61,582 nucleotides of DNA. It comes from Candidatus Eiseniibacteriota bacterium (GTDB taxonomy: Bacteria; Eisenbacteria; RBG-16-71-46; SZUA-252). This document shows positions 1 to 61,582 of the stretch, piece by piece. The stretch spans positions 89,525-151,106 of the forward strand of contig QJVW01000079.1 in NCBI GenBank assembly GCA_003235575.1, in the 5' to 3' direction. Within the stretch, counting starts at the first letter, position 1, and every line of letters begins with the position of its first letter. The position numbers were made by a program, and so were the translations under genes. The notes under the pieces are model-generated. The model was not told the origin of the DNA. It saw only the letters and a program-made list of their open reading frames with translations, and ran no database searches.

Positions 1-3000
1 CGGGCCACGGGCGGCGACAAGGACCTGACGGGCACGGGTCTCATGATCGGAACGCCGGGCTACATGGCGCCCGAGCAGGCGCGCGGCGATGGGCAGGTGG
101 ACAAGGCCGCGGACATCTATTCTCTGGGCGTGATGGCGTTCGAGATCCTCGCGGGCCGCCCTCCGTACGAACATGAAAGCGGCTTCGAAGTGATCCTCGC
201 GCACATGAACAGCCCCATCCCGAAGGTGACCGAATGGCAGCCGAATCTGCCGGCCGCGGTCGACGCGGTATTGGCGCGCGCGCTCGCGAAGGAGAAGACC
301 GATCGGTACCCGGCCGCCACCGACTTCGTCGGCGACTTGACCCGCGCGCTCAAGATCAATCCCAGCAACGCGCCGGCCGCGCTCCAGTCGATGACGCAGA
401 CCATTTCCGTGGACCAGTTGGCCGCCATCCAAGCGCAGAAGGATTCACCCGACACGGGGAGCGCGTCGACCCCCTCGGATCAGCAGCGCCAGATGACCGC
501 GGTCTCCGTGGACGTGAAGGAGCTTGCCGAGATCCTGTACGAAACGGGCGCGGACGCCGAGCGCGTGCGCGCGACGATGGACGGGGTCTGGAGCGGGTTC
601 GCCAAGCACGCGGCGGAGTCGGGGGGCGTGATCCACAGCCGCAGCGACGAGGTGGGCCTCGTCCTATGGGGACGGGACCGTGCGCGCGAGGACGACTCGG
701 AAAACGCCATCCGCGCCGCGCTCCACATGCGCGATCAGGTGCTGACCGACACGCGGGCGGTGCTGGGCCAGGAGTGGGAGCCGACGGCGGAGAGCCCGCT
801 CCCCTTCGCGGCCGGAATCACCACGGGTCCGGTGCTTCTCGAGCGGGAATCCGATTCGGGCAGCTACACGGCGAGCGGCGCGCCGATCACCTTGGCCGGC
901 CGCCTCAAGGACGCGGCGCCCGCGGGCGGCATTCTCGTGGCGCACGAGACCTTCACCTTGGTCCGCGGCGTCTTCGTCTTCCAGCAGTCGACGCCGCTCC
1001 GTGTTCGGGGACGGAAGGAACCGCTGGACGTCTATGTCGTGACCCAGGTGAAGCCGCGCGCCTTCCGCATGAAGGCGAGGGGCATCGAGGGCGTCGAAAC
1101 GAAGATGATCGGGCGCGAGATCGAATTGCGCCTGCTGCAGGAGGCGCTGACCCTCACGCTCGAGGACGGGGAGACGCAGGTGGTGACGGTGGTCGGCGAA
1201 GCCGGCGTCGGAAAGTCCCGACTGCTCTTCGAATTTCGCACCTGGACCGACCTCCAGGAGCAGCGGGTGTGGTTCTTCCAGGCGCGTGCCACGCAGCCAT
1301 CCATGCTCCAGCCCTACTCCCTGACCCGCGATCTCTTTTCGTTCCGGTTCAGCATTCTCGATTCCGATCCGCTCTCGGTCGTGCACGAGAAATTCGTCAA
1401 GGGCATCGAAGGCTTCCTGGGACCGGGGTCGACGCGCAAGGCGTATTTCATCGGGCAACTCGTCGGGTTCGACTTCAGCGACAAGCCGGACGTCGAGGCA
1501 GCGCTGCAGGACGGGGACGCGTTCCGCCAGACGGCGCAACGGTATCTGGGGGAACTCTTCACGACGGCATCCAAGACGAATCCCCTGGTGGTTCACATCG
1601 AGGATATCCACTGGGCGGATGACCGATCCTTGGATCTCATCAACAACCTCGTTCGCGACAACACCGATCTTCCACTGTTCGTCCTGTGCATGGCGCGGCC
1701 GAGCCTCTACGAACGCCGCCCGCAGTGGGGAGAGGGCCAGCGGTTTCACGAGCGCATTCAGCTCGAGCCCTTGTCCCAGCTCTCCAGCCGAAGGCTCGTG
1801 CGCGAGTTGTTGAAGAACGTGCCGGAAATCCCGACCGCCCTCCGGGATCTCGTGGTCGATCGCGCCGACGGGAACCCGTTCTACATCGAGGAACTGATCA
1901 AGGCGCTCATCGACGACCGTGTGATCGTGAAGGGGGAGGATGCGTGGTCCGTCGATACGTCGCGTCTCTCCTCGGTGCGCGTGCCCGCCACGCTCACCGG
2001 CGTGCTCCAGTCGCGGCTCGACACCCTTCCGATGCCGCTTCATCAGCTGCTGCAGCGGGCGTCGGTGGCCGGCCGCATCTTCTGGGACGCCGCGGCGGTG
2101 CGGCTCAGTGAGGAGACCGCGGGGCTCTCCGCTTCCGATGTGTCGGCGATGCTGGAGGAGTTACGGGACCGGGAAATGATCCTCCAGCGGGAGGAATCGG
2201 GCTTCGCCGGGACCGTCGAATACGTCTTTCGCCACGCGATTCTCCGCGACGTCACCTACGAGACGGTGGTGCCGCGCCAGCGTCGGACGCTGCACAAGCT
2301 GGTGGGCGATTGGCTGATCGAAGTGGGTGGCGAGCGCGCCGGCGAACACACGCTCCTGGTGGCCGAGCACTACGGCCGCGCGGAGGAGCCGGCCATGGCG
2401 GCCGCGCAACTCCAGAAGGCCGGAGAGCGGGCGCTGCACATGGCCGCGTACGAGGAGTCGGCGACGCTGTTCCAGCGCGCCCGCGAGCTCCTCTCGAGCG
2501 CGGAGCACACCGAGCAGCGCCTGAGAATCGATCTGCTTCGCGCCGATCTGGAATCGAGGCGCAGTACGTCCGCTGTGGCGTTGGACATTCTCAAGCCGGC
2601 GTTGGAGGAGGCAAAGGCGATCGGCCACGAGGTCTTGCAGGCGGAAGTGTTGGGACACCTCGGCCGCCTCGCCCAGTGGCAGGGCGATCTCTCCGCCGCC
2701 GATCGGTATCTGGACGAAGCGCTCACGATCACGCGCAAGACCAACGACAAACCCGCGCTTCTCTTCACGCTGCGACAGGTCGGGAACGCCATCTACCGGC
2801 GCGATCCCGCGGCGGCACGAAAGAACCTCGAGGAAAGCATCCAAATCGCCAGAGAGATCGGCGATCGCCACAGCGAATCGTCCGGCCTCAACTCGCTCGG
2901 CAACCTCTGTAATTTCGAGGAGAACTATCCGGAGGCCATCGAGGCGTACGAGCAGGCGGTGCAGATCAGCCGGGAGATCGGCGACCGTCACTCCGAGGGA

Positions 3001-3495
3001 ATGGTGATCGGAAATTTGGCCGGCGTTCATCTCGAGTTGGGCGACTTCGAAAGCGCCGAGCGTGGCGCGAAGCAGGCCCTCGCGCTCCAAACCGAAATCG
3101 GGGCGGGGCAGTTCCGCGCGAACGACGAAGCCTCGCTGGCCGATATCTACATCCGGATGGGGCGAAACGCGGAAGCCTGGAAGTATGCCCGCATGGCGGC
3201 GAAGAGCGCGGCGGAGATGGGAATGCCCATGGAGTACCTGCCCATGATCTTCGGTTTGCTCATGATCCGGCGCGGCGACCGTCCGACCGGGCTGGCCTGG
3301 CTCGGCTACACACGGGCCCACGAAGAGAAGTTCGCGCGTGAGGTCGAAAAGGAACTGAAGCGGCATTGGGATGAAATTCGGGGCGACCTCTCGGACGAGG
3401 AGGTCGATGCCGCGATGCGCGCGGGGGAGAGCCTGAAGTTGGAGGAGATCCTCGCCCAGGCGAGTCGCGAAGCCGAGGCGGCGACGCCGCGATGA
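1..3495 (+). CDS. Ser/Thr protein kinase (C-terminal part of kinase domain) - nucleotide-cyclase-like domain - AAA ATPase - TPR protein, 5'-truncated by window
   Basis: Frame is open from base 1. Kinase subdomain VIII/IX (GTPGYMAPEQ...DIYSLG), cyclase-like region (MTAVSVDV...AAGITTGPVLL), Walker A VVGEAGVGKSRL, C-terminal TPRs. Confidence 0.9.
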   Translation, partial: RATGGDKDLTGTGLMIGTPGYMAPEQARGDGQVDKAADIYSLGVMAFEILAGRPPYEHESGFEVILAHMNSPIPKVTEWQPNLPAAVDAVLARALAKEKTDRYPAATDFVGDLTRALKINPSNAPAALQSMTQTISVDQLAAIQAQKDSPDTGSASTPSDQQRQMTAVSVDVKELAEILYETGADAERVRATMDGVWSGFAKHAAESGGVIHSRSDEVGLVLWGRDRAREDDSENAIRAALHMRDQVLTDTRAVLGQEWEPTAESPLPFAAGITTGPVLLERESDSGSYTASGAPITLAGRLKDAAPAGGILVAHETFTLVRGVFVFQQSTPLRVRGRKEPLDVYVVTQVKPRAFRMKARGIEGVETKMIGREIELRLLQEALTLTLEDGETQVVTVVGEAGVGKSRLLFEFRTWTDLQEQRVWFFQARATQPSMLQPYSLTRDLFSFRFSILDSDPLSVVHEKFVKGIEGFLGPGSTRKAYFIGQLVGFDFSDKPDVEAALQDGDAFRQTAQRYLGELFTTASKTNPLVVHIEDIHWADDRSLDLINNLVRDNTDLPLFVLCMARPSLYERRPQWGEGQRFHERIQLEPLSQLSSRRLVRELLKNVPEIPTALRDLVVDRADGNPFYIEELIKALIDDRVIVKGEDAWSVDTSRLSSVRVPATLTGVLQSRLDTLPMPLHQLLQRASVAGRIFWDAAAVRLSEETAGLSASDVSAMLEELRDREMILQREESGFAGTVEYVFRHAILRDVTYETVVPRQRRTLHKLVGDWLIEVGGERAGEHTLLVAEHYGRAEEPAMAAAQLQKAGERALHMAAYEESATLFQRARELLSSAEHTEQRLRIDLLRADLESRRSTSAVALDILKPALEEAKAIGHEVLQAEVLGHLGRLAQWQGDLSAADRYLDEALTITRKTNDKPALLFTLRQVGNAIYRRDPAAARKNLEESIQIAREIGDRHSESSGLNSLGNLCNFEENYPEAIEAYEQAVQISREIGDRHSEGMVIGNLAGVHLELGDFESAERGAKQALALQTEIGAGQFRANDEASLADIYIRMGRNAEAWKYARMAAKSAAEMGMPMEYLPMIFGLLMIRRGDRPTGLAWLGYTRAHEEKFAREVEKELKRHWDEIRGDLSDEEVDAAMRAGESLKLEEILAQASREAEAATPR

Positions 3496-3526
3496 GCCCG
3501 ACCCATTCGAGACAGGAAGTCCGCCC

Positions 3527-4264
3527 ATGACCGACGCGAATCGTTCGTCCCGCCCGCGGCGCGACGGGACCCCCGCCCTCCGCCGCGTGATGCCGGCGCT
3601 CCTCCTTTTCGCCCTCGCACTCGCCGACCCCAGCCTCGTCCGCGCGGCGGACGAAACCCCCGAGGACAAGGACACGCGCCGCCTCGAAGCCGCCCGCGCC
3701 GTCTACCAGGAAGTGCGCGACATGCCCGACGCGGAGGTGCCCGCGCCGCTGCTCGAGGATTGCCGCTGCATCGCGGTCTTTCCTGGCGTCGTCAAGGGGG
3801 CGTTGGGCTTCGGGGGGAGGCGCGGCCACGGCGTGATGACGTGCCGCGACTCGGCCGGCGTCTGGGGCGCCCCCGCGTTCCTCACGCTCACCGGCGGCAG
3901 CTTCGGTTTCCAGATCGGGGTCGAGAAGGCGGACGTCGTCCTCTTCTTCATGACGGAACGAGGCGCCCGCTCGCTGGCCGAGAGCAAATTCACGCTCGGC
4001 GCGAAGGCGGGCTTGGCGGCGGGGCCCCTGGGCCGGAGCGCGGAAGCCGCCACCGATCTCAAACTCGACGCCGAGATCTACTCCTACGGCCGGAGCAAGG
4101 GCGCGTTCGCGGGGATCTCGCTCGAGGGCGCGAAGGTCGGTGCCGACAAGGATGCCAACGAGCGGGCGTACGGGCGGAAGATCGAGCCGAAGGAAATCCT
4201 CTTCGAGCGACCGACGCTGAAGCGGTCGAAGGCGATGGAGGCGTTCCTCTCGGCGCTCCCCTAG
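3527..4264 (+). CDS. SYLF/YSC84-type lipid-binding domain protein with signal peptide
   Basis: CRCIAVFPGVVKGALGFGGRRGHGVM...GGSFGFQIGVEKADVVLFFM...AEIYSYGRSKGAFAGISLEGA is typical of SYLF. Confidence 0.88.
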   Translation: MTDANRSSRPRRDGTPALRRVMPALLLFALALADPSLVRAADETPEDKDTRRLEAARAVYQEVRDMPDAEVPAPLLEDCRCIAVFPGVVKGALGFGGRRGHGVMTCRDSAGVWGAPAFLTLTGGSFGFQIGVEKADVVLFFMTERGARSLAESKFTLGAKAGLAAGPLGRSAEAATDLKLDAEIYSYGRSKGAFAGISLEGAKVGADKDANERAYGRKIEPKEILFERPTLKRSKAMEAFLSALP

Positions 4265-4270
4265 GCGGCG

Positions 4271-6604
4271 CTAGGCGGGCGTTTCCCCCAGCAGCCCCCG
4301 CAGCAGGGGATCCGGAATCGTGACCGAGTATCCCTGCCCCGTGTTCTCCCAGAGAACCTTCCCGTCCTTGACGATCACGATGTAGGGCGTCCCGGTGGCC
4401 TGGAGCATTTTGACGGTCGCATCGTCCACCTTGAAGACCGGATAGGTCAGCTGTCGGCTCGCGATGACCTTCTCCACCTTCTCGTCCGTGGACGATTCGG
4501 TCACCCGCGTGAACGCGGCGAGTTCGAGGCCGCGCCCCCGAAACCGTTCGTAGAAGTCCTCGAACAGCGGGAGCGCCTGCTGGGAAAAGGGGCACCAGGT
4601 CTCCCAGTAGAGAAAGATCTGCACGCCGTTCGCCCGCCGCGGCAGCGTACCCTGGAACGTCTTCGTGACGCCGTACGATTCTCGGATCGTACGATTTCCG
4701 TAGAGCGCCGCGGCCTCGCTCAACCGGCCCTTCGTGATGTACGTGGCGGCCAATTCCCCCCGCGCGGAGCGTGTCGTCCGATCCGTTTCCCCAAACTTCT
4801 GGGTGCACGCCTGGAGCGCTTCCCGCGCGGTCGATTCCGCGCGGCCGTAGTCGCCGTTCATTCGCTCCGCCCAGGCCAGGTCGATGAGCGCGCGCAGCGT
4901 CTTGGGATCGTTCGGGCCGACAACACGCTTGAAACCGGCCAAGCACTTCTCCGCCATGCGCGCTGCTTCTTCGGTCCTACCGATGATCGCCAGCGCGTTC
5001 GCAAGCTCGGCGACAGCGTTGAGTGTCTGGATCGAATCGGGCCCAATCGTGCTCGTGTACGCCTCGACGATGGCCCGATTGACCCGCTCCCGCTCATCGT
5101 TGCGGCCGAGGAGGACATACACGACCGAGAGGTCCTTCAGCGCGGAGATGGTTTCGGGCGCGTGCTCCCCGCTCACGCTCTTCCGGATCGCCACGGCCTC
5201 CTCGAGCTGGTCTCCCGCTTCGCCGTACAGTCCGAGGTTGAGGTACCCCCGCGCGATGGTCTGACGCATCGCCGCTTCGGTCGCACGATCCTTGCCGAGC
5301 GCCGCTCCTACGTTCTTCGCCGATTGGTCCAGGAGGTCGGCGATCGTCGGCTCCTTGCGAAAATCGCGCGGGGCCGCGGATTCGAGCATCTGACCCAGGA
5401 ACGTCGTGGCCGCCTGCGCCCGATCGGCCTCCTCCACGGCGATCGCGCGGGAGCGCTCGGCCCGGAAGAAGAGGACGGTGCTCACGATGCTCGCCACGAA
5501 GAGCACGGCCACGACCGTGGTCCCCGCCGCCAGCGCCGCGCGATTGCGGCGCGCGAAGATGCGGAATTGGTAGGTGAGGCTCGGTGGGCGCGCGACGATC
5601 GCCTCGTTCCGGAGAAAGCGTCGCAGATCCTCCGCCAACCCGTGCGCCGATTGGTAGCGCTGGTCGCGATCCTTCTCCATCGCCTTCATGACGATCGTTT
5701 CGGCGTCGCCCGCGAGATCCGAGCGGACCACGCCGGGCCGCGGCGGGGTCGTCTCCCGGACCACCCGCGCCGCCTCGTAGATGCTCTTCCCGGCCAGATC
5801 GTAGGGAAGCCGGTCGGTGAGCAATTCGTAGAGCACGATCCCCAGCGCGTAGACGTCGCTCCGGGTGTCGATGTCGGTCGGATCGGCCTCGAATTGCTCG
5901 GGGCTCATGTACTGGAGCGAGCCGATGAGCTGGCCGACCTCCGTCTGGTAGGTCGTCACCGCCAGGTCGGAATCCGTGGCGCGGGCGACGCCGAAGTCGA
6001 TGATCCGCGGTTGGCCGCTGGAGTCGACGAGGATGTTTCCGGGCTTCAAATCCCGGTGGACGATGCCGCGCTGGTGTCCGTGGTGGATCGCGTCGCAGAC
6101 GCGCGCGAAGAGGTCGAGGCGATCGCGAATCGAGAGCCCGTGCTCCTGCGCGTACGCGGTGAGCGTCTTGGCGTTCGCGATGTACTCCATGGCGAAGTAC
6201 GGGATCGAGCCGGACCCCTCGTCGTGCGTGCCGGCCTCGTAGATCTGGGCGATGCCCGGATGGCGGAGACGGGCCAGGAGCTGGGCCTCGTACTCGAACC
6301 GCCGCAAAGCCTCCGGGGAAGCGATGCCGTGCTTCATCACCTTGATCGCCACCGGCCGGCGGGGGTTCTCCTGCATGGCCTGGTAGATCGTGCCCATGCC
6401 GCCCGACGCGATCACGCGGCGGATGGAGTACGGTCCGATCTTGGCCGGGGCGCCGGGTGGCCGCCTACCCCCGGACGTGCCCTCGTCGCTGGGAAGATTC
6501 GTCGTGGCGCCGGGATCGTCGTCGGGCGGAGGGGGTGGAGTGCGCTCGGTCACGAACACCTCGTCATGGTGGATTGGCATGGGGACGGGCGGATCCAGTC
6601 GCAT
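4271..6604 (-). CDS. Ser/Thr protein kinase with TM segment, TPRs and C-terminal thioredoxin-like (TlpA-type) domain
   Basis: HRDLKPGNILV, DFGVA, TM (AALAAGTTVVAVLFVASIVSTVLFF), TPR repeats, C-terminal YWETWCPFSQQALPLF...GTPYIVIVKDGKVLW. Confidence 0.9.
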   Translation of the reverse strand: MRLDPPVPMPIHHDEVFVTERTPPPPPDDDPGATTNLPSDEGTSGGRRPPGAPAKIGPYSIRRVIASGGMGTIYQAMQENPRRPVAIKVMKHGIASPEALRRFEYEAQLLARLRHPGIAQIYEAGTHDEGSGSIPYFAMEYIANAKTLTAYAQEHGLSIRDRLDLFARVCDAIHHGHQRGIVHRDLKPGNILVDSSGQPRIIDFGVARATDSDLAVTTYQTEVGQLIGSLQYMSPEQFEADPTDIDTRSDVYALGIVLYELLTDRLPYDLAGKSIYEAARVVRETTPPRPGVVRSDLAGDAETIVMKAMEKDRDQRYQSAHGLAEDLRRFLRNEAIVARPPSLTYQFRIFARRNRAALAAGTTVVAVLFVASIVSTVLFFRAERSRAIAVEEADRAQAATTFLGQMLESAAPRDFRKEPTIADLLDQSAKNVGAALGKDRATEAAMRQTIARGYLNLGLYGEAGDQLEEAVAIRKSVSGEHAPETISALKDLSVVYVLLGRNDERERVNRAIVEAYTSTIGPDSIQTLNAVAELANALAIIGRTEEAARMAEKCLAGFKRVVGPNDPKTLRALIDLAWAERMNGDYGRAESTAREALQACTQKFGETDRTTRSARGELAATYITKGRLSEAAALYGNRTIRESYGVTKTFQGTLPRRANGVQIFLYWETWCPFSQQALPLFEDFYERFRGRGLELAAFTRVTESSTDEKVEKVIASRQLTYPVFKVDDATVKMLQATGTPYIVIVKDGKVLWENTGQGYSVTIPDPLLRGLLGETPA

Positions 6605-6686
6605 CGCGCCCCTTGGTTAGCCGCGTAGTGTAGCCGGAATCGGCGCCATTGGCGAGATCCGGCTGGCCTGATAGGGTAGGACCGCC

Positions 6687-7394
6687 ATGTGGATCAGGAG
6701 ACTCTTCGTCATTGCTTGCATCGTCGCCGCGGCAGGGAGCGGCGCTCGGGACGCCCGCGCCGCCGAACCCACCGCGAACGCCCGGGGAACCCGCTACGTC
6801 TATCTGATCCGGCACGGCGACTACGACCGAGTGGATTCGCTGGACGACCGGACCGCGAACGCGATGAACCCGCTGGGCCACGAACAGGCGCGGCTTCTGG
6901 GGGAGCGGCTCCGGACCCTGCCCGTCCGGCCCCGCGTCCTCGTGAGCAGCACCCTGACGCGGGCGCGCGAGACGGGGGACGACATCGGAGCGATTCTCGG
7001 CATTCCCTGCGCGCGCGATTCGACCCTGGAGGAGTGCTCCCCCCCGGCCCTGCGCGACAGCGCGGCCACGGCCGCGGATCGCGCCGACCAGGCGGCCTGC
7101 GCCGCCCAGCTGGAGGTCGCGTGGGGAACCTACATGCGTCCGTCGCCGGACGCCGACGTCCACGACGTCCTGGTCTGCCACGGAAACGTGATCCGGTGGT
7201 TCGTGGCCCGGGCCCTGGGGGCCGACAGCCGTCGCTGGCTCTCGATGACGATCGGCAACGCGTCGTTGACGATCCTCGCGATTCGTCCGGACGGTTCGAC
7301 GCGGCTGGCGATGTACAGCGACGTGGGGCACATCCCCGTCGAGAAGCAGACGTGGACCGGGCGCGGCCCGGGGTGGGGCGCGGCCGCCCGGTAA
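6687..7394 (+). CDS. Histidine phosphatase family protein with signal peptide
   Basis: YLIRHGDYDR RHG motif, SSTLTRARETGDDI, VCHGNVIRWF second catalytic His. Confidence 0.88.
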   Translation: MWIRRLFVIACIVAAAGSGARDARAAEPTANARGTRYVYLIRHGDYDRVDSLDDRTANAMNPLGHEQARLLGERLRTLPVRPRVLVSSTLTRARETGDDIGAILGIPCARDSTLEECSPPALRDSAATAADRADQAACAAQLEVAWGTYMRPSPDADVHDVLVCHGNVIRWFVARALGADSRRWLSMTIGNASLTILAIRPDGSTRLAMYSDVGHIPVEKQTWTGRGPGWGAAAR

Positions 7395-7401
7395 GGGCTC
7401 G

Positions 7402-8211
7402 CTAGCTCCTCGAGCGCCGTCGTCCCCGCTGCCGCTGGCGCTCCGCCGTGGCGGTGGCGGCCACGTGGTAGGTCCGGCTCCGCTCGTCCTTCCGCAGCGT
7501 GACGATTCCCGCCTCCTGGGCGTCCTCGAGCATCTCGCTGAAGCTGTCGTAGCCGAGCGCGGCCTCGCTGAACGCGGGGCGCTTTCGTTTCATGGTGTCC
7601 TTCACCAGCGAGGCTTGAATCACTTCGAAGTTTTCGCGCTGAAGCGCGCGCACGGTGTCCGCGAGCAATCGGAAGGCGTCGTCCTTGCCGCCCAGCGTCT
7701 TGGCCGCCGGTCCGGGTTCCGGTCCGCCGCGCTCCAGATCCTCGTAGTAGATGAACTCGTCGCAGCCGTTCGCAAGGAGCGGGGACGTCGAGTTCTTCAT
7801 GCCCATGCCGATGACGTGCTTGCCGTTCTCCTTGAGCTTCGACACCAGCGGCGAGAAGTCGCTGTCGCCCGACACGACGACGAACGTGTCGATGTGCTCC
7901 TTGCTCCAGCTCAGGTCCATGGCATCCACCACGAGGCGGATATCGGCCGAGTTCTTCCCGGTCGTGGATCGGGCCGGGATCTCGATCAGCTCGATGCCGT
8001 TCTCGTGGAGCGCGGTCGTGTACTCGCGGAATCGGTGCCAGTCGGCGTACGCGACCTTCACGATCACCTTCCCCTTCTCGAGAAGCCGATCGAGCAAGCG
8101 ACGGATATCGAACTTGTCCTTGGAGCCGCGCAACCCGAGCGCGATGTTCTCGAAATCGATGAACACGGCCAGTTGCAATTGCTGCGCCGCGGGGGATTGT
8201 GTCGGGGCCAT
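7402..8211 (-). CDS. NYN (LabA/PIN-like) domain protein with C-terminal OST-HTH/LOTUS-like domain
   Basis: VFIDFENIALGL...SADIRLVVDAMDL...DTFVVVSGDSDFSPLVSKLKENGKHVIGMG. Start chosen at ATG 8211 preceded by GGAGG. Confidence 0.85.
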   Translation of the reverse strand: MAPTQSPAAQQLQLAVFIDFENIALGLRGSKDKFDIRRLLDRLLEKGKVIVKVAYADWHRFREYTTALHENGIELIEIPARSTTGKNSADIRLVVDAMDLSWSKEHIDTFVVVSGDSDFSPLVSKLKENGKHVIGMGMKNSTSPLLANGCDEFIYYEDLERGGPEPGPAAKTLGGKDDAFRLLADTVRALQRENFEVIQASLVKDTMKRKRPAFSEAALGYDSFSEMLEDAQEAGIVTLRKDERSRTYHVAATATAERQRQRGRRRSRS

Positions 8212-8301
8212 CCTTGTACCTCCGGGTAGGTTTGGACCCACAGCGTACTCCGTAACGGCTTCGCTGGCGAGCGCGCAATGCGCGTGGTACCCTTGCGCGC
8301 T

Positions 8302-10953
8302 ATGAGCCTTCAAGCAGGCAGCCGCCTCGGCGCCTACGAGATACAGGACCTTCTCGGCGCCGGAGGGATGGGCGAGGTCTACCGCGCGCGCGACACACGC
8401 CTCGATCGAATCGTCGCCATCAAGGTCCTTCAGGGACACCTCTCCCTGAGCGACGAGATCCGCCAGCGCTTCGAGCGCGAGGCGCGCGCGATCTCGAGCC
8501 TGAACCACCCCAACATCTGCACCCTTTTCGACGTCGGGCGGGAGGACGGCATCGACTACCTCGTCATGGAATACGTCGACGGGGAGTCGCTCTCCGACCG
8601 GCTCGCGCGCGGCCCCATCCCCGTCGCGGAACTCCTCCCCCTCGCGATCCAAATCGCCGACGCGCTCGATCGTGCGCATCGGCAGGGGTTGATTCACCGT
8701 GATCTGAAGCCCGGGAACATCATGGTCACCAAGTCGGGCGCCAAACTGCTCGACTTCGGCCTGGCGCGGGCCGCCGGCCTGGGCGCGGCGCCCAGCAGCG
8801 TTTCGTCACCGACCATGAGCCGGCCGATCACCGCGGAGGGGACCATCGTCGGCACGTTCCAGTACATGGCGCCGGAGGTGCTGGAAGGGGGCGAGGCCGA
8901 TGCGCGGTGCGACATCTTCGCGTTCGGCGCCGTCCTCTACGAAATGGCGACGGGCATGCGTGCGTTCGAAGGAAAGAGCCAGGCGAGCCTGATCGCCGCC
9001 ATCATCGAGCGGGAGCCGCCGCCGATATCCTCCGTGCAACCCCTCGTTTCTCCCGCGCTCGATCGACTGGTGCAAACGTGCATGGCGAAAGATCCCGAGA
9101 ACCGCCGCCAGACGATGCACGACGTGCTGCTCGAACTGAAGTGGGTCTCGGAGGGCGGGTCGCAGGCCGGGATTCCCGCACCCCTGGCCGCGCGCCGACG
9201 GGCGAACGCCCGCCTGGCGTGGGCCGTGGCGGCGGTCATGGGACTCGCCGCCGTGGGCTTCGGCATCGGTTACTTTGCCCGGGCCCCCCAGCCCTCGGAA
9301 CCGGTTCGCTTTACCGTTCCGCCGGAAGCGTCCCTTGTCTTCACCGATTCGCCGCGCGTTTCGCCGGATGGGCGCTACCTGGCGTTCAATGCCACGGACT
9401 CTTCCGGCACCACGCTGATCTGGGTGCGGCCCATGAGCGCGCTGGAGGCCCAGCCTCTGCCGGGAACCGAGCGCGCACGGCGTCCCTTCTGGTCCCCGGA
9501 CAGCCGCTATCTCGGGTTCATGGCCGACGGAAAGCTGAAGAAGGTCGCCGTTTCCGGCGGGCCGCCGCAAACGATTTGCGACGCGCCGAGCGGCGCGGAC
9601 GGGACGTGGGGAACGAAGGGCGTGATCATCTTCGACGGATCGCAGGGCGATAGCCTGTTGCAGGTCGATGCCGCGGGGGGTATCGCCACGGGCGTGCTGC
9701 CCGTGGAAGACGCCGAGAGGCAGGCGTACCAGTCCTGGCCGCACTTCCTTCCCGACGGAGAGCACTTCCTGTACCTTCTGAGCGGCGCCGGCGGGCAGGG
9801 CGGAGCGATCCGCCTGGGGAAACTCGGCACGACGACCTCGAGCGTGGTGGCGACCGTGAACACGCGCGTGGAATACTCGCCCCCCGGGTACATCGTCTAT
9901 CAACGCGATCGCTCGCTCGTGGCCCAGCCGTTCGACGCAGGGAAGGGCCGCACCACGGGAGAGCCGTTTCCGATCGTGGACGAAGTGAGCGGCAATGCGA
10001 TCGGGAACGTCGATTTCTCGGTGTCCCAGACCGGGGTGCTCACCTACCGGGGCGAAGCGGGATCGGGAACGACGCGACTCCTCTGGTTCGACCGAACGGG
10101 GAAGGAGGTCGGCGAAGTAGGCTCCGCCTCCACCTACACCGAGGCGGAGTTGTCGCCGGACGGCCGGCATTTGGCGCTCGTGATCGTCGATCCCCAGACG
10201 GGAGCCGACGACATCTGGATCCGCGACCTCGCACGCGGCGTGACGAGCCGGTTCACGTTCGATGCCGGGTCGGACATCTGGCCGGTCTGGTCGGCCGACG
10301 GGACGACCATTGCGTTCACCTCGAATCGAGGCGGCAACTTCGCCGTTTACGTGCGCGATGCGGCGGGTTCCGAGGAGCCGCGTCTTGTTCGCCAGGGGCG
10401 GTTGAACGCCGGACCGATGTCGTGGACCGCGGATGGAGCATCGCTCCTCTGCGGAACACTCGCCGCGGGCTCGCAGTGGGACATCGTCCGCATGGCGGTG
10501 GACGGCAAAGGGGAAGTCGACCCGGTCCTCTCCACCCGTTTCAGCGAATACCAGGCACGCCTTTCTCCGGACGGGAAGTGGCTCGCCTACCGGTCGAGCG
10601 AATCCGGGCGACAAGAGATATACATCCGGGCATTCCCCGGACCGGGGAGCCGTTGGCAAGTGTCGACCGCCGGCGGGACGGACCCGCGGTGGCGATCCGA
10701 CGGGCGGGAGCTCTTCTATCGCGCCCCGGACAACCGCATCATGTCGGTGGATCTCCGGGTAGCCCCGGAATTCGACGTCGGCGTGCCACGCGCCCTCTTC
10801 TCCGCGCCCTCGCAACCGGGGGGGTTCTACCTCTCGTCGTATACCGTCGCGCGCGGCGGCCAGCGCTTCCTCTTCTGCACCCCCGCGACGCAGTCCACCG
10901 TTCCGCCGACGACCGTGGTGATGAACTGGACCTCGGCCGTCGGGAGGCGGTAG
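8302..10953 (+). CDS. Ser/Thr protein kinase with C-terminal TolB/PD40-like beta-propeller
   Basis: GAGGMGEVYRARDTRLDR, HRDLKPGNIMV, DFGLA, TM helix, repeats such as SPDGRYLAF, WSPDSRYLGF, WSADGTTIAFTSNR. Confidence 0.92.
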   Translation: MSLQAGSRLGAYEIQDLLGAGGMGEVYRARDTRLDRIVAIKVLQGHLSLSDEIRQRFEREARAISSLNHPNICTLFDVGREDGIDYLVMEYVDGESLSDRLARGPIPVAELLPLAIQIADALDRAHRQGLIHRDLKPGNIMVTKSGAKLLDFGLARAAGLGAAPSSVSSPTMSRPITAEGTIVGTFQYMAPEVLEGGEADARCDIFAFGAVLYEMATGMRAFEGKSQASLIAAIIEREPPPISSVQPLVSPALDRLVQTCMAKDPENRRQTMHDVLLELKWVSEGGSQAGIPAPLAARRRANARLAWAVAAVMGLAAVGFGIGYFARAPQPSEPVRFTVPPEASLVFTDSPRVSPDGRYLAFNATDSSGTTLIWVRPMSALEAQPLPGTERARRPFWSPDSRYLGFMADGKLKKVAVSGGPPQTICDAPSGADGTWGTKGVIIFDGSQGDSLLQVDAAGGIATGVLPVEDAERQAYQSWPHFLPDGEHFLYLLSGAGGQGGAIRLGKLGTTTSSVVATVNTRVEYSPPGYIVYQRDRSLVAQPFDAGKGRTTGEPFPIVDEVSGNAIGNVDFSVSQTGVLTYRGEAGSGTTRLLWFDRTGKEVGEVGSASTYTEAELSPDGRHLALVIVDPQTGADDIWIRDLARGVTSRFTFDAGSDIWPVWSADGTTIAFTSNRGGNFAVYVRDAAGSEEPRLVRQGRLNAGPMSWTADGASLLCGTLAAGSQWDIVRMAVDGKGEVDPVLSTRFSEYQARLSPDGKWLAYRSSESGRQEIYIRAFPGPGSRWQVSTAGGTDPRWRSDGRELFYRAPDNRIMSVDLRVAPEFDVGVPRALFSAPSQPGGFYLSSYTVARGGQRFLFCTPATQSTVPPTTVVMNWTSAVGRR

Positions 10954-11134
10954 GGGGCCGCGCCCTACCCCTGGCCCGATTGGGCCAACGCACCCTACCG
11001 GCGCGGGTTATCTCCCACACCGTTGCGAGATTCAACCTGAAGATGCGCCGATGAAACGTTGCGGCAAAGCGAGTTAGCCCGCCCCGCCTCCGTGCCGTGC
11101 AGGCGGCACGCCCCATGCAGTTTGCAATGCCGCC

Positions 11135-11248
11135 ATGCGTGAACGGTACCCGAGTTCAGGCTTCGGATTCATCCTCGTGATTCTGGTCGTCATCGCGGCG
11201 ACAATCCTGGTCCTGAACAACATCATGACGAGATTCCCGCAGCTCTAG
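11135..11248 (+). CDS. Possible 37-aa single-TM small protein
   Basis: ATG at 11135; MRERYPSSGFGFILVILVVIAATILVLNNIMTRFPQL then TAG at 11246-11248. Hydrophobic core, but no clear Shine-Dalgarno. Confidence 0.35.
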   Translation: MRERYPSSGFGFILVILVVIAATILVLNNIMTRFPQL

Positions 11249-13104
11249 CGTTCGGCGGAGAGGCGCTGGTCCAGGTTGTAGGCCGCGCTGATCAACCCCA
11301 GATGCGTGAATGCCTGAGGGAAATTGCCGAGGTGCTCGCCGTGGGGCCCCAGCTCCTCCGAGTAGAGCCCCACGTGGTTCGCGTAGCCGAGCATCTTCTC
11401 GAAGATGAACCGCGCCCGCTGGACGTCTCCGGCGCGGGAGAGGCATTCCACGTACCAGAACGTGCACATGTTGAACGTCCCCTCGGTTCCGTGAAGCCCG
11501 TCCGAGGATCCCTCGGACGCGCAGTACCGGTAGACGAGCGAGTCGTCGACCAGCCGCTCCTCGATCGCCTTCATCGTCGATAGCCAGCGCGGGTCTCGCG
11601 GCCCCACGAACTTCACCAGCGGCATCATCAGGCTCGAGGCGTCCAGCGTCGGGACCCCCTTCGCCTGGATGAACGCCTTCAGCCGCGGATCCCAGAACGA
11701 GTGGAACACATCGTGGTAGATCTCGTCCCTCGCCGTTAGCCACCGGTCCCGGGGGCAGGGGAACGAGCGGCTTCGCGCCAGCCGGAGGCCCCGGTCGAGC
11801 GCCACCCAGCACATCAGGCGCGAATAGAGAAACTCCTGGTGTGCTCCGCGCACTTCCCAAATCCCCGCGTCCCGTTCGCGCCAGTGCTCCACCACCCAGT
11901 CGAGGAGGCGAACGAGGTTCGTCCAAAGATCGTAGGAGATCGGCTCGCCGAACTTGTTGTAGAGATAGACCGAATCGAGCAGCTCGCCGTAGATGTCGAG
12001 TTGAAGCTGGTCGTAAGCGCCGTTGCCGATGCGCACGGGGGCCGAGCCCCGGTATCCCTCCAGATGGGTGAGCGCCTCCTCACGCAGGTCGTGTCGCCCA
12101 TCCAGCCCGTACATGATCTGCAGTGACCCGTCCGGGTTCAGTTCGCCGCACCGGGCCTCCAGCCACTTCATGAACGCGCCCGCCTCCTCCGTGTAGCCCA
12201 GGCGCATCAGCCCGTAGAGCGTGAACGATGCGTCGCGGATCCACGCGTACCGATAGTCCCAGTTCCGCTCGCCCCCCAGCTCCTCGGGCAGTCCGAACGT
12301 AGCGGCGGCTGCAATGGATCCATGTGGCTTCGACGTCAGGAGCTTCAACGTGAGCGCGGAGCGGTTGACCATCTCGCGCCATCGGCCCCGGTACGTCGAT
12401 CGTCCGACCCAGGAACGCCAATAGTTCAGCGTGTCCTTGAAGGCATCGGCGATCGCCTCGTGCCGCGTCCACGGAGAGGGCTCGCCGGGATGCGCCTCGT
12501 GGAGGACGAACGCCGCCGACTCACCGGCCCGAAGCGTGAACTCCCCAACGACGGCTCCGTCGTGCTCGCGAAGGGGAACGTCCGCGTGGAGGCGAAGTGT
12601 CGGGAATCCCTCGCCCTCCGGATGGAACAGCGCCTCGTCCTTGCGAATCTCCACCCGGTGTCCACGCCGACCGTAGTCGAAGCGGGGCTCGCAGCGCACG
12701 CGGTAGCGGACCTCTCCCCGTACCGTCTTCACGCGTCGCACCAGCGGATGGGCGTGCTCGCCGCTTCCCCGAATCGCCATGAAGTCGGAGATCTCGGCCA
12801 CGCCGCCCTGCGTCAGCGCGCGCGTGATCAGGATGTTCGAGTCGGGAAGGTAGAACTGCCGGCGCCGGGCGCCCTCCAGGAGCGGCGTGAGGGCGAACCG
12901 GCCGCCGCGCCGCGCATCGAGCAGCGAGGCGAATACGGACGGGGAGTCGAGGTGCGGGAGGCAGAGGTAGTCGATGGTGCCGTCGATCGCGACGAGGGCG
13001 ACCGTGTGCAGGTCCCCGATGACGCCGTGGTGTTCGATCGGCTCCTGGCTGCTATCCGGTCCCGCGGCGGACACCGCCGCCACGGTCTTCGTTCGCGCCA
13101 TCAC
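11245..13104 (-). CDS. Glycoside hydrolase family 15 (glucoamylase/trehalase-like)
   Basis: IGDLHTVALVAIDGTIDYLCLPHLDSPSVFA, GGERNWDYRYAWIRDASFTLYGL, HLGNFPQAFTHLGLI motifs. Confidence 0.9.
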   Translation of the reverse strand: MMARTKTVAAVSAAGPDSSQEPIEHHGVIGDLHTVALVAIDGTIDYLCLPHLDSPSVFASLLDARRGGRFALTPLLEGARRRQFYLPDSNILITRALTQGGVAEISDFMAIRGSGEHAHPLVRRVKTVRGEVRYRVRCEPRFDYGRRGHRVEIRKDEALFHPEGEGFPTLRLHADVPLREHDGAVVGEFTLRAGESAAFVLHEAHPGEPSPWTRHEAIADAFKDTLNYWRSWVGRSTYRGRWREMVNRSALTLKLLTSKPHGSIAAAATFGLPEELGGERNWDYRYAWIRDASFTLYGLMRLGYTEEAGAFMKWLEARCGELNPDGSLQIMYGLDGRHDLREEALTHLEGYRGSAPVRIGNGAYDQLQLDIYGELLDSVYLYNKFGEPISYDLWTNLVRLLDWVVEHWRERDAGIWEVRGAHQEFLYSRLMCWVALDRGLRLARSRSFPCPRDRWLTARDEIYHDVFHSFWDPRLKAFIQAKGVPTLDASSLMMPLVKFVGPRDPRWLSTMKAIEERLVDDSLVYRYCASEGSSDGLHGTEGTFNMCTFWYVECLSRAGDVQRARFIFEKMLGYANHVGLYSEELGPHGEHLGNFPQAFTHLGLISAAYNLDQRLSAER

Positions 13105-13164
13105 GTCACCTCCCTCGACAGACGATACAGGAGATCGTGGCCAAGCGCGCGGCCGTCGTTGCGC

Positions 13165-14559
13165 TCATCGTTCGTCCGAGACCCCCGCGACGGCGCCCTG
13201 GAACGCCTCGGCAAGCGTCGGGTGGACGTGCACCGAATCCCGAATCACGCGCGCCGGGGCCCCGGCGTTCATGAGGGTCACGTAGAGGTGCACCAGTTCG
13301 GCCCCCTGGTCGGTGAACGCGGTGGCGCCGAGCACCAGCCCGCTCCGCTCCTCCACGATGACCTTGAGAAAGCCCTCCGAACGGCCCCGCTCCCGCGCCC
13401 GGCCGCTCCGCGCCATGTCGTACCGGTGAACGACGTGGGGTTTGCCCGAGGCGTTCGCCTGCGCCTCGTTCATCCCCACGCGCCCGATCTCGGGATCGGT
13501 GAAGATGGCGTACGGAACGATCCGCTCGGTCGTGCGCCCCCCGCCGTTCACCATCTGGTCGAGCAGGATGCGATGGTCGTCCCAACTGCTGTGCGTGAAC
13601 TGGGGGCCGCCGCGAATGTCGCCCGCGACCCAGATGCCGGGGACGTTCGTGGAGAGCCGCTGATCCGCCGTGACGATGCCGGCCGGGGATACCGCCACCC
13701 CGACCGTTTCGAGGCCCAGGTCGTCGGTGTTCGGCTGTCTTCCCGTCGCCACGAAGAGATGCGATCCCTCCAGCGAGTCCGAATTCCCGTCCCGTCGCAG
13801 AGTGAGCCGCACGCCGGAACCCGTCGCGGCCACGGCCTCCGTCGCGGAACGGAATCGGAACGCGATCCCTTCGTCCTGGAGCACCCGCTGGAGCGCGGCC
13901 GCGACGTCCTCGTCCTCGGTCTTCGCGATGCGGTCGGAGCGCTCGATCAACGTCACGCGGCTTCCCATGCGGCGATAGAACTGGCCCATCTCGAGCGCGA
14001 TCACCCCCGAGCCCAGGACCAGCACGTGGTCGGGTCGCTCGCGCAGCTCGAGCCAGTTGCCGGCGTGGAGATAGGGAACCGCGTCGAGCCCCGGGATCGG
14101 TGGGATCCGCGACCGGGTTCCGGTGTCGAGGACGATCTCCCTCGCCAGCACCTCGCGGTCATCCACCGTCACGACGAAGGCGTCCCCGCGCCGCCCCGCA
14201 AGGCGCGCGTGCCCTCGGAGCCACGCGGGGTTGCCCCCGGCGCCCTCGAACCAGCGCTCCAGTCCCGTGCGCGATTCGAGCGCGATGGCCCGGGCCCGGT
14301 CGATGACCGCGGCGAAATCGACCTCCACGCTCTGGATTCGGACGCCGAACTCCGTCGCGCGTCGGGCGTCCTGCGCCAGGCGCGCCGAGGCGACGGCGGC
14401 CTTGGTTGGCGTGCAGCCGAAATTGACGCACGAACCGCCGAGGAATTTCCGCTCCGCGAGCGCCACGCGGCGCCCTCTCCCAGCGAGGGCGTGCGCGAGG
14501 GGAGCGCCGGCCTGGCCGGCGCCAACGATGAGGACGTCGTAGTGATTGGTATCCGCCAT
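13165..14559 (-). CDS. FAD-dependent pyridine nucleotide-disulfide oxidoreductase (mercuric reductase-like)
   Basis: VLIVGAGQAGAPLAHALAGRG, redox-active GGSCVNFGCTPTK, ATGRQPNTDDLGLE, dimerisation domain. ATG 14559 has an upstream GGAGGG. Confidence 0.87.
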   Translation of the reverse strand: MADTNHYDVLIVGAGQAGAPLAHALAGRGRRVALAERKFLGGSCVNFGCTPTKAAVASARLAQDARRATEFGVRIQSVEVDFAAVIDRARAIALESRTGLERWFEGAGGNPAWLRGHARLAGRRGDAFVVTVDDREVLAREIVLDTGTRSRIPPIPGLDAVPYLHAGNWLELRERPDHVLVLGSGVIALEMGQFYRRMGSRVTLIERSDRIAKTEDEDVAAALQRVLQDEGIAFRFRSATEAVAATGSGVRLTLRRDGNSDSLEGSHLFVATGRQPNTDDLGLETVGVAVSPAGIVTADQRLSTNVPGIWVAGDIRGGPQFTHSSWDDHRILLDQMVNGGGRTTERIVPYAIFTDPEIGRVGMNEAQANASGKPHVVHRYDMARSGRARERGRSEGFLKVIVEERSGLVLGATAFTDQGAELVHLYVTLMNAGAPARVIRDSVHVHPTLAEAFQGAVAGVSDER

Positions 14560-14728
14560 GGCGAGCCCTCCTGGGTGTACGGAGCACAATGCCGAGAGCG
14601 CCGATATGGTTCCCGCCGCGGTTCGGGGGCCATCGGGTTGCGCCGGCACGGACAGGAGCCTACTATGTCCGCTTCCTGTCGCGAACCACTCCCGTTTCAT
14701 GCCCGCCCGCGTTGGGCCGGAGGACACG

Positions 14729-15502
14729 ATGGAGACCGAACAAGCCGTCGGCATCGCGCTCCGCGGCGTTCGAAAGCGATTCGGGGACACCACGGCGCTG
14801 GAGGCGACCGACCTGGAGGTCCCCCCGCACCGCTGCCTCGCGCTGATCGGACCGAGCGGGTGCGGCAAATCGACGCTCCTTCGGCTCGTGATCGGGTTGA
14901 TCGGCCCCGATGAAGGGGAGATTCACGTGGGGCCGACCCGCATGGAGCCGGTCGCACGCCGGGCCCTTCGCCTCCGCATGGGATACGTGATCCAGGAAGG
15001 GGGACTCTTCCCGCACCTCACCGCCCGCGAGAACGTCTCGCTCGTGGCCAGGGATCTCCGATGGGATGAATCCCGAATCAGCACGCGGATCGGCGAACTC
15101 CTCGCGTTGACCGGGATCGAGCCCCCCCTCCTGGATCGATACCCGGCCCAGCTGTCCGGGGGCCAGCGCCAGCGCGTGGGCCTCATGCGCGCCCTGATGC
15201 TGGATCCCGGGGTGCTCTTGATGGACGAACCGCTCGGGGCGCTCGATCCCATCATTCGCTCCAGACTACAAGAGGACCTGCGCCGGCTCTTCGCCCGTCT
15301 ACGAAAGACCGTGCTGCTCGTGACCCATGACATGGGGGAGGCGTCGTACCTTGGCGACGAGATCGCCATGATGCGCGCGGGGCGAATCGTGCAGCGGGGA
15401 AGTCTCGCGGATCTCCTGGAGCGCCCCGCCGATCCGTTTGTCACCGAGTTCATCCGCGCCCAGCGGCCGCTGGACGAGCTCGGGGAGCGGGGAACTACGT
15501 GA
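14729..15502 (+). CDS. ABC transporter ATPase, OpuCA/ProV-like (betaine/quaternary amine type)
   Basis: Walker A IGPSGCGKSTLLRL, signature LSGGQRQRVGLMRALMLDP, Walker B LLMDEPLGALDPI. Overlaps next gene. Confidence 0.9.
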   Translation: METEQAVGIALRGVRKRFGDTTALEATDLEVPPHRCLALIGPSGCGKSTLLRLVIGLIGPDEGEIHVGPTRMEPVARRALRLRMGYVIQEGGLFPHLTARENVSLVARDLRWDESRISTRIGELLALTGIEPPLLDRYPAQLSGGQRQRVGLMRALMLDPGVLLMDEPLGALDPIIRSRLQEDLRRLFARLRKTVLLVTHDMGEASYLGDEIAMMRAGRIVQRGSLADLLERPADPFVTEFIRAQRPLDELGERGTT

Positions 15503-17082
15503 CGCGCCGGTCCCCTCGCATCGCACGCGGCGGTTTCCGCCTCGTCCTCGGCGTGACGGCGTCGGCCTGCGCGGCGACGATGCTCGGACTCGTCGCCATC
15601 GCCACGTTCGCCACTCCGCTCCGTGCCGCAGCCGACGAGATGCCGCGCCTCGCGGTGGCGTCGAAATCGTTCCCCGAGTCCTGGGTGCTGGGGGATGCGC
15701 TGGCCGCGCTATGGCGCCGCGCGGGTTTCGACGTCGAGCACCGTCGCAATCTGGGCGGCACCGAAATCGTCTTCCAAGCGCTCCAATCGGGCGCCGTCGA
15801 CGCCTACCCGGAGTACACGGGTACGATCTCCGAGGTGATCCTCCAGGGCGCCAAGGGGGCCACGCTCCCGGTCATGCGCGAGGCGCTGGCGGCCCAGGGG
15901 ATCGGCGTGAGCGAGCCCCTGGGGTTCAACGACGGATACGCCCTGGCCGTTACCGAAGCGACACAGCAACGGTACGGCCTTCGACGGCTTTCCGATCTCG
16001 CCAAGCATCCCGAGCTGCGCCTGGGGCTCACGCACGAGTTCCTGGGACGACCCGACGGTTATCCGGGTCTCGCGCGCGCCTACGGACTGCGCCTGCGCCA
16101 CGTGCGCGGCATTCAGCACGAACTCGCCTATACGGCGATCGCGACGGGGAAGGTGGACGTGATCGACATCTACACGACGGACGCCCAGATCGAGCACCTC
16201 GGCCTGCGCGCCCTGGAGGACGATCGCGCGTTCTTTCCGCGCTACGACGCGGTGTGGCTCTACCGGCTCGATCTGCCGGAGCGCGCGCCCCGGGCCATGG
16301 AAGCCCTACAGCGCATGGCCGGAACGATCGACGAGGCGACGATGATTCGCGCCAACGCCAGGGTCGTGCTTGGCGAGCAGAGTTCGAAAGCGTCGGCCGA
16401 CACGCTGCTGCTCGAGGCGCTGGGCGACCGTGCTCCCGCGACCGCGCGCACGCGCAGCCCGGCGGCTCGCATGCTTTCGGCCACCGGGCAGCACGTCAAG
16501 CTCGTAGCGATCTCGCTGCTGGCGGCCATGCTCATCGGAATCCCGCTCGGCGTTCTCGCGACGCGAACGCGCTCCCTGGCGGCGGCGACGCTGGCCGGCG
16601 CCGGCGTCCTGCAGACGATCCCGTCGCTCGCGCTTCTCGCGTTCCTGATTCCGGTTCTCGGCATCGGCGTGGGGCCCGCGTTGGTCGCGCTCTTCCTGTA
16701 CAGTCTGCTGCCGATCGTCCGGAACACGTACGTCGGGATGACGACGATCCCGCCTGCGCTCAGCGAAGCGTCCGCCGCCCTGGGCCTCTCGGAGCGCGCG
16801 CAACTCTGGCGGATCCGACTGCCGATGGCGTCGCCGGCGATCATGGCCGGCATCAAGACGAGCGCCGTCATCAACGTGGGGACGGCCACGCTGGCAGCTC
16901 TGATCGGAGCCGGGGGACTGGGGGATCCGATCCTGGCCGGCATCCAGCTTCGGAGGACCGATCTGATTCTGCAGGGGGCCGTTCCCGCCGCTCTGTTGGC
17001 GCTCGTCGTTCAGTGGCTCTTCGACGCCGCGGACCGCGTGGTGATTCCGCGCGGGCTGCGCCTTCCGACGGAGCCGAAGTAG
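15499..17082 (+). CDS. OpuAC/OsmF-like substrate-binding domain fused N-terminally to an OpuCB/ProW-like permease
   Basis: SKSFPESWVLGDALAALWRRAGFDVEHRRNLGGTEIVFQALQSGAVDAYPEYTGTI, then permease TKTSAVINVGTATLAALIGAGGLGDPILAGIQL-type motif. GTG start overlaps preceding TGA. Confidence 0.88.
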   Translation: MTRRSPRIARGGFRLVLGVTASACAATMLGLVAIATFATPLRAAADEMPRLAVASKSFPESWVLGDALAALWRRAGFDVEHRRNLGGTEIVFQALQSGAVDAYPEYTGTISEVILQGAKGATLPVMREALAAQGIGVSEPLGFNDGYALAVTEATQQRYGLRRLSDLAKHPELRLGLTHEFLGRPDGYPGLARAYGLRLRHVRGIQHELAYTAIATGKVDVIDIYTTDAQIEHLGLRALEDDRAFFPRYDAVWLYRLDLPERAPRAMEALQRMAGTIDEATMIRANARVVLGEQSSKASADTLLLEALGDRAPATARTRSPAARMLSATGQHVKLVAISLLAAMLIGIPLGVLATRTRSLAAATLAGAGVLQTIPSLALLAFLIPVLGIGVGPALVALFLYSLLPIVRNTYVGMTTIPPALSEASAALGLSERAQLWRIRLPMASPAIMAGIKTSAVINVGTATLAALIGAGGLGDPILAGIQLRRTDLILQGAVPAALLALVVQWLFDAADRVVIPRGLRLPTEPK

Positions 17083-17217
17083 CCGCCACGTCGTCGCCGA
17101 CGTCTCGAAGCGCCCTCCATGTCACCGCCGATCTTGGGCGAAGAACTACTGGAATCTCGCGGCGATTCGGGGAATCATAGACGGTATCCCGCAGACCGAT
17201 CCCAAGGGGGCTTTGCC

Positions 17218-18534
17218 ATGCCAATCGAACGCCCGGTCCTCGAGGACCAACCGACGCTGATCGCCCGCCTGCAGGAGGCGCGCACGACGACCGACGATCT
17301 CTTCGGCCTCCTCCGGACCGAAGCCCTCTACGAGCGGCCGATTCCCGAGCGCCATCGCCTGATCTTCTACCTGGGACACGTCGAGGCGTTCGACGCGAAT
17401 CTCCTCTTTGGTCCGTTGGGCATCGCCTCGTTCCACCCGGAGTTCGACAAGCTCTTCGCCTTCGGCATCGACCCGATCGGGGGGGGACTGCCATCGGAAC
17501 CGCCGTCCGATTGGCCCACGGAGGCGGTCGTACGGGAGTACGGGGAGAAGGTGCGCGCCGCGCTGGACCGGGGGTTCTCCACTGCCGATTCCTCCCACCC
17601 GGATCTGGCCGACGGCGCCCGGATGAACGTGGCCATCGAGCACCGCCTCATGCACGCCGAAACGCTCGCGTACCTCTTCCATCAACTCGATCCTGCCCTG
17701 AAGCGCCCTCCAGCGGCGCCCGATCGGAAGCCGCCAGGGAACCCCGTCGCGCCGACGTCCGTGGATATTCCGGCGGGTCGCGCGACGCTGGGTCTTTCCC
17801 GCAACGGCGTCTTCGGGTGGGACAACGAGTTCGAGGAGCACGCCGTCGAGGTGCCCGCGTTCGACATCGACGCGATCAAGACCACCAACGGGCAGTTCCT
17901 GGAATTCGTGCGGGCCGGCGGGTACCGCGAGCGCGGGCTTTGGAGCGATGCCGACTGGGCGTGGCGGTCGGCGGCGAAGCTGGAACATCCGCCGTTCTGG
18001 ACGCCGGAGGGATCCGGCTACCGCTACCGGGGAATGTTCGGAACGGAACCGCTGCCGCTGGACTGGCCCGCGTACGTCAGTCACGCGGAGGCATCCGCCT
18101 ACGCGCGCTGGGTGAAGCGATCGCTTCCGAGCGAGTCGCAGTACCACCGTGCGGCCTACGGCACCCCCCGCGGAGCGGAACGGGCGTATCCCTGGGGCGA
18201 CGAGCCGCCGACCCCCGAGCGGGGCAATTTCGATTTCCAGCGCTGGGAGCCGGCGCCCGGCGGCGCCTATCCCGCGGGCCAAAGCGCGTTCGGCGTCCAT
18301 GATCTCCTCGGGAACGGCTGGGAGTGGACGCGAAGCCTCTTCGAGCCCTTCCGCGGTTTCGAACCACACCCGTTCTACAGGGGCTACTCCGCCAACTTCT
18401 ACGACGGTCACCACTACGTCATGAAGGGCGGGTCGCCTCGCACGGCCGCCTGCATGCTGCGGCGTTCCTTCCGGAACTGGTTCCAGCCGCACTACCCGTA
18501 CATGTACGCCGGATTTCGAACGGTGTCGGCGTGA
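17218..18534 (+). CDS. egtB: Ergothioneine biosynthesis EgtB-like non-haem iron sulfoxide synthase (DinB_2 + FGE-sulfatase domains)
   Basis: HX3HXE iron motif (EHRLMHAETL), C-terminal formylglycine-synthase-like domain (NGWEWTRSLFEPF...VMKGGSPRTAACMLRRSFRNW). ATG 17218 with AAGGGGG upstream. Confidence 0.85.
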   Translation: MPIERPVLEDQPTLIARLQEARTTTDDLFGLLRTEALYERPIPERHRLIFYLGHVEAFDANLLFGPLGIASFHPEFDKLFAFGIDPIGGGLPSEPPSDWPTEAVVREYGEKVRAALDRGFSTADSSHPDLADGARMNVAIEHRLMHAETLAYLFHQLDPALKRPPAAPDRKPPGNPVAPTSVDIPAGRATLGLSRNGVFGWDNEFEEHAVEVPAFDIDAIKTTNGQFLEFVRAGGYRERGLWSDADWAWRSAAKLEHPPFWTPEGSGYRYRGMFGTEPLPLDWPAYVSHAEASAYARWVKRSLPSESQYHRAAYGTPRGAERAYPWGDEPPTPERGNFDFQRWEPAPGGAYPAGQSAFGVHDLLGNGWEWTRSLFEPFRGFEPHPFYRGYSANFYDGHHYVMKGGSPRTAACMLRRSFRNWFQPHYPYMYAGFRTVSA

Positions 18535-19517
18535 AGCAGCCCCTCGACACGTCTCCCGAGTTCGCGGTGCCGACGGCCAACGCGATCGACGTGTCCGAGG
18601 TCCGCGACGGCCTGGGGCGCACGGGACAGAAGACGCTACCCTCGAAGTATTTCTACGATGCCGTCGGGTCCACGCTCTTCGAAGCGATATCGCAGCTGCC
18701 GGAGTACGGGCTAACCCGGGCGGGAGAGCGAATTCTCTCGGAGCGCGCCACGGAGATCGTTCGTCGGATCCCGTTGCCCGTGCGGGTGGCGGAACTCGGC
18801 AGCGGGAGCGGCCGCAAGACGAAGTACGTGCTCGCCGCGATGGCGGAACGGCAGCCGGTGGTCTACCACCCGATCGACATCTCCAGCGCGGCGCTTCAGG
18901 ATTGTGAACGCGAAATGGGGCAGATCCCCACGGTGCGCGTCGCTTCGGTGCACGCCGAGTACCTGGATGGCATGGCCATCATCGCGAAGGAGCGGCGCAA
19001 CGGGGAGCGGCTCCTGGTGCTGTTCCTCGGGAGCACGATCGGCAATTTCGAACGCGATGCGGCGGACGCGTTCATGCGGGAACTTCGCGGAACCTTGCAG
19101 ACGGGGGACACGCTGCTCCTGGCGACGGATCTCGTAAAGCCGGTGGACCAGATGATCCGCGCGTACGACGATCCCGCCGGCGTGACGGCGGCCTTCAACA
19201 AGAACCTCCTGGTCCGCATCAATCGGGAGCTGGATGCGGATTTCGACCTGACGCGGTTCGCCCACGAAGCCCGGTGGAACGCGGACGATCGGTGCATCGA
19301 AATGCACCTTCGCTCGACCGTTCGCCAGCGCGTGGCCGTGCGCGGGGCGGACCTCATCGTCCCCTTCGAGGAGAATGAGACGATCTGGACGGAGAGCTCC
19401 CACAAGTACACGCCCGAGGAGCCCGCGGCCATCGGCCGCCGCGCGGGATTCGAAGAGGGCGGTCAGTGGTTGGACCGGGATTGGCCCTTCGCGCAGACCC
19501 TCCTCGTCGCCTCCTGA
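18531..19517 (+). CDS. egtD: L-histidine N-alpha-methyltransferase EgtD
   Basis: TLPSKYFYDAVGSTLFEAISQLPEYGLTRAGERIL, ELGSGSGRKTKYVL, LFLGSTIGNFERD, SSHKYTPEE. GTG start overlaps egtB stop. Confidence 0.92.
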   Translation: MKQPLDTSPEFAVPTANAIDVSEVRDGLGRTGQKTLPSKYFYDAVGSTLFEAISQLPEYGLTRAGERILSERATEIVRRIPLPVRVAELGSGSGRKTKYVLAAMAERQPVVYHPIDISSAALQDCEREMGQIPTVRVASVHAEYLDGMAIIAKERRNGERLLVLFLGSTIGNFERDAADAFMRELRGTLQTGDTLLLATDLVKPVDQMIRAYDDPAGVTAAFNKNLLVRINRELDADFDLTRFAHEARWNADDRCIEMHLRSTVRQRVAVRGADLIVPFEENETIWTESSHKYTPEEPAAIGRRAGFEEGGQWLDRDWPFAQTLLVAS

Positions 19518-19521
19518 TCGC

Positions 19522-22359
<2,838 letters not shown>

Positions 22360-22675
22360 CCTTCCATTTTCTGCCGCCGTGCGGGCGCCAGCCGACCGTG
22401 GAATGGCCGTGGGTTTCCGATCGGCGGAAGTGCCTCGTGGGATCACTGCATCACCCCGCCATTGTAGGGGATGAGGTCCCGGGCGTCATCGCCCGGGGTT
22501 TGGCGGTCGGGGCGCCGCAGCGCGGCGTGGTACACTTGGTGTCGTCCATCGATGCGCGGGGTCCCTTGGAGTTTTTCATTATGGACGGCTCGAAAGTATT
22601 TGTCGGAACGTCAGTTACAGCGTGCTTGGCGAGTGTTGCGCGTGCCCCGTGCGGGAAGCCAGCCGGGGAGCCGCG

Positions 22676-25432
22676 GTGACCACGGACCGAGGTAGGCGCG
22701 CGCGGAACATCGTCCTCGGCGCCCGCTCGCTCCCGGAGCCGCTACGCGCTCCGTTCATCGACCGCGTGTGCCGCGGCGACGCGGCGCTTCGTGCGGAGGT
22801 GGATTCCCTCCTCTCCGGTCGCGCTCCGGAACCGGACTCCTTCGACGCTGTGATCGAGGCCGCCCTGCAGGAACAGCCGGCGCCGGCCCCGGCCCCGCCC
22901 GAACCCAACCTCGCCGCGCGTCCGGTCGGTCCGATGGGTCCTGCGGAGCCGCAGACCGACGCCGAGCCCGACCACATCGGGCCCTACCGAATTCTCGGCC
23001 GACTGGGCGAGGGGGCGCTGGGAGTCGTCTACCACGCCCGCCAGACCGAGCCGATCCGCCGCGACGTGGCGTTGAAGCGATTCCGCGCGGACCTCGACGC
23101 GGGCGTCGTGCTGTCGCGCTTCGACGTCGAGCGGGAAGCGCTGGCGCTGATGAACCACCCGCATATCGCCCGGATCCTCGACACGGGCTCGGACGCGGGG
23201 GGACGACCCTACGTCGTGATGGAGCACGTCGACGGCGCCTCCATCACCGCCTTCTGCGATCACCACCGTCTCACCATCCCCGAGCGCCTCCGACTCTTCC
23301 TCGTGGTGTGCGATGCCGTGCAGCATGCCCATCAGCGCGGCGTGCTCCACCGCAACCTGAAACCGTCCAACGTTCTCGTGACCGACGCGGGGGGAGCGCC
23401 GACGCCCATGGTGGCGGACTTCGGCGTGGCCGCGGCGATCGCCGATCCGCTGACGACCGACGGCATGGCGACGTTGGACACCATGCTGTCCCGGACGCCC
23501 GCCTACATGAGCCCGGAGCAGGCTGGATCGAGCGCGGCGAGCGTCGATACGCGTTCCGACGTGTACGCCCTCGGCGTCTTGCTCTTCGAACTCCTCACGG
23601 GCGGACTTCCGTTACGGCTGGAGGGGCGTTCCCTCGACGAGGCGCGCGAGGCGATCGCGACGCAGCCTCCGACGCTCCCAAGCGCGCACGGCGGCGGCGA
23701 AGCCGACGCCTACGCTCGCGGGACGACGCCGTCGGGACTGAGCCGGGCCTTGCGCGGCAGGTTGGATCGCGTGGTCGCGAAGGCGCTCCACAAGGATCCG
23801 GATCAGCGGTTCGCTTCGGTGGCGCACTTCGCCGAAGCCCTTCGCTCCCGCGCGGGGGGAACCGCGGATCGGACCAGCGAAGGATCGTGGCGTCACCGTG
23901 CGGGGTCGTTTCTGCGCGGGCACCTCCTGGCGGTTGGTCTCGTCGCGGCGGTCGCGCTTACGTTGATCGCGTTCGCCGCCAACCGTGCCGTCTCGACGGC
24001 GCGCTCCGAGCGGGATCGCGCCCGCGCGGCGGAAGCCGTGGCCCGAAACGAGGCGGCGGCGACGGACCAGGTGACGGCCTTCCTCGAACGCTTGTTCCGG
24101 GGCGCGGAGGATCCGCGTTCGCCCGGGGCATCGCTGCCGGCCCGCGCGCTGCTCGATCGCGGTGTGTTGCGCCTCCGCACCGAATTCCAGGCGGACTCGG
24201 TCTTGCGCGGCCGACTCCTGACCACGATGGGGGAGCTGTACCACGCGATCGGACTTCCTGACGAGGCGGATTCTCTGCTGCGCGAAGCCCTGGCCGTGCG
24301 GGAACGGTCGCTCGGGGCGGATCACCCGGACGTCGGGGCGACACTCGATCTGTTGGGAGCCGCGGCGCGCGATCGCGGCGCCGAGGACGCGGGGCTGTCG
24401 TACTTCGAACGCGCCCTCGCCATCCGAAGGGCGGCGCTGGGGGATTCCGCCGCTCCGGTCCTCGAGAGTTTTCGGCACGTCGCCGGCGCGAACCGGGCGC
24501 TGGGCCGCCTCGATACCGCGGAGCCCTTCCTTCGACGAGCGCTGGAACTGGCGCGGCGGTCGCGCGGCGGGGAGGATCTCGACGTCGCGACGGACGAAAC
24601 CGCGCTCGCATCGCTCCTGACCGAGCGGGGCGCGTACGACGAGGCGGACGTGTTGCTCCGCCACGCTCTGGCCACCCGGAGACGTCTCCTGGCGGCGGGG
24701 GATTCGAATCTCGCGACGACCCTGGACCAGCTGGGGGAGGTGGCGTGGCGCCGGGGTCGGTACGCGGAGGCCGAATCGCTGTGCCGCGAGGCCAGGGACC
24801 TCTATCGCGCGCTGCACGGCGAGGAGGACGCCGCGCTCGCGCGGGCCGACTACCGCCTGGCCCGCGCGCTTCGTGGGGAGGGGAACCTGGTCGACGCGGA
24901 GGCGTTCTACCGATCGGGGCTCGACATGGCGCGACGGACGCTTGGAAACCGCGGTCCCGAGTACGCAACCTACCTTCAGGGATTGGGCGATCTGCTGGTC
25001 TCGGGCGGACGCGTCGCGGAGGCGGAGCCGCTGCTCCGCCACGCGCTCGCCATGCGCCGGCGACTCTTCGGGGGCGACGATCCGAGGGTCGCGGGCAGTC
25101 TGGAGGCGATGGGGGAACTCGAGCTGGCGCGACGGCGCGCCTGGTCGGCGGAGCAGTACTTCACGCAGGCGCGAACCATCCGAGACTCCGCCCAGCCGGC
25201 GGCGAATCCCGAGCGCGCCACGCCGCTGCTGGGACTCGCGCGCGCCGCGCTGCTTCGCGGGGACGTCGCGGGGGCCACCCCGCTGGCGCGGTCCGCGGAC
25301 TCCCTTCGCGCCGCCGCGCTCGGAGACGCCCATCCCTTGACCGAGGAAGCGCGGGCGGTGTATGCAGAATGCCAGGGGGTGACACAGGGAGCCGCGACCG
25401 GTGCGCCCCGAGACGTACCGGTCGCGCCATGA
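22676..25432 (+). CDS. Ser/Thr kinase-like (predicted pseudokinase) TM/TPR protein
   Basis: Kinase fold with VALKRF lysine and ADFGVA, but catalytic loop reads HRNLKPSNV (cac cgc aac). TM helix followed by many TPRs. GTG start 22676 (alternative GTG 22622). Confidence 0.85.
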   Translation: MTTDRGRRARNIVLGARSLPEPLRAPFIDRVCRGDAALRAEVDSLLSGRAPEPDSFDAVIEAALQEQPAPAPAPPEPNLAARPVGPMGPAEPQTDAEPDHIGPYRILGRLGEGALGVVYHARQTEPIRRDVALKRFRADLDAGVVLSRFDVEREALALMNHPHIARILDTGSDAGGRPYVVMEHVDGASITAFCDHHRLTIPERLRLFLVVCDAVQHAHQRGVLHRNLKPSNVLVTDAGGAPTPMVADFGVAAAIADPLTTDGMATLDTMLSRTPAYMSPEQAGSSAASVDTRSDVYALGVLLFELLTGGLPLRLEGRSLDEAREAIATQPPTLPSAHGGGEADAYARGTTPSGLSRALRGRLDRVVAKALHKDPDQRFASVAHFAEALRSRAGGTADRTSEGSWRHRAGSFLRGHLLAVGLVAAVALTLIAFAANRAVSTARSERDRARAAEAVARNEAAATDQVTAFLERLFRGAEDPRSPGASLPARALLDRGVLRLRTEFQADSVLRGRLLTTMGELYHAIGLPDEADSLLREALAVRERSLGADHPDVGATLDLLGAAARDRGAEDAGLSYFERALAIRRAALGDSAAPVLESFRHVAGANRALGRLDTAEPFLRRALELARRSRGGEDLDVATDETALASLLTERGAYDEADVLLRHALATRRRLLAAGDSNLATTLDQLGEVAWRRGRYAEAESLCREARDLYRALHGEEDAALARADYRLARALRGEGNLVDAEAFYRSGLDMARRTLGNRGPEYATYLQGLGDLLVSGGRVAEAEPLLRHALAMRRRLFGGDDPRVAGSLEAMGELELARRRAWSAEQYFTQARTIRDSAQPAANPERATPLLGLARAALLRGDVAGATPLARSADSLRAAALGDAHPLTEEARAVYAECQGVTQGAATGAPRDVPVAP

Positions 25433-25446
25433 AGGATGGGGAGCGC

Positions 25447-26571
25447 ATGAGCGAATTCCACCGCACGACGACAACGTTCCAGCCCGGTGCGAAAACGCTG
25501 CCCCGGGCGTACTACACGTCGCCCGACATTCTGGAACAGGAGCGGGAGCGGATCTTCGCCCGTGGATGGAATCTTGTCGGGCGCGATTCGCGTCTCGCGG
25601 CGCCGGGCGACTACTTCGCCTGCACGGTCGCCGGCGAATCGATCCTCGTCGTGCGCGACCGCGAGGGGACGATCCGCGCGTTCTACAACCTATGCCGCCA
25701 CCGGGGGACCCGCCTGTGCGACGAGTCCTCGGGCCGGTTCCGCGATTCGATCCAGTGCGCGTACCATGCCTGGACCTACGCCCTGGATGGCCGCCTGGTG
25801 GGAGCGCCGCACATGCAAGACGCCCAGGATTTCGACAAGGCGGACCATCCGCTCCACCAGGCCGCGGTGGCGACGTGGGAGGGGTTCGTGTTCGTGAATC
25901 TGTCGGACCGACCGCCGTCCTTCGCCGAGAGTTGGGCGCCGGTGCGAGAACGATTCGCACGATTCGGCCTGTCGCGGCTCGAGGTAGGTCACCGCGTCGT
26001 CTACGACGTGGCGGCGAATTGGAAGCTGGTGTTCCAGAATTACTCGGAGTGCCTGCACTGTCCCACGATTCATCCCAAGCTCGCGTCGGTGCTGCCGTAT
26101 CAAAGCGGGGCGAACGACCTGGTGGAAGGCCCGTTCCTCGGGGGATACATGGAGATCAAGGCGCCGAACGTAAGCGCGACGATGAGCGGGAGCGCGTGCG
26201 GGAGGCTGGTGAGCGACGATTTGGGAGGCGACGATCGTGCGCGGGCGTTCTACTATTCCATCATGCCCAACATGCTGCTCAGCCTGCATGCCGACTACGT
26301 GAACTACTACGTCATCCGCCCCCTCGCCGTCGATCGGACCGAGGTCGAGTCGGAGTGGCTGTTCCATCCCGAGACGATCGCCGATCCGGCCTCCAACATG
26401 CGCGACGCGATCGAATTCTGGGATGTGACGAACCGGCAGGATTGGGACATCGTGCGCCAGAGCCAGCTCGGGATCGCCTCGCATCGCTACGCGCCGGGAC
26501 CCTATTCGCCCCGTGAGAGCATTCCCGCGGCCTGGGATCGCGAATACCTCCGTTGGATGACGGCGGCGTGA
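25447..26571 (+). CDS. Rieske [2Fe-2S] aromatic-ring-hydroxylating-type oxygenase alpha subunit (GbcA/choline-monooxygenase-like)
   Basis: Rieske CRHRGTRLC...CAYHAWTY, mononuclear iron ligands NYSECLHCPTIHP. Alternative ATG 25429 overlaps the kinase stop (ATGA). Confidence 0.88.
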   Translation: MSEFHRTTTTFQPGAKTLPRAYYTSPDILEQERERIFARGWNLVGRDSRLAAPGDYFACTVAGESILVVRDREGTIRAFYNLCRHRGTRLCDESSGRFRDSIQCAYHAWTYALDGRLVGAPHMQDAQDFDKADHPLHQAAVATWEGFVFVNLSDRPPSFAESWAPVRERFARFGLSRLEVGHRVVYDVAANWKLVFQNYSECLHCPTIHPKLASVLPYQSGANDLVEGPFLGGYMEIKAPNVSATMSGSACGRLVSDDLGGDDRARAFYYSIMPNMLLSLHADYVNYYVIRPLAVDRTEVESEWLFHPETIADPASNMRDAIEFWDVTNRQDWDIVRQSQLGIASHRYAPGPYSPRESIPAAWDREYLRWMTAA

Positions 26572-26728
26572 GCCGTCGCTCGGCGCCCCCGCGCGTCGCC
26601 CGACTCCGATCTCAACGTACGCTGGGTTATGCCGATAGGTCTCCCATGCCGCGATCGCGAAACCTCCGTCGTTCCTGCCCGGCCGATTCCGGCTCCTGGC
26701 GGGGGATCCACCGGTGGAGGCCCGCGCC

Positions 26729-28030
26729 ATGACGCGGTGGGGCAAGGGCCCGCTCGTGGCCGCGGTTCCGATCCTCGTGATCATCTGGTTTGCCCTGCAA
26801 GCGCTCGTACCCGGAACGGCGCCTACCGGCGCGTCGCCGCCCGACGCGCCCGAGCCGCGGCGGTCGATCGTCCGCGACACGCTCAAGAGCGGCATGGCGC
26901 TGTCCGAACTGATGGCTTCCAATGGGTTCGACGCGGCGCAGATTCATGAACTCACGGAACTCATTCGAGACTACAAGCGGCCTCGCACGCTTCGGCCGGG
27001 CGTGACCCTACGCTTCTCGGGCCCCGTCGGCGAGATCCCCGATCGCGTGAACGTCCAACTCAATCCGGACTCCACGCTCCGCCTCTACTACGCGGACTCC
27101 ATCTGGACCGCCGAGGTCCAGGCGGTGCCCTTCGTCGTCGACACGGTGCGGCTGTCCGGCGTCATCGAATCGAGCCTCTGGTCGGCGGCGCTGAGCGGCG
27201 AGGTGGATCGCTTGGCCGAGTCCGAATTCCAGGAGTTGGTCTACGACCTCGCGGACGTGTATGCCTGGAAGATCGATTTCACGCGGGACATCCGAAAGGG
27301 AGACGCCTTCCGGGTCGCCTTCGAGCGGAAGGTGCGGCCCGACGGATCGATCCGCAGCCGGCAGTTCCTCGCCATCGAATTGCGGAATCAGGGACGTGTC
27401 TTGCGCGCCATTCCGTTCGCCCGTTCCGACCGGCGCATCGCCTACTACGATGAAGAAGGCCGACCGCTGCGCGGGGCGTTCCTTCGCTATCCGGTTCCGT
27501 TCCGCATCACCAGCGGCTTCAGTCGGAGGCGCTTCCATCCGATCCTGAAGCGCGTTCGGCCGCATCGCGGCATCGACTACGGCGCGCCCTACGGCACACC
27601 GGTTCGCGCGACGGGCCGCGGCACCGTCACGCGGGCGGGACGATGGAGCGGCTATGGACTCGCCGTGGAGATCCGTCACGCGAACGACGTCCGTACCCGC
27701 TACGCCCATCTCAGCGCGATCGGACGGGGCATCCGTTCCGGCGTGCGCGTGGAGCAAGGACAGGTGATCGGAAAGGTGGGCGCCACCGGGCTGGCGACCG
27801 GCACCCATCTTCACTACGAATTTCTGCAGCACGGACAGCACCGGAACCCCCTTTCGGTGAGCGTGCCGGCGGAACCCCCGCTCGAGAAGAAGTACATGGA
27901 AGCGTTTCGCCTACACCGCGACCTGGCGCTCGCGCTGCTCGACGGCGCGGGCGGTCTTGGGGAGACGATGGTGGCGGCGGCCGACGCCACGCCGAGCGAC
28001 CCTGCGCCGAACGACGTCGCATCCCACTAG
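26729..28030 (+). CDS. M23 family peptidoglycan endopeptidase with N-terminal TM
   Basis: HRGIDYGAPYGTPVRATGRGTV and GTHLHYEF (HxxxD / HxH). Confidence 0.9.
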   Translation: MTRWGKGPLVAAVPILVIIWFALQALVPGTAPTGASPPDAPEPRRSIVRDTLKSGMALSELMASNGFDAAQIHELTELIRDYKRPRTLRPGVTLRFSGPVGEIPDRVNVQLNPDSTLRLYYADSIWTAEVQAVPFVVDTVRLSGVIESSLWSAALSGEVDRLAESEFQELVYDLADVYAWKIDFTRDIRKGDAFRVAFERKVRPDGSIRSRQFLAIELRNQGRVLRAIPFARSDRRIAYYDEEGRPLRGAFLRYPVPFRITSGFSRRRFHPILKRVRPHRGIDYGAPYGTPVRATGRGTVTRAGRWSGYGLAVEIRHANDVRTRYAHLSAIGRGIRSGVRVEQGQVIGKVGATGLATGTHLHYEFLQHGQHRNPLSVSVPAEPPLEKKYMEAFRLHRDLALALLDGAGGLGETMVAAADATPSDPAPNDVASH

Positions 28031-28090
28031 CGGGCCGGGCAAATCGAGGGCTGGCGCACAGTCGCCACCGCGGGTAGACTCCACGGAATC

Positions 28091-29626
28091 ATGACCGCGA
28101 TCGACGCCCTTCGGGCCCATTTGCTTCCGATCGAGGACCTCTACCGCGCGACGGCGGTGCTGTACTGGGACCAGGCGACGTATTTGCCCCCCGGCGGCGG
28201 AACCGCGCGTGGACGCCAGATCGCGACGCTCTCGCGGCTGGCGCACGAGCAGTTCACGGCCGCGGAGACCGGGCGACTCCTGGATGCCGCGGCGAAGGAG
28301 ACGGAGGCGCTCCCCTTCGAGTCGGACGAGGCGGCGCTCGTGCGCGTCACGAGGCGCTCGTGGGAGCGGGCCGTCCGCAAGCCCGCCAGTCTCGTCGCGG
28401 AATTCCAATCGCACGTTTCCGAGTGCTACCAGGCCTGGACGGTGGCGCGACCGGCCAACGATTTCGCCCGGATGGTTCCTTATCTGGAGAAGACGCTGGA
28501 GCTCTCCCGGCGCATCGCGGCGTGTTACCCGGGCTACGATCACATCGCCGAGCCGCTGATCGACTTCTCGGACTACGGCATGAAGGTCACCACCCTACGT
28601 AGCCTCTTCGGCGAGCTCCGGGAGCGCCTCGTCCCCATGACCCGCGCCATCGCGGCGCGCCCCGCGCCGGACGCCGCCTTTCTTCGCCGCGGCGCCCCCG
28701 CCGACCAGCAGTTGGCCTTCGGTCTCGAGGTGATTCGCGCGATGGGGTACGACTTCAACCGCGGACGCCAGGACCTGACGCACCATCCGTTCCAAACCAC
28801 CCTCTCGGCCGGAGACGTTCGTATCACGACGCGCGTTCGCGAAGACGATCTGGGCGACGCGCTATTCTCCACGCTTCACGAGTGCGGTCACGCGCTGTAC
28901 GAACAGGGGATCGACAGGCGGCACGAGGGAACACCACTCGCGCACGGCACCTCGGCGGGCGTGCACGAGAGTCAATCGCGGCTGTGGGAGAACATCGTCG
29001 GCAGGAGCCGCGGCTTCTGGGAGCACTTCTTCCCGCGCATGAGGGAACGGTTCCCGAGCCAACTGGGCGACGTCACGGTGGACGCGTTCTACCGTGCGGT
29101 GAATCGCGTCGAGCCCTCGCTCATTCGCGTGGACGCCGATGAAGTGACGTACAACCTGCATGTGATGATGCGCTTCGAGCTGGAGATCGAGCTGCTGGAG
29201 GGGACGATCGCCATCAAGGATCTACCTCGCGTCTGGAACGAGCGGATCGAGAACGACATCGGCCTTCCGGTGCCGGACGATCGGGACGGGGTGCTGCAGG
29301 ACGTCCACTGGTACAACGGACTGATCGGTGGCCAATTCCAGGGCTACACGCTCGGGAACGTTCTCTCGGCGCAGATCTACGACGCGGCCGTGCGGGCGCA
29401 CCCGGAGATTCCCGCGGGCATCCGGAAGGGCGAGTTCTCGAAACTCCACGGTTGGCTGGTCGAGAACATCTACCGCCATGGTTCCAAGTTCACGGCGGAG
29501 GAATTGATTCCGCGCGCCGCGGGAAGCGATCTCTCGATCGAGCCGTACCTCAACTACCTCTGGAACAAGTACCAGCCGCTTTACGGACTACGGGACGAAG
29601 AGCGCGAGCTCGCGGCGCGATCGTAG
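28091..29626 (+). CDS. M32 family carboxypeptidase
   Basis: HECGHALYEQGID (HEXXH) and ESQSRLWENIVGRSRGFW; M32 length. Confidence 0.93.
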   Translation: MTAIDALRAHLLPIEDLYRATAVLYWDQATYLPPGGGTARGRQIATLSRLAHEQFTAAETGRLLDAAAKETEALPFESDEAALVRVTRRSWERAVRKPASLVAEFQSHVSECYQAWTVARPANDFARMVPYLEKTLELSRRIAACYPGYDHIAEPLIDFSDYGMKVTTLRSLFGELRERLVPMTRAIAARPAPDAAFLRRGAPADQQLAFGLEVIRAMGYDFNRGRQDLTHHPFQTTLSAGDVRITTRVREDDLGDALFSTLHECGHALYEQGIDRRHEGTPLAHGTSAGVHESQSRLWENIVGRSRGFWEHFFPRMRERFPSQLGDVTVDAFYRAVNRVEPSLIRVDADEVTYNLHVMMRFELEIELLEGTIAIKDLPRVWNERIENDIGLPVPDDRDGVLQDVHWYNGLIGGQFQGYTLGNVLSAQIYDAAVRAHPEIPAGIRKGEFSKLHGWLVENIYRHGSKFTAEELIPRAAGSDLSIEPYLNYLWNKYQPLYGLRDEERELAARS

Positions 29627-29653
29627 GCGACGTCCCCGTGGGCGCCGCGGCCC

Positions 29654-31894
29654 CTAGACCGCGTCGAGGCCGACCGTGCGCAGCAAGGTGACGTAGCGCG
29701 GATCGGATCGAATGGCGTCGAGGCGCGGGTGCACGCGGAGAAGCATCAGCCCCGTGGCGTGTTCCTTCACGGCGACATCCAGCCAACGAAACGCCTCGTC
29801 GACGTCGCCAAGGCTCGCGTGGAGCGCGGCGATGCCCCAGGCCGACACCACCTTGGTCGCGCGTCCGTCGAGCAACCGCTGCAGCATGCGGCGGGCCTCC
29901 TCCGTGTTGCCTTGGCTCGCCTCCAAGTGGGCCAGACCAAAGGAGGGGCCGGCGACGCCGCCGCTCAACCGCCGGCCCTCCTCGTACTCACGCCGCGCCT
30001 CGTCGAAACGCCCGACCGCCTCGAGCGACCGTGCAAGGTCCGTATGGGCGCCGTCGAAACGAGGATCGAGGTCCACCGCCTTCTGGTAATACACCAACGA
30101 TCGCTCGTACTCGCGGGCGTAGTAGTAGGCGTCCCCCACGCACGTGTGGATGATCATCGAGAGAGGGTCGATGCTGAGCGCCTTCAACATCGATTCCTTC
30201 GCTTCGCTGTGGCGCTCGACGCAGTAATAGAGCCGGCCGAGGTTCGTATGCGGGCCGGGCTGGGCGGGGTTCAGCGCGATGGCGCGCTCCAGCGATCGCA
30301 AGGCGGCCGGGACGTCTCGGTCCATGACCGCAAGCCAGCCCAGCGCCGCGTGCGCCTCCGCAATGGAGTTGTCCATCGCGAGGGCCTTGGTCGCGGCGGC
30401 GCGCGCCTCGGCGAGGGCCGCCGCGGGCGGCGCCATGCCGCGCGAGGCCCGCACGAGGTGACATCCGGCGACGCCCGCCCAGGCGGGCGCATACGTGGGA
30501 TCGAGCTCCAGGGCGCGATGGAAATGGCGGATGCTCAATTCGATCGCCTGCGGTGACGAGGCGACCGCCGTGTGCCGACCCTTCATGTACTCGACGTGCG
30601 CCTCGGGGTTCACGGCGTGGCGCTTCGCCAGCTGCGTCGCCTCCTGCGGCGTGACCTGCACCGCGATCTCCTTCGCCACCGTTTCCGCCACGCGGCTCTG
30701 CATGTCGAGCACGTCCTCGATATCCCCGTCGTACCGATCGGTCCAGCGCGTTTCGTCCGTCGTCGCGGACACGAGCCGGACCGTGACGCGGACGCGTTTG
30801 CCGACAAGCAACGCCGAGCCCTCCAGAATGGCGTCGACACTCAATTCCCGCGCGATCTCGGGCAGGGCGCGCTGGACGCCCTTGTACTTCATGGCGGAGG
30901 TTCGGGAGATCACACGAAGCGCCTTCACACGCGCCAATTCCGAGATCAACGCTTCCGTCATGCCGTCGGCGAAGTATTCCTGGGCGGGATCTCGGGACAC
31001 GTTGTCGAAGGGAAGCACCGCCAGCGACCGGATCACGTCCGGGGCCGGCTCCGGACGAAGACCGCTTCCGCTCGGCTCCCGTATCCGGCGCAGGATCTGG
31101 CTGATGGTCGCCGCGGAGGCGGGGCGCTGGGCAGGGTCCTTGCTCAAGCACGCGCCGATGAGACGATCCAGGTCGGGGGGCGTCTCCGCACGCAGGCTCC
31201 GGGCCGGCCGGGCCGCCTCGTGCAGGATCTCGAACATCAGCGCCTCGGGACGCTCCTTCTCGAACGGTCTGTGCCGCGTCAGCATTTCATAGAGCATCGC
31301 GCCAAACCCGTACAGATCCGTCCGCGCGTCGTCCGCGTCCCCGCGCAGCTGCTCCGGCGCCATGTAGGGGAGCGATCCGACGAACGTGCCCGGCTTCGTC
31401 AGATCGGTCATCGTCTGGCTCACGTGCAACAGGGTCGCCAGGCCGAAATCGAGGAGCTTGGGCGTGCCGGACGCCGTGAGCGCTACGTTCCCCGGCTTCA
31501 AGTCGCGATGCAGGATTCCCTGTTTGTGCGCGACGTCCAGCGCGTCGCCGATCTCCGCGCCAAGCCGCAGCACTTCGTCCAGGTCCATCGGACCCTGCCG
31601 GAGGCGCCCTAGGAGGGTTCCGCCCGCGACGTACTCCATGACGATGAAATCGACCTCGCCCTGCGTGTCGAAATCGAAGATGGTCGCCACGCCGGGATGG
31701 GCGAGGCGGGAGAGAACGTGGGCTTCGCGCCGGAAGCGTTCGCGCGCTGCGGGATCGTCCAAGGCCCCCCGATGCACGACCTTCACCGCGACGTCGCGAT
31801 CCAGGTGCTCGTCGTGCGCCCGGTAGACGGCGCCCATCCCGCCGGCGCCGAGCGGCTCGATGATTCTGTAATGGGAGAGGGTCGTTCCGATCAT
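29654..31894 (-). CDS. Ser/Thr protein kinase with TolB-like domain and TPRs
   Basis: GAGGMGAVYRAHDEHLDRDVAVKVV, HRDLKPGNVAL, DFGLA; SLAVLPFDNVSRDPAQEYFADGMTEALI; TPRs. Confidence 0.92.
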   Translation of the reverse strand: MIGTTLSHYRIIEPLGAGGMGAVYRAHDEHLDRDVAVKVVHRGALDDPAARERFRREAHVLSRLAHPGVATIFDFDTQGEVDFIVMEYVAGGTLLGRLRQGPMDLDEVLRLGAEIGDALDVAHKQGILHRDLKPGNVALTASGTPKLLDFGLATLLHVSQTMTDLTKPGTFVGSLPYMAPEQLRGDADDARTDLYGFGAMLYEMLTRHRPFEKERPEALMFEILHEAARPARSLRAETPPDLDRLIGACLSKDPAQRPASAATISQILRRIREPSGSGLRPEPAPDVIRSLAVLPFDNVSRDPAQEYFADGMTEALISELARVKALRVISRTSAMKYKGVQRALPEIARELSVDAILEGSALLVGKRVRVTVRLVSATTDETRWTDRYDGDIEDVLDMQSRVAETVAKEIAVQVTPQEATQLAKRHAVNPEAHVEYMKGRHTAVASSPQAIELSIRHFHRALELDPTYAPAWAGVAGCHLVRASRGMAPPAAALAEARAAATKALAMDNSIAEAHAALGWLAVMDRDVPAALRSLERAIALNPAQPGPHTNLGRLYYCVERHSEAKESMLKALSIDPLSMIIHTCVGDAYYYAREYERSLVYYQKAVDLDPRFDGAHTDLARSLEAVGRFDEARREYEEGRRLSGGVAGPSFGLAHLEASQGNTEEARRMLQRLLDGRATKVVSAWGIAALHASLGDVDEAFRWLDVAVKEHATGLMLLRVHPRLDAIRSDPRYVTLLRTVGLDAV

Positions 31895-31974
31895 GGGTGC
31901 GTTCCGCGCGCGGGACACGGGCAGCCTAGCATGAGGCTGCCCGTGGCGCCACGATGCGCCTCAGCGGCGCGCCG

Positions 31975-32376
31975 TCAGACCGCGCTGCCGCACGCGCGGC
32001 ACTTGCGGGCTGCCTGGGGCAACGTCTCCAAACACTCCGGGCAGTCCTTGGTCGGGGGCGCCGGCGGGGCCGGGGCGGGTTTCATCGCCGCCTTCACGAT
32101 CAGGAACACCACCGTGGCGATGATGAGGAAATCGACGACGCTCCCGAGGAATTTGCCGTAGGTCACGGCGCTGGCGGGCGTACCGTCCGGATTCGTGCTC
32201 AGAACCCACTGCAATTCGCGCCACGTGCCGCCGGGGATGATCAGGCTGATGACCGGCATCAAGACGTCGGAGACGAGAGACCCGACAACCTTGCCGACGG
32301 CGCCTCCGATGATGACGCCGATGGCGAGCGCGAGTGCGTTGGACTTGGTCAAGAACGCCTTGAATTCCTCGAGCAT
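31975..32376 (-). CDS. mscL: MscL large-conductance mechanosensitive channel with C-terminal zinc ribbon
   Basis: MLEEFKAFLTKSNALALAIGVIIGGAVGKVVGSLVSDVLMPVIS; C-terminal CPECLETLPQAARKCRAC. Confidence 0.88.
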   Translation of the reverse strand: MLEEFKAFLTKSNALALAIGVIIGGAVGKVVGSLVSDVLMPVISLIIPGGTWRELQWVLSTNPDGTPASAVTYGKFLGSVVDFLIIATVVFLIVKAAMKPAPAPPAPPTKDCPECLETLPQAARKCRACGSAV

Positions 32377-32808
32377 GTTCCGATTCCTCCTCCGAATGAC
32401 GCGTGGACGCGGACGATGGCGCCGCGCCGCCGGCCGCGGGCTTCCGCAGGCTACTCCTCCGGACGTAATCGACAGCCCGGAGGCTGAGTTCCGCGGACAG
32501 CGTACAGCACCGTAGCAGGGGTGGAACCTCTTTCCAAGCGCCGGCCGGGCGAGCGCATCGCCGCCACGGACCGCCCCTTCGAGCCCGGGCGTCGCCGGGA
32601 TGCCCCTTCGGCGCCCGCCATGGGCCATGAGTGGCATGCGCAATTCGGCCTCGTCCGGCGTACTACTTAGATAGGGCCGCCTGGAGCGCGGTACCGCCAG
32701 CGTTGAACCGCGGCCGACACCGCCGCGCCCCCCGCACCGCCCGCAGGGACCCCCGTCCCGCCAGACCGCATTGCAGCCGATCTAAGGCCGGTCGGAAGGA
32801 GAACCGCC

Positions 32809-33507
32809 ATGGTACGCACACGATATTCCGCCCAGGAAATGACCCTCGACGACCCCGTCGTCGAAATCCATGAGTCCCAGCTCGCGCGGCTTCGCGCCCG
32901 CGCCAATCTCGCCCTGCCGGGCGCCATCATCGCCATCCTCGCGCTGACGCTCGTCGGGGCAGGCATCGTTCGCGTCGAACGCACGGTGCGGGAGTTGAAC
33001 GACCTGGCGCAGGGGCGCAGCGGCGTCGTCGCCGCGCAGGTCGACGCGCTGAGCAAGGATTTGGCGGCGCGGACCGATCCCGAGTTCCTGGCCCGTATCG
33101 CGATGGAGGCGAACGCCGCGCCGATCGCGGGCGCGTCCTCGACCGCGATGCAAGCGCTCTCCGTCGCCCGCGGCGCGGCGAACGCCATCGAGCCCGTGAC
33201 CGAGCACCTCGCCCTCGTCGACGGGCAGTGGGTCGCGTTGCGCAGCGAGTTCACGAACCTCGCGGAACAGGGGAACGCCCAGGCCGCCTCGATCGCCGAA
33301 GTCTCGACGGGTCTGGAGTCGCTGCGGTCGTCGCAGGAGGCACGGCTGGGTGTGCTGAGCCGTCGTCTCGACGACCAGGTGAATCGTCTCGATTTCCAGG
33401 ACAACGAGATGCGGTCGTCGAAGACGTGGACACGCGCGGCCGCCGCCGGAGCGGCGGTCGGAATCGGCATCGCGGCCGTCCACGCGATCGGTCACGGCAG
33501 CCGTTAG
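32809..33507 (+). CDS. Hypothetical membrane protein with coiled-coil region
   Basis: Single N-terminal TM (LPGAIIAILALTLVGAGIV), heptad-like region, small C-terminal hydrophobic stretch. Confidence 0.7.
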   Translation: MVRTRYSAQEMTLDDPVVEIHESQLARLRARANLALPGAIIAILALTLVGAGIVRVERTVRELNDLAQGRSGVVAAQVDALSKDLAARTDPEFLARIAMEANAAPIAGASSTAMQALSVARGAANAIEPVTEHLALVDGQWVALRSEFTNLAEQGNAQAASIAEVSTGLESLRSSQEARLGVLSRRLDDQVNRLDFQDNEMRSSKTWTRAAAAGAAVGIGIAAVHAIGHGSR

Positions 33508-33549
33508 CCGGCCCCAACACGCGGTCGTCGCCACAGAGGGAAGGGCACC

Positions 33550-35853
33550 ATGCAGGACGCGCTATCGGCAGAGGCGCTGGAATACCATCGGGGGACGCGG
33601 CCCGGTAAGATCGAGGTCGTTTCCACCAAACCATGCGCCACGCAGAAGGACCTATCGCTCGCCTACACGCCGGGCGTGGCCGTGCCATGCCTCGCGATCG
33701 AGCGCGACCCGAATCTGGCCTACGAGTATACGGCCAAGGGAAACCTCGTCGCCGTCGTCTCGAACGGGACGGCCGTGCTGGGGCTCGGCGCGATCGGGCC
33801 CCTCGCGGGCAAGCCCGTCATGGAAGGGAAGGGAGTCCTCTTCAAGCGTTTTGCCGACGTGGACGTCTTCGACCTGGAAATCGACTCCCGGGATCCCGAA
33901 GCGATCATCCAGACCTGCCGCCTTCTGGAGCCCACCTTCGGAGGGATCAACCTGGAGGACATCAAGGCCCCCGAATGCTTCCTCATCGAGGAACGGCTTC
34001 AATCGCTGGTCTCGATTCCCGTCTTCCACGACGACCAGCACGGGACCGCGATCATCGCGAGCGCCGCGCTCCTGAACGCGCTCGAAATCACAGGGCGGAA
34101 GCTCGCGGACATTCGAATCGTGATCGTCGGCGCCGGCGCCTCGGGGATCGCCTCCGCCAGGCTGTTTACGCGGCTCGGCATTCGCCGGGAGCAGATCGTC
34201 TTCTGCGACCGAAAGGGCGTGATCCACCGGGGACGCGACGAGGACATGAATCCCTACAAGGCGGAATTCGCCTCCGACACGAAGGCGCGCACGCTGGCGG
34301 AGGCGGTGCGGGGCGCGGACGTGCTGCTGGGGCTCTCGACGGCCGGGCTGGTGTCGCCGGATATGGTCCGGTCGATGGCGGATCGTCCCATCCTCTTCGC
34401 CTGCGCCAATCCAGACCCGGAAATCAGTTATCCGGAGGCGAAGGCCGCCCGTCCGGACGTCATCATGGCCACCGGCCGATCCGACTACCCCAACCAGGTG
34501 AACAACGTTCTCGGCTTTCCCTTCCTCTTCCGCGGCGCGCTCGATGCGCGCGCGACCCGCTTCAACGACGACATGAAGCTCGGCGCGGTGCGCGCGCTGG
34601 CGGAACTGGCGAAGCAGGACGTTCCCGACGCGGTCGCCAGGGCCTACGGCCTCGAATCGCTCCGATTCGGTCCCGATTACCTGATCCCGAAGCCGTTCGA
34701 TCCACGCGTGCTCCTGTGGGTGTCGCCCGCCGTCGCCAAGGCGGCCATGGAAAGCGGCGTCGCGCGCGCGACGCTCGATCTGGATGCCTACCGGGAGCGA
34801 CTGGAGGCGCGGCTCGGAAAATCGCGCGAAATGGCTCGCGCCGTCATCCATCGGGCGCAGCGCCATCCCCGCCGCATCGTCTTTCCGGAAGGGGAGCACC
34901 CGCGCATCATCCGCGTGGCGTCCCACCTCGCCGCGGAGGGGGTCGCGCTCCCGCTCCTCCTGGGGAACGCGGAGCGCATTCGCGCCGTCGCGCGGCGTCT
35001 GGACGTGCCGCTCCGGGGCACCGAAGTGATCCATCCACGCCAGCATCCCCGGCGACAGGCGTATGTCGACGAACTCTACCGGCTACGCCAGCGAAAGGGG
35101 CTGACGCGCCGGGATGCGGACCGATTGATGCGCGATCCGAACTACCTGGGAACCGTCATGGTCCATTTGGACGACGCGGACGGCCTGGTATCGGGCGTGA
35201 CGCAGCACTACCCGGCGACCATCCGACCCGCGCTCGAGATCATCGGGCTGCGCCCCGGGATCACCCGCGTCTGCGGCGTCTATTGCATCATCGTGCGGGG
35301 GAAGTGCTACTTCTTCGCGGACACCACGGTCAACATCCAGCCGAATGCCGAGGAGTTGGCGGAGATCGCCATCCTGGCGGGCGGCGTCGCGCGGGAGTTC
35401 GGATTCGAGCCCCGCGTCGCCATGCTCTCGTTCTCCAGCTTCGGGACGGTGAAGCACCCGGTGGTGGACACCGTCCGGCGTGCCGCCGAGATCGTCCGGA
35501 GTCGGGAGCCGGATCTTTGCGTGGACGGGGAGATGCAACTCGAACCAGCGATCGATCCCGAGTCGGCGCGGGATCACTTCCCCTTCAGCCGCATTCAGGG
35601 AGACGCCAACGTTCTGATCTTCCCGGATCTCCATTCGGGGAACCTGGCGTACAAGCTGATGCAGCGACTGGCCGGGTCCGAGACGATTGGTCCGATCCTG
35701 ACCGGTCTGGCGAAGCCGGTGCACATCGTCTCGCCGACGTCGGACGACAACGAGATCATCCACATCGCCTCGATCGCCGTCGTGGAGGCGCAGGCGCGGA
35801 CCAAGCGCGTCGACGGCGCACCCGCCGAGACGCGGCTCGAGGAAGTGGTCTGA
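33550..35853 (+). CDS. maeB: NADP-dependent malic enzyme fused to phosphotransacetylase-like domain
   Basis: [46 protein letters not shown]-terminal Pta-like half ([16 protein letters not shown]). Confidence 0.94.
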
Positions 35854-35854
35854 G

Positions 35855-36988
35855 ATGGACCTGGGCATCCTGAAAGAGACGTACGCGGGCGAGACCCGCG
35901 TTCCCCTCATTCCCTTCGCCGTCGGCGAACTCGCGCGGCAGGGAAACCGGATCGTGATCGAGTCGGAAGCGGGGGCGGCATCGGGCTTCGAGGATCAGGA
36001 CTACCGCGATGTCGGCGCCACGATCGCCTACTCGGCGGAAGAGGTGGTCGGGCGCTCCCGGCTCGTCCTCAAGGTGATCCCACCATCCTGGGAGGAGTGC
36101 GCGAAGCTCGAGGAGGGGCAGATTCTGCTGTCGTTTCTTCAGCTCTCGAATGCGTCACGAAGCCTGGTCGAACTCCTGATCGCGCGGCGGATCACGGCCA
36201 TCGGCGTCGAGGCGATCGAGGAACGGCCAGGGGAGCGGCCCGTCCTGACCACGATGAGCGAGATCGCGGGCAAGCTCGCGACGCCCGTGGCGGCGCACTA
36301 TCTCCAGGCCCGCCAGGGCGGCCGCGGGGTGTTGCTGGACGGCATTCCCGGCGTGCCGCCCGCCACGGTCGTGATTCTGGGTGCGGGGGTCGTGGGAAGG
36401 ACCGCCGCCATTCGGGCGGCGGGAAGCGGCGCGCACGTCATCGTCCTGGATCGGGATGTCGAGCGCCTGCGGGCGCTCGAGCGCCTCACGGGCGCCCGCG
36501 TGGCGACGGCGATGGCGGTTCCGTACAACCTCGATCGATTCGTCGCGATCGCCGACGTCCTGATCGGCGCCGTCCTGATCGATCAGGAGGCGACGCCGCA
36601 CCTACTGGACGAGCGGCACATCCGCTCCATGCGTCCCCGGTCGGTCTTTCTCGACATCTCCATCGATCAGGGAGGCTGCTCGACCACCTCCCGGCCGACC
36701 ACGATCCTCGACCCGACCTACGTGAGCGAGGGCGTGACGCACTTCTGCGTCCCAAACATTCCGGCGCTCGTGCCGCGCACCGCCACGGTGGCGCTGTCCA
36801 ACATCCTCCTTCCGTACCTGGAGGAACTGACGCAGGTCGGGCCGGAGCGGATCGTTCGATCGAATGCCGCGCTGGCGAGGGGCGTCCATACCCACGACGG
36901 ATATTGCCTGAAGCAAAAGATCGCCTCGGCGCTGGACGTTCCGTACCGCGGCCTGGATCAATCGTGGAGTCTCGATGCCGCGCGATAG
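35855..36988 (+). CDS. ald: Alanine dehydrogenase
   Basis: LGILKETYAGETRVPLIP, VVILGAGVVGRTAAIRAAGSGAHVIVLDRD, DISIDQGGCSTTSRPTT. Confidence 0.92.
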   Translation: MDLGILKETYAGETRVPLIPFAVGELARQGNRIVIESEAGAASGFEDQDYRDVGATIAYSAEEVVGRSRLVLKVIPPSWEECAKLEEGQILLSFLQLSNASRSLVELLIARRITAIGVEAIEERPGERPVLTTMSEIAGKLATPVAAHYLQARQGGRGVLLDGIPGVPPATVVILGAGVVGRTAAIRAAGSGAHVIVLDRDVERLRALERLTGARVATAMAVPYNLDRFVAIADVLIGAVLIDQEATPHLLDERHIRSMRPRSVFLDISIDQGGCSTTSRPTTILDPTYVSEGVTHFCVPNIPALVPRTATVALSNILLPYLEELTQVGPERIVRSNAALARGVHTHDGYCLKQKIASALDVPYRGLDQSWSLDAAR

Positions 36989-38354
36989 CGCCGACACGCT
37001 GCAGACCGCCGCGGCCGCGGAGGCCGCGGCTCCGGAACCCGCGCGCCGTTCGATGCCGACCGCGGTCGCCGGCGCCTTTCACTCGAAGCTGGTGTCGGCC
37101 TCGGAGGCGCTCGGCGCCGTGCGCTCGGGGGAGACGGTCTACGTCCACCCCGGGTGCGCCGCGCCGCTCCGACTCCTGGACGCGCTCGTCGCCAGGCATC
37201 GCGACCTGCGCGATGTCCGGATCGTCCATCTCATGTCTCTGGGTCGGGCCGAATACGCCGAGCCGGGCATGGAGCCCCACTTCCGGCATCTCTCGCTCTT
37301 CATCGGGAAGAACGTGCGCGACGCCGTGAACCAGGGGCGGGCCGATTACGTCCCCGTGTTCCTGTCGGAGATCCCGCGTCTCTTCTCGAGCCGGACGATT
37401 CCGATCGATGTCGCGCTCATTCACGTGTCGCCGCCCGACGAGCACGGGTTCTGCAGCTTCGGCGTCGGCGTGGAATGCACCAAGGCGGCGGCGACGACGG
37501 CCCACACGGTGATCGCCCAGGTGAACCGAAACATGCCGCGGGTCCTGGGTGACAACTTCATCCACGTGCGGAATGTCACCCACTTCGTCGAGGCCGACGA
37601 CCCGCTGACCGAGCTGCCGCGCGTCCGGATGTCGCCGGCCTTCGAGGAGATCGGCCGCAACGTGGCGGGCCTCATCGAGGATGGCGCCACCCTACAGCTG
37701 GGCATCGGCGGCATCCCCGACGCGGTGCTCCACCACTTGCGTGAACGGCGCCATCTCGGGGTCCACACGGAGATGTTCTCCGACGGCATGGTGGAGCTGG
37801 TGGAGGAGGGGATCGTCACGAACGAACGGAAGACCCTCCATCCGGGCAAGATCGTGGCATCGTTCGTTCTGGGATCGAAGCGGCTGTTCGATTTCATCCA
37901 CAACAATCCGATCGTGGAATTTCATCCGAGCGATTACGTGAACGACCCGTTCGTGATCGCCCAGAACGAGAGAATGGTGTCGGTCAATTCCGCCATCCAG
38001 GTGGACCTGACGGGCCAGGTCTGCGCCGATTCGATCGGCAACTCGGTCTATTCCGGCTTTGGCGGCCAGGTGGACTTCGTCCGCGGCGCTTCGCGGTCGA
38101 AGGGGGGCAGGGCGATCATCGCGCTGCTCTCCACGGCGCGTGGCGGCGAGGTCTCGCGCATCGTCCCGTTCCTGGACCGTGGGGCCGGGGTCGTGACCTC
38201 ACGGGCGGACGTCCATTTCGTCGCCACCGAATACGGTGTCGCCGATCTCCATGGCCGCTCCCTCCGGGAACGCGCCCGCGCCCTCATCGACGTGGCCCAC
38301 CCGACGTTTCGCGAGGAGTTGATGGAAGCGGCCCGGGAGCGAAAACTGCTCTGA
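36975..38354 (+). CDS. Acetyl-CoA hydrolase/CoA-transferase family (4-hydroxybutyrate CoA-transferase-like)
   Basis: LQLGIGGIPDAVLHHL, IHVSPPDEHGFCSFGVGVE, GGQVDFVRGASRSKGGRAIIAL. Confidence 0.9.
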   Translation: MPRDSADTLQTAAAAEAAAPEPARRSMPTAVAGAFHSKLVSASEALGAVRSGETVYVHPGCAAPLRLLDALVARHRDLRDVRIVHLMSLGRAEYAEPGMEPHFRHLSLFIGKNVRDAVNQGRADYVPVFLSEIPRLFSSRTIPIDVALIHVSPPDEHGFCSFGVGVECTKAAATTAHTVIAQVNRNMPRVLGDNFIHVRNVTHFVEADDPLTELPRVRMSPAFEEIGRNVAGLIEDGATLQLGIGGIPDAVLHHLRERRHLGVHTEMFSDGMVELVEEGIVTNERKTLHPGKIVASFVLGSKRLFDFIHNNPIVEFHPSDYVNDPFVIAQNERMVSVNSAIQVDLTGQVCADSIGNSVYSGFGGQVDFVRGASRSKGGRAIIALLSTARGGEVSRIVPFLDRGAGVVTSRADVHFVATEYGVADLHGRSLRERARALIDVAHPTFREELMEAARERKLL

Positions 38355-38413
38355 GGCGGATCCCGGCGTGGGGCGCCGCGCCGGGGGCCCGCGCCCTGTC
38401 CGGAAACGGCGGA

Positions 38414-38438
38414 GCCCCTGTGGCGATGCCACAGGGGC
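38414..38438. terminator. Perfect 11-bp hairpin between convergent genes
   Basis: GCCCCTGTGGC-GAT-GCCACAGGGGC; little U-tract on either strand. Confidence 0.55.
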
Positions 38439-38490
38439 CCGTACACGCTTGCCGTCGCGGCCAGGGGGGGGCTGCGTATGGAAGCGTGGC

Positions 38491-39474
38491 CTACTTCGCG
38501 ATCGAGAGCTTCCCGCGCACGATCCCTTCCGAAGTCTCCACCCGGTAGAAGTACACCCCCGACGAGAGAGGCTCGCCGTGCTGCCCCCGGCCGTCGATCG
38601 AGACGGAATGGGAGCCGGACGGCAGGACCTGCCGCTCGAGAAGCGTCCGGACGAGACGGCCGTTCACGTCGAACATCCGCACGGCGACGGGTCCGGACCT
38701 CGAGGTTCGGAACGAGAGCATGCCGGCGGGATTGAGCGGGTTCGGTGCAACGGACGCTACGAGAGTGGGGCGTTGCGGTCCGCCGATCGTCTCGGCGGAA
38801 GTCAGCGCCGCGTCGGCGAAGAGGATATTGTCGTAGAACACCCCGGAAGGCTCGAAATTCGTCGCGGTGTTCGCGAAACCGATTTGCAGGATCTGACCGG
38901 CGAGGCCGGCGTCGATGACGATGGAGATCGAATATCGCTCCCACGTGGTGGAAATGGTGGTCATGTCGAGCGTCAGGAAGTTGGTCAGCGCGTACCCGGC
39001 GCCTGGATCGAGCGTCTTGATGAACGCAATGGCCGTCGTGGCCCCGGCCAGCAATCCGCGCTTGGCGTCGAACTCGAACGTCCATGTACTGCCGACATTG
39101 GCGGCGCCGACCGTCCACTCCCGGAATACGTTCGCCTCGACCAGGTTCCCGGCGGTGTGCTCCGCCACGTTGTTGTAGTCGCTGTAGACGCTCAACTGGT
39201 GCGCGCCCTGGGAAAGCCCACCCTGGGCGGAGTCGATCGCGCAGAATGCCGCGCCGTCGTTCGGGGCGGGGAACGGTCCATAGCCGTAGAGGTAGGTGCC
39301 TATCGGGGAGGAGACATTGCCAAAGACGAGCCACCCGGCAGCGGCCAAGGCGCCGGTGTCCGACTTCACCAGTCCCTCGAAGTTCTGAACGTAGCCCGAC
39401 AGGTCCGCTCGGCCCGGCGTGGGCGCCAGGTAGAGGATGGCGGCGGCGAGGACTGTGGCGACGCGACGTAGCAT
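38491..39474 (-). CDS. Secreted protein with jelly-roll/CBM-like N-terminal region and FlgD/T9SS-like C-terminal domain
   Basis: Signal peptide; C-terminal NPLNPAGMLSFRTSRSGPVAVRMFDVNGRLVRTLL...GVYFYRVET. Confidence 0.8.
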   Translation of the reverse strand: MLRRVATVLAAAILYLAPTPGRADLSGYVQNFEGLVKSDTGALAAAGWLVFGNVSSPIGTYLYGYGPFPAPNDGAAFCAIDSAQGGLSQGAHQLSVYSDYNNVAEHTAGNLVEANVFREWTVGAANVGSTWTFEFDAKRGLLAGATTAIAFIKTLDPGAGYALTNFLTLDMTTISTTWERYSISIVIDAGLAGQILQIGFANTATNFEPSGVFYDNILFADAALTSAETIGGPQRPTLVASVAPNPLNPAGMLSFRTSRSGPVAVRMFDVNGRLVRTLLERQVLPSGSHSVSIDGRGQHGEPLSSGVYFYRVETSEGIVRGKLSIAK

Positions 39475-39590
39475 TTCCTTCCCCCTTCGCTCGAAAGAGC
39501 CTTGCGATCCCTGGCAACCGGGGAGCCTGCCTCGGCAGGGCGCCGCGCTCTCGAGCGCCGCGGTTCCGGGGCTCCTTTCCCGTAGGATAC

Positions 39591-39615
39591 ACTATGTTCG
39601 ATAAAACAACAAAGG
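39591..39615. promoter_or_regulatory. Operator site 1 (25-bp imperfect palindrome) overlapping a minus-strand promoter
   Basis: ACTATGTTCGATAAAACAACAAAGG. Minus strand: -35 TTGTTG, 17 bp, -10 TATCCT (39584-39612). Confidence 0.75.
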
Positions 39616-39625
39616 CCAAAACGCG

Positions 39626-39668
39626 AAAAAAATGCGAGGCCCCGGAGCTTGCGCTTCCAGGGCCTCGC
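39626..39668 (-). terminator. Rho-independent terminator for the 39721..40992 gene
   Basis: Minus strand GCGAGGCCC...GGGCCTCGC stem followed by TTTTTTT (with one intervening A). Confidence 0.75.
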
Positions 39669-39720
39669 GCCTCGACGTGGACCTCCCGGCTCCGCGGGAG
39701 CGTCCCTGCAACAAACTACC

Positions 39721-40992
39721 CTACTTCAAGATAGAGAACTGTCCCTTCGCGACGCCCTCGGGCGTCTCGACTCGGTAGAAGTAGACGCCGGACGGGAGGC
39801 TCGCACCGCTCCGGTCACGACCATCGAACGAGACTTCATGCGTCCCCGCCGGGACCACCTGCTTCTCGAGCAGCGTCCGGACGAGGCGGCCGTTGAGATC
39901 GAACATCCGCACGGCGACCGGACCCGAGGTCGCGGTCCGGAAGGACAGGACTCCCGCCGGGTTGAGCGGATTCGGTGAAATCGACGCCGCCGGGCTGCCC
40001 ATCGGGGGATCGATGACGGTGATCGCATCGCTGCCGCTGAACGTCTCGCCCGACACCAGGGCGCCGGTGATCGTCAGGTTGTTGACCCCCGGCGTGAGCA
40101 GCGGGTCGAGGTCGCTGCGGCTGAACTTCACCATCAGATCCGGCACGTCGTTCAGATTGTGGTCTCCGATGACGGCGAACTTGCTGCTGGGGACGATCGA
40201 TCCGGCCAGGCGCAGGGACGTGGGATCGACGCTCCCGATATCGAAACCGTCCATCTCGAGGTAGACCGTGACGAGTGGGGCATGGCTGTCGAGGTTGATG
40301 ACGTTCGGATCGATGTTCACGGTCGGCGCCAGCGCACGGAAGTCGACGTTGTCGTAAAGCATTCCGGACGGCTGATACCCCGTGGTGGTGCTTGCGAAGC
40401 CGTACTGCACGATCTGTCCCACGAGGCCAGCGTCGATGTGGAGCGAGATCGCGTAGCGGTTCCACGTATCCGGGATGGACGTCATGTCGACCGGGAGGAA
40501 GTTGGTCGTTGCGTATCCAGCCGCCGGATTCAGGGTCTTGATGAACGCGATCGCGGTGGACGAGCCGGCCAGGTCTCCGTGCTTCGCGTCGAACTGGAAG
40601 AACCACGTGCTTCCGACGTCTCCCGCGCCGACGACACTCTCCCTGAAGACGTTCGCCTCGATGAAGAAGCCGATGCCGTGATCTGTATTGTTGTAGTCGT
40701 TGTAGACGACGATCTGCTGCGCGCCCTGATCCGGTCCGCCCTCGCCCGCGGCGACACTGCAGAATCCGGGCGTGCCGTTGGGCGCGGGGAACACGCCGTA
40801 GCCGTACGCGTAGCCCCACCCGGGATCAAAGACATTGCCGAAGACGAGCCAGCCGTCGCCCCCTAGGGCGCCGGAATCCGCCTGGTTCAGCCCCTCGAAA
40901 TCCTGGTTATAGGGCGATAGATCCGCTCGCCCTACCCCGGGCGTGAGCACTAGAAAGGCCGCGATAAGGACGATCGTTACTCGAGCTAGCAT
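39721..40992 (-). CDS. Secreted paralogue of 38491..39474 with an additional beta-domain and FlgD/T9SS-like tail
   Basis: Extensive similarity to the neighbouring gene, plus inserted NIDPNVINLDSH...IGDHNLNDVPDLMVKFSR module. Confidence 0.8.
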   Translation of the reverse strand: MLARVTIVLIAAFLVLTPGVGRADLSPYNQDFEGLNQADSGALGGDGWLVFGNVFDPGWGYAYGYGVFPAPNGTPGFCSVAAGEGGPDQGAQQIVVYNDYNNTDHGIGFFIEANVFRESVVGAGDVGSTWFFQFDAKHGDLAGSSTAIAFIKTLNPAAGYATTNFLPVDMTSIPDTWNRYAISLHIDAGLVGQIVQYGFASTTTGYQPSGMLYDNVDFRALAPTVNIDPNVINLDSHAPLVTVYLEMDGFDIGSVDPTSLRLAGSIVPSSKFAVIGDHNLNDVPDLMVKFSRSDLDPLLTPGVNNLTITGALVSGETFSGSDAITVIDPPMGSPAASISPNPLNPAGVLSFRTATSGPVAVRMFDLNGRLVRTLLEKQVVPAGTHEVSFDGRDRSGASLPSGVYFYRVETPEGVAKGQFSILK

Positions 40993-41099
40993 CGCACTCC
41001 CCTTTCGCTGGTGGTACCGCGTGTGGCGGGGGACCGGGCGGTCGACGCCCGGGAAGCGTATCGCCCCGCTGGTGCATTCTTCGATCACGACTAGGGTAC

Positions 41100-41124
41100 A
41101 CTATGTTCGCTAAGAAAACAAAGT
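41100..41124. promoter_or_regulatory. Operator site 2 overlapping a minus-strand promoter
   Basis: ACTATGTTCGCTAAGAAAACAAAGT, 9/12 half-site symmetry. Minus strand -35 TTGTTT, 17 bp, -10 TACCCT. Confidence 0.78.
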
Positions 41125-41179
41125 CTGCCGACGCTATTCAATGGGTCCAGCGAGCCCGTCGGCGCGTTACGCCTTTCGG

Positions 41180-44100
41180 CTACCCCTCGGCATTCGTCAT
41201 CGTCCGTTCCGGCGTCGGTTCCATCCGCACGAGGACCCGATCGGGAACGACGACATCGATTCGGGCGATCGTTCCGGTTCGGCGAAATAGCGATCGGCTC
41301 GTTCCGACGTCCAGGCTGCAGCCGGGGTAATGAAGGGAGTTGCCGTCCGACGCCGTGACACGGATGGACGCCTCGCCCTCGCCCAGCGCGTAGACGACGG
41401 GCACCTGGCAAACGGTGAAGGCCAGGGATCCGGCGGGGAGCTCGATCGTCCGGGGCGCTCCGTTCCGCTCGTGGTACCGGAACACGGCGCTCTCGGCCAG
41501 GAATTCGCGCCGGCGCAACAGCGATGGCCGGAAGCTCAAGAGCCCACGCTCCACGGTGACGCCCAGTTCGCCGTGGCGGGCCAGAATCATTTCCTTCACC
41601 TGTCCCGTCATTCCGGGTTGCTTGGCTCCCGCGTGCGCCGGCGTGTGGGAGTAGGGATCGGTTGGAAACGCCCCATACTCCGACACGGTCTTCTCGAATC
41701 CGAATCCGGCGCGGATCCGGAAGTAGGCGGCGGCCAGCGCTTCCCGGATCGGCTTCGGCTGCGCTTCGCGTGCGGCCCTCAACGAGAGCTCCTGGACCGC
41801 GAGGAGGAGCTTCGCGACCATGTGCCAGTAGATCGAACCCAGGCCCTCGTACGCGTACATGGCGCCGGAACGGCCCGTGTACGCGTGGTGCCCGAACACC
41901 GACTCGAAGAGATCGAGCACTGCCTGCCGGTCCATGCGCACCGCCGCGCTCCAACGGTCCGACCGCGCCAGATGATCCAGAGCCGCGCCTAGATCGACAG
42001 CGTGTCGCAGGTCCCCGTGGAAGCGGTAGACGCCAAGCGCGTCCCTCTCGAGCACCGCCTTCTCTCCCGCGTCCAGCAGGGAACGGAGGAGCGGCACGGC
42101 CATGACTCGTTCCTCGGGAACCCGGTTTCGCTCCCGAAAGCCCGGCAGGGTCTTGACCGGGTAGAGCAGGAAACTCCTCTGGTCGGGACGGTACAGGCGG
42201 CTATCGAAGAGGCTCGAAAGGAGCCGAACCGCCTCGCCGGCGTCCACGGCGCCGGAACCCAGGGCCGCGACCTGGCCCTCGAGCATCTCTTCCAGGTGGC
42301 GCACGTGGGCGTCCTGGCCGTCTCGCGTGATCTGGAGAATGTTGTACGAGTGATAGAGCCCGTCTTCTCTGCGATTCGTGCGGATCGCGTGATCGATGTG
42401 CTCCCCGGCGGATCGACAGAACGCGATGCAATCCGCGACCGGCACGGCCGTGGTCGCGCCGGAGAACCCCCGGAGGTACAGGGCATCGCGGTACTCGGAG
42501 AAGGCGTTTCCCAGCGCATCGAGCATTCGCTTGCGATCGTCGTCGTTCCACGTCTCGGTATCGCGCGGTGGGCGGTGTTCGTGCAGGATGGCCTGGAGCC
42601 GCCGAAGCCAGGTCGCCACTTCCGCCGAGATCGGGGCCGGGGCGGCCGGACGTCCTTCGAGAAGGCGCTCCAGGAAGCGGAGGTAGCGTCGGAGATAGAA
42701 GAGCGTGACCATGGAAACGCCGTTTCCGGCCAGCGCGTTGTTGGCGTCGTTCCACTCGGGACGCTGCGTGTTCATCCAGATGCCGCCGCCCGGCACGAAG
42801 TTGGACATCTTGGAGAGGGCGGGGACGAACAGCTTCTCCAGCAGCGTGACGTGGTGGATCGCTGCGTCCGGGCCGCGGACGAGTCGCCCATCGGTTCCCG
42901 TCGTCGCGACGCGCTCCTCGATCTCCGCCGCCAGATCGGCGTCGTAGACGATGCTGGCCCTCGGATCGGCCACGATTTCCTCGTAGGACTTCAGGCGGTA
43001 GGGAACGTCGGCATAGCAGAACGCCGCCTTGTCGATGAGTCGTTCCAACGTCCCCGGCGAGAACCGCGCCTGCGCCTCCAGCAACCGGAGCAGGTAGACG
43101 ATCTGGTGATCGCCCCAATACCCGATGTGGCTCCAGGGCGCGTCCGGTTCGGGCACTTCCCAATCGATGCCGTCCCGCGTGATGCGATACGGGTTGAAGC
43201 CGTCCACGGTGGATGCGTTGACGAACTTGGCGATGACCCCGGGCAGGAACTCCGGGAAGCTGAAGCAGAGCGCCTCCCAGTTCTGAAAGATGTCGCGCCA
43301 ATTTCCCTCGTAGTGGATCTCGCGTTCACCGTCCGCGTTCTTGCCCCGTATCGCAAACCGGTTCCACGGGCGACTGGGGTCGCCATGGCGGCGGCCGAAT
43401 GTGAGCGGCAGATACTCGTAGCAGAGGCGAAGGATATTCGCGTCCTGCCATCCCTCCGCGGTCCGGAGGAGCTCGGGCGCCGCGATCTCGGCGGGCAGCG
43501 CCCGCAGGGCCGTTCGGTGCCGGGAGGCGGCGGCACGGTTTCGCGTTTCGACGAAGGCGATCAGGTCCGCGGTCGGCACATCGTAGTTCTTCGCGAAGAT
43601 GCCCCCGCGCATGTTGTTGAACAAGACGCTGGCAAAGTGATGCGCCGCCGCCTCGGGGTGGCCGGTCCGCTGCAGGCCGTCCGCGCTGCCGACGATTCGA
43701 ACCAGGTTCTCGCTTGCCGCGGCGAGGCTCGCCTCCAGGCGCCTCCCGAGATCTCCCTCTTCCAGCAGCCGGGCCTGGAGCGCCGCTACGTGTACGTGGC
43801 TTTGTCCGACGTCGGCGACGATCTGCCACGTGGCCTCCGCGCCCGGGCACAGTTCGAGCGAGGACGCTACGAGGTAGTTGCCCCGGCGGCCGGTGAGGAC
43901 GACGTCCGCGCACGGCGTATCGCCGGAGCGGAACGCGTTCACCGCGTCGAGGGAAAGCGAAATCGTGGCCGTCTCGAGTCCACGGCTCCACACGGTCGTC
44001 GCGCGGAGCTCCTCGGCGGCCTCCGCCCGATCGGTGATCTTCGCCGTGAGCGAGAAGATCCCCAGCCGCGTCGCCGGGTCGACCTCGGCGCGCTTGTAGG

Positions 44101-44749
44101 CGTCCACCAGACAGCTCGCCTGCTGTTGCAGAAGCAAGGGGGCGCCGTGAGGCAGGATGTTTCGCAAGCCGTCGAGCAGGGCGACCGTGGCGGCTCCCGC
44201 TCCAAGATTTTCGAGCGACGCGGTGCGGACGATTCCAAACTCATCGCATCCGGACCACCGGTATCGGAAGCGCAGTCCCAGATCGTGGCGGATCTCCTCG
44301 AAGAGGAGGCGACTCCCCACGATGTTCTTGTAGAGATTGCGCTCGACGAACGAGGCCTCCGCGGGATGCTCCGCGAAGGGCTCCCAGAGCAGAGACGGAC
44401 CGTCCGCGCGTCGGACCCGGAGCAAGGTGATCGGCCCGGTGTGGTGGTGTCCGTCGTGCAGCTTGTCAACGGTCTCGTAGGGGAAGAGCGCGCCGTCCGG
44501 GTCCCGCCGCCCCGCGGTCAACCCGCCACCCGATGTGACGAACATCCAGATATCGGTGTCGCTCGCGAGGCTCATCAGGAAGGGGTGGAGACGGTGGAAG
44601 GCGGAAATCCGGTAATACGCCTCTCCATCCAGTTCGACGAAGGCGCCGGCGGGGGACGCGGGGTCCGCGCCCGGCGACGCCTTCGGCGCCCGCGTGTCTC
44701 TGTCCGCGCCGGATGTTGGTGTGAGGGAGGGGTCCATCGTTCCGATCAC
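41180..44749 (-). CDS. Large (about 1189 aa) glycoside phosphorylase candidate, GH94-clan-like (possibly GH149/GH161 beta-1,3-glucan phosphorylase)
   Basis: Very large single protein with GYWGDHQIVYLLRLLE and RPEWNDANNALAGNGVSMVTLFYLRRYL; sits in a GH16/GH17 operon. GTG start overlaps the GH17 stop; alternative ATG 44737. Exact GH family not verified. Confidence 0.6.
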   Translation of the reverse strand: MIGTMDPSLTPTSGADRDTRAPKASPGADPASPAGAFVELDGEAYYRISAFHRLHPFLMSLASDTDIWMFVTSGGGLTAGRRDPDGALFPYETVDKLHDGHHHTGPITLLRVRRADGPSLLWEPFAEHPAEASFVERNLYKNIVGSRLLFEEIRHDLGLRFRYRWSGCDEFGIVRTASLENLGAGAATVALLDGLRNILPHGAPLLLQQQASCLVDAYKRAEVDPATRLGIFSLTAKITDRAEAAEELRATTVWSRGLETATISLSLDAVNAFRSGDTPCADVVLTGRRGNYLVASSLELCPGAEATWQIVADVGQSHVHVAALQARLLEEGDLGRRLEASLAAASENLVRIVGSADGLQRTGHPEAAAHHFASVLFNNMRGGIFAKNYDVPTADLIAFVETRNRAAASRHRTALRALPAEIAAPELLRTAEGWQDANILRLCYEYLPLTFGRRHGDPSRPWNRFAIRGKNADGEREIHYEGNWRDIFQNWEALCFSFPEFLPGVIAKFVNASTVDGFNPYRITRDGIDWEVPEPDAPWSHIGYWGDHQIVYLLRLLEAQARFSPGTLERLIDKAAFCYADVPYRLKSYEEIVADPRASIVYDADLAAEIEERVATTGTDGRLVRGPDAAIHHVTLLEKLFVPALSKMSNFVPGGGIWMNTQRPEWNDANNALAGNGVSMVTLFYLRRYLRFLERLLEGRPAAPAPISAEVATWLRRLQAILHEHRPPRDTETWNDDDRKRMLDALGNAFSEYRDALYLRGFSGATTAVPVADCIAFCRSAGEHIDHAIRTNRREDGLYHSYNILQITRDGQDAHVRHLEEMLEGQVAALGSGAVDAGEAVRLLSSLFDSRLYRPDQRSFLLYPVKTLPGFRERNRVPEERVMAVPLLRSLLDAGEKAVLERDALGVYRFHGDLRHAVDLGAALDHLARSDRWSAAVRMDRQAVLDLFESVFGHHAYTGRSGAMYAYEGLGSIYWHMVAKLLLAVQELSLRAAREAQPKPIREALAAAYFRIRAGFGFEKTVSEYGAFPTDPYSHTPAHAGAKQPGMTGQVKEMILARHGELGVTVERGLLSFRPSLLRRREFLAESAVFRYHERNGAPRTIELPAGSLAFTVCQVPVVYALGEGEASIRVTASDGNSLHYPGCSLDVGTSRSLFRRTGTIARIDVVVPDRVLVRMEPTPERTMTNAEG

Positions 44750-45825
44750 CCGTGGTTCCGGATCACGCGCTTGGGAGTTCGATCCGCGCGGAAGAAGCCC
44801 CAGTGCTTCTCCGCGTCGCCCGAATCGGAGCTTCCCTTCCAGTTTTCATCGAAGGCCTCGAAGAAGAACGTGACGACCCGCTCGCGCCGGGCCCACGCCG
44901 CGAAGGCGGTGCAGAACGCCTCCTGCGCTTCCTCGTCGGCCGGCGCCTTCATGAGTTCGCCCTGCTCGCCCGAGGAGAGTCGTTCGGTCGCCCAACCCGT
45001 CTCGCCGATCACGACCACCCGCCCGGGGTGCAGCGCCCGGACGTCGGCGTAGGTCTTCGCGGTCCAGTCGGGCGCATCCTGGACCGACACGCCATTCCAG
45101 AGCGGATGCATGTGGGTCATGATGAAATCGATCTCCCGCGCGAGCGCGCGGCTCGCCGGCTTGTTCCAGAAGTTGTAGTCGTCCGCCGTGGTTACCGGCA
45201 CGGAAGTGCGGGCGCGCAGTTCCCGAACGTACTGGATGAGAACGGGCGCCGCGACGCGATGCGAGGACCAGAAGATCTGCGTCTCGTTCCCGACACTCAG
45301 GCCGCTCACGATGTCCGGGTACGTGGCGGCCAGGCGGACGGCCGATTCGACTTCCGCTCGATTGGCGGCGGCCGCTTCGGGGCGGGGCGTGACGACGTTG
45401 CCGGCCGAATCCCGCACGGCCTCGGCGTCGATCCAGACGCCAAGCAGTACGCGGAGCGGCATCTGATTCGCGTGAATCACCTGCAGGATGCTGTCCGCCG
45501 GGCCGGTGGCTTGATAGATCCGGATCAGGCTCCAATGGCGCCGCATCAGCTCCAGATCCTCGCGGATTTCATGCTTGGTGGGGGACGGGCCGCCGGGGCG
45601 CTGGCCGTCCCGATGCGGTCCGTAGGCGATCGCCTCTCCAATCCAGGAACCGTCCCCTTGCGGCCGGAAGGGGCGCGTCACGAACGGATCCTCGCGCGTG
45701 TAGCCGCGTGCCGTCGTCCCGTCGCGCGGCGCGTCGATGTTCGCCGCGCCGTCGGCGTGGGCGCAGGCGGCGCCAAGAGCGAGGAGAAGGGGAAGGCCGC
45801 GGCGGCAAGCCGCACGGAGCGTCAT
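44746..45825 (-). CDS. GH17-like beta-1,3-glucanase, exported
   Basis: LIRIYQATGP, LSVGNETQIFW (acid/base), VVVIGETGWATE (nucleophile), FFFEAFDENWKG...EKHWGFF. Confidence 0.85.
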   Translation of the reverse strand: MTLRAACRRGLPLLLALGAACAHADGAANIDAPRDGTTARGYTREDPFVTRPFRPQGDGSWIGEAIAYGPHRDGQRPGGPSPTKHEIREDLELMRRHWSLIRIYQATGPADSILQVIHANQMPLRVLLGVWIDAEAVRDSAGNVVTPRPEAAAANRAEVESAVRLAATYPDIVSGLSVGNETQIFWSSHRVAAPVLIQYVRELRARTSVPVTTADDYNFWNKPASRALAREIDFIMTHMHPLWNGVSVQDAPDWTAKTYADVRALHPGRVVVIGETGWATERLSSGEQGELMKAPADEEAQEAFCTAFAAWARRERVVTFFFEAFDENWKGSSDSGDAEKHWGFFRADRTPKRVIRNHG

Positions 45826-45868
45826 GTCACACCACGTCCTTCGCGTGTCGGGGCGCATCGCATGCGGC

Positions 45869-47524
45869 CTACCGAACCAGCACCATGCGCCTCGTCTCGA
45901 CGGCGCCGTTCAAGCGAAAGCGGGAAAGATAGACCCCGGCGGCGACGCGCCGGCCCGAGTCGTCCCGGCCATCCCAAACGACTTCATGATTTCCGGCCGG
46001 GATCGCATCGTCGAGCAGCGAGCGCACGAGTCTTCCGGAAACATCGAAGACCATGATCTGCATGCGGCCGGCCCGCGGCGCGGCGTAGCGAATCGTCGTG
46101 CTTGCCTGGAAGGGGTTTGGCCGGGGCGCGCCCAGCAGCGGCCTCGGAGCGTCGAGCGGCGTGGCCGCGCTGACGACGCAGGGCGTCCCGGGGCAAGCCG
46201 GGACGAACGTGAAGGCGTCGAACACCACTTCCTGGCTCGTAGCGGGCGGTCCCGTGACCTGCCAGAAGTTGAGATGCACGCGAGGCCTGTCGGGCCGCGG
46301 CACGTGCGGTCCCGCGTAGGTCCACGCGTGAATCATGTTCGCCGCGGATTCGGCGCCGGGTCCGCCCCGCCAGCTGCGGTACTCCACGCGATCGGGTAGC
46401 CATCGGAACGCGTGCGTGGCGACCTCGTCGTCGGCGAAGGTCGCATCGAAGCGGTTGATGTTCCCGGGCCAGTCGAACGGCTGGGCGACGAATTGCGCCA
46501 CGGCGTTTCCCGGATCGCCCCAGCGGCTGAACTCCACGTCGATCTCATTGAACGGGTTCCACCACAGGAAGCCCGGATCCCAGCAGGCGCCGTATTCCCA
46601 GAGAAAGAGTCCGAGAACGGTATTCGGATCCAGGGTGTCCAGCCGCCCGCGCGTCGTGAAGCGGTAGTCGCCGTACCCGAGCGCTTCCTCCAGCGTCACC
46701 TCGGTGCTGTTCCAGGCGCCGCTGATTTGCCGGATGGTCAGGTGGAGCCGGCCGTCGAGGTCGACCCAGACGGAGTTCGTGGCATCGCTGAAGAAACTGG
46801 GGCCGGGGTCGTAGAAGCCCGGGCCCTTCACGCGCCACGTTCGGCCGCTGAAGTCGATGGTCCGTCCCCCGGGGAAGTCGAACCACTGACGATCGGCAAG
46901 TGTCGGAGGTCCGAGGTTTTCGAACGTGGCGTGGTCGTACAGCACGTCGGGCGTCGGGTCGGTGGGGCTCTGCAGGGCGCCAAGCAGAAACCGCGCCTTG
47001 ACCGTCCCGACCGGCGCGGCCTGGCTCTGAAAGGACATCGCCGTGAACTGGTCGGTCGGCGTGGCGGCGTCCGCCGCCACGTGGGATTCGTAGGAGATCA
47101 GGCCGCCGCCACCATCCCGCCACTCGATGTTCACGATCGCCTGAGACTGGCCCACCAGGGGCCTCGACGCGGGATGGGACACCCAGACCGCCGCGGACCA
47201 GCGTTCTCCGGGCGCCGAGTCGAATTCCTGCCAGTACCCGGAAACGTCCCAGGTTCCCGTATTTGGGCCGCTGACGCGCGCCGACCTGGCTCCGTGAATC
47301 GCCGTGGTCGAGGAGCCGACGGCGCCGAACTGATACCAGCCTCCGAAGACCGCGCCGGAAGACCCCGAAATCTCGAAGCTGGGGTTGGCGAGCAGGCACT
47401 GGGCGGCCGTATCCCGGGCGGGGGCGATGAGGGGTAGGGCGAGGGCGATGAGGACGCACCGTCCGAGGCGCCGCCCTGCCGCGCCGAAGACCCCCGCACG
47501 CACGTCGATAGAGGCTGCAGTCAT
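45869..47524 (-). CDS. Secreted GH16-like protein with FlgD/T9SS-like C-terminal domain
   Basis: FNEIDVEFSRWGDPGNAVAQFV and HAFRWLPDRVEYRSW; C-terminal NPFQASTTIRYAAPRAGRMQIMVFDVSGRLVRSLL. Confidence 0.78.
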   Translation of the reverse strand: MTAASIDVRAGVFGAAGRRLGRCVLIALALPLIAPARDTAAQCLLANPSFEISGSSGAVFGGWYQFGAVGSSTTAIHGARSARVSGPNTGTWDVSGYWQEFDSAPGERWSAAVWVSHPASRPLVGQSQAIVNIEWRDGGGGLISYESHVAADAATPTDQFTAMSFQSQAAPVGTVKARFLLGALQSPTDPTPDVLYDHATFENLGPPTLADRQWFDFPGGRTIDFSGRTWRVKGPGFYDPGPSFFSDATNSVWVDLDGRLHLTIRQISGAWNSTEVTLEEALGYGDYRFTTRGRLDTLDPNTVLGLFLWEYGACWDPGFLWWNPFNEIDVEFSRWGDPGNAVAQFVAQPFDWPGNINRFDATFADDEVATHAFRWLPDRVEYRSWRGGPGAESAANMIHAWTYAGPHVPRPDRPRVHLNFWQVTGPPATSQEVVFDAFTFVPACPGTPCVVSAATPLDAPRPLLGAPRPNPFQASTTIRYAAPRAGRMQIMVFDVSGRLVRSLLDDAIPAGNHEVVWDGRDDSGRRVAAGVYLSRFRLNGAVETRRMVLVR

Positions 47525-47593
47525 CGTCTTTCCCGTAAGGTAGGATCGCGCCCAAGACCATTCGACCACTTGACAACGATACGGCAAGGATAC

Positions 47594-47618
47594 ACTATGT
47601 TCGGAAAGGAAACAAAGT
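47594..47618. promoter_or_regulatory. Operator site 3 in a divergent promoter region
   Basis: ACTATGTTCGGAAAGGAAACAAAGT. Minus strand -35 TTGTTT/17/-10 TATCCT; plus strand consensus TTGACA at 47570-47575 upstream. Confidence 0.78.
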
Positions 47619-47640
47619 CTATTTCCCGGAAGGAGAACCG

Positions 47641-48651
47641 GTGCCGGAGACCGTAGACACCGTGCGCCCGCCCCTCATGGAGGTGCGGGGCATTCGCAAG
47701 ACGTTCGTATCGCGGGGGCTCTTCGGACCGGCCAAGCGGACGGTGGCGGCCGAGGACGTCTCGTTCCGAATCCGCCGCGGCGAATCGATCGCGCTGGTGG
47801 GGGAATCCGGAAGCGGCAAGAGCACCCTGGCGCGATTGGTGCTGCGCCTCGAGCGGCCGGACTCCGGTGCGATCCGTCTGGATGGCGAGGACATGTTGGT
47901 GCGCGAGCCGCGGCGCATCTCGCTCGCGTACCGGGGCCGCGTTCAGATGGTCTTCCAGGATCCCTTCAGTTCACTGAACTCCGTCCACACAGTCGAGCAT
48001 CACCTCGTGCGCCCCCTCCTGCGTCACCGCCGCGTCGCCCCCGGCGATGCGCATGCCCGGGCGGGGGAACTGCTTCGGACCGTCGGACTCGAACCGCCGG
48101 AGGAGTTCCTCCGGCGCCATCCGTACGAACTCTCCGGGGGGCAGCGCCAACGCGTCGCGATCGCCCGCGCCCTGGCCGTGGAGCCCGACCTTCTCGTCGC
48201 CGACGAGCCCACGTCGATGCTCGACGTCTCCATCCGGATGGGCGTGCTCAACCTCCTCGCCGCCTTGAAGCGGGAGCGCCGCCTCGCCATTCTCCTCATC
48301 ACGCACGACCTCGCCTCCGCCCGCTACCTGGCGGACCGGCTTCTCGTTCTCTACCGTGGTCGCGTCGTGGAGGACGGGCCGGCAGGCACCGTCGTCGAAT
48401 CCCCCGCGCACCCCTACACGCGCGCGCTGATCGATTCGATCGCCGGCGCCGGGCGATCCGAGCCGTTGGCGCGCCGCGCGCCGGACGCCGGGACGACCGC
48501 GGCGGATCGGGGATGCCCCTTCGCGTCGCGCTGTCCCGAGGTGCGCGATCGCTGCCTCGCGATCGATCCCGCGCCACGCCTCGTCGAGGGACGCAGGGTG
48601 CGCTGCCATCTCTACCCCGAAACCGCCGCGGAGCAGGAGCGGGAAGCCTGA
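47641..48651 (+). CDS. Opp/Dpp-type ABC transporter ATPase (OppF-like)
   Basis: VGESGSGKSTLARLVLRLERP, LSGGQRQRVAIARALAVEPDLLVADEPTSMLD, C-terminal GCPFASRCPEVRDRC Opp-type Cys motif. GTG start after AAGGAG. Confidence 0.92.
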   Translation: MPETVDTVRPPLMEVRGIRKTFVSRGLFGPAKRTVAAEDVSFRIRRGESIALVGESGSGKSTLARLVLRLERPDSGAIRLDGEDMLVREPRRISLAYRGRVQMVFQDPFSSLNSVHTVEHHLVRPLLRHRRVAPGDAHARAGELLRTVGLEPPEEFLRRHPYELSGGQRQRVAIARALAVEPDLLVADEPTSMLDVSIRMGVLNLLAALKRERRLAILLITHDLASARYLADRLLVLYRGRVVEDGPAGTVVESPAHPYTRALIDSIAGAGRSEPLARRAPDAGTTAADRGCPFASRCPEVRDRCLAIDPAPRLVEGRRVRCHLYPETAAEQEREA

Positions 48652-50042
48652 TGTCTCGCCACTCCCTGCCCGAAGGATTCCTCTGGGGCGTCGCGACATC
48701 CGCCTTCCAGATCGAGGGGGGCGCGCACGAGGACGGACGCGGCGAATCGATTTGGGATCGCTTCGCCGCGACGCCAGGTCGCATCGCGGACGGCTCGAAC
48801 GCCGTCGTGGCGTGCGATCACTACCATCGCTGGAGGGAGGACATCGAGCTGATGCGATGGCTCGGCGTGGGCGCCTATCGATTCTCGATCGCGTGGCCGA
48901 GGATCCTGCCACGCGGTCGAGGCCGCATCAATCCCGCCGGCCTGGACTGGTACGACGCGCTCGTGGATACGCTGCTGGAGGCCGGTATCCTTCCGTTCGT
49001 GACGCTGTATCACTGGGATCTGCCGCAGGAGCTCCAAGACGCCGGCGGGTGGGGCGTCCGCGAGACGGCGGACGCTTTCGTCGCGTATGCCGACGCGGTG
49101 AGCCGGCGGCTAGGCGATCGCGTTCGCCATTGGACGACCCACAACGAACCATGGTGTGTCGCGTTTCAGGGGCACGAAGTGGGGGCCCAAGCGCCCGGCC
49201 ACAGAGACCCGGCGGAGTCGCTGCGCGCGGCGCACCACGTCCTGCTGTCCCACGGCGGCGCCGTGGAGGTGCTGCGACGGAATAGCCCGGGAGCGGAGGT
49301 CGGCATCGTGTTGATCCTCGCGCCGGTCTCACCGGCCACGGAAAGCGCCGCGGATCGCGATGCGGCCCGCCAAGCGGACGGCTCCCTGAACCGCTGGTAC
49401 CTGGACCCCCTGTTTCGGGGCCGCTACCCGGAGGACGCGATCGAGGACCGGGTCCGCCTGGGACACGCGCAAGGACCGGCCCTACCCTTCGTTCGCGACG
49501 GAGACCTCCGCACGATCGCCACGCCGATCGATTTTCTCGGCGTCAATTACTACAGCCGCAACGTGGTCCGCGCCGCGCCCTCGGGCGCTCCGACGGTCGA
49601 CCCGCCGGCTCCGGAACGCGAACGCACCGACATGGGATGGGAGGTCTACCCGCGGGGGCTCTACGACACGCTCGTGCGCGTGACGCGCGACTACGCGCCC
49701 GCCAAGATCTACGTTACGGAAAACGGCGCCGCCTACACCGACGCCGCCGACGCCGAAGGCCGCATCGCCGACCAGCGCCGGATCGACTATCTGGATGCCC
49801 ACATCGCCCAGGCCGGCCGGGCGATCGCCGACGGCGTTCCCCTCGCGGGCTACTTTGCATGGTCCCTGCTCGACAACTTCGAATGGGCGCACGGGTACGC
49901 GAAGCGATTTGGACTCTTCGAGGTCGATTTTGAGACGCAACGACGCCGTCCGAGGGACAGCGCCCATTGGTACCGTCAGGTCGTCGCCCCGAATTCGGCG
50001 CGCGACGCCGAACCGCAACCCCTGCTGAGGAGGATGACGTGA
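48651..50042 (+). CDS. GH1 beta-glucosidase
   Basis: LPEGFLWGVATSAFQIEGG, TTHNEPWC, IYVTENGAAY, SLLDNFEWAHGYAKRFGLFEVD. Confidence 0.95.
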   Translation: MSRHSLPEGFLWGVATSAFQIEGGAHEDGRGESIWDRFAATPGRIADGSNAVVACDHYHRWREDIELMRWLGVGAYRFSIAWPRILPRGRGRINPAGLDWYDALVDTLLEAGILPFVTLYHWDLPQELQDAGGWGVRETADAFVAYADAVSRRLGDRVRHWTTHNEPWCVAFQGHEVGAQAPGHRDPAESLRAAHHVLLSHGGAVEVLRRNSPGAEVGIVLILAPVSPATESAADRDAARQADGSLNRWYLDPLFRGRYPEDAIEDRVRLGHAQGPALPFVRDGDLRTIATPIDFLGVNYYSRNVVRAAPSGAPTVDPPAPERERTDMGWEVYPRGLYDTLVRVTRDYAPAKIYVTENGAAYTDAADAEGRIADQRRIDYLDAHIAQAGRAIADGVPLAGYFAWSLLDNFEWAHGYAKRFGLFEVDFETQRRRPRDSAHWYRQVVAPNSARDAEPQPLLRRMT

Positions 50043-53000
50043 GTGTGACCCTGAGTGGCCTCGGCCGTCCGGGAATCGGAATTCTAGCCGCGACGACGGC
50101 CGTTCTCCTGGCCCTCGCGCCGGCCGGAGCCATGGCCGAGGACGCCGCGGCCGGCGCCGGACCCGCGATCCGCGTGGTCGCGGCCGAGTCGGGTACGTCG
50201 CTTCAGGTAGGCGGGCGGGATTTCATGGTCTATGGAATGAACTGGGACTACATCCCCATCGGTCAGAACTACAACTGGAGTCTCTGGTCACAGTCCGACG
50301 ATGTGATTCAGGAGGCGCTGGCCCGCGAGATGCCGCTCCTCAAGAGCATGGGCGTGAACGCCATCCGGCAATACGCGGGCGTCCCGCCCCGCTGGGTCCA
50401 GTACATCTACGAGCGATACGGCATCTACACCGTGATCAATCACACCGTCGGGCGCTACGGATTCACGCTGCAGGGGGTCTGGCACCCCACGGTCGACTAT
50501 TCCGATCCGGGCATGCGCGCGGCGCTCAAGGCCGAGGTTCTGTCGCTCGTGGACGAATTCCGCGGCGTGCCCGGCATCTTGATGTGGCTCCTGGGGAACG
50601 AGAACAACTACGGCCTCTCCTGGGCGTCCACCGAGATCGAGGCGCTGCCGCAGGGCGAGCGCGACGCCGCGCGCGCCCGGCATCTCTACTCGCTGTTCGG
50701 CGAGATCATCCACGAGGTGAAGGCGCGAGACACGGGCGTTCCCGTGGCGATGGCCAACGGCGACGTCCAGTACATCGATATCATCGCGCAGGAGTGCAAG
50801 GAACTCGACATCTTCGGCACGAACGTCTATCGCGGCATCTCGGCGCGCGATCTCTTCGAAGTGGTTCGGGACAAGATGGGCATCCCCGTCCTCCTCACCG
50901 AATTCGGCGCGGACGCCTTCAACGCCAGGCGCTTTCGCGAGGATCAGCCGACCCAGGCGCGCTACCTCCTCGGCCAATGGCGCGAGATCTACGAGCAGTC
51001 GAGCGGGAAGGGGAAGGTGGGGAACGCCATCGGAGGCTTCGTCTTCCAATGGAGCGACGGCTGGTGGAAATTCGGTCAGGAAAGCCGCCTCGACATTCAT
51101 GACACGAACGCCTCCTGGCCCAACGGCGGGTACGTCGAGGACTTCGTGCAGGGCCAGAACAACATGAACGAGGAGTGGTGGGGCATCTGCGCGAAGGGAT
51201 ACCCCGATGCGCGCGGACTGTTCGACGTCTATCCGCGCGCCGCCTACTACGCCTTGCGGGACGCCTTCGCGCTCCCCGCGTACGCGCCGGAGACGACGCT
51301 CGCGGCGATCCGCGCGCACTTCGCGCGCATCGACCCGGCGGTCGCCGCGCTCGAGGCGCGTGGCGGCGAGGCGAGTCTCGTATCGCAGACCATGCGGCGC
51401 GTGCGCCTCACCGGACTCCGGGCGAAGTTCGAGACCTACAGCACGGGCGGCAATTTCATCACCACGCCGGAATCGTCGGCGCCGCAGGAGGCGCTGCCTC
51501 GGTTCCGGGGCTTCGACCGCCTGGAATCGTTCTACATGGATGCCCAGGTCAACCCGGCGGAAAACGTGACCGGCACCCTCTCGCTCAACGTGCTCGGCAA
51601 CGTCCCGAAGAATCCCATCGACGAGATCTTCTACGAGGCCCGGGACCGCACCCCGCTCGTCCCGATCGCGGGGCAACCTCCCGTTAGCGACGTCGATCGG
51701 GTGAAGGTCTACCGGGCCAGCGTGTCCTGGGACGATCCGTGGTTCCTCCTGGACGGCTTCTACCGAACGGGCCATTTCCATTGGGGGTACGAAGGCGATT
51801 TCTTCGGTCTCTACCGGGAGGCGAACTACGGGCCGAACATCGACACCTACAACGCGGATGCTCCGCTCGGCTTCGAGGTGAGCGCCAAGCGTGCGCTGAG
51901 CGGCCTCAAGGTGGCGTTCGGACCGCAGCTCTGGTGGGGCGCCAACCCCTCCGTGATGGTGAAGTACCGCCGGCGGATCGGTCCCTTCGACGCCACGGCC
52001 GTGTACCAGGACGACCTCACCGAACAGTCCTCGGTCATCTCCACGATCGCCGTGCCGCAGCCCCCGACTCGCAAAGCGTCCGTCGCGGTCGCGTTCTCAC
52101 GCGGACCGGCGCTATTCGAGGTCGGCGGCATCTGGGCCGGCGGGACCAAGGTGGACGACGTCTTCCAGGTGGCCGAGAAGTCAGGAAGCGGCTACGACAT
52201 TCTCCAGGATCGCGTCCGGCGTTCCGACACGTTCGGTGCGAAGGCCAAGGTCACGGTGGAGCGTGGGCGCCTGCGCTGGTACGCGCAGGGAGCGGCGATG
52301 GGCCTGGTCGCCGACGCCGGCCCGACCGCGACGGTCACGTTCACGGGATGGAATCTCAAGGACACGGGCTCCGGAAATCAGACGAACTTCCTTACGGGCC
52401 TCACCTACAACGTCGGGGACTTCCAAATCGGTCCGAACTTCCTATGGCAAAAGCCGATCGTCGATCCGATGCCCCGCGGTCTACCGTCGGCGGGACCCGG
52501 TCGGCCCCGCAACATCCTGGAGGACCCGTTCGCGGTGCGCGCGAACCGGGAGACCATCGGCGCCGAAGTGCTCGTGACCTATGATCCGACCCCCGCGACG
52601 TGGTTCTGGGCGTGGGACAACGATGTGCGCGAGGACGCCCGCCTGGCGGGGAGTATCGGATTCGTGATGCGGGATCTTCCCACGACGCAGGATGCCAGCA
52701 TCGGCATTCTCGGAGACGGCGTCACGCAATTCGCGTTCCCGGCGGCGCCGCCGGCGCGTCCGTGGTCGCTGCGCCGCGGCTTGTGGGAAGTGAACACGCG
52801 ACTCGTCTCGCGGCTCCGTCCCGACGTTCGGATCGTCGCCCATCTCTTCGCCGGCAACAACGAACCGAACGGAGACGACCCCGCGACGTCGTTCGGGGCG
52901 CGGCTGGTGCGTCGGTACGGCGGTGACGCGCGGGTGGCGTGGGGACGGACGGCGCTGGCGGCGTATGCCAAGGCGAACGACTGGGGCCCGTACGACTACC

Positions 53001-53230
53001 ACCGCGACTTCAACCTGACCTTCCCGCTCCAAGTGATGGGGGATCTGTCCTACACGCTGGGTGCGCCGGGGTGGCTCGATCAGGAGCAGACGCGGCTGGG
53101 CGTGCGCGCCACGTGGCGGAACCTCGACCACAACTCTCCGCGGTTCGTGCCGAGCCCGCCGCTCAGCCCGAACGACAGTCCGTACGGTCGCGAATGGGAG
53201 ATCCGGACCTATCTGATCGTGACGCTCTAG
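50039..53230 (+). CDS. Exported (beta/alpha)8 glycosidase domain fused to predicted C-terminal outer-membrane beta-barrel
   Basis: Signal peptide; clan-GH-A-like motifs LLGNENNYGL and PVLLTEFGADAF; then about 600 aa of alternating amphipathic strands to the C-terminus (EWEIRTYLIVTL). GTG 50039 with GAGGAGG. Confidence 0.75.
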   Translation: MSVTLSGLGRPGIGILAATTAVLLALAPAGAMAEDAAAGAGPAIRVVAAESGTSLQVGGRDFMVYGMNWDYIPIGQNYNWSLWSQSDDVIQEALAREMPLLKSMGVNAIRQYAGVPPRWVQYIYERYGIYTVINHTVGRYGFTLQGVWHPTVDYSDPGMRAALKAEVLSLVDEFRGVPGILMWLLGNENNYGLSWASTEIEALPQGERDAARARHLYSLFGEIIHEVKARDTGVPVAMANGDVQYIDIIAQECKELDIFGTNVYRGISARDLFEVVRDKMGIPVLLTEFGADAFNARRFREDQPTQARYLLGQWREIYEQSSGKGKVGNAIGGFVFQWSDGWWKFGQESRLDIHDTNASWPNGGYVEDFVQGQNNMNEEWWGICAKGYPDARGLFDVYPRAAYYALRDAFALPAYAPETTLAAIRAHFARIDPAVAALEARGGEASLVSQTMRRVRLTGLRAKFETYSTGGNFITTPESSAPQEALPRFRGFDRLESFYMDAQVNPAENVTGTLSLNVLGNVPKNPIDEIFYEARDRTPLVPIAGQPPVSDVDRVKVYRASVSWDDPWFLLDGFYRTGHFHWGYEGDFFGLYREANYGPNIDTYNADAPLGFEVSAKRALSGLKVAFGPQLWWGANPSVMVKYRRRIGPFDATAVYQDDLTEQSSVISTIAVPQPPTRKASVAVAFSRGPALFEVGGIWAGGTKVDDVFQVAEKSGSGYDILQDRVRRSDTFGAKAKVTVERGRLRWYAQGAAMGLVADAGPTATVTFTGWNLKDTGSGNQTNFLTGLTYNVGDFQIGPNFLWQKPIVDPMPRGLPSAGPGRPRNILEDPFAVRANRETIGAEVLVTYDPTPATWFWAWDNDVREDARLAGSIGFVMRDLPTTQDASIGILGDGVTQFAFPAAPPARPWSLRRGLWEVNTRLVSRLRPDVRIVAHLFAGNNEPNGDDPATSFGARLVRRYGGDARVAWGRTALAAYAKANDWGPYDYHRDFNLTFPLQVMGDLSYTLGAPGWLDQEQTRLGVRATWRNLDHNSPRFVPSPPLSPNDSPYGREWEIRTYLIVTL

Positions 53231-53249
53231 GGGAGGACGGGGCGGCGCG

Positions 53250-54209
53250 CTACTCCGCGAGATGGCAGGCCGCGGCGTGGCTCGGGGCGAGCGTCCGCCA
53301 TGCCGGGTTCTGCGTGCGGCAACGGTCCACCACGCGGCCGCAGCGCGGGTGGAAGCGGCAGCCCGCGGGGGGCGTCTCGAGGCTGGGCGGCGCGCCGGGG
53401 ATGCTTTGGAGCTCCGTCCCGCCACCGTGGACCGAGGGGAACGACCGCAGGAGCCCCTGCGTGTAGGGATGCCGCGCCGCGCGACGCAAGGCGTCGGCGG
53501 GCGCCAGCTCCACGAGCCGCGCGGCGTAGAAGATCGCCACCCGATCCGAGAACTGGAGCATCCGGGCGAGATCGTGCGTGATGAACATCACGGCGAACCC
53601 AAGCCGCCGCTGCAGCGCCCGGATCTGCTCGAGAATCTCCCGCTCGACGATGACGTCGAGCGCCGTCGTCGGCTCATCGAGGATGAGCAACGAAGGATGG
53701 AGCGCCAGCGCCATGGCGATGCAAACACGCTGTCTCATCCCGCCCGAGAGTTGATGCGCGTACGCGTCGATCGACGCCGACGGGATCCCCACCATTTCCA
53801 ACAATTCCAGCGCGCGGGCACGGGCGGCGTCGGCGGAGACGGCGCCGTGCGCGTGGAGCGTCTCCTCGATCTGCTCCCCCACGGTCGTCACGGGATTCAG
53901 GGCGTCCATCGCGCTCTGGAAAACCATCGCGATCCGTTTCCACCGGACCTCACGCAAGTCGTCCTCGGGCAGCGCGAGCAGGTCGCGCCCCTCGAACAGG
54001 ACCTGGCCGCCGGAAATCACCGCGGGAGGCGGCAGGATGCGCATCAGCGCCTGGGCGAGGGTCGATTTCCCGCTTCCCGATTCGCCGGCGATGCCCAGAA
54101 TCTCGGCCGGCTCCACGTCGAGGGTCACGCCGTCGACGGCGCGAACCAGTCCGCGCTCCGTCACGTAGTCGACCGAGAAGTCGCGTATGGAGAGGATCGG
54201 CTCAGCCAC
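53250..54209 (-). CDS. Opp/Dpp-type ABC transporter ATPase (OppD-like)
   Basis: ESGSGKSTLAQALMRILP, LSGGMRQRVCIAMALALHPSLLILDEPTTALDV, CRFHPRCGRVVDRC. Confidence 0.93.
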   Translation of the reverse strand: MAEPILSIRDFSVDYVTERGLVRAVDGVTLDVEPAEILGIAGESGSGKSTLAQALMRILPPPAVISGGQVLFEGRDLLALPEDDLREVRWKRIAMVFQSAMDALNPVTTVGEQIEETLHAHGAVSADAARARALELLEMVGIPSASIDAYAHQLSGGMRQRVCIAMALALHPSLLILDEPTTALDVIVEREILEQIRALQRRLGFAVMFITHDLARMLQFSDRVAIFYAARLVELAPADALRRAARHPYTQGLLRSFPSVHGGGTELQSIPGAPPSLETPPAGCRFHPRCGRVVDRCRTQNPAWRTLAPSHAAACHLAE

Positions 54210-55143
54210 GATCCATCACCACCGGGGTCGAGCGGGTCGCTCCGCGGCCGCGCCGTATCAGGTGCGCCCGCCAGGCGCGCTCCAGCACCAACCGTGGGTT
54301 CGTGATCTCGTCGAATCCCGAATTGAGCATCGTGAGCCCGAAACCGACGAGCGCCACGCAGAGCCCGGTCGGCGCGAACGTCCACCAGGCGCCGGTCAGC
54401 AGCGCGGAGTCGTTCTGCGCCCAGTAGAGGTTCGTGCCCCAGGTCACGCCCGAGACGTCGCCCAGGCCGAGGAACTCCAGCCCGACCTGCGCGCCGATCG
54501 CGTAGACGGTGCTGCCGATCATCTGCGCGACCATGAGGGACGTCATCGTGGGCAGGATCTCGCGCACGATGATGCGCGGGCTCGATTCGCCCGAGACGAT
54601 CGCCGCGGCCACGAAGTCGCGACGGCGCTGGGAGAGCGTCTGCGAGCGGAGGACGCGCGCGTTCCAGGCCCAGCCCGTGACGGTCAGGACCAGCCCCAGC
54701 GTGAGCGGCCCGGAGGGAAGGTAGGCGGCGATCACGATGGCGAGCGGGAGTCCGGGAAGTACGAGGAAGACGTTGAAGAGAAGGGAGAGGAATCCGTCGA
54801 TGCGGCCCCCGAAGTAGCCCGCGGTGACGCCCACGAGCGCGCCGATGAGGACGACGGCGAACCCGACGGCGAACCCGATCGCCAGGGAGACGCGCGTTCC
54901 CACCACGAGCTGCGCCAAGACGTCCTGCCCCTGGCCCGTCGTCCCGAGCCAATGATCCGCCGACGGCGGCTGGAGCGGGATCCCGACCGGAGCGGTGGGG
55001 TCGCCGACGAACCAGGGTCCGGCGATCGCGATCACGAGGAAGATCGCGAGGATCACGCTTCCGGCCAGCGCCTTTCGATCGCGGCGAATGGCGCCCCACC
55101 AGACGGCGATGCCGGAGGACGTCGCCACGCCGGAAGCGCTCAT
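54202..55143 (-). CDS. Opp/Dpp-type ABC permease (OppC-like)
   Basis: HWLGTTGQGQDVLAQLVVGTRVSL, EAA-type loop, multiple TMs. Confidence 0.92.
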   Translation of the reverse strand: MSASGVATSSGIAVWWGAIRRDRKALAGSVILAIFLVIAIAGPWFVGDPTAPVGIPLQPPSADHWLGTTGQGQDVLAQLVVGTRVSLAIGFAVGFAVVLIGALVGVTAGYFGGRIDGFLSLLFNVFLVLPGLPLAIVIAAYLPSGPLTLGLVLTVTGWAWNARVLRSQTLSQRRRDFVAAAIVSGESSPRIIVREILPTMTSLMVAQMIGSTVYAIGAQVGLEFLGLGDVSGVTWGTNLYWAQNDSALLTGAWWTFAPTGLCVALVGFGLTMLNSGFDEITNPRLVLERAWRAHLIRRGRGATRSTPVVMDRG

Positions 55144-56123
55144 GTCGCGGACTCCCGAATCCGAGGGTCGAGCCACAGGTAGGCGAGGTCGACGAGGAAG
55201 TTCGCCGCCAACACCGCGAGCGTGATCACGAGAAAGATCCCCTGCATGAGCGGGTAGTCCTGATTGCGGACCGCCTGAACCAGGAGATAACCCTGCCCCG
55301 GGTAGGAAAAGACGATCTCGGTCAGAAGCGATCCGCCGAGGACGAACCCGAGCGCCATGCCCAGCCCGGTGACGCTGGGGAGGAGCGCGTTGCGCGCGGC
55401 GTAGCGGAGCGCGACGCGGGCCGGTGAAAGCCCCTTCGCGCGTGCCAGGTTCACGTAGTCGGAGCCGAGCACCGCGATCGTCGTGTTGCGCATGGAGAGA
55501 AGCCATCCGCCCAGCGTCGCGAGGACCATCGTCGCGACCGGAAGGGCGGCGTGACGGACGACGTCGGTCACGAAGGCCGTCGAGAACGCCGGCACGACGT
55601 CGTCTGCGTAGGCGTGCCCGAGCGGAAACCAACCGAGGGTGAAGCCAAAGACGAACAGGGCTACCATGGCGAGCCAGAAGTAGGGAAACGACCCGAGGAA
55701 CACGAGCGCCGAGGGGAGCCACGTGTCGACCCAGCCACGGCGCCACCAGGCGGCGACGAGCCCGAGCAGGGTTCCGATGGTGAAACTGATCGCGACGGCC
55801 GAGCCGGCGAGGAGAACGGTCCAGACGAGCCCGGTGCCGATCACGGTCGAGACCGGGGAGGGGAAGTAAGCGACCGAGATACCGAGATCGCCCGTCAGCA
55901 CGTGGCGCAGCGAGGTCAGGTACTGCGTCAGAAGCGGCGCTTGGGTCAGGCCGAAGGTTTCCCGCAGCGCCTGCATCGCCTCCGGCGCCAACTGTCCCCG
56001 GAACCGCGCGAAGAGCGCCGTGGCCGGGTCTCCCGGCATGAGTCGCGGCAGCAGGAAGTTGATCGTGAGCGCTACCCACGCCGAGAGGAGGTAGAAGCCG
56101 AGGCGCCGGAGTATGTAGGTCAT
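55140..56123 (-). CDS. Opp/Dpp-type ABC permease (OppB-like)
   Basis: MTYILRRLGFYLLSAWVALTINFLLPRLMPGDP, YVNLARAKGLSPARVALRYAARNALLP. Confidence 0.93.
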   Translation of the reverse strand: MTYILRRLGFYLLSAWVALTINFLLPRLMPGDPATALFARFRGQLAPEAMQALRETFGLTQAPLLTQYLTSLRHVLTGDLGISVAYFPSPVSTVIGTGLVWTVLLAGSAVAISFTIGTLLGLVAAWWRRGWVDTWLPSALVFLGSFPYFWLAMVALFVFGFTLGWFPLGHAYADDVVPAFSTAFVTDVVRHAALPVATMVLATLGGWLLSMRNTTIAVLGSDYVNLARAKGLSPARVALRYAARNALLPSVTGLGMALGFVLGGSLLTEIVFSYPGQGYLLVQAVRNQDYPLMQGIFLVITLAVLAANFLVDLAYLWLDPRIRESAT

Positions 56124-56132
56124 GGCCGCATC

Positions 56133-57806
56133 CTAGCGCGGGGTCAATGCCGTGAGAACCAGGAGGCAGTCGCCCCGATCCAGCTTGTTCGGGGACGGAT
56201 CGGCGTACGGGTTCTCCTGGGAGGGGAACCCGCTGAAGCGCGCGACACTGTACTCCGCCCAGGAGGGATTGGGATAAAGCGGGATCGCCGGCGCCTCCTT
56301 GACGAACGTCCGCTGCAATTCGTCGGCAAGGCGCTTTTGCCGCGCTGGATCGGCTTCGAGCTCGAAGGCGTGCAGCGCCTGATCCGCCGCGGGGCTGCCA
56401 TATCGATGCCAGTTTCCCATGGACGCCTCGCCGAGTGGTTTGACCGTCGAGGAGGCCATCAGCCAACGATAGAAGGTGTACGGGGTCGGGCCCTCGAACG
56501 ACCACCCGAGGCTGAGATCGAAGTCGCCGGCCTGCACCCGCTGAAACCAGGCGCTGAAATCATAGGTGCGAACGGAAGCGCGCACACCGACGGCCTCGAG
56601 GCCGCGCGCGATCACCTGCGCGGCGCGCACCCAGTCGGACCAGCCGGCCACGCACAGGATCTCGTAGCGCAACGGCGTCCCGTCCGCCCGGCGGCGCCTG
56701 CCGTCCTCGCCGCGCCGCAGTCCCGCCTCGTCCAGGAGGGCGTTCGCCCGGGCGACGTCAAAGCGAACCCAGTCGCCGGATGCGGCGATGCTGGAGTCGT
56801 GCCACGCGACGTAGGCGTCGCTGAGTCCCGTCGCGTCCGCGGGGCGCGAATACCGATACAGGGCGACATCCACGAGGAGGTCTCGGTCGATCGACATGCT
56901 CACGGCTTGGCGGACGCGAACATCATCGAAGGGGGCGCGCGTGGTGTTGGCGTAGAGAAAGATGCTGCTTCCGGTGAGGGGGAACCAGTAGCGGTGGTTC
57001 TCCGGCTGGCGGCGTACGTAGACGCGCTCGATGGCCGGAACGAAATTGCCGGCCCAGTCCACTTCGTCGTAGACGAGCGCCAGGGTCGCGCGATCATTGC
57101 TGGGATAGGCGGGGAAACGCAGCGCCTCCACCCGCGGCAGTCCCCGCTGCCAGTAGCGCGGGTTCCGTCCCAGCTCATAGACCTGATTCCGGAACACGCG
57201 GACCTCGGTGAACGGGCCCGTCGCGACCGGATTCTCATTGGGGTAGGAGACCGGATCCTCGACGTCCTTCCAGTGATGCTCCGGGACGATCTGCTGCGCG
57301 GCGATTTCGTCGAAGCCGGGGATGAATACCCGCTGGAAGCGAAAGTCGACCGTTCGGTCGTCGACCGTCCGCACGTCGGAGAGGAAACCCCAGACGCCCC
57401 GACGGTCGAGCGCCGGGAAGCGCTGCAGCAGGTTGAAGGTGAAGGCGACGTCCCGCGCCGTGAACGGCCGGCCGTCCGACCAGAGGACGCTGTCGCGCGT
57501 CGTCATCCGGAGCACGCGGTTCGCCTCGCGCCACTCGTGCGCCGTCGCGAGCCATGGCACGTACTCCGCGCGAACGCTGTTGAAGACGAGGAGCGGCTCG
57601 TAGATGCCCGCGAGCGTGGGCCAGCGGGCGGCGGTGGCCGTCGTCAGCGGATTGAAATTTCGAATCCACGAGGCCTGCTGCTCCTGCGAGACGACCAGGA
57701 CGCCCCGCGGCGGGGGAGGTTTCTCTCTCGTGCAGCCGGCTGCGACGGAGGCGAGGAGCAGGATGACGGCGCACGCCGCCGGATGCGAGCGTGCGCGTCG
57801 GCTCAC
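56133..57806 (-). CDS. Family 5 extracellular solute-binding lipoprotein of the Opp-type transporter
   Basis: Lipobox LLASVAAGC; WSDGRPFTARDVAFTFNLL, VRQAVSMSIDRDLLV. GTG start overlaps preceding stop. Confidence 0.9.
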   Translation of the reverse strand: MSRRARSHPAACAVILLLASVAAGCTREKPPPPRGVLVVSQEQQASWIRNFNPLTTATAARWPTLAGIYEPLLVFNSVRAEYVPWLATAHEWREANRVLRMTTRDSVLWSDGRPFTARDVAFTFNLLQRFPALDRRGVWGFLSDVRTVDDRTVDFRFQRVFIPGFDEIAAQQIVPEHHWKDVEDPVSYPNENPVATGPFTEVRVFRNQVYELGRNPRYWQRGLPRVEALRFPAYPSNDRATLALVYDEVDWAGNFVPAIERVYVRRQPENHRYWFPLTGSSIFLYANTTRAPFDDVRVRQAVSMSIDRDLLVDVALYRYSRPADATGLSDAYVAWHDSSIAASGDWVRFDVARANALLDEAGLRRGEDGRRRRADGTPLRYEILCVAGWSDWVRAAQVIARGLEAVGVRASVRTYDFSAWFQRVQAGDFDLSLGWSFEGPTPYTFYRWLMASSTVKPLGEASMGNWHRYGSPAADQALHAFELEADPARQKRLADELQRTFVKEAPAIPLYPNPSWAEYSVARFSGFPSQENPYADPSPNKLDRGDCLLVLTALTPR

Positions 57807-58645
57807 GGAACGGCCGCGTAGGCTCGAACGTAGTCGATCGTCATCGTCTGGGGGAACGACGTGCTGGTCGACGGCCCGCCGACGTAGTTTCCGCCCACCG
57901 CGACGTTGAGAATGACGAAGAAGGGATGATCGAAGACCCACGGCGCCCCCGTGGGGAGGTCGCCACGCTCCACGGTGCGGTAGGCGATCCCGTCCACCGA
58001 CCACGTGATGCTGGAGGAATCCCAGTCGACGGCGAAGACGTGGAACGCTTCGTCGAACGATCCCCGCGCCAGTAGGAACGGGGCGGTGAGCGCGCTCCCC
58101 CCCGAGTAGCCGGGCCCATGAAGGCTACCGTGAACGACACGCGGCTCCTGGCCGCGGTATTCCATGATGTCGATCTCACCGCACGCCGGCCATCCGACCG
58201 AGGCGAAGTTGGAGCCGAGCAGCCAGAACGCGGGCCACAGCCCCTGGCCGGACGGCAGTTTCAACCGCGCCTCGAACCGGCCCCGCGCCTGCTCGAACTT
58301 TCCGCGCGTGTTGATGCGCGCGGACGTATAGGCGCTGCCGAGGTAGTCCTCGCGGCGCGCCACGATCGTGAGATGACCCGCTCCGTCGAGCGATACGTTC
58401 TCGGGACGATCCGTGTCGTATTCCAGTTGGGCGTTTCCCCAATCGGTGCCGATGTCATAGACCCAGTTCATCGAATCGGGCGGCTGGCCGGCCGGTCCGT
58501 CGAATTCATCCTGCCACGTCAGTTGCAGGGGGGGCAGGACGGGCCCCGCGGGTCCTCGGCGGCCGGCGCAGCCGATCGTGGCCAGCAGGATGGCGACGGC
58601 AAGGGCGGCGGCGATGCGCTCCGATCGCGGCGACGCGGGGTTCAT
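57803..58645 (-). CDS. GH16 endo-beta-glucanase/laminarinase lipoprotein
   Basis: Lipobox ATIGC; GEIDIMEYRGQEP catalytic motif; GLWPAFWLLGSN. ATGA overlap with ROK gene. Confidence 0.93.
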   Translation of the reverse strand: MNPASPRSERIAAALAVAILLATIGCAGRRGPAGPVLPPLQLTWQDEFDGPAGQPPDSMNWVYDIGTDWGNAQLEYDTDRPENVSLDGAGHLTIVARREDYLGSAYTSARINTRGKFEQARGRFEARLKLPSGQGLWPAFWLLGSNFASVGWPACGEIDIMEYRGQEPRVVHGSLHGPGYSGGSALTAPFLLARGSFDEAFHVFAVDWDSSSITWSVDGIAYRTVERGDLPTGAPWVFDHPFFVILNVAVGGNYVGGPSTSTSFPQTMTIDYVRAYAAVP

Positions 58646-59919
58646 CGCTTCACTCGTTTTCGGGTCGTCGCCGGGAACAGGCTGGAGTCGGCCAGGGCGG
58701 CCTCCAGGACCATCGTGGCGGCGCCCACGGCCGAGGCTTGCTCGCCCAGCTGGCTCGTCTTGATCTCGCACGCCACGAGGGAACTGATGAGCGTGCGGCG
58801 GCGCACGGTTTCACGCAGGGGCTCCAGCAGGACGTCGCCGAGGCGGGCCAGCCCGCCGCCGAGGATGACCATGGCCGGGTTCATGAGATTGAGGAAGCCC
58901 GCCACGGCGATGCCGAGGTGCTCGGCGGCCTCGCTCACGACGGCCATGGCCAGTGGATCGCCCGCCAAGGCGGCGTCCTCGATCGAGACCAGTGTGAGAT
59001 TCGTGCCGGCCAGGATGCTGGAAGGGTATTCCGCGAGCAGCGTCCGCGCCCGCTCCACCAACTCGGGCGCGCCGACGAGCGTGGCGAGGCAGCCGTTGAG
59101 TCCGCAGATGCAGGGGCGGCCGTGGGGGTCGATCGCCATGTGCCCGATCTCACCCGCGACGCCCGTGGCCCCCCGGTAGATGCGGCCATTGATGACGTGG
59201 CCGAGACCGAGGCCGGTCGCCACCTTGATGTAGGCGAAGTCGTCCACCGCGCGACCGGCGCCCCACCATCGCTCCCCGAGCGCGGCGAGATTCGCGTCGT
59301 TGTCGACCATGACGGGCACGCCGAAGCGCTCCGTCAACGCCCCGAGTCCCAGGGCGCCCTGCCAGTCGGGGAGCACGACCTCGGAAAGTTTGTCGGGCTG
59401 GCGGGGATCGACCGGGCTCGGAACGGCGACGCCGATGCCGACCAGGCGTCGCGGACCCGCGGGCCAGGACGATAGGCATTCGTCGCATAGTTCGGTGATG
59501 AGCGCCCGCGTGCCCACGGGATCGGTTCGAACGGGGTGGCTTCGCTCCTTGGAGGTAAGCACGTGGCCGCGCAGGTCGGTCAGGGCGACCGCGACATGCG
59601 ATGCGCCCATGTCGACGCCGAGAATGGCGAACGCGTCGTCTTGGAATTCAAGGACCACCGGCGGTCTGCCGCCGTTCGACGGCCCCACGCCGACCTCGGC
59701 GATGAGTCCGGTGGGGAAGAGGGCGTCCACGGTTTCCGATACGGTCGAACGGGAAAGACCCGTGCGTCGCGAGATCTCAGCGCGCGATATCCGCTGCTCA
59801 CGCCAGATCAGGCGGAGGTTCGAGTCCACCAGCGGACTGCGGCGAGCCGGAACGCCGCGTCGCGGCACGCGCTTGGCCGTACGCCGCTTCTTGGCTCCCA
59901 TCGCTGACTTCCTAGCCAC
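58642..59919 (-). CDS. ROK family transcriptional regulator (NagC/XylR type)
   Basis: N-terminal wHTH (ISRAEISRRTGLSRSTVSETVDALFPTGLI), DNDANLAALGE, ROK zinc motif CICGLNGCL. Confidence 0.93.
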   Translation of the reverse strand: MARKSAMGAKKRRTAKRVPRRGVPARRSPLVDSNLRLIWREQRISRAEISRRTGLSRSTVSETVDALFPTGLIAEVGVGPSNGGRPPVVLEFQDDAFAILGVDMGASHVAVALTDLRGHVLTSKERSHPVRTDPVGTRALITELCDECLSSWPAGPRRLVGIGVAVPSPVDPRQPDKLSEVVLPDWQGALGLGALTERFGVPVMVDNDANLAALGERWWGAGRAVDDFAYIKVATGLGLGHVINGRIYRGATGVAGEIGHMAIDPHGRPCICGLNGCLATLVGAPELVERARTLLAEYPSSILAGTNLTLVSIEDAALAGDPLAMAVVSEAAEHLGIAVAGFLNLMNPAMVILGGGLARLGDVLLEPLRETVRRRTLISSLVACEIKTSQLGEQASAVGAATMVLEAALADSSLFPATTRKRVKR

Positions 59920-59939
59920 GCCTACCCTCCACGGTCCGT

Positions 59940-61325
59940 CTAGTTATGAAAGTAGACATTGTCCACGTAAACCGTACTTGCGTCGCCCGAAATGATGAGT
60001 TGCGTCAGGTGCGATCGGGACGCGAGTCCGACCGTGGGGTCCATGAACTCCGACAGCGGAATCTCGAGCCCGACCCAGGAGCCGCTCACGAACGGGGGGG
60101 TGGAGCCGGCGTTGAACGTGAGTTCGCGCTGCGTATCGCGATTCTCGCCCGTGCCCAGATAGGCGCCATCCGCCCCGAAGTCGACGAGTTTGATCTTGAA
60201 TTGCGTCCCGGCGGGCGCATAGACGTCCATGTGGAAGTGCGTCATCGTCGTGGCGTCGACCGGGTTCGCGATGAACTCGATTCCCGCGTACACGAGACCC
60301 GTGTAGATCTTCAGATCGTCGCCGAAGATGCTGAGGTCCGCGACGTTGGCGACGTCCCAATCGGCGGACCACTTGTCCACCGGCACGTCCGCATAGGCAT
60401 TGGAGAAGAGGGAAATGACGTTGCCGGCCGGCACGTTCGGCACGGGCGCCAGCCCCGGCGTGAACGGGCCGGCATTGATGTTCACCGCGCCGGTTACCGG
60501 TGTCGCGGCGAGCATGGCGCTGACGACGGCGTTGCCCGCTCCGACGACACGAATGACGGTGCCGTCCACGACCGCCACGGCTTCATTCGAGGAGGCGTAC
60601 GTGAAGTAATTCGGTGAGTGGTCGACCACGACCGTTCCAATCCCCGCCACGTCGAAGGTGACCTTCGTCCCGGCCACGCTGGCCGTAGAGCCGACGAACG
60701 CGTTCAGAGACTGACCGACCATGGCGGGTCGGGGATTGGAGATGGTGTCGAGCTTCTCGAATCTCACGTCGTCGAACCAGAGGTCGTAGCCGCTACCGCC
60801 CTGAGCCGCCGCGGCGAAGAAGAAGAGTCCGCGTTCGGCGGTGAGTTTGCCGGGGTCCGGGATCGGGATTACTTGTTTCGTCCAGGTTGTCGTCACCGGA
60901 AGCGACGTGCGCCGCGCCTCGAACCGCGAGGTGCCGGTATTGTCGTTGCCCAGGCCCACGACGTCGAGGGTCACCGTCTTGCTCGCTTTCGCATAGAAGG
61001 TGAGGGCGTTGTAGCCGGTTAGGTCGCGAGCGCGGAGGGTCGTGAACGCGCCCCCCGCGTAGCCCCCGCCGGGGTTCGGCACCGTCACGCGGAGGCAGCC
61101 CGTGCCCTCGAATTGCTCGGAGGCGTCGGTGCCCAGGGCGTCGAGTTTCGAGTTCCCGAAGGCTTCGAACGATACGGCGCCGGTGAAGGCATCCTGGAAA
61201 ACCACCGCGTCGGTGGGAAGGGGCCAGGGGCTCAGGGGACCCGTGTCCCGACTGCAGCCAGCGGCTGCGACGACGATGGCGAGGGAAATCAGCCCAAGAC
61301 GTTGGTGCAAGGATCGTAGCTTCAT
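59940..61325 (-). CDS. Surface lipoprotein with carbohydrate-binding-like/beta-sandwich domains and Big-like domain
   Basis: Lipobox VVAAAGC; two WxFDDVRF / YVDNVYF-type domains typical of glucan-binding partners of GH16. Confidence 0.75.
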   Translation of the reverse strand: MKLRSLHQRLGLISLAIVVAAAGCSRDTGPLSPWPLPTDAVVFQDAFTGAVSFEAFGNSKLDALGTDASEQFEGTGCLRVTVPNPGGGYAGGAFTTLRARDLTGYNALTFYAKASKTVTLDVVGLGNDNTGTSRFEARRTSLPVTTTWTKQVIPIPDPGKLTAERGLFFFAAAAQGGSGYDLWFDDVRFEKLDTISNPRPAMVGQSLNAFVGSTASVAGTKVTFDVAGIGTVVVDHSPNYFTYASSNEAVAVVDGTVIRVVGAGNAVVSAMLAATPVTGAVNINAGPFTPGLAPVPNVPAGNVISLFSNAYADVPVDKWSADWDVANVADLSIFGDDLKIYTGLVYAGIEFIANPVDATTMTHFHMDVYAPAGTQFKIKLVDFGADGAYLGTGENRDTQRELTFNAGSTPPFVSGSWVGLEIPLSEFMDPTVGLASRSHLTQLIISGDASTVYVDNVYFHN

Positions 61326-61398
61326 TCCACCCCTCCGGTCCGGACAGGCCGCTGGATCCGGCAAGGAGCGCGGCGCCGGGCGCGCGGACAAGAGACAG

Positions 61399-61423
61399 AC
61401 TTTGTTTTGTACCCGAACAATCT
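61399..61423. promoter_or_regulatory. Operator site 4 overlapping the minus-strand promoter of the ROK operon
   Basis: ACTTTGTTTTGTACCCGAACAATCT (reverse orientation). Minus strand -35 TTGACT, 17 bp, -10 TAGATT (61419-61447); extra half-site ACTTTGTTCGG at 61452-61462. Confidence 0.75.
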
Positions 61424-61487
61424 AGGGTAGTCGCCGTCCCAAGTCAAGCGGACTTTGTTCGGCCCCGGGGCGGGCGCCATCGGGACC

Positions 61488-61582
61488 CTATCCCTCGATC
61501 TTGTAGATCTCCCGCCGGCCACGCTCGATCAGGTCGTGGTAGCCCTTCATGATCGCCTCGAATTCCTTCATGGCTTCGGGGT
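61488..61582 (-). CDS. C-terminal fragment of an unidentified protein truncated by window end
   Basis: Minus-strand open frame ...PEAMKEFEAIMKGYHDLIERGRREIYKIEG*, ending TAG at 61488-61490. Confidence 0.5.
   Translation of the reverse strand, partial: PEAMKEFEAIMKGYHDLIERGRREIYKIEG

Follow-up and report, generated by a model that had tools for sequence, protein, structure and literature searches.

The window analysed here, a 61,582-nucleotide stretch of a Candidatus Eiseniibacteriota contig, carries a gene for a member of the Hanks-type Ser/Thr kinase superfamily (Table 1), an assignment based on profile score (Pkinase 114.8 bits against a curated cut-off of 31.7) and on conserved residues, the GxGxxG glycines, β3 Lys, DFG, APE-type Glu, αF Asp and conserved Arg all being present. 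A single Pkinase domain and five matches to TPR_12 are found by Pfam, and together with hydropathy and structure prediction these delineate a PknS-like layout of kinase, one transmembrane (TM) helix and C-terminal TPRs. The AlphaFold2 model, computed from an alignment of sequences from the window and related loci only, predicts the kinase fold confidently and shows the TPRs as a superhelix, with low confidence in the juxtamembrane segment; among solved structures PknS of Xanthomonas citri (PDB 9eed, 41% identity) is its best match. The reading frame is open over its 918 codons and its codon-position GC is normal. All data on the gene derive from one metagenome-type assembly (2.9 Mb, 159 contigs, about 47 kinase domains), and among the kinases of this genome matched over the full domain it is the lowest-scoring. 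Matches to PADLOC systems (PD-T4-6, MAD6) were read as generic kinase-domain similarity, as were NCBIfam kinase matches, which scored far under their cut-offs.

Table 1. Features of the HRN kinase gene and its immediate neighbours (positions in the window)
Feature	Position	Strand	Basis or remark
HRN kinase CDS (kinase-TM-TPR, GTG start, 918 aa)	22676..25432	+	ORF translation, Pfam
Ribosome-binding-like motif GGGGAG	few bases 5' of kinase GTG		
Helical N-terminal region, residues 4-47, ahead of kinase domain	22685..22816	+	AlphaFold2 model
Protein kinase domain, ~residues 104-389	22985..23842	+	Pfam Pkinase 114.8 bits; match to PknS 9eed
Gly-rich loop GEGALG	23006..23023	+	Alignment; GxGGMG/GxGGFG in relatives
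β3 Lys134 (VALK), retained	23075..23077	+	Alignment
αC Glu152, retained	23129..23131	+	Alignment
Catalytic loop HRNLKPSN (CAC CGC AAC CTG AAA CCG TCC AAC)	23348..23371	+	Sequence, alignment
Asn227 codon AAC replacing catalytic Asp	23354-23356	+	Sequence, alignment
DFG motif (residues 248-250), retained; DFG+3 = Ala253	23417..23425	+	Alignment
Juxtamembrane segment, residues 384-416, eroded relative to HRD relatives	23825..23923	+	Region-wise identity, alignment
Predicted TM helix (one), residues ~417-437	23924..23986	+	Hydropathy scan
TPR superhelix, residues ~489-882	24140..25321	+	Pfam TPR_12 x5; AlphaFold2 model
Rieske oxygenase gene, start overlapping kinase stop (ATGA)	25429..26571	+	
M16-like peptidase gene, divergent, upstream of kinase	19522..22446	-	

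The Rieske oxygenase gene is probably co-transcribed with the kinase. A conserved pairing of the two was ruled out, since none of eight Rieske orthologues (67–74% identity) has an adjacent kinase within the stretches fetched, one of which includes just ~1.3 kb upstream, and the adjacency is thus local. The oxygenase shows distant similarity to demethylases of betaine, carnitine and stachydrine, and its presence in one window with glycine-betaine-type ABC transporter (OpuAC) genes (14546–17082) points to a possible use of quaternary amines. Between this transporter and the peptidase, positions 17119–19517 encode two proteins, the first with an FGE-sulfatase domain and the second with a histidine-specific methyltransferase domain, a pair that we take to resemble the EgtB/EgtD ergothioneine pair.

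As a preliminary description of this DNA had claimed, the catalytic loop of the kinase reads HRNLK (codons cac cgc aac ctg aaa, 23348–23362), so that Asn227 of the 918-residue protein, encoded by AAC, takes the place of the HRD catalytic Asp of a competent Ser/Thr kinase. Alignment bears out the reported retention of the VALK lysine, the αC glutamate and DFG, to which the Mg-binding Asn232 can be added, and all four other kinases lying in or entering the window indeed have HRD, the loop of the kinase truncated at the start of the window having been read from the contig. Asp occupies position 227 in 49 of 49 subfamily relatives (50 aligned kinase domains), and by this loss of the canonical residue the protein falls under the sequence definition of a pseudokinase. 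When 47 genomes of the phylum were searched by exact codons for HRD[L/I/V/M/F]KPxN and its HRN counterpart, HRD loops outnumbered HRN loops by 704 to 1, the single HRN loop being that of the present kinase; the substitution is well beyond chance.

The same description called the protein otherwise intact, which calls for some qualification. Among the 50 sequences it is the one departing most from consensus, with differences, mostly within the juxtamembrane region, at 9 of the 57 columns conserved to 90% or more (median 2 per sequence). Region-wise comparison localizes the divergence further. Over residues 384–416 identity to the relatives is only 9–27%, while the relatives share 39–67% with one another; in the kinase core the corresponding values are 43–50% against a normal 49–59%, a slight excess of divergence, and in the TPR part 22–35% against a normal 24–32%. 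At the level of sequence identity, then, the erosion is specific to the juxtamembrane segment and the divergence of the TPRs is ordinary. Two changes in the core might be taken for additional catalytic losses, but neither was accepted as one: that of GGM to GAL in the Gly-rich loop (G114A), because the three GxGxxG glycines are retained, and that at DFG+3, which is Lys or Arg in 49 of 49 subfamily relatives and Ala253 here, because non-basic residues also occupy this position in 7 of 57 HRD kinases.

Neither the relatives search, nor the GTDB-type genomes, nor the 47 genomes of the phylum yielded a close orthologue; the GTDB-type genomes contributed 15 loci with best identities of 32–42%, none of them an orthologue. 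The nearest relatives are ~40–54% identical, the best reaching ~41% over the full length (L031) and 54% over the first third (L040), and every one of them carries HRD, which shows only that, as far as these sequences go, the loss of Asp is lineage-specific. In a phylogenetic tree the HRN kinase groups with L031 and with L004, a paralogue from the same genome, inside a set of HRD kinases from its phylum, and all other HRN kinases branch elsewhere. This position indicates a separate, lineage-specific loss and rules out common ancestry with the other HRN kinases. Within the trio formed with L031 and L004 its tip is the longest (0.73 as opposed to 0.52 and 0.53). The nearest HRD paralogue in the genome (L174:3-3377) is laid out as kinase-AAA/NB-ARC-TPR and not as kinase-TM-TPR.

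The genomic setting of the relatives provides further insight into the ancestry of the protein. An ECF sigma gene (Sigma70_ECF) adjoins the kinase on its upstream side in 24 of 42 HRD relatives, both nearest sisters included, in one case in divergent orientation, and all three strong Sigma70_ECF (PF07638) genes of the source genome likewise adjoin HRD kinases. No such gene lies beside the HRN kinase, where the divergent M16-like peptidase gene fills the upstream side. The absence of the sigma gene is by itself not diagnostic, since in 18 of the 42 HRD relatives, too, the stretch examined has no ECF gene next to the kinase. The LQPT(A/G)LVHEAY stretch of the relatives' sigma factors lacks a DAED motif and in this resembles ECF43 factors described as activated by kinase phosphorylation (PMC8999054). 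Elsewhere in the assembly the same kinase N-terminus occurs at two contig ends (L216, G000:C138:1-1500; L174, G000:C84:1-6000) whose overlap is near-identical yet imperfect, implying an ECF sigma–kinase pair split across two contigs and signalling strain mixture or end errors in the assembly.

A close characterized system is PknS, a kinase-TM-periplasmic-TPR receptor that phosphorylates its ECF43 sigma factor EcfK in X. citri (PMC13147305). The two proteins agree in domain order and kinase fold and are 41% identical where their kinase regions align, and the nearest HRD relatives of the HRN kinase adjoin an ECF sigma gene as PknS does; however, PknS has an HRD loop, autophosphorylates and lies next to its sigma factor gene, whereas the present protein has an HRN loop and no nearby sigma gene. 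Kinases in which Asn stands in for the catalytic Asp are usually inactive, although HER3 and JAK2 retain weak activity (PMC7586955, PMC9988210). Human PSKH2 (PMC9988210, PMC7586955) offers a parallel in that HRN is the sole canonical catalytic loss, with Lys, Glu, Asn and DFG retained, and that the loss from HRD ancestors is recent and lineage-specific, although it belongs to the eukaryotic CAMK family and lacks the TM-TPR part; mutating its Asn to Asp did not restore autophosphorylation under the conditions employed. The HER3/ErbB3 pseudokinase domain likewise places an HRN motif in a membrane receptor, one that binds ATP and acts mainly through pairing with active kinases, but it is of the tyrosine-kinase family and its αC Glu is missing (PMC4718504), leaving only the kinase fold in common. 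Bacterial pseudokinase families have already been described, the HRN-bearing ActPs2 among them (PMC12599244). These predominantly actinobacterial proteins share the Asp-to-Asn change, but they have Arg at the β3 Lys, mostly a deletion in DFG, and long insertions, in contrast to the intact VALK and DFG seen here.

Outside this phylum the HRN pattern occurred in 32 of 392 genomes from the phylum of a Planctomycetota genome and in 35 of 379 from that of a Myxococcales genome. Lys, Glu, Asn and DFG are all retained in 5 of 54 HRN domains checked, the present kinase included, and most of the others are further degraded. Some HRN kinases form conserved clades in the tree. A well-supported clade of 11 members (L159, L164–L173) from the Myxococcota-type phylum has a degraded DFG (DAG, DGG, DPG and similar) and would on sequence grounds constitute a conserved pseudokinase family; six members from the Planctomycetota-type phylum (L129–L134) share HRNxKPKN with GLGLAK or GMGLAK at the DFG site, and four of Myxococcota type (L154–L157) share HRNLKPxN with DLGLSV.

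Taken with the loss of the usual sigma-factor neighbour, the loss of the catalytic Asp suggests that the protein is now probably a non-catalytic membrane receptor. The earlier proposal of a nucleotide-binding scaffold with TPRs, in place of an active kinase, survives in part: a pseudokinase in the sequence-defined sense is supported, with nucleotide- and Mg-coordinating residues retained, and the protein probably binds nucleotide, but the TPR scaffold is conjectural. For kinases of this kind a mostly periplasmic location of the TPRs has been predicted (PMC11032199), and PknS has been described with the same topology; by analogy the membrane here probably separates the TPRs from the kinase fold. 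With modest confidence we lean towards a catalytically crippled receptor of PknS layout, descended in one lineage from a Hanks-type kinase paired with an ECF sigma factor. The ancestor would have combined a cytoplasmic kinase, one TM helix and extracytoplasmic TPRs, and its catalytic output would have been lost together with the sigma partner. Mg-ATP binding would persist, phosphate transfer may have fallen by orders of magnitude, and the TPR domain may contact a ligand or partner. If functional, the receptor would, by analogy, act without catalysis, most likely through nucleotide-dependent pairing with, or competition against, an HRD paralogue of the genome. That it now regulates the cell's remaining ECF-kinase pathways, allosterically or as a dominant negative, in the manner of a bacterial counterpart of HER3, is a speculative extension that we consider rather unlikely.

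Alternatively, the protein may be a weakly active kinase, in which Asn permits slow autophosphorylation within membrane-clustered receptors and the low activity is what is used. All other ATP- and Mg-coordinating residues are in place, and the HRN domains of HER3 and JAK2 show low activity (PMC9988210, PMC4718504), but the juxtamembrane segment conserved in catalytic relatives is eroded and the gene for a cognate ECF sigma substrate is missing, making this explanation doubtful. Gene decay, in which the ECF partner was lost first and kinase output afterwards, with the protein heading towards a pseudogene, would account for partner, catalytic Asp and juxtamembrane motif all having been lost, and for the orthologue search having found none; it appears improbable in view of 918 open codons with normal codon-position GC, kinase-core residues and TPR divergence that are normal, and a stop codon overlapping a conserved Rieske gene. 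An isolated one-base error is an unlikely source of Asn227, given the separate losses of the juxtamembrane motif and the ECF sigma partner, and an active kinase masked by a sequencing, assembly or strain-mixture error (GAC read as AAC) is very improbable: a single G-to-A change would suffice, there is one assembly only, and mixture does occur in this genome, where two contig ends overlap imperfectly, but the gene lies deep within a 151-kb contig and other independent departures accompany the substitution.

Losses of the catalytic Asp are recurrent in bacteria, and the probably crippled receptor described here, on its own a single gene in a single assembly, is a modest further example. Bacterial pseudokinases have barely been studied, and this protein lies at the mild end of their degradation. 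As HRD sisters of the same lineage keep their sigma partner, the conversion of a kinase into a pseudokinase through loss of its downstream target can be studied here in a tractable setting. Should the HER3-type role prove true, selection in such a bacterial receptor pseudokinase would act on sensing and pairing, and not on catalysis.
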